DNA of 43,871 nt from Deltaproteobacteria bacterium UBA2385 (GTDB taxonomy: Bacteria; Myxococcota_A; UBA796; UBA2385), in NCBI GenBank assembly GCA_002343455.1, contig DDSR01000238.1, positions 1-43,871 of the forward strand. Direction: 5' to 3'. Position 1 is the first letter of the stretch, and each line of letters starts with the position of its first letter. The notes beneath the pieces were generated by a model. It made no database searches. It was not told the DNA's origin and saw only the letters and a program-made list of their open reading frames with translations. A program made the position numbers and the translations under genes. Below, piece after piece: positions 1-43,871 of this stretch.

Positions 1-2
1 CC

Positions 3-989
3 GACACCGACACCGACACCGACGTCGAGCCGACGCTCAACTGGTACCTGACCGACCAGCTCTCCGACTGGGTCGCCCTGGATGACGAACACGCGCTGGT
101 CACCAACGTCGACAAGGACGCCCTGCAGCGCATGGCGTTGGAGACCGGGGAGGTCAGCCACGAGCTGGTCATCGGCGGAAACCCCGAGCGGCTCGCCGTC
201 AACCGGGGGGCGACGACCGCGGCCATCGCCCACGGCGCGGACAGCCTGACCCGCATCCACCTCGTCGATCTCTCCGACTGGAGCGCCCGCACCCTCGACC
301 TCGAGCAGGGCGGCGAGTACTACCCGGGCCTGGACCTGACTTTCGGCGAGGACGATCAGCTCTACATCCTGGCGGGAGACCCCGACGGCTTCGCCTGGCG
401 GACGGTCTTCGTCGTCGACCCGACGGACCTGAGCGTGAGCGCCATCTGGGAGGTCCCGAACATCGGCATGGTCGACCGCATTGCCCAGGTCGACGGCGAC
501 CTCTACGTCGGAAACCGACGCTATCAGCCCCCCGCGTCCGCGCTCGGCGACCTGGTCGAGCTCGCCGACTACGACGCCACTCCCTATGCTCCCAACAAGC
601 TGGCGCTCTCGGCCGACGGCGACGGCATCCTCTTCACGCCAGGGGCCGAGTCCGTCATCGAGTACGACCGCGCCACGGGCTCGGCCATCCAGGACTACGG
701 AGCCAAGTCAACCGACGTCTTCGGCGCTCACGACTACGGCTACACCCACGACGACGCCCGGGTGGTGACGCTCTCGCTCGATTTCGACGACCACTTCATC
801 CAGGTCTTTGACCGGGCCAGCTCCGCCGAGCGGGCGCGCTTGCTGGTCCCCGGCCCCTCCGCGCTGGCCACCGTCTTCTACGACCGCGAGTTCATGCTGA
901 TCACGCCCGACGACAGCCGGGTCTACATCTTCGAGTTCGCCGGCTTCACCCATGACAAGGGCGCGGTGAAGTGGATCGACATCGACTGA
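3..989 (+). CDS. Secreted beta-propeller-like protein, 5' partial
   Basis: The frame is open from the left window edge to TGA at 987-989, so the gene starts outside the window. An internal ATG at 132 is possible but unlikely, because the reading frame before it already encodes a Thr-Asp dipeptide run (about residues 1-7 of the visible part) followed by sequence that joins smoothly to the rest. About 328 residues are visible. They show repeating units of Val/Ile-rich strands separated by Asp/Gly turns, typical of a WD40/YncE-like or quinoprotein-like propeller. The Thr-Asp run resembles the flexible linker that follows the lipidated cysteine in other lipoproteins of this window, so the missing start probably carries a lipoprotein signal. 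No catalytic motif is seen. The next gene is convergent, 37 bp away. Function unknown. Confidence 0.7.
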   Translation, partial: DTDTDTDVEPTLNWYLTDQLSDWVALDDEHALVTNVDKDALQRMALETGEVSHELVIGGNPERLAVNRGATTAAIAHGADSLTRIHLVDLSDWSARTLDLEQGGEYYPGLDLTFGEDDQLYILAGDPDGFAWRTVFVVDPTDLSVSAIWEVPNIGMVDRIAQVDGDLYVGNRRYQPPASALGDLVELADYDATPYAPNKLALSADGDGILFTPGAESVIEYDRATGSAIQDYGAKSTDVFGAHDYGYTHDDARVVTLSLDFDDHFIQVFDRASSAERARLLVPGPSALATVFYDREFMLITPDDSRVYIFEFAGFTHDKGAVKWIDID

Positions 990-1026
990 CCGCCGCTAGG
1001 GTCAGCCGCGTCGCGCGCGTCCGGCT

Positions 1027-3366
1027 CTACCAGGAGCCGCCCGGACCGCCGTAGGCGCCCAGGTCGTTGCGGCTGCCGTCCGCGTCGTAGTAGGCCGGGC
1101 TGGGATGGCCCACGTCGATCGCGGGCGAGGTCGACCGCAGCACGAAGTCGTCGTTGCTCCAGTCGCCATCATCCGACCAGGCCGTGAAGCGCGGGTCGGA
1201 GCTGATGTTGCCGGTGGTCCCCTCCAGGCTGGTCCCGCCGCCCCAGTCGTCGTCGTTGCCGTAGACATCGCAGTACTGGATGCTGGACGACGCGCCCGAC
1301 TCGGTGCGAACGCCGTCCGAGCTGTTGAAGGCGATGATGCTGTTGAGCAGGGTGTTGGAGCTGGTGCCCGTGTACCAGACGCCGCCGCCATCGGTCGCCG
1401 CGCCACCGGTGACGGTGACGTTGACCAGGGTGCTGCTGCCTTCCAGCACCAGGAGCCCGCCGCCGTCCGTCGTCGCCTCGTTCCAGGCCAGCACGCCGTT
1501 GGTGAGGCTCAGCGAGCCGCCGTCGAGCTGGACGCCGCCCCCATCCGTGGCGGTGTTCTGGTACAGGCCGACCTGCTCCAGGGCCAGGGTCGAGCTGCTG
1601 TCGATGTAGATACCGCCGCCCTGGTCCGCGAAGTTCTCGGCGAAGGACACGTTCTGGAGGCTGGCGAGGCTGTCCAGGAAGCAGGCCCCACCGCCGTAGG
1701 AGTAGGTGTAGTACTCGTCGTTCCCGGAGGCCGAGTACTCCAGCTCGGGGAGCAGGTTCTCGACCACGATCAGGTCAAGCAGCGTCGGGTCGGAGCCGTC
1801 CACATACAGACCGCCACCGCACCAGGTGTAGAAGTAGTCCGTGCAGATGGTGCTGGAGGAGCAGGAGGTCGACTCGCTGGTGGTCTCCAGGTCGCCCTCG
1901 CCTCCGGTCAGCGTGAAGCCCTGCAGGGTCGCGGCGGAGGTCTCGCCCGAGGCGATGCGAACAACCGGCTCGGAGAGGCCCGTCGCGTCGATGATGGTCT
2001 CCGCGGCGCCCTCGACGCCTACGACGGAGATGTTGCGCCCGCCGAAGTCGACAGACTCGGTGTAGGTGCCAGCCAGGACGATCACGCACTCGTCGGCGCC
2101 ATTGACCGCCGCCTGGATGGTGTCGTAGGGGGCGCTGTAGCTGCCGTCACCCGAGCTGGACCCGCCCGAGGAGGCCGCGACCTGGGGCTCGGTGGCGTCA
2201 CCGTCGTTGCAGTCGTAGTCGTTCTCTGCGCCGTCACAGGCGAGGCGCTCCGTCCCCGGGGCGCCCAGGCCGTCCAGGTCGGCGTCCTCGAACAGCCAGA
2301 TCGCGTCCGCCGCCCCGACGTCCACCGTGCCGTCGCAGTCGTCGTCGATGTCGTTGCAGACCTCGATTCCGTCGGGGTTGACCGACGAGAGCGTGTCGTC
2401 GCAGTCGAGCGCGTTGGTCACCCAGCCATCGGTATCCACGCAGATCTCGGAGCTGACGGACTCGTCGCCGAAGCCGTCCCCGTCGGCGTCCTGCCAGGCG
2501 GTCCAGAGCAGGCCATCGTCGACCAGCTCGTTGCAGTCGTTGTCCAGGCCATCGCAGATCTCGGGGTTGCCTTCGAAGCGCGCCGCCTCGGTGTCGTCGC
2601 AGTCCGTGGGGGTGAGCGAGTAGCCCTCCAGCCCCTCGCAGCCGTAGTCCATGGTCTCGGGGTCGCCGTGACCATCGCCGTCCGCGTCGACGTAGAGCAG
2701 GACGAGCACGCCCTCGTCCACCTCGAAGTCGCAGTCGTTGTCCAAGCCGTCGCAGACCTCGGGGTTGCCCGGGAAGCGCGCCGCTTCGGTGTCGTCGCAG
2801 TCCGTGCTGTCCCAGACCCAGCCAGGCTCCGGATCGCAGCCCTCCCGTCGGTCCGTCGACTCGCCGTAGCCGTCGCCGTCCGCGTCCCGGAACAGCGTGC
2901 CCGAGATCCCGTCGTCCACGACCAGGTTGCAGTCGTTGTCCAGGCCGTCGCACACCTCGGGGTTGCCCGGGAAGCGCGCGGCGTCCGAGTCATCGCAGTC
3001 GGTGGGGAACTCGGAGTAGCCCTCGGGAGCCTGGCAGGCGAGCACCGTGTCGGTCGAGACACCAAAGCCGTCACCGTCCGCGTCGGCGTACCAGGTGCGC
3101 ATGTCGACCGCGCCCTCGTCGATCTCGCCGTCGCAGTCGTTGTCCACCCCGTCGCAGAACTCCACCGCGCCCGGGTAGACGGCCGGGTTGGTGTCGTCGC
3201 AGTCCTCGTCCGCGTTGAAACGATCCCCGTCCTCATCGACCGAGGAGCCGCCGTCGGAGGTGCTGCCGCCGTCGGTCTCCCCATCCCCCCCCTTGCCGTC
3301 CGTGCAAGCCAGGGTCGTACTGAGGAGGATCGCGAGCAGCCCGAGGGCCAGGTGAGAGGTGTTCAT
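1027..3366 (-). CDS. Lipoprotein with MopE metal-binding repeats and a parallel beta-helix (paralog A)
   Basis: 779 residues. A signal peptide ends in a lipobox (Thr-Leu-Ala-Cys, Cys21), so it is probably lipidated. Residues 22-45 form a Gly/Asp/Ser linker. Residues about 50-390 hold five MopE-type repeats, each with a DCDD segment, a Pro-Gly, then C(D/N)GxDNDC and an acidic tail; such repeats are annotated as putative metal-binding motifs. Residues about 405-770 look like a right-handed parallel beta-helix with Gly-Gly-Gly turns, ending in a SPAID motif and GAYGGPGGSW, like choice-of-anchor Q proteins. The ATG at 3366 has a GGAG element five bases upstream. It lies 15 bp after the paralog 3382-5298 on the same strand, so both are probably co-transcribed. 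Likely a surface adhesin or polysaccharide-binding protein; no catalytic residues were identified. Confidence 0.85.
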   Translation of the reverse strand: MNTSHLALGLLAILLSTTLACTDGKGGDGETDGGSTSDGGSSVDEDGDRFNADEDCDDTNPAVYPGAVEFCDGVDNDCDGEIDEGAVDMRTWYADADGDGFGVSTDTVLACQAPEGYSEFPTDCDDSDAARFPGNPEVCDGLDNDCNLVVDDGISGTLFRDADGDGYGESTDRREGCDPEPGWVWDSTDCDDTEAARFPGNPEVCDGLDNDCDFEVDEGVLVLLYVDADGDGHGDPETMDYGCEGLEGYSLTPTDCDDTEAARFEGNPEICDGLDNDCNELVDDGLLWTAWQDADGDGFGDESVSSEICVDTDGWVTNALDCDDTLSSVNPDGIEVCNDIDDDCDGTVDVGAADAIWLFEDADLDGLGAPGTERLACDGAENDYDCNDGDATEPQVAASSGGSSSGDGSYSAPYDTIQAAVNGADECVIVLAGTYTESVDFGGRNISVVGVEGAAETIIDATGLSEPVVRIASGETSAATLQGFTLTGGEGDLETTSESTSCSSSTICTDYFYTWCGGGLYVDGSDPTLLDLIVVENLLPELEYSASGNDEYYTYSYGGGACFLDSLASLQNVSFAENFADQGGGIYIDSSSTLALEQVGLYQNTATDGGGVQLDGGSLSLTNGVLAWNEATTDGGGLLVLEGSSTLVNVTVTGGAATDGGGVWYTGTSSNTLLNSIIAFNSSDGVRTESGASSSIQYCDVYGNDDDWGGGTSLEGTTGNISSDPRFTAWSDDGDWSNDDFVLRSTSPAIDVGHPSPAYYDADGSRNDLGAYGGPGGSW
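2197..3234 (-). repeat. Five MopE-type Asp/Cys repeats within paralog A
   Basis: About 35-residue units recur every 65-70 codons, separated by a second motif with DADGDG or a close variant. At DNA level the antisense text cagtcgttgtcca and close variants recurs at regular spacing. The DxDGDG segments resemble calcium-binding loops, and the paired cysteines may form disulfides or bind metal. Confidence 0.8.
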
Positions 3367-3381
3367 TCGAGCTCCAGTGGT

Positions 3382-5298
3382 CTACCAGGTGCCGTAGGGG
3401 CCGCCATAAGCGCCCTGGTCGTTGCGGGATCCGTCGTCGTCGTAGTACGCAGCGCTGGGGTTGCCGGCGTTGATGGAGACCGAGGTGCTGCCCAGGGCCA
3501 GGTCCTCGTTCGTCCAGTCGCCGTCGTCGGTCCAGGCCGAGAACTCGGGGTCGCCGCTGATGTTGCCCGAGCTGCCCTCGAGCGAGGCCCCGCCGCCCCA
3601 GTCGTCGTCGTTGCCGTAGACGTTGCTGTACTGGATCGTGGTGGACGAGCCAGCCCCGCGCAGCAGCCCGTCGGCCGTGTTGAAGGCGACGATGCTGTTG
3701 AGCAGCGTGTTGGTGGTGGTGCCGCTGTACATGACTCCACCGCCCGAGCTGGCCGATCCCCCCGCGACCGTCACGTTCACCAGCGTGCTGGTCCCGTCGA
3801 CGACCAGCAGACCGCCGCCGTCGTCCGTCGCCTCGTTCCAGGCGAAGATGCCGCCCGTCAACGAGAAGGTCCCGCCGTCGACGAGCACGCCGCCGGCATC
3901 GCTGGCCATGTTCGCGTACAAGGCCGACTGGACCATCGTGATGGAGGCGTCCTCGTCGATGTAGAAGCCGCCGCCCTGGTCGGCGCTGTTGTCGGCGATG
4001 ACGACGCCCTGGAGGGTGGCCGCGCTGTTCAGGAAGCAGGCCCCACCGCCGTAGGAGTAGGTGAAGTACTCGTCGTTGCCGACCGCAGCGTAGTCAGCCT
4101 CGGGCAGGACGTTTTCGACGAGCCAGAGGTCCTGCAGGGTCGGGTCGGCGCCATCCACGAAGAGGCCCCCCCCGCACCAGGTCTCGAAGTAGTCCGTGCA
4201 GACCGCGGTCGAGGAGCAGGCGCTGGCCTCGCTGGAGGACTCCAGGTCCCCCTGCCCGCCGCGCAGGGTGAAGCCGCTCAGCGAGGCGGCGAAGGACTCG
4301 CCACCGGCGAAGCGGACCACCGGCTGGGCGAGGCCGGTCGCGTCGATCACCGTCTCGGAGGGGCCCCCGACGCCGGTCACCGCCAGGTCGTTGCCGCCGA
4401 AGTCGATCGCCTCGGCGTAGGTGCCCGGGTAGACCGCCACGCAGGCGCTGGCCACGTTGATCGCCGACTGGATGTTGGAGAAGGGCGCGCCCAGGCTGCC
4501 GTCACCACCGGCCGATCCCATCGCCGCGTCCACGACCTTGGGCTCGGTTGCGTCGTAGTCGTCGCAGTCGTAGCCGTTGTCGACCCCCTCGCAGCCCAGC
4601 TCGAGGGTGGAGGGGTCACCCAGGCCGTCGCCGTCGTTGTCGGCGTAGAGCCAGGCCTCGTCCGTCGCGTCGACGTCGACCCGGCCGTCGCAGTCGTTGT
4701 CGACGCCGTCGCAGACCTCGGCCGCGTCCGGGTTGATCGCGGGGTCGCGGTCGTCGCAGTCCTGCTCGTCGGCCACCCAGCCCGGCGTCGCTTCACAGAC
4801 CTCGGTCGAGGTCGCGGGATCACCGAAGCCGTCGGAGTCCGCGTCCCGCCACACGACGTACATCAGCCCGTCGTCCACCGCGTCGTTGCAGTCGTTGTCG
4901 ACCCCATCGCAGACCTCCCGGTTGCCCGGGAACCGGCGGGGGTCGTTGTCGTCGCAGTCCACGCCTGCCGGCGAGCCGTCACCGTCCTCGTCGACCTCGC
5001 CGCCGCCGTCGCCGCCGCCGTCCCAGCCGCCGTCGCCGGTCCCGCCGTCGCCGCCCCCGTCGCCGCCCCCGTCGCCGGTGCCCCCGTCGCCGGTCCCGCC
5101 ATCGCCGGTCCCGCCATCGCCCGTGCCGCCGTCACCGGTCCCGCCGTCGCTGGTGCCGCCGTCGCTGGTGCCGCCGTCGCTGGTGCCGCCGTCGCTGGTG
5201 CCGCCGTCGCCGGTCCCGGTGTCCTTGCCACCGTTGCAGGCGAGGGTAGAGGCCAGGAGGAACGCGAGCAGGGAGGCGTTGAAGAACGAGGCGTGCAT
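3382..5298 (-). CDS. Lipoprotein with DGGT tandem repeats, MopE repeats and a parallel beta-helix (paralog B)
   Basis: 638 residues. The lipobox is Ser-Thr-Leu-Ala-Cys with Cys21. Residues 26-100 are almost entirely Asp-Gly-Gly-Thr/Ser, encoded by a 15-bp tandem repeat. Two MopE repeats follow (about 113-144 and 179-210), then a parallel beta-helix of about 360 residues closely similar to that of paralog A, ending in [10 protein letters not shown]. The ATG at 5298 has GGAG five bases upstream in the same GGAGCTC context as paralog A, so signal, ribosome site and helix were all duplicated. The two copies differ mainly in the number of MopE repeats (two against five) and in the length of the linker. 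The long linker could lift the helix through surface polysaccharide (inference). A possible promoter lies just upstream at 5353-5358. Confidence 0.85.
5074..5208 (-). repeat. 15-bp tandem repeat encoding [10 protein letters not shown]
   Basis: Nine consecutive five-codon units encode four DGGTS then five DGGTG, followed by more degenerate Asp/Gly codons down to about 5000. Four adjacent copies of cgctggtgccgccgt around 5148-5207 look identical. Because the unit is a multiple of three, copy-number change would alter linker length without shifting the frame. Confidence 0.9.
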
Positions 5299-5352
5299 GG
5301 GAGCTCCGAGAAGGAGGCGACGGTAGCCGATCCTGGACGGAGCCTCAACAGA

Positions 5353-5358
5353 ATTTTA
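5353..5358 (-). promoter_or_regulatory. Candidate -10 element for the paralog B/A operon
   Basis: On the minus strand the 76-bp gap upstream of the ATG at 5298 contains TAAAAT preceded directly by TG, the only AT-rich hexamer there. No convincing -35 is visible at 16-18 bp, so the call is weak. If real, the two beta-helix genes can be expressed apart from the radical SAM genes upstream. Confidence 0.3.
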
Positions 5359-5374
5359 CAGGTCTCTTGGGCGC

Positions 5375-6793
5375 TCAGCCCGTAGGCTCGACTGGGTCGG
5401 CCTCGACCTCAGCCTTGCAGAGCCGTCGGATGCGACTGACGGCCTCCTCCGAGACCGGCACCTGCCCGTCCTCGGACCGCAAGACGACCTTGCTCAGGCC
5501 TTGCAGGCGCACCAGCTGCCGATCGCTCAGACGCTCCACCCAGCCCGAGGGCCCTCGGATCTCGACCCGCTCGAAGCCCAGGCGCACACACTCCTGGAGC
5601 AGCTCGGCGATGGCGGGGTGGTCCAGGCTGGTCGCGTCGTCGACCAGCAGCTCGGTCCCGCCCTCCTGGGCCAGCCGACAGAGCCTCTGGCGGATGGTGC
5701 GGGTCGACTCTTCACCCGGGAAGGTCACCCTCAGCACCCGCGGGACCTCCCCGGCCGGCACCGCCGCCAGGGGATCCCCGCGCAGCGCCCCGCGCGCGGC
5801 CTGCCCGACGGCGAACGAGACCCGGGTGGCCGGCGCACGACCCGCGCGGGGCGGCGGAGGGGCCGTCGGGGGCGGATCCTGTGCTGGCGCGGGCGGGCCC
5901 TGCGCCGGCACGGCCCCCGCCCGCGCGGGGTGGCTGCACCGGTCATCGATCTCGGCGCGCCCGAAGCGCTCGACGTAGTCCGCGGGCGCTCCCGGGCAGC
6001 CGGGCTGGGATGCGCAGGCGGCGCACCCGGGGGCCGCGGGCGGCGCTGCCTGCCCGGCCGCGAGGTCCTGGAGGGCGAGGGTGGGCCCGATCCAGCCAAT
6101 CGGGGCCTGCAGCTGCCCGGCGGCGGAGCCGAGGGCGCAGGCCGGGAAGCCCTCGAAGCCAAGCTCGACCCCAGCGCTCCAGGCGGCGCGAGAGGCCCGC
6201 TCGAGCAGCGGCTCGGCCAGGCCCAGCCGCGGGGAGAGGGCGATGAACTGCGCGCGGGCAGGCCCTTGAGAGCGAACCCGCCGCACGATCACCGAGGTCG
6301 CGCCCAGCGCGGCCGCCAGGGCGACCGTCTCGGGGAGGTGGTCCATGGTGGGCCGCGTCAGGGTGATCTCGACCTGGACCTGGAGGCCCGCCTCCGCACA
6401 GCCACGAAGCGCACGCACGACCCGCTTGCCCGCGCCCGGGAGGTCCACCAGCCAGTCGTGGGCCTCCATTCGCGCCGAGTGCAGGGGGATGCGCACCCGG
6501 CGGAGCCCCCAGGCGCGGGCCTGCCGCGCCGCCTCGGGGCTGCTGAAGGCCAGGCCGTCGGTACACAGGCCTGGCGTCCCTCGATCCTCGAGGGCGCGGA
6601 CCAGGCTCGGCAGGTCGGCGCGCATCGCCGGCTCGCCTCCGCCCACCCAGAGCGGCGCTCGCGAGCGCGGCAGGCAGGCCAGGATCTCCTCGATCCCAGG
6701 GTCCTCGACCTCGGCTCCGAGGGGCAGATCCAGCCGACCCGCCCGCGCACCTCCCCTGCCCCGGCCCGTGACGAGCACTCCACGTTCAGGCAT
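5375..6793 (-). CDS. Degenerate radical SAM partner protein (pseudo-rSAM) with SPASM-like cysteines
   Basis: 472 residues. The fold reads like a radical SAM/SPASM protein, but the cluster motif is gone. Aligned with the CNERCPFC of the neighbouring enzyme, this protein has GRGRGGAR at residues 10-17, so the three cysteines are Gly, Gly and Arg. The SAM-contact motif GGGEP (51-55) is kept. An auxiliary-cluster-like cysteine set remains (Cys219, 257, 260, 266, 286). A Pro-rich linker (about 291-345) leads to a C-terminal domain (350-472) that resembles half of another radical SAM barrel. The ATG overlaps the end of the true radical SAM gene by 8 bp, so the two are translationally coupled and probably form a complex. 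It cannot perform standard SAM cleavage; substrate binding or an auxiliary-cluster role is inferred. Confidence 0.7.
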   Translation of the reverse strand: MPERGVLVTGRGRGGARAGRLDLPLGAEVEDPGIEEILACLPRSRAPLWVGGGEPAMRADLPSLVRALEDRGTPGLCTDGLAFSSPEAARQARAWGLRRVRIPLHSARMEAHDWLVDLPGAGKRVVRALRGCAEAGLQVQVEITLTRPTMDHLPETVALAAALGATSVIVRRVRSQGPARAQFIALSPRLGLAEPLLERASRAAWSAGVELGFEGFPACALGSAAGQLQAPIGWIGPTLALQDLAAGQAAPPAAPGCAACASQPGCPGAPADYVERFGRAEIDDRCSHPARAGAVPAQGPPAPAQDPPPTAPPPPRAGRAPATRVSFAVGQAARGALRGDPLAAVPAGEVPRVLRVTFPGEESTRTIRQRLCRLAQEGGTELLVDDATSLDHPAIAELLQECVRLGFERVEIRGPSGWVERLSDRQLVRLQGLSKVVLRSEDGQVPVSEEAVSRIRRLCKAEVEADPVEPTG

Positions 6794-8150
6794 CTCCCGA
6801 ATCCTCGCTCCACAGGATGCCCGGCACCAGCGCCGCCAGCGCCCGGCCGTGGTCGGCGACCGGGCCGACCAGCTGCACGGCGTGAACGCCCAGCGCCCGG
6901 CAGAGGCTCAGCACCCGCGCGGCGCGCACCGGGGAGTCCTCGCTCAGCCGCAGCCACAAGCGCCGACGCCGAGTGTCGCCCAGGCCCTGGTTGGCACGAT
7001 CGAGCCGCCGCATCCAGCTCAGCAGGGCGCGATCGGGTCGGCCCTGGGGGTCGAGCGAGGCGCCCTCCAGCTCGATCGCGAGGTCTGTCCACGGCCCGGC
7101 CCACAGGGCATCGAGCGGCTCCAGAGGCGCGGGGCAGCGCCTCCAGACCGTCCACTCCCCCGCCTCGGGGGCCCGATCGACACACTGACCCGGCCAGGCC
7201 GCCGCACCCTCCAGCCAGGGCGGCCGCACCCGCAGCGGCGCGGACAGCCCCCCGTCGGGACCCTGGTCCCAGACCGCGTGCCAGGCCCCACCGCAGCGCG
7301 TTCGCAGCGCGCAGCCCCGGCAGGGGTCCCCCTGGCGCTTGTCGCCGGCGTTCTCGATCCCGGGCCGCTCCTGCCAGCCGCCGAGCTCCGCCTCGACCGC
7401 CTCCACGCAGGAGTCGAGGCCGTCCTCCCAGCCCACGCACAGGGGCAGGCCGCAGTAGGGGTTGAGCAGCTCGATGCCGTGGGCGCGGGCCCGCGCGCGG
7501 GCGAGGCGGACCGAGGCGGAGAGGCGCGGGTAGTCCGGCAGCAGCTCGGGGTTCGCCGCGGCGCGCCCATGGGGCTGCACGGCCGAGAGGGAGACGCTGC
7601 GCACCCCGGGGAGGCGCTCGGCGACGAAGTCGATGTACGCGGCCACCCCCTCCTGGCTGAGGCGGGCGATGACCGGGTTGAGGGTGACCCGGACGCCGAC
7701 GGCCAGCAGGGCGTCGATGCCGGCGAGGCAGCGGGGGTAGGCGCCGGGCAGGCCGGCCAGGGTGTCGTGGTGGTCGGCCCGGTGCGAGAGCAGCGAGACG
7801 AAGGCGCTGGTGAGGCCCGCCTCCGCGAGCTCAGCGGCGTAGGCCGGGTCGATCAGGATTGCGTTGGTCTGCAGCTCGACGAAGGGCACGCCGGCCTGCC
7901 GGGCGCGGGCGATCAACGCCAGCAGCTTGCGGCGCAGCAAGGTCGGCTCGCCCCCCGAGATGGTCATCGTCTGCTGCCCGCTGTCCAGGAAGGCCTGGAG
8001 CTGCGCCTCGATCTCCTCGTCGGGAGGGGTCGGCCGCGGGTAGTCCTCGACCGGCACATTGCAGAAGGGGCAGCGCTCGTTGCAGGCCATCGTCAGCCGC
8101 AGCAGGCCCTTGGTCTGGTGGCTGCGCTCGGATGAGGCGGGGGTGTTCAC
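6786..8150 (-). CDS. Radical SAM protein with SPASM/auxiliary-cluster-like C-terminal cysteines
   Basis: 454 residues from a GTG start at 8150. The canonical radical SAM cluster motif CNERCPFC (Cys23, 27, 30) ligates the 4Fe-4S cluster that cleaves S-adenosylmethionine, and GGEPT (66-70) contacts SAM. Further cysteines at about 233, 238, 248, 277, 280 and 286, the last ending in CRGCALRTRCGG, resemble SPASM or twitch auxiliary clusters found in enzymes that modify ribosomal peptides and proteins. The last 150 residues are of unknown type. It overlaps the degenerate partner by 8 bp and is divergent, by 25 bp, from an HExxH peptide-hydroxylase-like gene. Together these suggest peptide or protein modification; the substrate is unknown and no small precursor gene was found. 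Confidence 0.85.
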   Translation of the reverse strand: MNTPASSERSHQTKGLLRLTMACNERCPFCNVPVEDYPRPTPPDEEIEAQLQAFLDSGQQTMTISGGEPTLLRRKLLALIARARQAGVPFVELQTNAILIDPAYAAELAEAGLTSAFVSLLSHRADHHDTLAGLPGAYPRCLAGIDALLAVGVRVTLNPVIARLSQEGVAAYIDFVAERLPGVRSVSLSAVQPHGRAAANPELLPDYPRLSASVRLARARARAHGIELLNPYCGLPLCVGWEDGLDSCVEAVEAELGGWQERPGIENAGDKRQGDPCRGCALRTRCGGAWHAVWDQGPDGGLSAPLRVRPPWLEGAAAWPGQCVDRAPEAGEWTVWRRCPAPLEPLDALWAGPWTDLAIELEGASLDPQGRPDRALLSWMRRLDRANQGLGDTRRRRLWLRLSEDSPVRAARVLSLCRALGVHAVQLVGPVADHGRALAALVPGILWSEDSGDA

Positions 8151-8175
8151 CCCGGCAGCGTATTACGATCGCCCG
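8151..8175. promoter_or_regulatory. 25-bp divergent intergenic region, possible overlapping promoters
   Basis: The radical SAM gene (GTG at 8150, minus) and the HExxH gene (GTG at 8176, plus) are separated by only 25 bp. The one AT-rich patch, cgtattacg at 8159-8167, can be read as a -10-like TATTAC on the plus strand and TAATAC on the minus strand. No Shine-Dalgarno sequence is visible for either start, so both messages may be leaderless or nearly so (inference). Confidence 0.35.
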
Positions 8176-9366
8176 GTGACGCAGCTGCCCGCCGCCTTCC
8201 TGACCCTGCCTGCCCCCGGAGACTCACGCTTCGCCTCGATCGAGCGCAAGGTCCGGCTGCTCGCCCTGCGGCAGCTGCTGCGCTCCACCGAGGGCCACCC
8301 CGCCCTCTACGAGGCCCTGTTCGCCGCCACCCGCGCCGACAAGGCGGTCCTGCCGGGCCTGCTGGCCAGCCCCGACCTGCTGACCCCGCTGCTCTGCCTG
8401 GAGGCCGGCCTCATCCCGCGGGAGCAGGCCCTCGCCTCGGTCGTGCCCGGCTTGCTTGCGGCGCTGGTCCAGCGGGGCCTGCTGCCCCACGCCCTGATCT
8501 GGGAGCGGCCGGTCGAGCTGCTGGTTCTGGGCACCCAAGCCTGGCGCTTCCAGCCCCCCGCCCGCGCCCTGGCGGCCTTCCCCGGCGGGGTCGAGCTGGA
8601 CCTCGGCGAGGCCGGACGGCTCCCCCTCGACACCCTGCCCGCGACACAGCCCTTCTCCCCCCTGGTGCCCGGCCTCCACCTCTCGACGCTGGACAGCAAC
8701 CCCCTGGCGATGACCGAGGCCCACCCCGACAAGCAGGGCAACGCCCTGGACCTGGGCGGCCGCAGCGAATCGGACTGGGTCGCCGCCCTCCAGCAGGCCC
8801 TGGCCCTGGTGCAGCAGGCCCTGCCGGAGTGGTGGGCCGAGCTGGGCCCCTCGCTGCGTCGCATCGTCCCGGTCGGCTACCAGCCCGAGCTGCACCTCTC
8901 GGCCAGCTACCGCGAGGCCCCCGGGCTGGCCTACCTCACCCTGCACCCAAGCCCGATCACCATGGCCGAGGCCATCGTCCACGAGGCCCAGCACAGCCGG
9001 CTCAACTGCCTGCTATGGCTGGACGCGGTGCTGGAGAACGGCTGGACGGACTGGACGGACTCGCCCGTCCGACCGGACCTGCGCCCCCTGATGGGCGTGC
9101 TGCTGGCGGTCCACGCCTTCGTGCCCGTCGCCGCCCTGCACGCGCGCCTCGCCGAGGCCGGCCACCCCCTCGCGCAAGGCCCCGACTTCGCCCGACGCCG
9201 CCTGCAGGTGCTCTCCGGCAACGCCCGCGGGTTGGCCATCGTCCAGGAGCGCGCCCGCGCCACCGCCCTCGGGCGCATCCTGGTCGACGAGCTGGCCCGC
9301 CTGCACCAGGCCCTCGTCGCGCGCGTCCCGACCGCCTTGCAGTCGGATGTGCTCCCTCCGGGCTGA
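8176..9366 (+). CDS. HExxH-motif protein, aKG-HExxH peptide beta-hydroxylase-like
   Basis: 396 residues. The frame is open from 8059, but a start there would run into the divergent gene, so GTG at 8176 is chosen (the protein then begins like MTQLPAAFLTLP). The key motif is IVHEAQHSRL with His269, Glu270 and His273, followed by DSPVRPDLRPLMG (295-307) and a further His in LAVHAF (313), a candidate third metal ligand. HExxH, then SPxRxDxRP, then a His/aromatic motif is characteristic of the HEXXH domain fused to or paired with FxsB-type radical SAM proteins (TIGR04267), some members of which are 2-oxoglutarate-dependent peptide beta-hydroxylases. It is therefore probably an oxygenase rather than a protease. 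It is followed, 34 bp later, by a zinc-ribbon membrane protein. Confidence 0.75.
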   Translation: MTQLPAAFLTLPAPGDSRFASIERKVRLLALRQLLRSTEGHPALYEALFAATRADKAVLPGLLASPDLLTPLLCLEAGLIPREQALASVVPGLLAALVQRGLLPHALIWERPVELLVLGTQAWRFQPPARALAAFPGGVELDLGEAGRLPLDTLPATQPFSPLVPGLHLSTLDSNPLAMTEAHPDKQGNALDLGGRSESDWVAALQQALALVQQALPEWWAELGPSLRRIVPVGYQPELHLSASYREAPGLAYLTLHPSPITMAEAIVHEAQHSRLNCLLWLDAVLENGWTDWTDSPVRPDLRPLMGVLLAVHAFVPVAALHARLAEAGHPLAQGPDFARRRLQVLSGNARGLAIVQERARATALGRILVDELARLHQALVARVPTALQSDVLPPG

Positions 9367-9400
9367 GGGACGGCCACGGCGCTGTGCCATACTCCGCGCC

Positions 9401-10147
9401 ATGAACTGCCCCCGCTGCGAGCACCATGGCCTGGACCCCGTCGCGGTCGACCGCTCTGTCCGCGTCGACTGGTGCAGCGGCTGCGGCGGCGCCTTCTACG
9501 AGACCGGCGAGCTCGACGCGGTGCTGGGAGCCTCCCCCGCGCTCGACGAGCGTTCAACGACCCCGGGCCTGAGCTGCCCGGCCTGTACGACCGCGATGGT
9601 CGAGCTGCGCTGGCCGGCCGGGGGGGCCGTCCGCATCGACGCCTGCCCCTCGTGCAAGGGGCACTGGCTGGATCGCGGCGAGCTGGTCCACCTCAAGGAG
9701 CACCTGGCCTCCACCCGCGGCTCCTCCTCCTCGGCCGGACCCGCCTCCCACATCCCGCTGAGCCGCCTGCCCGCGCAGGTCCGCACCCTGCAATGGCGCT
9801 GGGTCGCTGGCGGCGCGGCGGTCATGCTGCTGAGCTTCGCTTGCATCCTGGGAGGCCTCAGCTTCTTCGACCTGCTGGACGAGCTGCGCGACCGCTCCGG
9901 CACCGGCGAACAGGTCCTGGCCCTGTGGTCCCTGCTGCTCTGCTACCCCCTGGGGGGCCTGCTGATCGGGCGAGGCTCCTCCGGCTACACCATCTGGGAG
10001 GCCGCCCTCGCCGCGATCCCGACCACCCTGGTCCTGGGCCTGGCTGTGGGCGGCTTCAACCTCTTGCAGACCGTCGGGCTGATCCTGGCCGGTTTCGTGC
10101 TGGCGCTGCTGGGCGCCGTCGCGGGCGAGCGGCTGAGCGGCCGCTGA
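9401..10147 (+). CDS. Zinc-ribbon (TFIIB-type) membrane protein
   Basis: 248 residues from ATG 9401; an upstream ATG at 9347 would overlap the previous gene and adds residues before the first zinc-ribbon cysteine. Two zf-TFIIB-type ribbons are visible: CPRC with CSGC (about 3-30), and CPAC with CPSC followed by HWLDRGEL (about 60-95). About four hydrophobic segments follow (roughly 130-155, 165-190, 195-215, 220-245). Proteins with this layout occur widely in bacteria and have no firm function. It follows the HExxH gene by 34 bp on the same strand, so a shared transcript is likely, and it is convergent with the giant FG-GAP gene six bases away. A membrane partner or metal-handling factor for the modification locus is possible but unproven. 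Confidence 0.8.
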   Translation: MNCPRCEHHGLDPVAVDRSVRVDWCSGCGGAFYETGELDAVLGASPALDERSTTPGLSCPACTTAMVELRWPAGGAVRIDACPSCKGHWLDRGELVHLKEHLASTRGSSSSAGPASHIPLSRLPAQVRTLQWRWVAGGAAVMLLSFACILGGLSFFDLLDELRDRSGTGEQVLALWSLLLCYPLGGLLIGRGSSGYTIWEAALAAIPTTLVLGLAVGGFNLLQTVGLILAGFVLALLGAVAGERLSGR

Positions 10148-10153
10148 GCCCGA

Positions 10154-14710
<4,557 letters not shown>

Positions 14711-14735
14711 GGTGCCGCCAGGTCTGTAGGGGCCG

Positions 14736-16529
14736 CTACCTTACATCCCCCTCGGGCGACTGTCCAACTCCGGCCGCCCGCTCGAACCGACCCGCCATCG
14801 CGGCCTTGACCGCCTCGGCGTCCTCGGGCCAGGGCGCCGCGCCTCGCCAGGCCACCATCAGCTCGGGCTCCCAGCGCCAGGGCTCACCGTCTCGGGCGAT
14901 CTCCCCTTCAGCCACCGCATGGGTGAGCTCCAGCAAGGGCAGGTGTCCCAGGTCCCGCATCAAGGCCAGAAACCGACCCTGAACGCCGGGATCGACGAAG
15001 CGGAACTGCTCGCGCGTGGCGAAGGCGATGTGGTACCAGCTTGGACGGTGCCCGACCCCCGCCAGCTCCATCCGGGCCGCCATTCGGGACAGCATCTGGC
15101 TCGCCTCGCGGGCCATCCCCAGGCCGGGCACGTCCTGGCCGGGCAGCTGCGGCCGCTCGGGGGCGAAGCTGCCCCGGGGGTGCCGCAGGGTCAGCCAGTG
15201 GACGAAGAGGATCTCGACCGGCCCCTGGCCCTGCGGCCCTCGCAGCTCCTGACGCTCGTAGACGCCCTCGACCAGGACGTGCTCGACCCCGGCGGCCGTC
15301 CCCAGCAGCCGCATCCGGTCCCCCAGGGCGACCGTGGCGACCTCGACCCGCAGATCCTCGTAGCCCAAGCGCGCCACCGGCCCGAGCAGTCCGAAGGAGT
15401 ACAGCGCGTACTCGATGCCCTCGGCGCTGTAGTGCCCCAGCAGCTTCGGCGGGGAGGTCCTGCCGGGCCCGGCGAGGCGACCCAGGTCGGCCTCGGTGAT
15501 CCAGGGCTCTTCGGACTGCGAGCCGTTCAGGCGGCGCGGATCGAGGGAGCTGGCGATGGAGGCGAAGCGCCGGGCCAGCGGGTCGAGATCCGCCGGCAGA
15601 GGCCTTCGGCTGCCGAGGGCGAGGGCGAGGCCGGTGCCCGCCAGCAGCATCCAGGCGGTGGGGCCGTAGCCTCCGCCGGGCAGCCAGACCGAGGCGCAGC
15701 CCCGCAGGGCGCGGGCGACCGCCAGATCGCGGCGACGCACCCCGTCGGGGCTCATGCCGAGCTTGCCCAGGCGGTCCCCGGCCAGCACGTCTCCGCCAGC
15801 GATGACGAAGGCAAGCGCCGGCGCGGGCATCTGTTCGAGCAGCTGATCGAGGACGGTCAGGACCTCCTCGTCGGTGCCGCCAGGAAGCACTCGCTCCACC
15901 ACACGTTCGCCCTGGACCCCCCAGTCGGCGCCGGAGATCGAGCCGATCCAGGCCTTCGGATCCTTCTCCAGGCAGGCGGCCGTGCCGTCGGGGGCGTGGG
16001 CGTCCAGGTCCAGGACGACACACTGTCCGTCGAAGCCCTGGGCTCGCACCGCGGCGAGGGCGACGGCGATGTCGTTGACCGGGCACATCCCGCCGCCGAA
16101 GGCCGGGCCGGCGTGATGGAAGCCACCGAGCAGGTTGAGGGCGGGGCCCTTTCGATCGAGGGCCTCGTGGGTGGCCGCCAGGGTGGCCCCCGTGGCGAGG
16201 CGGACGGTGCGCATCACCTCGTCCACCGGCACATCCCACTCGGGCGCGGCGAAGATGCGCGCCAGGACCTCGGGCCGGGTGAGGCCTTCGAGGTGCTCGG
16301 GCGTGTGGACACGGCACAGCTCGCGGTAGCGGATCCGGCGCGGGATGCGGAGCTGGTGCGGACGGATCGCGCCGAGGTCGACCAGGGCCCAGGCGGCCAG
16401 CTCGGCCCGCCGCGGCTCGACCCCGCGATCGCCCTCCAGCGAGGTGATCGGCAGCCGGAACTCGGGGGCGAACCAGACCGGCAGCTCGGGGTCGTGCAAC
16501 AAGCGGGCGAGGGCCGTGCGGACGCTCAT
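14736..16529 (-). CDS. Histone-deacetylase-fold (acetoin utilization/HDAC-like) protein with long C-terminal extension
   Basis: 597 residues. The first half carries the hallmarks of zinc-dependent deacetylases: a GGFHHA motif with the His pair, VVLDLDAHAPDGTA with the Asp and His zinc ligands, AGGDVLAGDRLG with the third Asp, and LPGGGYG with the catalytic Tyr. The active site thus appears intact, although Asp-Ala-His-Ala differs slightly from the usual DxHxGDG. The last 270 residues or so are not recognised; they contain His- and Trp-containing segments such as SWYHIAF. The start at 16529 lies 8 bp after the ABC ATPase gene, so it is co-transcribed with the exporter. Substrate unknown: acetylated polyamine, sugar or protein are all possible. 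Typical relatives are 300-380 residues, so the extension is notable. Confidence 0.8.
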   Translation of the reverse strand: MSVRTALARLLHDPELPVWFAPEFRLPITSLEGDRGVEPRRAELAAWALVDLGAIRPHQLRIPRRIRYRELCRVHTPEHLEGLTRPEVLARIFAAPEWDVPVDEVMRTVRLATGATLAATHEALDRKGPALNLLGGFHHAGPAFGGGMCPVNDIAVALAAVRAQGFDGQCVVLDLDAHAPDGTAACLEKDPKAWIGSISGADWGVQGERVVERVLPGGTDEEVLTVLDQLLEQMPAPALAFVIAGGDVLAGDRLGKLGMSPDGVRRRDLAVARALRGCASVWLPGGGYGPTAWMLLAGTGLALALGSRRPLPADLDPLARRFASIASSLDPRRLNGSQSEEPWITEADLGRLAGPGRTSPPKLLGHYSAEGIEYALYSFGLLGPVARLGYEDLRVEVATVALGDRMRLLGTAAGVEHVLVEGVYERQELRGPQGQGPVEILFVHWLTLRHPRGSFAPERPQLPGQDVPGLGMAREASQMLSRMAARMELAGVGHRPSWYHIAFATREQFRFVDPGVQGRFLALMRDLGHLPLLELTHAVAEGEIARDGEPWRWEPELMVAWRGAAPWPEDAEAVKAAMAGRFERAAGVGQSPEGDVR

Positions 16530-16537
16530 GGGTCGCC

Positions 16538-17293
16538 TCAGGGTTCGAGGGATCGCATCAGCCGCCGGACCTCGGCCATCTCGCTGGCCGGCAGGTCGGC
16601 CGTGACCCGGCCCTTCTGGACGACGACGACCCGGTCGGCGACCCGGCCCAGGGTGTCCAGCACATGGGTCGAGAGCAGCACCGTCGCGCCCTGCCGGCAG
16701 CGCTCGGCCAGGGTCTCGAGCACCCGCTCCGCGCTGGGCGGATCCAGGCCGTTGAGGGCCTCGTCCAGCATCAGGACCGGCGGCTCGGCGACCAGGGCGC
16801 AGGCCAGCGCGGTCTTGCGGTGCATGCCCTGGCTGTACTCGTGGATCAGGCGGTCGGCGTCCTCACCCAGCCCAGCCAGGACGAGCGCCTCCTCGACCCG
16901 CGCCGGATCCGGCTCGACGGTGGGGTCGGCGGCCCGGATGCGCGCGGCGAAGGTGATCATCTCGCGGGCGCTGAGGTACTCGTACAGGCGGGGGTGCTCG
17001 GGCACGACCCCCATCTTCCGGCGGGCCCCCTCGGGATCGGCGGAGACATCGACGCCCATGACGAAGGCCGCGCCCGAGGTCGGCTGGAGCTGGCCGGTCA
17101 ACATCCGGAAGGTGGTGCTCTTTCCGGCGCCGTTGGGTCCAACCAGTCCGACGAGCTGCCCCTGCGGCACGCGAAAGGACACCGAGTCGACGGCGACGAC
17201 CCGGCCGAACTCCTTTCGGAGCTCCCTTGCTTCGATCGCAGCGACCTCGATCGCGGCGACCTCGGGCGGGGTTGGCTCAGGTGCGGTGCTCAT
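16538..17293 (-). CDS. ABC transporter ATP-binding protein
   Basis: 251 residues from ATG 17293; the frame is open further upstream but that part is an antisense-like shadow of the permease gene. Walker A is GPNGAGKST, the Q-loop region and an EYSQGM signature follow, Walker B is VLMLDEALNGLD, and the switch His is in LLSTH. The YSQGM form of the signature and the size are typical of ABC-2 type exporters. The ATG overlaps the TGA of the permease gene as ATGA, so translation is coupled. It energises the membrane protein of 17290-18630; the substrate is unknown. Confidence 0.93.
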   Translation of the reverse strand: MSTAPEPTPPEVAAIEVAAIEARELRKEFGRVVAVDSVSFRVPQGQLVGLVGPNGAGKSTTFRMLTGQLQPTSGAAFVMGVDVSADPEGARRKMGVVPEHPRLYEYLSAREMITFAARIRAADPTVEPDPARVEEALVLAGLGEDADRLIHEYSQGMHRKTALACALVAEPPVLMLDEALNGLDPPSAERVLETLAERCRQGATVLLSTHVLDTLGRVADRVVVVQKGRVTADLPASEMAEVRRLMRSLEP

Positions 17294-18630
17294 GGCAGGC
17301 CTCCAAAGGCGCGCAGCGTGAAGCTCGAGACGAGGGCCCAGACCAGGACCGCGATCGGCAGCCAGCCCCAGATCGAGCGGGCCCCCCACCGACGGGCGAG
17401 GCCGGCGCAGGCCAGGGAGGCCAGGGCCGCCATGGCCTGCAGCACCAGGGCCGGGAGCAGGACGACGAGGCCCTGGCGTACGAGCAGGGCGAGCAGCGGG
17501 GGGAGGATGGCCCCCTGGGCGTAGGCGAAGGCGACCGCGGCCCGCGCCGCCATCACCCGGGCCGGCTGCACGCCCAGCGCCCGGTCCAGCCAGGCGGGAT
17601 CCCCATCGGCGAGGCGACCGGGCAGGGCGGCGATCACCAGCACGGCCGCACCCGAGACCGCCACGACCGCTGCCGGGGCGGCCGGGTCCGCGCTCCAGCC
17701 GGCGAAAGCACCGACCAGGCCCAGGCCCCAGGCGCCGGTCGCCCAGGTGCGCAGGCGGCGCCAGCCCTGGCGCAGGGCCCGCAGCAGCTCCGGGCGCCCT
17801 GTGGCCAGCCACTCCAGGTAGACCCGGCGGTCCTCCTCGCCCTCGTCCGAGCCCGCCCAGGCGGCGTCGACCTCGGCCAGCAAGGAGCTGGCGCGGACCC
17901 AGGTGCGCTCGGACAGCGGCAGCGACAGCGCGAAGGCCACCACCCCGACCGCGGGCGGCAGGAGCAGGAAGGCCCAGCCCGGCGCCCAACCCTGCAGACC
18001 CGCCGCGCTGCCCGAGCTGGCCAGCAAGAGGGCCAGACCGGCGACCGCCAGCACGACCCCCGGGGCGTAGATCAGCGCGGCCTGCATCCGGGGGTTGCTG
18101 CCCCGCAGCAGCTCCAACACCAGGGCCAGTCGCGGGCTGAAGGCGGCCTGCACGGCGCCGAGGTTGACCAGGAAGCCGAGGCCGAAGCCGCAGACGAAGG
18201 CCCCGAGCACCAGCGCGGCGGCGCCCAGGAAGGCCAGGGTGTGGCCCGCCAGCGCCAGCGGCACCAGCAGCAGGATGGCCATGGCCGGCACGACCGCCTG
18301 CTCGCGCAGCAGCCGCAGGGCGATGGCCTGCAGCAGCAGGCGGGGCTGGACGGGGTGGACGTCGAGCACCTCGCGATCGGGGCCCCGCACGATGGCGTCG
18401 TAGGTCGACAGCGCCATCACGCAGACCACCAAGGCGGCGAGGCGAAAGGCGATCGCCTCGGTCCCGGCGGCGACGACCGCCAGCGACGCGGGACCGTCCA
18501 GGAAGCCAAGCAGCACGGGCCGGGCCAGCGGCGCGGCCAGCCCCGCGGCGGCCAGCGCCAGCAGCCAGGTAGGGCCCCGGGCCTTGCGGGCACGGATCCG
18601 GCGATGGACCTCGCGATATGGATTGCGCAC
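17290..18630 (-). CDS. ABC-2-type exporter membrane subunit
   Basis: 446 residues, highly hydrophobic, with about ten predicted membrane segments separated by short Arg-rich loops and one larger cytoplasmic loop near residues 235-290 (acidic, SDEGEEDRR). No enzyme motif is seen. The gene directly precedes and overlaps the ABC ATPase gene, which identifies it as the permease. The N-terminus (MRNPYREVHRRIRARKARG) is strongly positive, fitting a cytoplasmic end. First gene of an apparent operon permease-ATPase-deacetylase-like, possibly with the giant surface protein. Confidence 0.8.
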   Translation of the reverse strand: MRNPYREVHRRIRARKARGPTWLLALAAAGLAAPLARPVLLGFLDGPASLAVVAAGTEAIAFRLAALVVCVMALSTYDAIVRGPDREVLDVHPVQPRLLLQAIALRLLREQAVVPAMAILLLVPLALAGHTLAFLGAAALVLGAFVCGFGLGFLVNLGAVQAAFSPRLALVLELLRGSNPRMQAALIYAPGVVLAVAGLALLLASSGSAAGLQGWAPGWAFLLLPPAVGVVAFALSLPLSERTWVRASSLLAEVDAAWAGSDEGEEDRRVYLEWLATGRPELLRALRQGWRRLRTWATGAWGLGLVGAFAGWSADPAAPAAVVAVSGAAVLVIAALPGRLADGDPAWLDRALGVQPARVMAARAAVAFAYAQGAILPPLLALLVRQGLVVLLPALVLQAMAALASLACAGLARRWGARSIWGWLPIAVLVWALVSSFTLRAFGGLP

Positions 18631-18704
18631 GCGCTGGCCTAACGCCTCGGCGGCCGCCGGTCCCCGATCGGTCGCCCCCTCGGCTGGGCGGGGTAGACCT
18701 TCCC

Positions 18705-18788
18705 ATGTCCCTCGACTCCTTGCCTCCCTGGCTCTCCGCCGCAGCGGTCCCGGCGCTCACCGCCGTGCTGGGCCTGGTGGTCGGCTAG
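18705..18788 (+). pseudogene. Interrupted N-terminus (first membrane helix) of the MscS-like gene
   Basis: ATG at 18705 opens a 27-codon frame, MSLDSLPPWLSA then a hydrophobic stretch ending LGLVVG, stopped by TAG at 18786-18788. The same frame continues with ALRR into the ATG at 18801. The 27 codons plus continuation look exactly like the first membrane helix and basic edge expected upstream of an MscS-type channel. A single base change of a Tyr or Trp codon would give the TAG. Confidence 0.6.
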
Positions 18789-18800
18789 GCCCTCCGCCGG

Positions 18801-19877
18801 ATGTTGCGCCACTTCGCGCTCGTCCGCCTCCTCCAGGCCCGCCCCGACGACGAGGAGGGTCCCGAAGCGCTCGCCCCCCCGCCTTCGCTGGCCCGACGCA
18901 GCCTGCCGCTCGTGATGGCCATGATCGGGCTCGGCGCAGGCCTGGAGCTCAGCGGCCTGCTCCCCGTGCGCGAGGCCCTCCAGGTCGGCCGGGATCTGCT
19001 CCACCTCCGGCTCTTCGACCTCGCGGGCAAGACCGTCAGCCCGATGACCGCCGTGACCATCGCCGCCGTGCTGCTGGTCGCCGTCAAGAGCAGCCGCCTG
19101 CTCCAAGGCGCCCTGGGCCGGCACCTGCGCAGCCGCGAGAACGTCGACTCGGGGGTCATCGCCGCGCTGCAGCGCCTCTTCCACTACGCCGTCCTCTTCC
19201 TGGCCTTCACCATCGGCCTGCAGACCGCCGGCTTCGACCTCTCCGCGCTCCTGGCCGCCTCGGCCATCTTCGCCGTCGGGATCGGCCTGGGCCTGCAAAC
19301 AGTCGCCACCAACTTCATCGCCGGCCTGATCCTGCTGATCGAGCGCAGCATCAAGCCCGGCGACATGATCACGGTCGGCGACCGACTGGTGAAGATCGAG
19401 GAGATCGGCATCCGCGCGTCGATCGGCCGAACCCAGGACGATGAACAGATCATCATCCCCAACGCCCAGCTGATCGACGACGCCATCCTCAACCACTCCC
19501 TCCAAGGGGACGCGGTGCGGGCCCGCGCGCTCGTCGGGGTCGCCTACGGCAGCGACATGGCCCGGGTTCAGCAGACCCTGGAAGAGGTCGCCCACCGCTT
19601 CCCCCATCGGCAGGGGGAGTTCGAGCCGGTCGTCCTGCTCCGGGAGTTCGGCGCCTCCTCGGTCGACTTCGAGGTCAGCATCTGGGTCGAGGACGCCTTC
19701 GCGCGCCCCCGGCGGCTGTCGCAGCTCCGGCACGCCATCTTCGCCGCGCTCAAGGAAGCGGGCATCGAGATCGCCTTCCCGCAGCTGGACCTGCACCTCG
19801 ATCCCGAGCTGCGGCGCCTCGCCCTGGCGGCTGCGACGTGGCGCGGTGCTCGCCCGGAGGACGAGCCGGCCGCCTGA
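18801..19877 (+). CDS. MscS-like small-conductance mechanosensitive channel, N-terminus lost
   Basis: 358 residues from ATG 18801. Membrane segments lie at about 33-53, 78-101 and 114-136, and the pore helix region (about 140-175) reads ALLAASAIFAVGIGLGLQ, then ATNFIAGLILLIERSIKPGD, the conserved MscS pore and hinge signature. The soluble beta and alpha-beta domains follow to the end. Such channels release solutes on hypo-osmotic shock. The in-frame segment before the ATG encodes another helix but is broken by TAG at 18786, so either translation restarts here without that helix, the TAG is read through, or the sequence has an error. No Shine-Dalgarno sequence is evident at 18801. Convergent with the next gene, 11 bp away. 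Confidence 0.85.
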   Translation: MLRHFALVRLLQARPDDEEGPEALAPPPSLARRSLPLVMAMIGLGAGLELSGLLPVREALQVGRDLLHLRLFDLAGKTVSPMTAVTIAAVLLVAVKSSRLLQGALGRHLRSRENVDSGVIAALQRLFHYAVLFLAFTIGLQTAGFDLSALLAASAIFAVGIGLGLQTVATNFIAGLILLIERSIKPGDMITVGDRLVKIEEIGIRASIGRTQDDEQIIIPNAQLIDDAILNHSLQGDAVRARALVGVAYGSDMARVQQTLEEVAHRFPHRQGEFEPVVLLREFGASSVDFEVSIWVEDAFARPRRLSQLRHAIFAALKEAGIEIAFPQLDLHLDPELRRLALAAATWRGARPEDEPAA

Positions 19878-19888
19878 GCTGCGCCTCG

Positions 19889-20827
19889 CTACCCGGCCCG
19901 CGCTCGGCGCTTCTCCTCACGGCGCGAGCGGGCGACGAGCGCGCCTACGACCGGCCCCAGCTCGAAGCCGTCGAGGCAGGCGTCGGCCGCGTAGCCCCGC
20001 CCGAGGGCGCCGCGCAGGGCGGGCGGCGGGGCGGGCCGGGAGAAGGGGCCGTCCAGCCGGGTCCCGCGGGCCAGCAGCCGCTCGACCTCGGCGGGGGAGA
20101 GGTCGTCGGTGAACTCCTCCTCTACCCCCGAGAGCAGCGCCTCCTCGCCGATGCTGGCGACGGCGTCGGGCGCGGAACCTCGCAGGCAGGCGGGCAGCTC
20201 CTCGATGGCCTGGTCGATGCCGAAGGCCGCCACCTCGCCCAGGGCCGCCGTGCTCCTCGCCGCCTCCGCGCGGGGCGGCCTCGACCCGGTCGGGGCCTGG
20301 CCCTCACGGCGAACCGCCAGCAGGTCGGGGTTGTGCGCGCGCGGGGTTCGGGGTCGGGCCGTGCGGATCACGCCGATCCAGGCCAGGGCGCGCAGCTCCG
20401 TCATCGAGACCGACCCGTCCCGCAGCAGCTCGCCGACCTCGACCGGCCGCGCCGACAGCCGCTCGACCAGCTCCGCGTCCAGCACGCCGGCGATCCGGCC
20501 GGTGGGCAGGACCAGCTGGACCACCAGCTCCTGCGCGATCGTCCCCCCGGTGCGCTGGGCCACCGCTCTCCCGACGCCCAGCAGCAGCCGGCCCATCACC
20601 CGGCGATCCCCGGGGCCGCTGCGGTTACCCGGCTCGAAGCGCAAGGTCGTGCGGGCGATCGCCCGGGCGAGGACCGAGACCTCGCTCGCCTTGCAGAGGC
20701 CGCCCTCGTGCAGCTCTATTCGCACCGGCCCGGCCTCGCCCTCCACCGCGCCGACCAGGCTCCCCGAGCGCGCGTCCCGCCAGACCGCCGCGACCGTTCG
20801 GATGTTCTCGCGCACGTCGATGGGCAT
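19889..20827 (-). CDS. DUF4388-like protein
   Basis: 312 residues from ATG 20827 (MPIDVRENIRTVAAVWRD); the frame stays open to 20950, but the added residues are Arg/Pro/Ser-rich and look non-coding. The first 100 residues resemble DUF4388 (PatA-like) domains: a short strand-rich region ending RSGSLVGAV, then a G-G-L-C-K-A-S segment, then a helical section. Such domains are common in Myxococcota gliding and signalling proteins. The rest is low in recognisable motifs, with a Pro/Arg-rich linker near 190-205 and an acidic helical region after it. It is 124 bp downstream of miaB on the same strand. Function unknown; family assignment is moderate. Confidence 0.6.
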   Translation of the reverse strand: MPIDVRENIRTVAAVWRDARSGSLVGAVEGEAGPVRIELHEGGLCKASEVSVLARAIARTTLRFEPGNRSGPGDRRVMGRLLLGVGRAVAQRTGGTIAQELVVQLVLPTGRIAGVLDAELVERLSARPVEVGELLRDGSVSMTELRALAWIGVIRTARPRTPRAHNPDLLAVRREGQAPTGSRPPRAEAARSTAALGEVAAFGIDQAIEELPACLRGSAPDAVASIGEEALLSGVEEEFTDDLSPAEVERLLARGTRLDGPFSRPAPPPALRGALGRGYAADACLDGFELGPVVGALVARSRREEKRRARAG

Positions 20828-20954
20828 CCCGACCTCGTTGGAATGTGAGGCCGCCCGGCCCCAGGGATCCCGAGCCTGGATCATCGCCCGCGTCGGGGGG
20901 AGGAGCCAAGGCTCGGTCCCCCTGCTGGCAATTCGAGACGAAGGCCGCACGGAC

Positions 20955-22307
20955 TCAGCCGGCGAGGCGGGCCTGCTCGCCCTTGAGGCTGTTGGCGAAG
21001 GCCCGGGTCACGACCACCTCGACCACCTGCCCGAAGAGCGAGGGGTCTCCGGGGAAGTTGATCATCTTGAAGCTGCCGGTCCGCCCGCAGACCACGCCCT
21101 CGTCGTGGCGGGACCAGCCCTCGACCAGCACGGGGAAGACCCCGCCGACCATGGCCTGGTTGGCCTCGACCGAGAGCTGGCGCTGCCGGGCCTGCAGGCG
21201 CTGCAGGCGGGCCAGGGCCACGTCAGCCGGTACCTCCTGCCCGCGATCGAGCAGGGTCAGGGCCGGGGTCCCCGGCCGGGGCGAGTAGGCGAAGGAGAAG
21301 CTGTTGTGGAAGCGCACCGCCGCCATCAGGTCCAGGGTGTCCTCGAAGTCGCGGTCGGTCTCGCCGGGGAAGCCGAGGATGAAGTCGGTGGTCAGGGCGA
21401 GGTCCGGCCGGGCCTGCCGCAGCTCGTCCACCAGGGCGAGGTAGCGGTCGCGGGTGTAGAAGCGCTTCATCCGTCGCAGCACGGCGTCGCTGCCGGACTG
21501 GACGGGCAGGTGCAGGTGGCTGCAGAGCTGGGGCAGGTCGCGGAAGGCCTGGACCACGTCGGGGCCCATGTCGCGGGGGTGGCTGGTCGTGAAGCGGATG
21601 CGCTCCACTCCGGGGACCTCGGCCACGGCGTACAGCAGCTGGGCGAAGGTGCGCTCGCCGGGCACCTTCAGGCCGTAGCTGTTGACGTTCTGGCCGATCA
21701 GGGTGATCTCACGCACCCCCCGGTCCGCCAGGGCCCGCACCTCGGCCAGGATCTGATCGGCCGGGCGCGAGAGCTCGGCCCCGCGGGTGGCCGGGACGAT
21801 GCAGAAGGTGCACTTGTTGTCGCAGCCCTTCTGGATGGTCACGAAGGCGCCGACCTGCGAGGCGGCCCGCGGATCGAGCTGGTCGGCGAAGACGTAGTCC
21901 TCGGCGTCGAGGAAGGCCGTGTCCACCACCGGCTCGTGGGCGGCCTGGCGCACGATCTCCACCACCCGGCTGACCGCGTCGGGGCCGAAGACCATGTCCA
22001 GGTCCTTGTAGCGGGTGCGCAGGGCCTCGCCCTCTTGCTGGGCCACGCAGCCGGCGACCGCCAGCAGCACCCGATCCTCGGCGTCGGCGGCCCCGCGGCG
22101 GCGCTTGATCGCCCGCGCCCGGCCCAGGAAGCCGTGCAGCTTGTCCTCGGCCTTCTCGCGGATGGAGCAGGTGTTCACCACGATCAGATCGGCCTGCTCG
22201 ATCTCCTCGGTCGGCTCGTAGCCATCCGTCTCCAACAGCGCGCGGATCTTGCCGCTGTCGTAGTCGTTCATCTGGCAGCCGAAGGTGTGGACGTAGACGC
22301 GCTTCAT
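20955..22307 (-). CDS. miaB: tRNA-2-methylthio-N6-dimethylallyladenosine synthase
   Basis: 450 residues, normal for the family. MiaB adds a methylthio group to i6A37 of tRNAs reading U-starting codons. The N-terminal UPF0004 domain has its three cluster cysteines (TFGCQMN, NTCSIREKA, AGCVAQQ). The radical SAM core has GCDNKCTFCIVPATRG, and the conserved IGQNVNSYG and HLPVQSGS follow. A TRAM-type RNA-binding domain closes the protein (about 385-445). The ATG at 22307 is 9 bp after the methyltransferase gene, so it sits in an operon with that gene and the HerA-like ATPase. High certainty. Confidence 0.97.
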   Translation of the reverse strand: MKRVYVHTFGCQMNDYDSGKIRALLETDGYEPTEEIEQADLIVVNTCSIREKAEDKLHGFLGRARAIKRRRGAADAEDRVLLAVAGCVAQQEGEALRTRYKDLDMVFGPDAVSRVVEIVRQAAHEPVVDTAFLDAEDYVFADQLDPRAASQVGAFVTIQKGCDNKCTFCIVPATRGAELSRPADQILAEVRALADRGVREITLIGQNVNSYGLKVPGERTFAQLLYAVAEVPGVERIRFTTSHPRDMGPDVVQAFRDLPQLCSHLHLPVQSGSDAVLRRMKRFYTRDRYLALVDELRQARPDLALTTDFILGFPGETDRDFEDTLDLMAAVRFHNSFSFAYSPRPGTPALTLLDRGQEVPADVALARLQRLQARQRQLSVEANQAMVGGVFPVLVEGWSRHDEGVVCGRTGSFKMINFPGDPSLFGQVVEVVVTRAFANSLKGEQARLAG

Positions 22308-22316
22308 CGCCGGGGG

Positions 22317-23216
22317 CTAGCGCGCGTCGCGCCGGGCCGCAATGCAGTGCGAGAAGAGCACGCGGTAGCCGCGGTCGTACTCGCGGATGACCCAGGGGAC
22401 CTGGTCCTCTTGCCCGGCGATCGTCAGGCCCAGGCCCTCGATCGCCTCGCGCAGCTCCTCCTCGGGCGGGGCAGCCCCGACCAGGCCCATCTCGTCGTCG
22501 TCGTAGGGGGTGCTCAGCGTCAGCAGCCCGCCGGGCTGGACCAGATCGGCCGCGGCCGAGAGGATCGAGCCCGCGCCGGAGTCGGCGATGTCGATGACGT
22601 TGCCGAGGTGGACCCAGGCGAAGGCCCCGTCGGGGAAGGGCGGGTTGGCGGCGTCGGCGATGCAGAAGTGCAGCAGGCGGTCGGAGATCGGCTTGAAGGG
22701 CCAGCGCAAGCGCTGCAGGCCGGAGCGGCTGGTGGGGACGTGCGTCTCGGCCAGCCGCCCGTAGAGCAGGTCCCGGGCCAGCAGGACCGCCCGCGGGGAG
22801 CGGTCGAAGGCGTAGGTGTTGCGGCCCGCGGTCGCCATGCGCCGGGCCATCGGCCCCACCCCACAGCCCACGTCCAGGGCGCGGCCGTTGGGCGCCAGCT
22901 CGGCCCCCCACTGCGCGCAGAGCTGGTCGGGCGAGCGCTCGCCCAGGGAGTGCAGCCAGCGGCCGAAGGTGCCGGGCCCGCCCAGCGCCGAGGGAGGCAG
23001 GTGCGGCGTGACCGGGTCGCTGGCGTCGACGGGCAGGTCCTCGACCCGCCGGGTGGGCAGGCCCTGGGCGAGGTCCCAGACGCCGGGACCGTGCCGCAGC
23101 AGGAAGCGGTCCGGCTCGGGCACCAGCACGGGGACGCCGTCCAGCGTCGGGTAGCGCCGCCCCTCGGGCGAGCGACCGTCAGAGAGGCGTCCACGGCTGA
23201 CGGGGCAGATGTACAC
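22317..23216 (-). CDS. SAM-dependent methyltransferase with Trm112-like N-terminus
   Basis: 299 residues from a GTG start at 23216. The N-terminal 35 residues (ICPVSRGRLSDG to DGVPVLVPEP) resemble the Trm112/zinc-ribbon-like leader seen before some class I methyltransferases, but with only one obvious Cys. The methyltransferase domain starts at about 110 with the SAM motif ALDVGCGVGPMARRM, followed by an acidic residue in TYAFDRS and a motif IV-like region DGAFAWVHLGNVIDI. The substrate is not evident. It lies between the HerA-like ATPase (22 bp) and miaB (9 bp) in one strand. It ends with TAG, one of several genes here showing that TAG is an ordinary stop. Confidence 0.8.
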   Translation of the reverse strand: MYICPVSRGRLSDGRSPEGRRYPTLDGVPVLVPEPDRFLLRHGPGVWDLAQGLPTRRVEDLPVDASDPVTPHLPPSALGGPGTFGRWLHSLGERSPDQLCAQWGAELAPNGRALDVGCGVGPMARRMATAGRNTYAFDRSPRAVLLARDLLYGRLAETHVPTSRSGLQRLRWPFKPISDRLLHFCIADAANPPFPDGAFAWVHLGNVIDIADSGAGSILSAAADLVQPGGLLTLSTPYDDDEMGLVGAAPPEEELREAIEGLGLTIAGQEDQVPWVIREYDRGYRVLFSHCIAARRDAR

Positions 23217-23238
23217 GACGCTTCTCCGCGATCAGGGC

Positions 23239-25554
23239 TCAGGCAGGCAGCCGCACGCTGGCGGGCACCCAGAGGATACCGAAGCGGACCAGCCGGAGGT
23301 CGCTCCGCTCCAGCCCCACCGGCTTCTCCTCTATCTGCGCGAGCGAGGCCGCGTGCGTGTCCTCGATTCGCTTGACCGCCTCCTCCAGCTCGTTCTCCAG
23401 CTCGTAGGCCTCCTGCTGCAGATCGCGCACCTGCTGCTCGGCCTGGTCCAGCCGGGCCTGGGCCTGCGAGGTCTGCTGCCGCTTGCTCATCGCCGTGTTC
23501 AGGCTGCGCTTGCGGCCCGAGAACAGGCTCATCAGCGTCTCGCCGACGTTGACCGCCTCCTGGAGCTGCCGAGCGCGCACCAGCCCCTGCTGCTCGACGA
23601 TCTTCGCCTGCGCCGTCGCGATGCGGTCCTCGATGCGCTTGCTGTCCCGAGCCGCCTTCTCACGCAGCTTGCCGACCTCCTCGTCCACCCGGGCCTGGAT
23701 CGCCTCCCGCACCCGGGCCTCGAAGGCCTCCCGGTCCTCTCCCCCGCGCCCGTACAGCTTGAGCCCGGGGTGCACGAACATGCCGCGACTCTCGCTGCGC
23801 AGCACCTCGTCGAGGATCTGCTTCTGGAGGGCCTGCAGCTCCTTCGGCTCGTCGACCCAGGCCGGCAGCGGGTGGTAGAGGGCGTTGGCGGGCGCGCTGG
23901 CAAGCAGATCGCCGGGCTCGAAGCGGACGGAGAAGGGCTCGGGGAGGCCCTCCTCCAGGGGGTACCAGACGCGGAACTCGTGGTGGTCGAGCACGAAGCC
24001 CTGGCGCTCCTCGTCGAAGCGCAGCTCCAGCTCGGCCAGCAGGGCCGGGCGCAGGGCGAGGCGGCCGTCGGGGCGGGCGGGCTCGGCCAGGGGGGCGAAG
24101 TGCTCGTGCAGGCGGGCCGAGAAGGCCACGCGCGGGTCCAGGAAGAGACACTCACCCGGAGCGGGAGGGGCCGCCGAGAGCAGGGTGGACACGGGAATCG
24201 CGGGAGGCGGAGCAGAAGGAGGAGGCGAGGCCGGGCTGAGCCGGGCCAGCTCGGTGCGAGTGAGTGGGCCGCGCAGGAAGCTCATCGCGAAGCGGGTGCC
24301 GAAGATCCGCGGCGTGTCCGAGCCGGCGTCCACCAGCAGGAAGCGGCGCTTGCCCAGGCCCGCCACCGCCTCGTCCAGCTCGGGCTTGCCCATCCCCTTC
24401 AGCAGGCGATCCCGGTCCTGCGGGGTCTGCAGGCGGCCGATGAACCAGAGCCCGGCGTTGGAGAGGGCCTTGTAGTCCAGGTCGACCGGGTTCTGCGTCG
24501 CCAGCAGCAGCCCCAGCCCGACCGCGCGGGCCTGCTTCATCATGCCGAGCAGCGGCTCCTTGGTCGGCGGGTTGTGGGGGTGCGGCGGCAGGTAGCCGGC
24601 GATCTCGTCGAAGAAGAGCAGGGCGCGCAGGCTGCTGCTGCCCGGCATCGCCCGGGACCAGGCCCGCAGGCGGCCCAGCAGCAGGGAGAGGAAGAAGAGC
24701 CGCTGCCCGTCGGGGAGGTGGGCGAGGTGCACCACCGTCACGGGGACGCGGCCGCCGGGGGGAGGGCCGCCCGGGCCGCCCAGCATCGCCTCGATGTCGA
24801 GCGGCGCCCCGTGGGTCCAGGCCGAGAACGAGGGCGAGGCGATCACCCCGTTGAGCTTCATCGCCAGGTCCATGCGCGCGTCGGGCGGGAAGAAGCGGTC
24901 CACCGGGAAGACGCCGACCTTCTCGAAGGGAGGGTCCAGCAGGCGCAGGATCAGCGTCTCCAGGTCGGGGTCCTCCCCGGCCAGCCAGGCGCGCTCGAGC
25001 ACCTGGCTGAGCACGATGTGGGCCGGGTCGCGCACCGGATCGGCCTCCTGCCCGACCAGGCCCAGCAGCCCCGAGATCGAGCCCGCCACCAGCTCGCGGA
25101 CGGCCTCGGCGTCCTGCAGGGCGGCGGCCGCGGGGCGACGAAAAGCCGCCAGGACGTCGACGGGCTGGCCCGACTCGCTGCCCGGGGTCAGGATGCGCAG
25201 GTCCATCCGCTGCTTCAGGGCGGCGATGCGCTCGGGCTGGATCCCCGACTCGGCCAGCCCCTGCCTCCAGCTCGCCGCCAGGGCCACCGGGTCCTGGCCG
25301 GGCTCCACCCAGGGCAGGAAGTCGGTCGGCGCGAGGTCGGGGAAGAGCAGGGCGAGGTTTCCGAGGTCGCCCTTGGGGTCGATGGCGATGATCGGCACGC
25401 CCGCCTGGGCCAGCTCTTCCAGCATCACCACGCACAGGCCCGTCTTGCCCGAGCCGGTCATGCCGACGACGACCCCGTGGGTGCGCAGCGCCTCGGGCTC
25501 GAGGCTGAGGTCGGCGCCGTGCTCGTCGCGGCCGAGGGTGAGCTGTGGGGTCAT
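23239..25554 (-). CDS. HerA-like (FtsK/HerA superfamily) ATPase with C-terminal coiled coil
   Basis: 771 residues. Walker A is GMTGSGKTG (about 31-39) and Walker B is ALLFFDEIAGYLPP (about 315-330), with IAIDPKGDLGN and LLLATQNPVDLDYK as further conserved segments of the HerA/DUF87 group. The C-terminal 250 residues are highly charged and heptad-rich, predicting a long coiled coil (about 560-740). HerA-type ATPases pump DNA, but stand-alone copies like this one, without a NurA nuclease neighbour, have no firm role. ATG 25554 has GGAGG four bases upstream. First gene of the run with the methyltransferase and miaB. Confidence 0.85.
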   Translation of the reverse strand: MTPQLTLGRDEHGADLSLEPEALRTHGVVVGMTGSGKTGLCVVMLEELAQAGVPIIAIDPKGDLGNLALLFPDLAPTDFLPWVEPGQDPVALAASWRQGLAESGIQPERIAALKQRMDLRILTPGSESGQPVDVLAAFRRPAAAALQDAEAVRELVAGSISGLLGLVGQEADPVRDPAHIVLSQVLERAWLAGEDPDLETLILRLLDPPFEKVGVFPVDRFFPPDARMDLAMKLNGVIASPSFSAWTHGAPLDIEAMLGGPGGPPPGGRVPVTVVHLAHLPDGQRLFFLSLLLGRLRAWSRAMPGSSSLRALLFFDEIAGYLPPHPHNPPTKEPLLGMMKQARAVGLGLLLATQNPVDLDYKALSNAGLWFIGRLQTPQDRDRLLKGMGKPELDEAVAGLGKRRFLLVDAGSDTPRIFGTRFAMSFLRGPLTRTELARLSPASPPPSAPPPAIPVSTLLSAAPPAPGECLFLDPRVAFSARLHEHFAPLAEPARPDGRLALRPALLAELELRFDEERQGFVLDHHEFRVWYPLEEGLPEPFSVRFEPGDLLASAPANALYHPLPAWVDEPKELQALQKQILDEVLRSESRGMFVHPGLKLYGRGGEDREAFEARVREAIQARVDEEVGKLREKAARDSKRIEDRIATAQAKIVEQQGLVRARQLQEAVNVGETLMSLFSGRKRSLNTAMSKRQQTSQAQARLDQAEQQVRDLQQEAYELENELEEAVKRIEDTHAASLAQIEEKPVGLERSDLRLVRFGILWVPASVRLPA

Positions 25555-25630
25555 CGGGCCTCCGGCGGGAGCAGCTATCCATCACGATCGCCTGACGCCC
25601 GCCGCCCCGCGCCCACGGTAGGTTGACCCC

Positions 25631-26614
25631 ATGCGCGCGACCGTCCTGATCCCCGCTCTGGCGGCCTGCTCGCCGGGTGCGGCCGACACGGGCGACGGGC
25701 CGGGCACCTCCGACGCCCGGCAAGGCTGCCGGAGCTGCGCCATCCGCGACGCCCACAGCTACTCCATCGAGCTGCGCTTGCAGGTCCAACGGGCCCCGCT
25801 GGCCGTCGGGCGGGACGCCACGCTGCGCTGGTCCGAGCTGGGTCACGACATCTTCGGCAGGCCCCTGGATCCCCGCACCGACCTGGTCTCGGCGACCCTC
25901 TTCCACTTCCACGATCTCGACCCGGGCGCCCTGCTCGCCGATCTCAGCGAGAACCGCCTGCGGCAGGAGACCGTGGGCGCCTTCTGGAGCTGCGACCCCC
26001 AGGGCGGCGCCTGCGCGCTCTCCTCCTTCTCCATCCTCGGCCACGCCCTGATCCCCTCGACCGACTTCGTCGACGAGCTCGGCCCCTACCTGCTGGTGCT
26101 CTCCTCGGGCCGAGACGGAGGGATCCGCTCCATGATCTTCCTCGATCCCGGTCCGATCGGCGGCCCCTCCACCGCGCGGGTCCTCGACGGCAGCGCCCAC
26201 GCGCAGATCCTGCCCGACCTCTCCCCTCCGGACGCCCTGTTCCTGGCCAGCGGCCCCGAGGTCGAGCTGGACTGGTCCGCCCTCAGCCTCGACGCCTGGG
26301 GCGACCCGCTGCAAGCCAGCCGCCTGGATCGCCTGCGCCTCGATCGACTGGCCTTGGACCCTGTCGAGATCGGGACGCATCTCGCCGAGCTGGAGTCCCT
26401 GTCGCAGGAGAGCTGGGAGGCCCCCATCGCCGGTCGCAGCGCGCTGCGGCTCGGAGAGCTGCAGGGCGAGACCCCTCTCCTCGGCGTCGACGCGGAGTCG
26501 ACCTGGCTGGCGACCGCCTGGTGCGACACCTGCCTCTTCGATCTCCCGGTCTTCGCCGTCTTGCTGCGCCCGGCGTCAGCCCCCCAGCTCCGGCACCCGG
26601 CCCGCGTACAGTAA
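25631..26614 (+). CDS. Hypothetical lipoprotein
   Basis: 327 residues. A very short signal, MRATVLIPALAACS, with lipobox Leu-Ala-Ala-Cys (Cys13), is followed by an Asp/Thr/Gly linker and a CRSC pair. The rest alternates Asp-rich loops and strands without a recognised domain, with a repeated pattern of LDWSALSLDAWGDPL and RWSELGHDIFGRPLDP that suggests two copies of one domain. A late Cys pair (WCDTC) may form a disulfide. It is divergent from the HerA-like gene and its 3' end overlaps the convergent arylsulfotransferase-like gene by 39 bp. No function assigned. Confidence 0.8.
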   Translation: MRATVLIPALAACSPGAADTGDGPGTSDARQGCRSCAIRDAHSYSIELRLQVQRAPLAVGRDATLRWSELGHDIFGRPLDPRTDLVSATLFHFHDLDPGALLADLSENRLRQETVGAFWSCDPQGGACALSSFSILGHALIPSTDFVDELGPYLLVLSSGRDGGIRSMIFLDPGPIGGPSTARVLDGSAHAQILPDLSPPDALFLASGPEVELDWSALSLDAWGDPLQASRLDRLRLDRLALDPVEIGTHLAELESLSQESWEAPIAGRSALRLGELQGETPLLGVDAESTWLATAWCDTCLFDLPVFAVLLRPASAPQLRHPARVQ

Positions 26615-27991
26615 CCACCAGCCGGTGGCCAGCCGCAGCCGCCAGAGCAGCTCGCCCTCGGCCGAGACCTCGTCCATCTGCGCGCTCATCGCCAGGACCA
26701 GGGTCCGGTTGCCGCTCCACAGCAGGTCACTGTTGCCCAGGAAGTCCGTACGCAGGCAGTCCTCGGTGGAGTACTGCCAGCTTCGGGCCGCGGTCCAGGC
26801 CTCGAGGTCCAGGTCGAGCTCCACGCTGGCCGAGCACGCGGGATCCTGGAAGCTGCCGGTGTCGAAGAGCAGCACCCCCCGCTCGGTCGGCATGGCGCTG
26901 TGCGGGTTGAACCGAAGCTCGTCTCCCTCGCCCGCGAAGTCGCCGTCCACGCCACCCAGGGTCCAGCTCAGCCGACCGGTCGCTCGCTCCACGCGGTGCA
27001 CCGACTCGGTGGCGCGCGCGGTGACGATGTAGGCGTCCTCGACCGGATCGTAGTGCAGGTGGTTGAGGTGCGGCCAGACCTCCAGCTCGGGGCTGCCCTG
27101 GATGTCTCGCCCGTATTCGCGGCTCAGATCCGGCACGAGGTCGTCGAAGACGTTCCAGATCTCCCTGACGCTGCCGTCCGGGCCCACCTCCACCAGGCGC
27201 TCGCCCGCGATCTGCCGCGCGCCGTCCTCGAAGGAGCGCACCTCCCAGTCGAAGGTGGCGTAGGTGCCAGGCTCCACTTCGACGAAGTCCGAGTGGCCAC
27301 CGGGGACCGTCACGACGGTGATGGGCGAGCCGTCCAGGGGGGCCCGCGTGATCCGGCTGGGGCTGTCGATGCCGTAGGAACGATCGTTGAAGACCAGGGC
27401 CTCGCCGTCCAGGGAGAGGCGCATCCGCAGGGCGTCCACGCTGAGGAACCAGACGTAGTCTCCCTCCATGTCCACGACCGTGGCCCAGGAGCCGGCGGCG
27501 CCCAGCACATCCCGGATCGGCAGCAGGGTGTAGCCGCTGACCGCGCCGGGCCCCGCCGGGCTCTCGACCGCGACGGCCGGCAGGCCAGCGGGCAGGGTGC
27601 CGGTGCGGAAGCGGGCCTCCTCGGTGCAGAGCAGCTCACCGTCGACCTCGGCGACGACCCGGTAGACGTGCTCCGTGTCGGCCTTGAGGCCCAACAGGAC
27701 CGCGCGCTCCCCTCCCCCATCCGCGGGCTTGCCCTTCGTCTCCCGGAGGGCGTCTCCCTCCCGGCCGAACCACACCCAGGCCTCGCTACCCGCGGACCGG
27801 GTCCAGGAGACGCGCGCCACGGTCGTGAGGACCGCGTCGACCTCGACGCCGAGCTCCGCCAACGGGGTGTCGGACTCGTCCGGTACCCGACAGGCCGGCT
27901 CGCCGGTGTCTGGCCGGCCGCTGTCCTCGCTCGGCGAGGTCGGCGCCGGGCAAGCGAGCAGCAGGGTCAGGAGGAGGGGGAGGAGCATCAC
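26576..27991 (-). CDS. Arylsulfotransferase (ASST)-like lipoprotein
   Basis: 471 residues. The start is GTG at 27991 (AAGG seven bases upstream) or ATG at 27988; both give a signal MLLPLLLTLLLAC with Cys lipidation. An Asp/Ser/Thr linker leads to a fibronectin-like strand domain (about 45-130), then a six-bladed-propeller-like region with HSDFVEV, WPHLNHLHYD, WTLGGVDGDF and FNPHSAMP, the His-containing motifs of the ASST/arylsulfotransferase group. Classical ASST transfers sulfate between phenols in the periplasm using a His nucleophile; which His would serve here is not settled. The 3' end overlaps the lipoprotein gene 25631-26614 by 39 bp on the other strand. Confidence 0.7.
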   Translation of the reverse strand: MMLLPLLLTLLLACPAPTSPSEDSGRPDTGEPACRVPDESDTPLAELGVEVDAVLTTVARVSWTRSAGSEAWVWFGREGDALRETKGKPADGGGERAVLLGLKADTEHVYRVVAEVDGELLCTEEARFRTGTLPAGLPAVAVESPAGPGAVSGYTLLPIRDVLGAAGSWATVVDMEGDYVWFLSVDALRMRLSLDGEALVFNDRSYGIDSPSRITRAPLDGSPITVVTVPGGHSDFVEVEPGTYATFDWEVRSFEDGARQIAGERLVEVGPDGSVREIWNVFDDLVPDLSREYGRDIQGSPELEVWPHLNHLHYDPVEDAYIVTARATESVHRVERATGRLSWTLGGVDGDFAGEGDELRFNPHSAMPTERGVLLFDTGSFQDPACSASVELDLDLEAWTAARSWQYSTEDCLRTDFLGNSDLLWSGNRTLVLAMSAQMDEVSAEGELLWRLRLATGWWLLYAGRVPELGG

Positions 27992-28134
27992 AGCGTCGCC
28001 TTCTCCCTGGCCGGCGCGCCGCTCAGCCTAGAGGGAGCACCACGGTGCCCGCGTGCCCGGAGGGTCGTCAAGCGAACGAGGCGACCATCACAGGCTGTTG
28101 ACAGAGAGCGCCCGGAAGGGGGCCGGCGCCGACC

Positions 28135-29082
28135 TCAACCGATGAACCCTGAGGCCGAGAAGCCCATTGCCCGAGCCCGGCGGTCGAAGTCGACGAGGTC
28201 CTCCTCCCGCAGGCGGCTGCCCAGCGCGTAGGGACGATCCCGCCCCGACGCCGCCAGCACCAGGGGCTCGACCAGGCAGGCATAGACATGCCGAGGGCCG
28301 TAGCCGGCGACCCGGTGGAAGGCCCTTCCCCACAGCCCGCGGTGCCAGCCCGCTGGCAGAGGCAGCGCCTCGCCGGGCAGCACCCTCACGCCCCGCTCCG
28401 GCTCGCCCTTGAGCGTCCCGGGAGAGGCCACGTCGATCAGCCAGGCCCCCCGGGCCAACGCCGCGGGATCGAGCACCCCACCGCTGGTGCCGGCGCCGAT
28501 CACCAGCGGGCAGCCTTCGACCGCCTCGTCCGGGCCCGCGCAGACCCGGGCCGCCCGCGAGCCCCGGCGGTTGTCGACCCGGACCTCGACCCCGTCGCGC
28601 ACCAGCAACCTCGCCACCAGCTCGCCGACGGGGCCGGCGCTGCCGACGACGGCCACCGGGCCCCGCGGCCTCCCCAGGGCCTTCAGCGCCGCCCGCGCAT
28701 GCCCGTGCAGCGCCCAGGCGGTCGCCAGCGCCCCGGTGGTCACGGGCACCGAGAGGCGACGGGCCAGCTCCTCGCCTCGCCCACCGACCAGGGCGCAGAG
28801 GCTGCCCAGCCCCACCGCGCGAATCCCCGGGACCGAGCGCGCCGCCCGCTCCATCAGGTCGACTGCCGCCTGGGGATCCGCCAGCATCGCCTCAGGCTCC
28901 ATCATCAGCCCCAGCACCTCGCCCAGCGCGTGCGCGGGCAGGCCGACGGTGCCGATCCGGCCGAAGGTCTCCGGCCGCCGCCCCCGGGCGCGGGAGAGGC
29001 TGAGCTGCCGCAAGCCGAGCACCACCCGCTGCGCAGGCACCAGGGGGTGGACCAGGAACACGAAGGCCGGCGCCGGCCTCAT
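28135..29082 (-). CDS. Acyl-ACP reductase (AAR)-like oxidoreductase
   Basis: 315 residues. Layout matches cyanobacterial long-chain acyl-[acyl carrier protein] reductase: an N-terminal FGRIGTVG, a Gly-Leu-Gly region (AVGLGSLCALVGG), a VTTGALAT motif, the nucleotide-binding PVAVVGSAGPVG (about 140-155), and a C-terminal PRHVYACLVEPLVL with a Cys in the position of the AAR catalytic cysteine, then a MGF near the end. AAR reduces acyl-ACP to fatty aldehyde with NADPH. The gene follows the ACP gene by 10 bp, a strong functional hint. No aldehyde-deformylating oxygenase is in the window, so the aldehyde may be used otherwise. It is shorter than typical AAR (about 340). Confidence 0.65.
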   Translation of the reverse strand: MRPAPAFVFLVHPLVPAQRVVLGLRQLSLSRARGRRPETFGRIGTVGLPAHALGEVLGLMMEPEAMLADPQAAVDLMERAARSVPGIRAVGLGSLCALVGGRGEELARRLSVPVTTGALATAWALHGHARAALKALGRPRGPVAVVGSAGPVGELVARLLVRDGVEVRVDNRRGSRAARVCAGPDEAVEGCPLVIGAGTSGGVLDPAALARGAWLIDVASPGTLKGEPERGVRVLPGEALPLPAGWHRGLWGRAFHRVAGYGPRHVYACLVEPLVLAASGRDRPYALGSRLREEDLVDFDRRARAMGFSASGFIG

Positions 29083-29092
29083 GCGGGCTGCC

Positions 29093-29560
29093 TCATGCCG
29101 GGAGGACGACGCCGCGGGCCTTCTGGTCGGCCAGGAAGACGACCAGGTTGTAGAAGGTGCCGACGCGGAAGAGCTCGGGCACCTGGACGGCCTTCAGGCC
29201 GGGGCAGAGCTCGGCCCGCGGCACCTCGGGCATGATCGCCGCCAGCGAGTCCAGGGCCAGCTCGGTGAGCACCCCGTCGACCTCGTAGCGCTCGTCCCCG
29301 GTGCCCTGGCGCGCCGATTGCTCGATGCCGCCGCGGGGGATGCGGATGTCGAAGGCCCGCTCCAGCCGGAAGGCGATGTCCAGGAAGTCCAGGCTCTCGG
29401 CGCCGAGCTCGCCGATGACCTTGCTCTCGAAGAGCACCTCGTCGGGCTCCAGGCCCAGCGCCTCGGCGAAGGCGTCGCGCACCTTCTCCCAGGCGGCGGG
29501 GTCCACGTCGGCCGCGCTGGCGGCCCGGGGGGGGAGGTTCTCGAGCGTCGGCGTTTCCAT
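29093..29560 (-). CDS. Acyl carrier protein with a long insertion
   Basis: 155 residues, twice the size of normal ACPs (about 80). The phosphopantetheine attachment Ser is in GAESLDFLDI (about residues 50-60), preceded by a typical first helix. After the second helix an insertion of roughly 40 residues, including PRGGIEQSARQGTGDERYEVDG, separates it from a final helix-like ELFRVGTFYNLVVFL. The ATG at 29560 lies 48 bp after the PNGase F-like gene and 10 bp before the reductase. It probably delivers acyl chains to the AAR-like enzyme (inference from order). The N-terminal 20 residues look flexible. Confidence 0.8.
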   Translation of the reverse strand: METPTLENLPPRAASAADVDPAAWEKVRDAFAEALGLEPDEVLFESKVIGELGAESLDFLDIAFRLERAFDIRIPRGGIEQSARQGTGDERYEVDGVLTELALDSLAAIMPEVPRAELCPGLKAVQVPELFRVGTFYNLVVFLADQKARGVVLPA

Positions 29561-29608
29561 GCGCCCGCACTAGCCAGGGACGGCCACCTTGGCTACTCGT
29601 AGCCCTCG

Positions 29609-31216
29609 TTACTCGTAAATGGTGAGCCAGCTCGTCATCACGATGTTGGCCCCGCTGCCCGTGTAGGGCTCGCCATCCTGGAAGCCCGTGTACTCGATGG
29701 TCGCCGTCGAGCCCGCCGTGACCTGCTCGGTCACGTCGATACGCTCCACCGGCACCTCCCAGCCCGGACACCAGCCGCTGCGGCCGTACCACCAGGTCCC
29801 GTACTGGTTGGGCACCACCCCCTGGTCGACCTTGTCCATGCAGCCACTCTCGGTGCCGGCGTCGGAGAGCTCGATCACGTTGTCCGTGCCGTTGATGTTG
29901 AAGTGGTGCTCGGTCACGCAGAACTCGGCGCAGTTGCCGGGGCTGACCTGCCCGTGGCCGGAGATGATCGTCGCCAGCTCGACCTTCTTGGCGGTCGAGG
30001 GGATCTCGACCTCCATCGGCGCGTAGTTGTCGTTGTAGGCGGCGTCGAACCAGGCCCCCAGGAAGAGCTGGGTCGTCTTCGTCGGTCGCTCCGCGGCTCC
30101 GGTGTTGCGGAAGCGCAGGTCCATGGTGATGTCGTAGAGCTGGGTCGTGTAGAACTGGAAGGTGCGGGTCCCGCCCGAGGCCAGCAGCGGCAGCAGCGGC
30201 GTCGCGTCGTGCACGTAGCGGCCCTCCCGGTGGTAGGTCGTGATCCAGCGGCCCAGCTCGGTGTTGCAGGAGGTGGGGTCGCCCTCGTCGCAGACGTACA
30301 TGTAGACGAGGTAGTCCCAGGCGGGGCACTCGCCGTACTCGCCGTCGCCCGAGCAGCCCATGTCCAGGTCCAGCTCCAGCGTGTCGAAGGTCGCCATCGT
30401 GGCCGCGTCGGGCAGCTCGACCGTCGCCTCGCCGCGCACGCCCGCCCAGCTCCCGTCGCTGATCGGCTCCTTGTCCCAGACCCGGACCACCGTGGCCCCG
30501 TCGTTGGCCAGCCGGTGGCTGCGCTCGGCCAGGAAGTTGGCGTAGATCGCCTCGTTCGCCGCCATCGAGACGTTCGGCTCGAACCAGCCCGCGCTGCTGA
30601 GGTAGCGGCTGGCGTCGGCGTAGCTGCCGACGAAGCGCAGCCGCTGCTCACGGTCCAGGACCATCCCCCAGCCCGGGCTGCCCATCAGGTCACCCAGCCA
30701 GCCCTCCATCTGCTGGTAGCGCCCGTCGATCCAGTGGATCCGCCCGGTCCACCACTCGCGCTCGGCCTCGTCCATGTCGTCCAGCGCCGCCTGCACCTCC
30801 TCCTTCATCAAGGCGATCGCCTCGGGCCGCCCCGCGTCGCTCTCGTTGCTGCCCAGGAAGAGCACCGTGTTTGGCGGCAGCCGCTCGAAGAGCTCGTCGA
30901 CGTCGCGCTCCCAGAGGTGCTTGGGCCAGTCGTCGGCGTCGGCCTGTCGCGGCGAGTCCTGCAGGAAGAGGAAGACGTCGCAGCCGTCCCAGATCTCCGA
31001 GAGCACCAGGTCCCCGTCCTCGGTCGGCAGGGTCACGCTGGCCGCGGTCGAGAAGATGACCGTGTCCTCGGCCTCGACCCGCCACTCCTGGATGGGGAGC
31101 CCGTCGTCGCAGGCCGGCACCGTCGGCGTGGTGGTTCCCCCACCGTCCCCGGAGGAGGTGTCCTCCCCCTCCGTCTTTCCGGTGCAGGCCAGGAGCAGGA
31201 TCATCAGCGTCGTCAT
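29609..31216 (-). CDS. PNGase F-like glycosamidase lipoprotein
   Basis: 535 residues. Signal MTTLMILLLACTG has its lipobox at Cys11, followed by an Asp/Ser/Thr/Gly linker. The last 300 residues carry signatures of the peptide-N-glycosidase F family (two eight-stranded jelly-roll domains): GECPAWDYLVYMYVCDE, ISGHGQV with NCAEFC, HHFNINGT, and GTWWYGRSGWCPGWEVP. PNGase F cleaves N-glycans from asparagine. The roughly 200-residue N-terminal domain is different and unrecognised, containing WTGRIHWIDGRYQQMEGW. ATG 31216 has GAGGTG five bases upstream. Divergent from the YadA-head-like lipoprotein by 25 bp. Whether it is an active glycosidase needs an alignment of catalytic residues. Confidence 0.8.
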   Translation of the reverse strand: MTTLMILLLACTGKTEGEDTSSGDGGGTTTPTVPACDDGLPIQEWRVEAEDTVIFSTAASVTLPTEDGDLVLSEIWDGCDVFLFLQDSPRQADADDWPKHLWERDVDELFERLPPNTVLFLGSNESDAGRPEAIALMKEEVQAALDDMDEAEREWWTGRIHWIDGRYQQMEGWLGDLMGSPGWGMVLDREQRLRFVGSYADASRYLSSAGWFEPNVSMAANEAIYANFLAERSHRLANDGATVVRVWDKEPISDGSWAGVRGEATVELPDAATMATFDTLELDLDMGCSGDGEYGECPAWDYLVYMYVCDEGDPTSCNTELGRWITTYHREGRYVHDATPLLPLLASGGTRTFQFYTTQLYDITMDLRFRNTGAAERPTKTTQLFLGAWFDAAYNDNYAPMEVEIPSTAKKVELATIISGHGQVSPGNCAEFCVTEHHFNINGTDNVIELSDAGTESGCMDKVDQGVVPNQYGTWWYGRSGWCPGWEVPVERIDVTEQVTAGSTATIEYTGFQDGEPYTGSGANIVMTSWLTIYE

Positions 31217-31241
31217 TCTTCACCTCGGGCAGGACGCTATC

Positions 31242-32156
31242 ATGCCCGGCATGACGACCATCCTCTTGCTGATCTCCTGCGGCGAGCCCGAGACGACGGA
31301 CCTCGACCCCCTGCTCGACCGCCTCGACCAGGCCGAAGAGCGGCTGGACCAGCTCGAAGCTGCCGAGTCCGCCGAGCTGCTGGAGCGCATCACCCTGCTG
31401 GAGGGCGAGCTCAGCCGCCTGCAGTTCCAGGCCGAGGTGGCCGAGGCCCGAATCGAGGCCCTGGAAGAGGAGACCGAAGGGCTCGGCGAGCTGCTGGCCG
31501 TGCTGCGGATCGAGGACGAGGCCCTGATCGTCGAGGGCGTCAACCTGCACCTGCGCAGCGGGGCCGGGCGCACCGACAGCGCCAACGGGCTCGGCAACCT
31601 GATCATCGGCTACGCAGTCGACGACATCGGCAACGACCAGCGCACCGGCAGCCACAACCTCGTCATCGGCGATGAGCACGACTGGACTGGCTACGGCGGC
31701 ATCGTCTCCGGCTGGGGCAGCCGCATCTCGGGATCGGGCTCCAGCGTCCTGGGCGGCTACGCCAACGCGTCCGACGGCGACTACGGCACCGTCGTCGGCG
31801 GCCTCGGAAACCAGGCCAGCGGGACCTACAGCGCCGTGCTGGGAGGCCAGTCCAACACCGCCAGCGGGAGGGCCGCCGCCGTCGCGGGGGGAGGCCTGAA
31901 CGTCGCGAGCGGCGAGACCAGCACCGTCGCCGGAGGAAACTCCAGCGAGGCCTCGGGCTCCTGGGCGGCCGTCAGCGGCGGGCGCACCGGCCGGGCCGAG
32001 GGCGGCGCCAGCGTGGTCGTCGGCGGGCAGGGCAACGCCGCGACCGGCACCGACGCCGTGATGGTCGGAGGCCGGGAGAACCTGCTCAGCGGCGACCGCA
32101 GCGTGCTGGTAGGCGGCGCCGAGCAGACCCTCGACGAGGATGAGGTCGTCGAGTGA
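31242..32156 (+). CDS. Lipid-anchored coiled-coil protein with YadA-head-like repeats
   Basis: 304 residues. ATG 31242 (AGGACG five bases upstream) is chosen; ATG 31251 is possible. A short signal ends in Leu-Ile-Ser-Cys. Residues about 20-85 are heptad-rich (LLDRLDQAEERLDQLEAAE and on), a coiled coil. The rest is a run of Gly-Gly, Asn/Gln-x-Ala-Ser-Gly units (GGLGNQASGTYSAVLGG, for example) like the left-handed beta-roll head of trimeric autotransporters such as YadA. There is no C-terminal membrane anchor. The order is therefore inverted: lipid, stalk, then head at the end. It probably forms a trimer projecting from the outer membrane; function unknown. Confidence 0.75.
   Translation: MPGMTTILLLISCGEPETTDLDPLLDRLDQAEERLDQLEAAESAELLERITLLEGELSRLQFQAEVAEARIEALEEETEGLGELLAVLRIEDEALIVEGVNLHLRSGAGRTDSANGLGNLIIGYAVDDIGNDQRTGSHNLVIGDEHDWTGYGGIVSGWGSRISGSGSSVLGGYANASDGDYGTVVGGLGNQASGTYSAVLGGQSNTASGRAAAVAGGGLNVASGETSTVAGGNSSEASGSWAAVSGGRTGRAEGGASVVVGGQGNAATGTDAVMVGGRENLLSGDRSVLVGGAEQTLDEDEVVE
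31690..32120 (+). repeat. YadA-head-like 14-15 residue repeats
   Basis: About ten units share a Gly-Gly at one end, a middle Asn/Ser-x-Ala-Ser-Gly and a following Ser-x-Val. The unit length and the Gly/Ala/Ser pattern fit a left-handed beta-roll. Confidence 0.75.
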
Positions 32157-32166
32157 AGCCCCTCTC

Positions 32167-32183
32167 CTGAGGCCAGCCCTCAG
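32167..32183. terminator. Weak inverted repeat between convergent genes
   Basis: CTGAGG and CCTCAG are separated by five bases between the end of the YadA-head-like gene and the end of the OmpA-like gene. The stem is only six pairs and no T-run follows, so it is at best a weak bidirectional terminator. Confidence 0.25.
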
Positions 32184-33343
32184 TCCGTACAGGTCGTCGG
32201 GCAGGACTCGCCCTCCATCAGGCGGATGAACTCCACCCGGCGGTTCAGCATCAGCGAGGTCGCAGGCTCCAGCGGGCAGCGGGTCCCCATGCCGGTGGTC
32301 GGCATGCGATCGCGGGGCAGGCCCTGCCGCACGAGGTACCGCGAGACCGCCTCCGAGCGCTCCCGGCTGAGGGTCAGGTTGTAGTCATCGGCCCCCTCAT
32401 CCGAGGCGTGGCCCATGATGCAGACCCGACAGCTGGGATCCAGGCTGATCGCCTTGGCGATCGAGTCGAGCACCGGATCCATGGTCTGCGGCTCCTGCTG
32501 CTTCTCCGGCGGCATCGCGCTGCTGTCGTAGGGGAACTGGACCAGCACGACCAGCGGCTTGCCGCTGCAGGGGTCGATCGGGCAGCCCAGCGTGGCCGGG
32601 GGGCCGATCTCCGTCTTGCAGAGGTCCACCGAGTCGCAGGTGCCGTCCCGATCGGTGTCCTTGTCGCCCTCGGCGCAGTAGCTGAGGATCCCCTGCTCGG
32701 GACAGATCACCGCATCGGGGCAGCGCAGCGGCTCCGCAGCGACGGGCTCCATCGCGACCGGCTCGTCCTTCGGGGCGGCCCCGAAGCCGAAGTCCAGGCC
32801 GATGGTCAGGAACTGAGCGTCGCCCGGGGTCTGATCCGCGATCCGATCGGGCTGCAGGATCTGGAGGTAGCGGACCACCGGACCGACCGAGAGCCAGTCC
32901 GCCGGCTGGAAGCCGTAGCCCAGGCCAAGGTCGAAGCCCGCCCGGTCCAGGGGCCCGGTGCGCACATAGCCGGCGTTGACGTCGGCGAACAGACCGCCCA
33001 GCTGCCGCTCCTCGTCCATCATCGCGCCGAAGGGACGCACCCGGAGACCGGTGGTGAGGAAGTGAGCGGCCCCGGCCTCGTCGAAGCCCTCTCCGGCCGG
33101 CACCATCAGCGCGGCGTAGGACCACTGCAGGCTCAACACCCGGCCCAAGGCCAGGCCGGGGCGCAGCGCGAGGTAGGCACCGGGCGTGAACCGATCCGAC
33201 TGCGGCTGGTCCAGCCCGACGGCGACGGCGCCCTCGGCATGGAGCTGAAATTGCTGGGCCTGGGCCGCGCCAGACACCAAGGAGCTGGACAGACAGGCCG
33301 CCACACCCAGGGTGGCTGCGAATCCAAGACGGTTCTGTGACAT
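32180..33343 (-). CDS. OmpA-like outer membrane protein with TSP3-like loop
   Basis: 387 residues. A Sec signal ends GAAQAQ (Ala-x-Ala, no Cys, so not a lipoprotein). Residues about 30-200 show alternating strands with aromatic caps, consistent with an eight-stranded barrel. A Cys-rich acidic segment (DKDTDRDGTCD, about 230-250) is like a calcium-binding thrombospondin-3 repeat. The C-terminal OmpA domain has GHASDEGADDYNLTLSRERSEAV and NRRVEF, which bind peptidoglycan. ATG 33343 has GGAG six bases upstream. Function: links outer membrane to cell wall. The Cys pairs in the OmpA domain (CRVC, CPTTC) are a small oddity. Confidence 0.88.
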   Translation of the reverse strand: MSQNRLGFAATLGVAACLSSSLVSGAAQAQQFQLHAEGAVAVGLDQPQSDRFTPGAYLALRPGLALGRVLSLQWSYAALMVPAGEGFDEAGAAHFLTTGLRVRPFGAMMDEERQLGGLFADVNAGYVRTGPLDRAGFDLGLGYGFQPADWLSVGPVVRYLQILQPDRIADQTPGDAQFLTIGLDFGFGAAPKDEPVAMEPVAAEPLRCPDAVICPEQGILSYCAEGDKDTDRDGTCDSVDLCKTEIGPPATLGCPIDPCSGKPLVVLVQFPYDSSAMPPEKQQEPQTMDPVLDSIAKAISLDPSCRVCIMGHASDEGADDYNLTLSRERSEAVSRYLVRQGLPRDRMPTTGMGTRCPLEPATSLMLNRRVEFIRLMEGESCPTTCTD

Positions 33344-33397
33344 GGAGGTCTCCTATGGGCCGCAAACGGGCCCATCGTAGGTGCGGACTGCGGTCGC

Positions 33398-34864
33398 TTA
33401 GAGCGGAGGCAGCGTGATGGTGTTGGCGAGAAGGGTGATCTGGCCCGTCGTGCAGAGGAGCCGCCCGACGACCGAGGACCCCGTCCCGACGGAGTTCGAA
33501 GCCCCCGCGAACACGGTACCGTGGAAGCTCACATTGGAGCCGATGGTGGACGAGGAGAAGACCGCCCAGAACACGTTGCTGGATTTGGCCCCGTTGATGA
33601 GCAGGACGGCAGCATTGTTGTTGATCGTCAGGGAGGAGCCCACCTGGAAGATCCAGACTGCGTTGGGATCGCCACCCGCGTCCAGGGTCACCGTCCCGCC
33701 GGTCGCGACGCTCATGGTGCTGGCGGAGGAATAGACTCCGGGCGCCAGGACCATCTCCGAGATGTCGTTGACGGTCGTGCCCGGGGGCCTGGCCATGGCG
33801 TCCACATAGGCCGCCGTCAGGTCCACCTTGGCCTGGTCCGCCACCCCCTTGGCGTCGTTGGCGTACAGCGTCCCGATGATGATCGGGTTCGTCGCTGTGC
33901 AGGGCGATCCATCGCCGAGACAGGTCGCCGTGGGGCTGAGCCCGACGTCCCCGGTCAGGGTGGTCACCCCACCGGAGTTGGAGTTGGTCAGGCCCGCCCC
34001 CGACACCGCCACGAAGTTCTCCAGCGAGCCCAGCTCCACCGGCACCCAGATCGAGGGCTCCTCACCCTCCTCGTCCGTCTCGAAGGACCAGCTATGGGAG
34101 GCGACCATCGGATTGCCCTCGAGATCGATGACCTCGGTCGTCACCAGGGCGGTGTACGTGGTCTCCGAGAGCAGCTCCGAATCCGGGCTGAAGGATGCAA
34201 CCAGCGTCAATGGATTGTACGACACGGCCCCAGGGACGCTCGACGCACCGTCGGAGAGCAGGAAGCTCGTCTCGCTGATCGAGGCGGGGCTCAAGGCCTC
34301 GCTGAAGGCCGCCGTCAAGACCACGTCGAGAGAGACGCCCTCCTCCCCGTCGAAGGGGTCGTTCACGGTGACCCGCGGGGGCTCGTCAAAGGGGTCGACA
34401 TCGGTGGTGAAGGTCCAGGTGTAGTCCGACTCCATGGCCAGGCCCGAGGCGTCGGTGGCCCCGGCGCTGATCATGCCCTGGTACAGCGTGTCCGAACGAA
34501 GCGCGACATCCGGGCTGAAGCTGGCGCTGCTGCCCAGCGCGAAGACGGACCCCTCGACCTGCTCGGTGCCATCCTGGATGGTGAAGCTCATGGTGTTCAG
34601 GCTGAGAGGGTCCATGCCCTCGCTGAAGTTCACGAAGACCGAGGTCCCCGACGAGACGAGGGTCTCGCCGTCCGCCGGGCTGGTCCACACGACCTCGGGC
34701 GGGAGGTTCTCGGGCTCGCCACTGTCCTCGAGGCCGGTGTCGGCTGGCCAGCCGACCACCCGCTCTCCGCAGGAGATCAGGCCAAGAGAGGCGAGCAGCA
34801 GGGTTGAGCCGAGGGCTCGACGGGTCGGTGACCCCGAACGCGAGCTGATTGATTGGATCCCCAT
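33398..34864 (-). CDS. Ice-binding-like (DUF3494) lipoprotein with two Big_5-like Ig domains
   Basis: 488 residues. A long charged N-terminus and hydrophobic stretch end in Leu-Ile-Ser-Cys (Cys32). Two Ig-like domains with PxDGE, SEAL/SEGM and TTYT/DTLY patterns, typical of Big_5 (about 50-150 and 160-265), precede a DUF3494 domain (about 275-488). The latter shows ENFVAVSGAGLTNSNSG, GDVGLSP, DPNAVWIFQVGSSLT, VFWAVFSSSTIGSN and TGSSVVGRLL, the hallmarks of the ice-binding beta-helix. DUF3494 also occurs in non-ice contexts as adhesins. ATG 34864 has GGAGG five bases upstream. The gene is followed upstream by 234 bp without a gene (34865-35098). Confidence 0.88.
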   Translation of the reverse strand: MGIQSISSRSGSPTRRALGSTLLLASLGLISCGERVVGWPADTGLEDSGEPENLPPEVVWTSPADGETLVSSGTSVFVNFSEGMDPLSLNTMSFTIQDGTEQVEGSVFALGSSASFSPDVALRSDTLYQGMISAGATDASGLAMESDYTWTFTTDVDPFDEPPRVTVNDPFDGEEGVSLDVVLTAAFSEALSPASISETSFLLSDGASSVPGAVSYNPLTLVASFSPDSELLSETTYTALVTTEVIDLEGNPMVASHSWSFETDEEGEEPSIWVPVELGSLENFVAVSGAGLTNSNSGGVTTLTGDVGLSPTATCLGDGSPCTATNPIIIGTLYANDAKGVADQAKVDLTAAYVDAMARPPGTTVNDISEMVLAPGVYSSASTMSVATGGTVTLDAGGDPNAVWIFQVGSSLTINNNAAVLLINGAKSSNVFWAVFSSSTIGSNVSFHGTVFAGASNSVGTGSSVVGRLLCTTGQITLLANTITLPPL

Positions 34865-35098
34865 GGGTTCCTCCGGAAATGCAGTGGTAGAGAGGCAGTG
34901 TTCGACACCTCACACAGCACAGCTCGTGCCAGCCCCCCGCCCGCCCGATATCAGGCACCTGCACCGCAAGACCCGCTGCAGGGCCCCCTGAAATCCAATC
35001 GTTTTGATGCGACGCTCATCCGAAATGATGCCCTGGTCGGCGTCCTTGTCGCTCACGCATCCGGCTCGGAGACCGCTGTCGGGCCCGGTCGCCGACGT
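34865..35098. other. Longest intergenic stretch, with AT-rich island
   Basis: No coding frame is supported here. A patch around 34990-35030 (aaatccaatcgttttgatg) is clearly richer in A/T than the surroundings and lies upstream of the minus-strand DUF3494 gene, so its promoter is probably here. No clean -35/-10 pair could be assigned. Confidence 0.4.
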
Positions 35099-36631
35099 TC
35101 AGACGGCCTCCCCCACGAAGCCCCGCGCCCGGTGCGCCAGCCCGTAGATCGTCTCGCTGGGGTTGACCCCCAGGGCCGTCGGCAGCACGCTGCCGTCGAC
35201 CACGAACAGGTTGTCCACCCCATGCAGCCGGTGGTCCGTACCCACCACGCTGCTGGCCGGGTCGGGGCCCATCGCGCAGCCCCCCATCTGGTGGGCGGTG
35301 AAGATGGCGTGCTCGTGGGCGCCGTAGGGAGCCTCGGCGAGCTGGGTCATGCTCATCACGTCGCGCATCCGGCGAGGCTTGTGGTGCAGGCTCAAGGCCT
35401 CGTTCGCCCCCGCCGCCAAGGTCAGGCGGGCCAGGGCGATATGGGCCGAGCCCATGGCCTCGGTCAAGAAGGGACGGATCGGGTAGTCCAGTCGGATGCG
35501 ACCGTCGGGGCGCAGCGAGACGACGCCGCCGTCGTCCTCGGGCAGCAGGCCGTCGACCAGCAGAGCGATCATCACCCCCAGGTTGGGCAGCGCGCCCATG
35601 AACCGGGCCATCTCCTTCCCGATCAGCGAGGCCGTCAGGGCGGCCAGCATGGGCTGCAGGGGCGCCGACTCGAAGAAGAAGCCGACCTTGTCGGGGCCCC
35701 GATCGACGAACTGGTGGCTGCCGACCGACTGGGGCGCCCCCTTGAAGGGGAGCACGGGCTCCTCGTACAGTCCACCGATTCCGACGACCGGGTGCAGAAA
35801 GGTGCGACGCCCGACCCGCCCCTGGCCCTCGATCCCCGAGCGCAGCAGCAGGGCCGGCGTGTTGATCGCCCCTCCCGCCAGGACCGTCACCTTCGGGCGG
35901 ACCGTCAGCCGCCGCTCGGTCGGGCGGCCGCTCTGCCGGTCGAGAACGACCGCGTGGACGGCGGTGGCCCGGCCCCCGGCGCTCTCGACCCGCTCCGCCC
36001 GCACATCGCTGTACAGGCGCAGCCCGGCGGCGATCGCGTCGGGGATGTAGGTCAGGTGCATCGCCTGCTTGCCGTTGACCGGGCAGCCCAGGCCGCAGTA
36101 GCCGCTGTCGGCGCAGCCCTTCACGTTGCGGCGCAGCGCCCCCGCCTCCCAGCCGAGCGCTCGGGCCCCCTCCAGGATCTTGCGGTTGTTGGGGTTGGCC
36201 AGCTCCTCCGGCCAGGGCGCGATGTTCAGCCGGCGCTCGACCTCGTCGAAGTGCGGGGCCAGGCTGGCCGCGTCCAGCCCCTCGATACGATGGACCGTCC
36301 GCCAGTGTTCGAGGATGCGCTCCGGCGTGCGGAAGCAGGTCGTCCAGTTGACCGTGGTGGAACCACCGACCGAGCGGCCCTGGAGCACGGTGATCGCCAG
36401 ATCCGCCGTCGAGCGGGTGCCGCGGTCCTGGTAGAGCATCGGGATGGCCTTCTGCTCGTCCAGGTCGAAGTCCCGACGCGTCGCGTAGGGCCCCTCCTCC
36501 AGCATCACCACGTCCAGGCCAGCCTGGCACAGCCCCGCGGCCAGGACGCTGCCCCCAGCCCCGCTGCCGACGATGCAGACATCGCAGCTCAGCTCGGCGT
36601 CGGCCGAGAGCTCGGACCCGGGGGTAATCAC
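35099..36631 (-). CDS. GMC-family FAD oxidoreductase
   Basis: 510 residues from GTG 36631; the open frame runs much further upstream, but only as a shadow of the next gene. FAD binding is shown by CDVCIVGSGAGGSVLA (about 16-31), GRSVGGSTTVNW and the C-terminal NLFVVDGSVLPTALGVNP. HQMGGCAMG precedes it. A Cys-rich segment (CADSGYCGLGCPVNGK, about 170-185) resembles long-chain fatty alcohol oxidases and related GMC enzymes. Substrate alcohol unknown; a fatty alcohol is plausible given the acyl-ACP reductase-like gene elsewhere in the window. The GTG start overlaps the stop of the small-subunit gene as GTGA, so the two are coupled and likely form one enzyme. Confidence 0.88.
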   Translation of the reverse strand: MITPGSELSADAELSCDVCIVGSGAGGSVLAAGLCQAGLDVVMLEEGPYATRRDFDLDEQKAIPMLYQDRGTRSTADLAITVLQGRSVGGSTTVNWTTCFRTPERILEHWRTVHRIEGLDAASLAPHFDEVERRLNIAPWPEELANPNNRKILEGARALGWEAGALRRNVKGCADSGYCGLGCPVNGKQAMHLTYIPDAIAAGLRLYSDVRAERVESAGGRATAVHAVVLDRQSGRPTERRLTVRPKVTVLAGGAINTPALLLRSGIEGQGRVGRRTFLHPVVGIGGLYEEPVLPFKGAPQSVGSHQFVDRGPDKVGFFFESAPLQPMLAALTASLIGKEMARFMGALPNLGVMIALLVDGLLPEDDGGVVSLRPDGRIRLDYPIRPFLTEAMGSAHIALARLTLAAGANEALSLHHKPRRMRDVMSMTQLAEAPYGAHEHAIFTAHQMGGCAMGPDPASSVVGTDHRLHGVDNLFVVDGSVLPTALGVNPSETIYGLAHRARGFVGEAV

Positions 36632-37188
36632 AGGCTCACCTCCGCCAGGGCGAGGAGATCGTCGGGAGGCGCCTGGGCCTGGCCGAAGTCCGGCGGTCCC
36701 GGGTATCCCGCGGCCGCGTACAGCCGCGGATGCCCCCAGTAGGCCGCCATCACCAGCCCACGCAGGGCCTTGAAGACCTGCCGCCGAACGCCGATCCGGC
36801 TGGTCCGCCAGCCCAGCAGGGTCGCCGCCCGCACATCCACATCCGCCCGGCTGAAGGGCTGCGCCCGACCGTCCAGCAGCAGCCCCGGCAGCGCGTTGTC
36901 CAGCAGCAGCAGCCCCTGCTTCAGCTCGGCCTGGTCGGCCGCGTGCAGGGTCGAGATCGTCAGGTCCAGGGCGCTGGCGATGTCCAGCTCGTCCGCGGAG
37001 GGCAGGCCGTCCCCGCCGGGGCACATCGCCTGGGCCACCGAGGCCAGCACGCTCCAGGTGCGCGCGTCCAGGGAGCGCAGCGGGCCCGGCGGCGTGCGGG
37101 TCAGGCCCGGCCAGAGGGCGAGGCCCCCGGCCCCGGCGAGCAGGGCGGCCGAGCCGGTGAGGAGGAGCGCGCGTCGAGAGAGTGCCAT
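36628..37188 (-). CDS. Tat-exported small subunit, gluconate 2-dehydrogenase subunit 3-like
   Basis: 186 residues from ATG 37188 (MALSRRALLLTG). The N-terminus is a twin-arginine signal (SRRALLL plus a hydrophobic stretch ending in LAGAGGLALW). The mature part is helical with DARTWSVLASVAQAMCPGGDG, D-E-L-D-I, and QVFKALRG, matching the gluconate 2-dehydrogenase subunit 3 type that partners with GMC flavoproteins. The partner 35099-36631 lacks its own signal and may be carried across with it. It is divergent from the PRPP synthetase gene by 62 bp. Confidence 0.7.
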   Translation of the reverse strand: MALSRRALLLTGSAALLAGAGGLALWPGLTRTPPGPLRSLDARTWSVLASVAQAMCPGGDGLPSADELDIASALDLTISTLHAADQAELKQGLLLLDNALPGLLLDGRAQPFSRADVDVRAATLLGWRTSRIGVRRQVFKALRGLVMAAYWGHPRLYAAAGYPGPPDFGQAQAPPDDLLALAEVSL

Positions 37189-37250
37189 GCCGGGAGAATA
37201 GCCCGTTGAGGTCCACGCCCACGTTACAGATCCCCGACCCGGAGGTCCCC

Positions 37251-38291
37251 GTGAGCGCAGCAAGCTCGGCCCGCACCCCTCGCGCCCCGCTGAAGATCCT
37301 CACCTGCGAGGCCGCCCGCCCGATGGCCGAGGCCGTCGCCCGCAGCCTGGACACCTCCCTGGTCCGCGGTCGGGAGACCTGGTTCGCCTCGGGCGAGGGC
37401 AAGTTCATCATCGAGGACAACGTCCGCGGCGACGACCTCTACATCTTCCAGGCCCCCGTCGCCCCCGGCGACCCGCGCAGCGTCTACGACCGCTTCGTGA
37501 TGCTGCTGCACGCGGTCGAGGCGGCCGCCCTCTCCGACGCCGACCACATCACTGCGGTCGTGCCCTACTACCCCGGCGCCCGCCAGGACAAGCGCAAGGG
37601 CCGCACCCGCGAGGGCATCAGCGCCGGCCTCTTCGCCCGCTGCCTGCAAGAGGCCGGGGCCAGCCGCGTGCTCTGCGTGGACATCCACAACGAGGCCATC
37701 GGCGGCATGTTCGACCCCAGCCGCTGCCGGCTGGAGAACGTCTCGGTGACCGCGCGGTTCGCGCGCTGGCTGCGCAAGAGCGGGCTGTGCGGGGACACCG
37801 TGGCCAGCCCCGACCTGGGGGGGATGGAGCGCGCCCGGGACTACGCCGCGGCCCTCTCCCTGGACCTGGTCGGCCTCAGCAAGGAGCGCGACTACTCCCG
37901 CCCCAACACCGTCGTCGGCAGCACGCTGATCGGCGATGTCCAGGGCAGGAGCGTGATGGTCGTCGACGACATGGTCGACACCGGCGGCAGCGTCGTCGCC
38001 GCCGTCGACGAGCTCAAGCGCCGCGGCGCCCGCGACGTGACCGTGGCCTGCATCCACCCGCTGATGTCAGGGCCCGCCTGGGAGCGCCTGGGAGCGCTGC
38101 GCGCCCGGGCCGAGGCCGAGGGCTGGCGCTTCCGGCTGGTCGGCACCAGCGCCGTCCACCACGACACCGCGCCCTCCTGGTACGAGGAGTACCGCATCGA
38201 GCCCCTGCTGGCGGTCGTGCTCGACCACATCAACCGCCGCGGCAGCGTCACCGGGGCCCAACTCGAAGAGGACATCGAGAGCCTGGTGTGA
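37251..38291 (+). CDS. prs: Ribose-phosphate pyrophosphokinase (PRPP synthetase)
   Basis: 346 residues from GTG 37251; a GGAGGT lies four bases upstream. An earlier in-frame ATG (37182) would overlap the divergent gene and is rejected. Key motifs are VVPYYPGARQDKR (ATP binding region), CVDIHN with the metal-binding His, KERDYSRP in the catalytic loop position, and VMVVDDMVDTGGS, the PRPP-binding loop. The enzyme makes PRPP from ribose 5-phosphate and ATP for nucleotide synthesis. Sequence around YYPGARQ differs from the usual YFGYARQD of bacterial class I enzymes, so it belongs to a divergent branch. It is slightly longer than usual (310-320). Confidence 0.9.
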   Translation: MSAASSARTPRAPLKILTCEAARPMAEAVARSLDTSLVRGRETWFASGEGKFIIEDNVRGDDLYIFQAPVAPGDPRSVYDRFVMLLHAVEAAALSDADHITAVVPYYPGARQDKRKGRTREGISAGLFARCLQEAGASRVLCVDIHNEAIGGMFDPSRCRLENVSVTARFARWLRKSGLCGDTVASPDLGGMERARDYAAALSLDLVGLSKERDYSRPNTVVGSTLIGDVQGRSVMVVDDMVDTGGSVVAAVDELKRRGARDVTVACIHPLMSGPAWERLGALRARAEAEGWRFRLVGTSAVHHDTAPSWYEEYRIEPLLAVVLDHINRRGSVTGAQLEEDIESLV

Positions 38292-38300
38292 CATGATGCG

Positions 38301-38313
38301 CTCCCTTCGGGAG
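38301..38313 (+). promoter_or_regulatory. Small hairpin covering the ribosome site of the VCBS lipoprotein gene
   Basis: CTCCC and GGGAG with a three-base loop sit between prs and the next start, and the GGGAG is also the probable Shine-Dalgarno sequence for ATG 38319. The structure could limit translation. It is short, so the assignment is weak. Confidence 0.3.
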
Positions 38314-38318
38314 TCTCC

Positions 38319-40157
38319 ATGCCTCGCCTCGTCGCCCTGCTCCTCCTCGCCACCGGCTGCTCCGACTACAACCTCTCCGGCAAGCCTCAGCCCGAGACCG
38401 GCAGCGACGGCGGCGGCACCGACGGCGGCAGCTCGCGGACCGAGTGCGGCACGCTGGATCTCTCCCCCGGCGATGTCGCCATCGACGAGACCTGCGAGGC
38501 CCCGGCCGAGGTCGGGTCCTGGACCCCGGTCATCGAGTGGACCAACACCGCGGCGGGCGACGCCTACACCACCCCCGTCGTCGGCCAGCTCACCGACGAC
38601 AACGGCGACGGCCTGATCAACGGCGACGACACCCCCGACGTGGTCCTGGCCAACGGCGCCGGCGCCGTCTACGCCATGTCGGGCGACAGCGGCCGCACCC
38701 TGTGGACGGCCTCCGGCCTCGGCGCCGAGCCCAGCACCCCGGCGATCGCCGACCTGGACGGGGACGGCCGGCCCGAGGTCGTCGCCTCCGGCTCGGGCGG
38801 CCTGGTCGCCTACCGCGGCGACAGCGGGGCCCAGATGTGGCGGGCCGCTGGCGGCAACCCCTACGTCTGCGGCGGCGTCGGCGTCTACGACCTGGACGGC
38901 GATGGCCGCCCCGAGGTCGTGCAGGGCAGCTCCATCCTCGACGGCCTGACCGGCTCGGTCAAGGCCACCCTGCGTCACGGCACCGGCACCGGCTACACCG
39001 GCGGCATCTACGCCAGCTTCGGCGTGGCCGCCGACATCGACCAGGACGGCGACCTCGAGGTCGTCACCGGCAACGCCCTCTACGACGTCGCCGGCACCGT
39101 CCTCTGGTACAACGGGCAGACCGACGGCTTCGTCGCGGTGGGCAACTTCGACAGCGATCCCCAGGGCGAGATCGTCGTCACCACCTACCCGGGCCGGGTG
39201 CGCTTGCAGGACCACGACGGGACCGTGCTGTGGAGCGGCGCCTACACCGGCAACACCATCGGCCCGCCCACCATCGGCGACTTCGACGGCGACGGCCGAC
39301 CCGAGATCGGCGTCGCCGGCAACGGCGTCTACGTCGTGATCGAGCACGACGGCACGCTGAAGTGGAGCCGCTCCATCAACGACTACAGCTCGGGCTTCAC
39401 CGGCTCGGCCGTCTTCGACTTCGAGGGCGACGGCCAGGCCGAGGTCGTCTTCGCCGACGAGAACGATCTGTGGGTCTTCGACGGGGCCACCGGGGCGGTC
39501 AAGCTCCAGGAGTCGCGCCACAGCAGCGCCACCTGCTCGGAGTACCCGGCCATCGCCGACGTCGACGGCGACGGCCACGCCGAGATCATCTACAGCAGCA
39601 GCGCCTACTCCGGCAGCGAGCGCGGGGTCACCGTCGTCGGCGACCGCGACGACACCTGGATGCCGGCCGCGGAGACCTGGAACCAGCACGGCTACAGCAT
39701 CACCAACGTCAGCGACGCCGCCGGGGCCATCCCCGAGTACCCCGACACCAACTGGCTCAGCTACAACAACTTCCGCTCGGGCGACCTCGCGGCGGCGACC
39801 GGCGGAGCCCTGGCCGACGCGGTGCCCGTCGAGATCGACGTCTGCACCCTGGAGTGCGAGGAGGGCCGCCTCTACCTCAGCCTCGCCCTGGGCAACAGCG
39901 GGCTGTCCGACCTGCCCGCCGGGGTCGCCGTCAGCCTCTACACCCGCAATGGCTCGGCCTGGGATCTGCTGGAGACCCGCACCGTCCCCGACGAGGTCGA
40001 GAGCGGCCGCCACGCCGAGGGCCTGGAGTTCGTCGTCGATCCGGCCCTGGTCCCCACCGCCTTGCGCTTCGTCGTGGACGACGCCGGCGGGGCGGGCTCG
40101 CTGGCCGAGTGCATCGAGACCAACAACGTCTGGGAGATCGACAGCCCCTGCCCCTAG
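38319..40157 (+). CDS. VCBS/FG-GAP repeat lipoprotein
   Basis: 612 residues. Signal MPRLVALLLLATGC ends in a lipobox (Thr-Gly-Cys), then a Gly/Asp/Ser linker. Residues about 60-470 hold repeated DxDGDGxPEVV/DFDGDGRPEI units, the FG-GAP/VCBS type with Asp-rich calcium loops, in a propeller fold; one unit has WNQHGYS, as in some integrin-alpha-like bacterial proteins. The last 140 residues look like a CARDB/Ig-like domain with a terminal CIETNN (typical ending ETNNV). Function probably adhesion or surface scaffolding. It ends with TAG, confirming that TAG is a normal stop here. Confidence 0.85.
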   Translation: MPRLVALLLLATGCSDYNLSGKPQPETGSDGGGTDGGSSRTECGTLDLSPGDVAIDETCEAPAEVGSWTPVIEWTNTAAGDAYTTPVVGQLTDDNGDGLINGDDTPDVVLANGAGAVYAMSGDSGRTLWTASGLGAEPSTPAIADLDGDGRPEVVASGSGGLVAYRGDSGAQMWRAAGGNPYVCGGVGVYDLDGDGRPEVVQGSSILDGLTGSVKATLRHGTGTGYTGGIYASFGVAADIDQDGDLEVVTGNALYDVAGTVLWYNGQTDGFVAVGNFDSDPQGEIVVTTYPGRVRLQDHDGTVLWSGAYTGNTIGPPTIGDFDGDGRPEIGVAGNGVYVVIEHDGTLKWSRSINDYSSGFTGSAVFDFEGDGQAEVVFADENDLWVFDGATGAVKLQESRHSSATCSEYPAIADVDGDGHAEIIYSSSAYSGSERGVTVVGDRDDTWMPAAETWNQHGYSITNVSDAAGAIPEYPDTNWLSYNNFRSGDLAAATGGALADAVPVEIDVCTLECEEGRLYLSLALGNSGLSDLPAGVAVSLYTRNGSAWDLLETRTVPDEVESGRHAEGLEFVVDPALVPTALRFVVDDAGGAGSLAECIETNNVWEIDSPCP

Positions 40158-40169
40158 CAGAGCTAGGGT

Positions 40170-41459
40170 TCAGCGCAGCTCGACCGCGTCGATGCGGATC
40201 GGGTTGACCGGCTTGTCCGCGGCGCCGCGGGGCACCCGGCCCATCGCCCGCACCACCTCCATGCTGGCCTCGTCGCACTGGCCGAAGATGGTGTGCTTGC
40301 CGTCCAGGTGTGGCGTCGGGACCTCGGTGATGAACCACTGGCTCCCGTTGGTGGCCGGGCCCGAATTGGCCATGGCCAGCCGGCCCGGCCGGTCGAAGCG
40401 CAGATCGGGGTGGGTCTCGTCCATGAAGGCCCAGCCCGGCCCGCCGCTGCCATCCCCGCGCGGATCGCCGCCCTGCACCATGAAGCCGGGGATGACCCGG
40501 TGGAAGGTGGTGCCGACGGTGAGCGGGTCGGAGCGCAGCACGCCCTGCTCGTCCATCCAGGGCGTCCCGCCCCGGGCGAGGCCCAGGAAGGCGCCCACGG
40601 TGAGCGGGGCCTGCCGCCAGAACAGCTCGCACTGCAAGGGGCCCAGGCTGGTCTGCACCACGACGCTGTGCTGCTCGGAGACGAGGCCCAGCGCCTCCCG
40701 GTAGGCAGAGAGCGCCCCGTCCTTGCCCAGCAGATCCACCGGCAGAGGCGGCGAGCTGCCAACCAGGCGCAGGTAGGTGTCCAGATCTCCCCCCATCCGG
40801 CTGGCCAGGGCCAGGGCCGGCTCGGAGGAGCGCAGGCCGGCCTCCCAGGCGGCGCGCAGGTGGGGCAGGGCGAGGTCCAGGTCTCCGCGCTGGGCCAGGG
40901 CCCGACCGAGCCAGGCCCGGGCGCGCAGATCCTCGGGGTGGGCGGCGGCGAGCTGGCGCAGCCGGCCGAGCACCAGCTCGCTGTCGCCGGAGAGGCCCGC
41001 CAGCAGCGAGTCGATCAGCAGCACATCGACGTCCTGGGGCCAGAGCGCCAGGGCGGCCGAGAGGTAGGGGCGAGCGTACTCCGGCTGGCCGGCGCGGATG
41101 GCCGTGATCGCGGCGGCCTCCTGCACGCAGGGGTCGGCCTCGTAGACGTTGGCCAGGTCCCGGAAGAGCTCCCGGGCCGCCTCGTCCTGACCCTGCTGGA
41201 CCAGCAGGGCGCCGGCCACCACCTTGCGGGCGGGGTGTTCCGGCAGCTCGTCGAGGGCCAGCGTCTCGCCCGCGGCGACCCGGGCGCGGGCGGCCGCCAG
41301 CTCCTGGCGCTCGGACTTGCCCAGACCCGGGGCGACCTCCACCGGCGAGAGGCAGAGCCGCGGCGCGTCCATGCCCAGGTCCATCCAGGCGATGGCCTCC
41401 GCCGGGGGGGCCTCCGGGCCGGTCTTGGTCGCGCAGGCAAAAAACAGGATCGGCCACAT
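40170..41459 (-). CDS. Cyclophilin-type peptidylprolyl isomerase lipoprotein with TPR-like region
   Basis: 429 residues. A short signal MWPILFFACA places a lipidated Cys at residue 9. Residues about 50-220 are helix pairs with Ala-rich TPR/Sel1-like character (for example PEDLRARAWLGRALAQRGDLD). The cyclophilin domain (about 265-425) has FHRVIPGFMVQGGDPRGDG, GPATNGSQWFIT and HTIFGQ, the conserved active-site segments, so it should catalyse prolyl isomerisation in the periplasm or at the outer membrane. The start lies one base after the chain-length-factor gene, so it is the last gene of an operon with ketosynthase genes, an odd pairing. Confidence 0.9.
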   Translation of the reverse strand: MWPILFFACATKTGPEAPPAEAIAWMDLGMDAPRLCLSPVEVAPGLGKSERQELAAARARVAAGETLALDELPEHPARKVVAGALLVQQGQDEAARELFRDLANVYEADPCVQEAAAITAIRAGQPEYARPYLSAALALWPQDVDVLLIDSLLAGLSGDSELVLGRLRQLAAAHPEDLRARAWLGRALAQRGDLDLALPHLRAAWEAGLRSSEPALALASRMGGDLDTYLRLVGSSPPLPVDLLGKDGALSAYREALGLVSEQHSVVVQTSLGPLQCELFWRQAPLTVGAFLGLARGGTPWMDEQGVLRSDPLTVGTTFHRVIPGFMVQGGDPRGDGSGGPGWAFMDETHPDLRFDRPGRLAMANSGPATNGSQWFITEVPTPHLDGKHTIFGQCDEASMEVVRAMGRVPRGAADKPVNPIRIDAVELR

Positions 41460-41460
41460 C

Positions 41461-42225
41461 TCAAGCTCCAGCTAGCAGTGTTCGGGCCAGGACGACCGGC
41501 CAGGTAGCTGCACCTAGCACACCTAGGGAAGACTCCTCGGGGTCGAGGTCCGGCGCCGGGTCCGGATGAAAGGGGAGCTCCCCCTCGCCGGGGAGGAGGA
41601 GGAAGAAGGCCGCCCCCTCACCCGCCGGCCGCCCGCCCAGCAGCAGCTCGGCGCCGACCAGGCAGTCCGAGGCCCCGGCCAGGACCAGGTCCGCTCGCCC
41701 CTCGGCGATGGCGAAGGCCCCCTCGCGCAGGGCGGTCCAGCCGCCGGCCTCGGCGTCGCACCAGCTCGCGTTGACCCCTTGCAGATCGTGGATGGCAGAG
41801 GCGAAGCCGAGCACGTTGTTGGAGAGGCCCTTCACCAGCCACAGCGGGTGGATCAGGCGGCTGCCCTCCTCGGCGAAGAGGCGCAGATCGAAGGCGCCGT
41901 CCGGCCCGGTGCCGGCCTGCAAGGCGGCGCGCAGGTCCTCGGCCTCGCCTACCTGCGGGCTGGCCCCGACGAAGATGCCGCGGCGGTGGGGAGGGACGGC
42001 GGCGAGGAGCTCCTCCCCTCCCCCCGCCAGGGCCAGGCGGGCGGCGGCGACCCCGAGCTGGACGGCGCGGCTCATCAGCTTGAGCTGCTTGCGGTCGGCG
42101 ATGAAGGCGGCGGGGCGGAAGCCGGGGACCACCCCCGGACGACCGTCGCGGGCGCCCTCCTCGCCGATGCCGGCGGGGCAGAGCAGGCCGATCCCGGCGA
42201 TGCAGACGGGGCGAGGCTCAGGCAC
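41461..42225 (-). CDS. Ketosynthase-like chain-length-factor protein lacking the active cysteine
   Basis: 254 residues, the size of short Ketoacyl-synt_2 (chain length factor) proteins rather than full ketosynthases (about 400). The N-terminal half of a ketosynthase fold is visible: VCIAGIGLLCPAG, a GIFVGASP motif, LSNNVLGFASAIHDLQG. At the active-site position, where KS enzymes read DxACxSG, the sequence is CDAEAGG, so the nucleophilic Cys is replaced by Glu. It cannot condense acyl chains itself but may pair with the adjacent KS, as KS-beta/CLF proteins do in type II polyketide and aryl polyene systems. Start overlaps the KS stop by 8 bp. Confidence 0.75.
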   Translation of the reverse strand: MPEPRPVCIAGIGLLCPAGIGEEGARDGRPGVVPGFRPAAFIADRKQLKLMSRAVQLGVAAARLALAGGGEELLAAVPPHRRGIFVGASPQVGEAEDLRAALQAGTGPDGAFDLRLFAEEGSRLIHPLWLVKGLSNNVLGFASAIHDLQGVNASWCDAEAGGWTALREGAFAIAEGRADLVLAGASDCLVGAELLLGGRPAGEGAAFFLLLPGEGELPFHPDPAPDLDPEESSLGVLGAATWPVVLARTLLAGA

Positions 42226-43432
42226 GGGCGAGCACCAGGCTGGCGTTCTGGCCGCCGAAGCCGAAGGAGTTGGAGAGCACCACCCGCGGCGCCCGGTTCA
42301 GGGGCTGCTGCAGGACCGGCACGGGGCAGTCCGGGTCGAGCTCGCGCAGGCCGGCGGTGCCCGGCAGGAAGCCGCCCTCCAGGGCGGCGACGCAGGCTGC
42401 GGCCTCGATCGCCCCGGCGGCGGCGATGGTGTGGCCGACGGCCCCCTTGATCGAGCTCATCGGCACCGCCTCTCCGAAGAGGCGGGCGGCGGCGCGGGCC
42501 TCGGCCAGGTCGCCGACCGGGGTGCCGGTGGCGTGGGCGTTGACGTAGTCGACCTCGGCGGGGCTGACTCCGGCGTCCCGCAGGGCGGCGGCCATGGCGC
42601 GCTCGGCGCCGGCTCCCTCGGGGTGCGGCGCGGTGGCGTTCCAGGCGTCCACGCTGGTGCCGGCTCCCAGCAGCCTCGCCCGCACCCGGGCCCCGCGGGC
42701 GCGGGCGTGCTCGGCCCGCTCCAGGACCAGCAGGCAGGCGGCCTCGCCGATGACGAAGCCGTCGCGGTGCCGGTCGAAGGGCCGGCAGGTGTCCGGAGAG
42801 AGGGCCCCCAGCACGATGAAGGAGAGCAGGCCCAGCGGGTGCAGCATGCTGTCGTGGCCGCCGACCAGGGCGACGTCGGCGTCGCCGCGGCGCAGTGTCC
42901 AGAGCCCCTCGGCGATGGCCTGGGCCGAGGCCGCGCAGGCCGAGAAGCTGGTCGCCACCGGGCCCGTCGCGTCCACCCGCCGGGCGAGCTCCTCGCTGAC
43001 CCGACCGGGCAGGTGCCGGCGCGGGCTGGCGCGATCCCGACTGAGGTCCGAGCCCATCCGCCCGGCGTCGAAGCGCCCCTCGGTGATGAAGGGGTAGGCG
43101 TCCTCGTGCAGCTCGCCGGGGGTGACGCTGGAGAGGCCGGTGCCCAGGAAGACGGCGAGGCGTCGATCGGGATCCCGGGCGGGCAGGCCGGCGTCGGCCA
43201 GGGCCAGCTCCAGGGCGCGAAAGGCCAGCCAGGCCTTGCGGTCGTCGGGGAAGTCGGGGTCCTCGTCGACCGGGGGTGCGGCGGCCACCTGGCGGACCGG
43301 CAGGGGGCCCGCGACCGCCCGGGTGCAGCAGCGCCCCTCTCGCAGGGCCTGGGCCAGGGCCGGGTAGCCCTCGCCCGCCGCGCTCACCAGGCCGATGCCG
43401 GTAAGCACGACCTCATCGGCGCTCGCAGGCAT
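42218..43432 (-). CDS. Beta-ketoacyl synthase (FabF/KS-alpha-like)
   Basis: 404 residues, normal KS length. The catalytic set is present: Cys in TSFSACAAS (about residue 165), His in VNAHATGTP, Lys in SSIKGAVGH with its His. VVLTGIGLVSAAG opens and SNSFGFGGQNASLVL closes the protein, both classic. It condenses malonyl-ACP with an acyl chain. Its partner with Cys-to-Glu at the active site is downstream (8-bp overlap), which favours a specialised lipid or polyene pathway over housekeeping FabF. The start overlaps the upstream membrane protein gene by 20 bp. Confidence 0.9.
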   Translation of the reverse strand: MPASADEVVLTGIGLVSAAGEGYPALAQALREGRCCTRAVAGPLPVRQVAAAPPVDEDPDFPDDRKAWLAFRALELALADAGLPARDPDRRLAVFLGTGLSSVTPGELHEDAYPFITEGRFDAGRMGSDLSRDRASPRRHLPGRVSEELARRVDATGPVATSFSACAASAQAIAEGLWTLRRGDADVALVGGHDSMLHPLGLLSFIVLGALSPDTCRPFDRHRDGFVIGEAACLLVLERAEHARARGARVRARLLGAGTSVDAWNATAPHPEGAGAERAMAAALRDAGVSPAEVDYVNAHATGTPVGDLAEARAAARLFGEAVPMSSIKGAVGHTIAAAGAIEAAACVAALEGGFLPGTAGLRELDPDCPVPVLQQPLNRAPRVVLSNSFGFGGQNASLVLARA

Positions 43433-43871
43433 CCTCGCTCCCGGCGAAGCAGGCGTACTCGCCCGTCTCGGCCTGATCCACCACCGCGACCCGCCGCGAG
43501 CGGTCCGCCTTCACCGCCGTCACCACGCAGCGCTCGGCGGCCGACAGCTCCAGGCTGGCCTGGTCGCTGCCGCTGGCGTCGCCCTGGGCGCAGCGCACGT
43601 TGAGCTTGCGGGTGTCCCCGTCCAGCGAGCGGAAGAGGATCCCGCTGGCAGGTGCGGCCTCGGCGGGCGCGGCTTCGGCGGGCGCATCTTCGACGGGTGC
43701 GGCTGCGAGCTCGGGCGCGTCCTCGGGCACGTCCGCGGGACCATCGATCTCCGGCTCCTCGATCTCGGGCAGGGCCAGGGCCTCGGGGGGGAGCTCGGGA
43801 CGCATCACCATGAAGGCGACGGCGATCACGATGATCCCGGCGACCACGGTCAGCAGGCAGCCGCCGACCAG
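43413..43871 (-). CDS. Hypothetical single-span membrane or lipoprotein, 5' partial
   Basis: The frame runs off the right window edge; GTG at 43847 is a possible start but the preceding codons also fit a hydrophobic start (LVGGC). About 150 residues are visible. One membrane segment (VVAGIIVIAVAFMVM) is followed by a Glu/Pro/Ala-rich linker (about 25 to 65) and a compact Cys-containing domain (ILFRSLDGDTRKLNVRC, AAERCVV, YACF, DACER). No function is recognised. It is the first visible gene of the operon with the ketosynthase pair and cyclophilin. Confidence 0.65.
   Translation of the reverse strand: MVGGCLLTVVAGIIVIAVAFMVMRPELPPEALALPEIEEPEIDGPADVPEDAPELAAAPVEDAPAEAAPAEAAPASGILFRSLDGDTRKLNVRCAQGDASGSDQASLELSAAERCVVTAVKADRSRRVAVVDQAETGEYACFAGSEDACERR

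Follow-up and report, generated by a model that had tools for sequence, protein, structure and literature searches.

The His-Xaa-Ser (HXS) system comprises HxsA, HxsB, HxsC and HxsD (NCBIfam TIGR03976-03979; HxsA4: NF038313) and is attributed to Haft and Basu in an excerpt of PMC9062424. In the excerpts of the papers found to name it, this one among them, HXS is merely mentioned. Our literature search found no paper naming both His-Xaa-Ser and HExxH. The system has been known from sequence for more than ten years, and we know of no product that has been described. According to excerpts of PMC12636437 and PMC13060819, the residues hydroxylated by aKG-HExxH enzymes are His and Asp in the case of ChlH, and Phe, Gln and Pro as well.

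We analysed a window of 43,871 nucleotides from a fragmented MAG of 496 contigs. It contains three adjacent genes with the following features:

5375..6793, minus strand: cluster-less (pseudo) radical SAM protein, 472 aa, GGEP kept, no CxxxCxxC; PF04055 28.9 bits
5996..6025, minus strand: C-x2-C-x5-C (C257, C260, C266) of the pseudo-rSAM, putative auxiliary Fe-S site
6786..8150, minus strand: radical SAM enzyme (rSAM), 454 aa; PF04055 70.5 bits (cut-off 29.5)
8061..8084, minus strand: CNERCPFC cluster motif, rSAM residues 23-30; C23, C27 and C30 invariant in 13/13 aligned orthologs
8176..9366, plus strand: gene of aKG-HExxH peptide beta-hydroxylase type, 396 aa from GTG 8176; TIGR04267 match
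8980..8994, plus strand: HEAQH motif, HExxH protein residues 269-273; H269, E270, Q272 and H273 invariant in 60/60 homologs
9061..9096, plus strand: SPVRPDLRPLMG motif, HExxH protein residues 296-307, from an alignment of 60 homologs

The earlier note had described these genes as a CNERCPFC radical SAM enzyme, an overlapping partner without the cluster cysteines and a divergent HExxH protein of the aKG-HExxH peptide beta-hydroxylase type, and all three identities hold. The window rSAM carries CxxxCxxC and scores above the PF04055 gathering cut-off, which places it in the radical SAM superfamily. The 'SPASM-like cysteines' ascribed to it correspond to a CX2CX5C motif and two additional conserved cysteines; neither the rSAM nor the partner matches a SPASM Pfam model at E ≤ 1. 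Its best NCBIfam match is HxsC (TIGR03977) with 87.5 bits, under the cut-off of 267.9. For HxsC4 (NF038332) 59.6 bits were obtained (cut-off 500).

The HExxH protein matches TIGR04267, the family of aKG-HExxH peptide beta-hydroxylases, with 95.2 bits (E 4.5e-27; cut-off 40). Within the second motif, S296, P297, V298, R299, P300, D301, R303, P304 and G307 are invariant in 60/60 aligned homologs and L302 is conserved in at least 90% of them. ChlH (PDB 8s5f) aligns with the protein only at E 7e-5, and its SPWREDLRP falls on SPVRPDLRPLMG. All 60 homologs match TIGR04267 (E ≤ 0.001), and none of them matches any Pfam family, metallopeptidases included, at E ≤ 0.01. The sequence comparison thus supports an assignment to the aKG-HExxH type and not to a metalloprotease family, and predicts a Fe(II)/alpha-ketoglutarate-dependent peptide hydroxylation. 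The gene most likely starts at GTG 8176, because the protein family has the consensus MxxLPxAFLxLPxPGD. In the database copy of the protein (P0004, 407 aa) the start is placed further upstream. The gene is oriented divergently from the rSAM gene, and 25 bases separate their starts. Relatives of the window rSAM with 51 to 65% identity adjoin HExxH genes in six other genomes. Together with the TIGR04267 matches in all homologs this argues against a chance arrangement. The peptide-modification module that had been proposed is supported, as is the identity of the partner as a cluster-less rSAM.

The ATG of the partner gene overlaps the end of the rSAM gene by 8 bases. The PF04055 score of the partner covers residues 48-159 and is just below the cut-off; with this score and without CxxxCxxC it is not recognised as a radical SAM superfamily member. 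Sister clusters contain an intact rSAM to which the partner is orthologous, so that it represents a degenerate form. C219, C257, C260 and C266 are the only cysteines invariant across all 16 aligned partner orthologs, which comprise degenerate and intact copies alike. In the RiPP cluster of an aKG-HExxH enzyme, the MNIO PesH is inhibited by its relative PesX, an MNIO-like pseudoenzyme in which the iron-binding residues are missing (excerpt of PMC13060819), and the partner might likewise be a regulator or inhibitor instead of a catalytic subunit. The absence of CxxxCxxC in 17 sampled genomes would fit this role. We regard it as unlikely, since the invariant C219 and CX2CX5C suggest a retained metal site and not a mere leftover fold, and the gene overlap suggests coupled production with the rSAM.

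We also considered that the partner degenerates where a window-type rSAM replaces it. The distribution of copies does not support this idea: degenerate copies occur in genomes with a window-type rSAM (window genome, G241, G048, G274, G151) as well as in genomes in which none was found (G160, G003, G246, G251, G214, G024, G179), and intact orthologs, too, occur in genomes with a window-type rSAM (G208, G104). A second candidate explanation, that the HxsB-adjacent rSAMs of HExxH-negative genomes are the intact partner orthologs, was rejected as well. An HMM assigned 32 rows of the loci L120-L159 to the group of the partner, 24 from 25 HExxH-negative loci and 8 from 15 positive loci. In a later tree, none of the 24 groups with the partner and only 5 rows do so, all from family f12 and HExxH-positive genomes. 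Three rows labelled 'pseudo' in an earlier tree proved to be fragments from the C-terminus of the long rSAM and were removed ahead of the HMM assignment; the earlier tree did not include L051, L052 and L054. G239 and G216 have CDNxCxFC rows whose placement shifted between the two trees and which were therefore not counted in the group of the partner.

For the co-occurrence of these genes we compared 282 Myxococcota genomes, 70 of which contain a strong HExxH homolog. HxsB was found over its cut-off in 69 of these 70 genomes and in 27 of the 212 others (Fisher p 4e-42, phylogeny ignored). The 27 HxsB genomes without a strong match indicate that the HExxH gene is optional or missed in drafts. 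Ten weak HExxH matches (E from 1e-11 to 9e-4) were left out of this count. Seven genomes have only such weak matches and none of them has HxsB over the cut-off, so that inclusion of these genomes gives 69/77. HExxH and HxsB are located on one contig in 22 of the 70 genomes, within 20 kb in 21 of them; in family f12 no genome has both on the same contig. The only HExxH genome without HxsB (G151) has an HxsA4 fragment, a short rSAM and the three window genes side by side.

The window-type rSAM is present in 30/282 genomes at E ≤ 1e-30. Among the 18 of these with E < 1e-100, HExxH was found in 17 and HxsB in 17. HExxH adjoins the window-type rSAM in 7 genomes and the ortholog of the partner in 9, and all three window-type genes are found together in 3 genomes, the window genome being included in the first and the last count. 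The genes therefore co-occur elsewhere. Of the two outcomes that the earlier note had named as refuting its idea, a lack of co-occurrence and a better match to a metalloprotease family, neither was observed. In G274, G170 and G115 the window-type rSAM, HExxH, HxsB and HxsA4 share one contig. A single 17.7-kb contig of G274 carries HxsA4, HxsB, a short rSAM, a long rSAM, the pseudo-rSAM, the window-type rSAM and HExxH; here and in parts of L037 the genes were taken from ORFs and tblastn matches, as the gene caller had been trained on high-GC loci. The module is real, but an isolated, undescribed system, as suggested before, is not supported, since relatives place its genes inside His-Xaa-Ser clusters.

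The trio could be an independent RiPP or protein-modification module with its own substrate elsewhere, associated with HXS only through shared Myxococcota ancestry. In the window genome, G241, G198, G208, G232, G104 and G260, window-type rSAM and HxsB lie on different contigs and in G048 they are about 88 kb apart, and both the fragmentation of the MAG and association tests that ignore relatedness would leave room for this explanation. The presence of HxsB in all but one of the HExxH genomes and the shared contigs described above speak against it. Moreover, the gaps among the trio and its called neighbours are only 25 to 76 bases, which leaves no space for an additional precursor between them. 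An independent module therefore appears rather improbable.

In the window genome itself, the trio is located on contig C472 and the HXS genes are located on contig C489. Their tetranucleotide composition is strongly correlated (r = 0.991). C489 carries HxsB (G000:C489:9218-10627, 496.4 bits; cut-off 370), HxsD (61.2 bits; cut-off 50), an HxsD-like protein (48.1 bits; cut-off 41), a protein with a Tat signal and five other rSAMs. An HxsA4-like precursor on this contig consists of a leader and CSHGSHGS repeats, which are interrupted by a run of N. The best HxsA4 match of the genome, for which no position is listed, stays below the family cut-off (E 2.5e-5), probably because the run of N cuts the repeat. 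In G241, which belongs to the same genus, HxsA4 reaches 82.8 bits (cut-off 55).

The precursors linked to these genes are of the HxsA4 type with (His-Gly-Ser)n repeats. Where the earlier note had seen no FxSxx-like short gene, the candidate substrate gene is such a small (HGS)n peptide gene on the other contig. Sequence stretches from 60 of the 70 HExxH-positive genomes were available for reading precursors. A relation to FxSxx-COOH peptides, considered before, was not borne out. The HExxH domain is common to ChlH and a chain of PDB 22nu deposited as 'Radical SAM core domain-containing protein', which would agree with an FxsB-like system for cyclophane formation and hydroxylation whose parts were split into separate genes. 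However, the linked precursors have HGS repeats, and FxsB (TIGR04269; cut-off 370) is absent among the best 25 NCBIfam families of the window rSAM, the 25th of which scores 30.3 bits. Such a system is highly improbable here.

In HxsA4 proteins the junction is sharp and mostly reads ..HCSHGS.., and the end is invariably HG[QS]W. PflC and PosC belong to the family of the HExxH enzyme; according to an excerpt of PMC12636437, they hydroxylate runs of Gln and cleave the backbone by oxidation at ARMD. In a similar way, the HExxH enzyme might go beyond hydroxylation and cleave the HxsA4 backbone, which would free the repeat domain from its leader or trim its end. The sharp junction and fixed end would fit, and no protease match was found among eight C489 proteins compared with Pfam. 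Nevertheless, AR[MLIV]D occurs in none of 49 distinct precursor frames, neither within 140 residues before the repeats nor after them, and the (HGS)n core, junction and end are alike in HExxH-positive and HExxH-negative genomes. We consider cleavage to be quite unlikely. As the core is the same with and without HExxH, the precursor does not reveal which residue is hydroxylated. The Gln of the C-terminal HGQW was rejected as a general HExxH target: among 47 genomes with a readable repeat end, positive genomes have 24 QW and 15 SW ends and negative genomes 2 QW and 6 SW ends, which do not differ significantly in a Fisher test that ignores phylogeny (p 0.12). This comparison covered frames that contain four or more H[GAS]S units and would miss other precursor types.

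Taken as a whole, the genes are most plausibly satellites of the HXS system, a RiPP class already known. We estimate a probability of roughly 0.7 that the trio is the oxidation module of an HXS system whose genes lie on two or more contigs of this MAG. Several points weigh against this reading: the trio is not on the HXS contig of its own genome, where the best HxsA4 match is below the cut-off; 27 HxsB genomes have no strong HExxH match; HExxH and HxsB never share a contig in f12; the count falls to 69/77 with the weak matches; no tested rSAM attains the HxsC cut-off; and the precursor core is alike with and without HExxH. The substrate would be the HxsA4-like peptide encoded on C489, in which a (His-Gly-Ser)n tail follows a leader. 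Hydrogen abstraction from the repeats is the probable task of the window rSAM, which has an active cluster and a C-terminal CX2CX5C site. The partner, which has lost the SAM-cleaving cluster and kept the C-terminal cysteines, is probably a binding or electron-relay subunit. After or together with several rSAMs, the Fe(II)/alpha-ketoglutarate-dependent HExxH enzyme would then hydroxylate carbon atoms in the side chains of the repeats, with the beta-carbons of His as the most likely sites. A further, tentative and rather doubtful idea is that Myxococcota build a periodic (His-Gly-Ser)n polymer of about 6 to about 50 units, most of which would be rewritten by a multi-enzyme oxidation line. This line would include up to seven distinct rSAMs, an aKG-HExxH enzyme that acts on His, and the cluster-less rSAM, which would retain a metal site and be indispensable as a subunit for electron relay or docking. 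If true, this would yield a biopolymer of a new type, densely modified and possibly able to bind metal, instead of a small RiPP.

The tie between HXS and a hydroxylase family of known chemistry leads to a prediction that can be measured, a shift of +16 Da for each repeat unit that is modified. It also defines a set of partner enzymes. A peptide system of unknown chemistry thereby becomes easier to test. With its radical cluster lost, its C-terminal cysteines kept and intact orthologs in sister clusters, the pseudo-rSAM offers a natural comparison for auxiliary clusters and inactive subunits in rSAM chemistry.

In comparison with known systems, the window genome resembles HXS in having HxsB, HxsD and the HxsD-like protein over their cut-offs, and its genus in having HxsA4 over the cut-off. 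It differs in that no tested rSAM reaches the HxsC cut-off (the short rSAM scores 93.8 bits against TIGR03977; the PapB-like, CPERC and CNNRC rSAMs of the genome were left out of this NCBIfam comparison), and in its total of seven rSAMs (HxsB included), one cluster-less rSAM and one aKG-HExxH hydroxylase. The long rSAM of the HXS cluster has its best NCBIfam match in HxsC4 (rSAM_rare_HxsC4), and the linked precursors are of the corresponding HxsA4 type, but with 83.4 and 88.9 bits it stays far under the cut-off. Like TIGR04347 (pseudo_SAM_Halo), a pseudo-SAM/SPASM protein, and PesX, the partner is a degenerate enzyme-family member kept in a genome or gene cluster. However, it reaches only 31.2 bits against TIGR04347 (cut-off 525) and is rSAM-derived, whereas PesX is not a rSAM. 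The HExxH protein shares with ChlH/ChlBH, BpmH/BipH, PflC/PosC and PesO a TIGR04267 match over the cut-off, the HExxH and SPxRxDLRP motifs and a rSAM gene alongside. It is encoded by a separate gene, unlike ChlBH, in which ChlH is fused to a rSAM, and unlike the HExxH domain fused to the FxsB rSAM of the FxSxx-COOH system. In contrast to all named aKG-HExxH peptide beta-hydroxylases, it is linked to an HGS-repeat precursor.

The three genes described in the earlier note were all found and match its description:

5375-6793, minus strand, partner protein, a radical SAM (rSAM) homolog without the cluster cysteines
6786-8150, minus strand, rSAM enzyme
8176-9366, plus strand, HExxH protein

The window comprises all of contig C472 (43,871 bases) of a 6.76-Mb draft genome (496 contigs, 87.6% complete). 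The rSAM enzyme carries a CNERCPFC motif. C23, C27 and C30 are invariant in 13 of 13 aligned orthologs, and the same holds for C233, C238 and C277-x2-C280-x5-C286. The partner gene starts 8 bases within the 3' end of the rSAM gene. Its product lacks CxxxCxxC, as had been stated, and retains GGEP; with 28.9 bits it falls slightly under the PF04055 cut-off of 29.5. The HExxH protein was assigned to the aKG-HExxH type by TIGR04267 (aKG-HExxH-type peptide beta-hydroxylase; 95.2 bits, cut-off 40) and matched no Pfam family. The alternative of a metalloprotease was checked in 60 aligned HExxH sequences, including that of the window: none matched a Pfam family and all fit TIGR04267. By sequence, the protein also reaches the ChlH structure 8s5f (E 7e-5) and a chain of 22nu whose deposited name is "Radical SAM core domain-containing protein" (E 7e-7).

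The HExxH protein was used as query against 282 Myxococcota genomes (E <= 0.001). Matches were found in 77 genomes and were strong in 70 of them (79 matches, weakest 3e-38). Neighbourhoods of up to 20 kb around the HExxH gene or other cluster genes were read in 60 of these 70, and many of the stretches examined contain several rSAM genes per cluster. At one locus (L038), curated cut-offs were exceeded by HxsB (484.7 bits, cut-off 370), HxsA4 (90.3, cut-off 55), HxsD (51.7, cut-off 50) and an HxsD-like protein (52, cut-off 41). These genes are components of the His-Xaa-Ser (HXS) system. The HxsC cut-off of 267.9 was reached by none of the rSAMs compared with NCBIfam. HxsB and HxsC are named as putative maturases of His-Xaa-Ser peptides in PMC9062424, and hxs genes are listed in a genome description (PMC8446631).

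HxsB above the cut-off occurs in 96 of the 282 genomes, namely in 69 of the 70 with a strong HExxH match vs 27 of the 212 others (Fisher p 4e-42, ignoring kinship). The sole exception, G151, carries an HxsA4 fragment and the short rSAM of HXS clusters. HExxH and HxsB share a contig in 22 of the 70 genomes, 21 times within 20 kb and once at 31 kb. Genomes with HxsB span several Mb and have about 1.3 copies of it each, so that by our estimate chance alone would place less than one of the 79 matches within 20 kb of HxsB. An HxsA4 match lies about 4 kb from the HExxH gene in G168 and in G218 (match coordinates). The short rSAM ("MANLGY..", E <= 1e-40) was detected in 97 genomes; it accompanies HxsB in 91 of 96 genomes and HExxH in 69 of 70. 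The window-type rSAM is found in 30 genomes at E <= 1e-30 and in 18 at E < 1e-100; 17 of these 18 have HExxH and 17 have HxsB.

The trio was also sought elsewhere and adjoins as a whole in the window, G274 and G151; a short open frame separates partner and rSAM in G274, and a contig end cuts the partner gene in G151. HExxH adjoins the window-type rSAM in 7 of the 17 genomes having both, divergently in the window genome, G068, G170, G274, G151 and G115 and convergently in G019. It adjoins the partner's ortholog in nine genomes, divergently in G160, G003, G246, G048, G214 and G251 and convergently in G141, G218 and G179. In G241, of the same genus as the window, rSAM and partner frames overlap on one contig and HExxH lies on another. 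A single 17.7-kb contig of G274 unites precursor, HxsB, short and long rSAM, partner, window-type rSAM and HExxH.

The HXS locus of the window's own genome lies on contig C489, not C472. It encodes CNNRC, CPERC, PapB-like, short and long rSAMs, HxsB, HxsD, an HxsD-like protein, a Tat-signal protein and a large protein with Ig-like domains. HxsB, HxsD and the HxsD-like protein exceed their cut-offs; the best HxsA4 match in this genome is under its own. Upstream of the PapB-like rSAM, an HxsA4-like leader is followed by CSHGSHGS, and a run of N makes the length unreadable. Tetranucleotide make-up of C472 and C489 correlates with r = 0.991, vs 0.84 to 0.97 for ten loci of other genomes. Including that of the window, this genome has seven rSAM enzymes and one cluster-less protein of groups known from HXS clusters.

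A tree of 178 rSAM rows gave eight groups (HxsB, PapB-like, short, long, CNN[RK]CVFC, CPERC, window-type and the partner's; support 87 to 100); the trees were quick ones with long branches, and several partner-group rows were flagged by warnings. Three fragments that had been placed wrongly and two rows of doubtful position were dropped from the partner's group, which then contains cluster-less proteins of 11 genomes and several families, the window's among them. Family f4 contributes eight intact members and one cluster-less (G179), and family f12 five further cluster-less proteins. C219 and C257-x2-C260-x5-C266 are invariant in 16 of 16 aligned members, 9 intact (counting the two doubtful rows) and 7 cluster-less. 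The simplest account of these sequences, presupposing an intact ancestor, is that the partner is a former rSAM whose SAM cluster was lost at least twice and whose putative C-terminal metal site was kept. In the G179 ortholog (L096:11073-12185), CxxxCxxC is gone though its f4 sisters are intact, apparently through a second, independent loss.

Many HXS clusters (L080, L090, L095, L102 and others) have a short Tat-signal protein directly before HxsD (e.g., L080:11380-11904), with a conserved block resembling "LMDGG.G..TDE.LGR". The L038 copy had no NCBIfam match and the L080 copy no Pfam match. This Tat-signal protein may be exported and act as a partner to the HXS peptide. Large Ig-like-domain proteins adjoin HXS genes (L080:11898-14210 and 15408-19100), possibly as surface anchors or scaffold for the repeat peptide. 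The window itself contains three long Asp/Cys-repeat-rich proteins with lipoprotein-like starts (1027-5298 and 10154-14710; "DCDD..PGA.EVCDG.DNDCDG..DE"), one with a long stretch of what we take to be FG-GAP-like repeats. The stretch 9401-18630 encodes ABC transporter components and, adjoining them, a protein with a histone deacetylase domain (PF00850, 92.8 bits). Genes for zinc-ribbon, deacetylase and ABC proteins are likewise found beside HExxH in G241 and G160.

The precursor search covered frames that have four or more H[GAS]S units. Tails of 49 distinct frames have 6 to 49 His-Xaa-Ser units. In the 39 HExxH-positive and 8 negative genomes with a readable repeat end, a mostly-HGS run generally begins with HCS and closes with HGQW or HGSW. 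Very long HGS precursors of about 50 units with scattered HAS units occur in G048 (L097:4585-5220) and G117 (L143:8980-9612). No difference was seen in the precursor core between HExxH-positive and negative systems, and the hydroxylated residue therefore cannot be deduced from it.

Gene identities, companion genes and the appearance of the linked precursor are established. On this basis, the rSAMs would act on the HGS repeats, the overlapping partner would bind substrate or relay electrons, and the HExxH enzyme would hydroxylate the repeats in a reaction that uses Fe(II) and alpha-ketoglutarate. In the part of the literature reached, on HXS, on HXS in myxobacteria and on HExxH, we found no HXS system joined to HExxH enzymes and no paper naming both "His-Xaa-Ser" and "HEXXH". 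The family is reported to hydroxylate mostly at the beta-carbon, and PflC also to perform alpha-hydroxylation with backbone cleavage (PMC12636437, PMC13060819). By analogy with PflC, oxidative cutting of the precursor backbone by the HExxH enzyme is a real alternative. For hydroxylation of the repeats, Phe, Gln and Pro are further reported targets of the family (PMC13060819), and His would be the likeliest because ChlH acts on His and Asp (PMC12636437). ChlH is reported to require a cyclophane installed beforehand (PMC12636437), and by analogy hydroxylation would perhaps occur only once the rSAM step is done.
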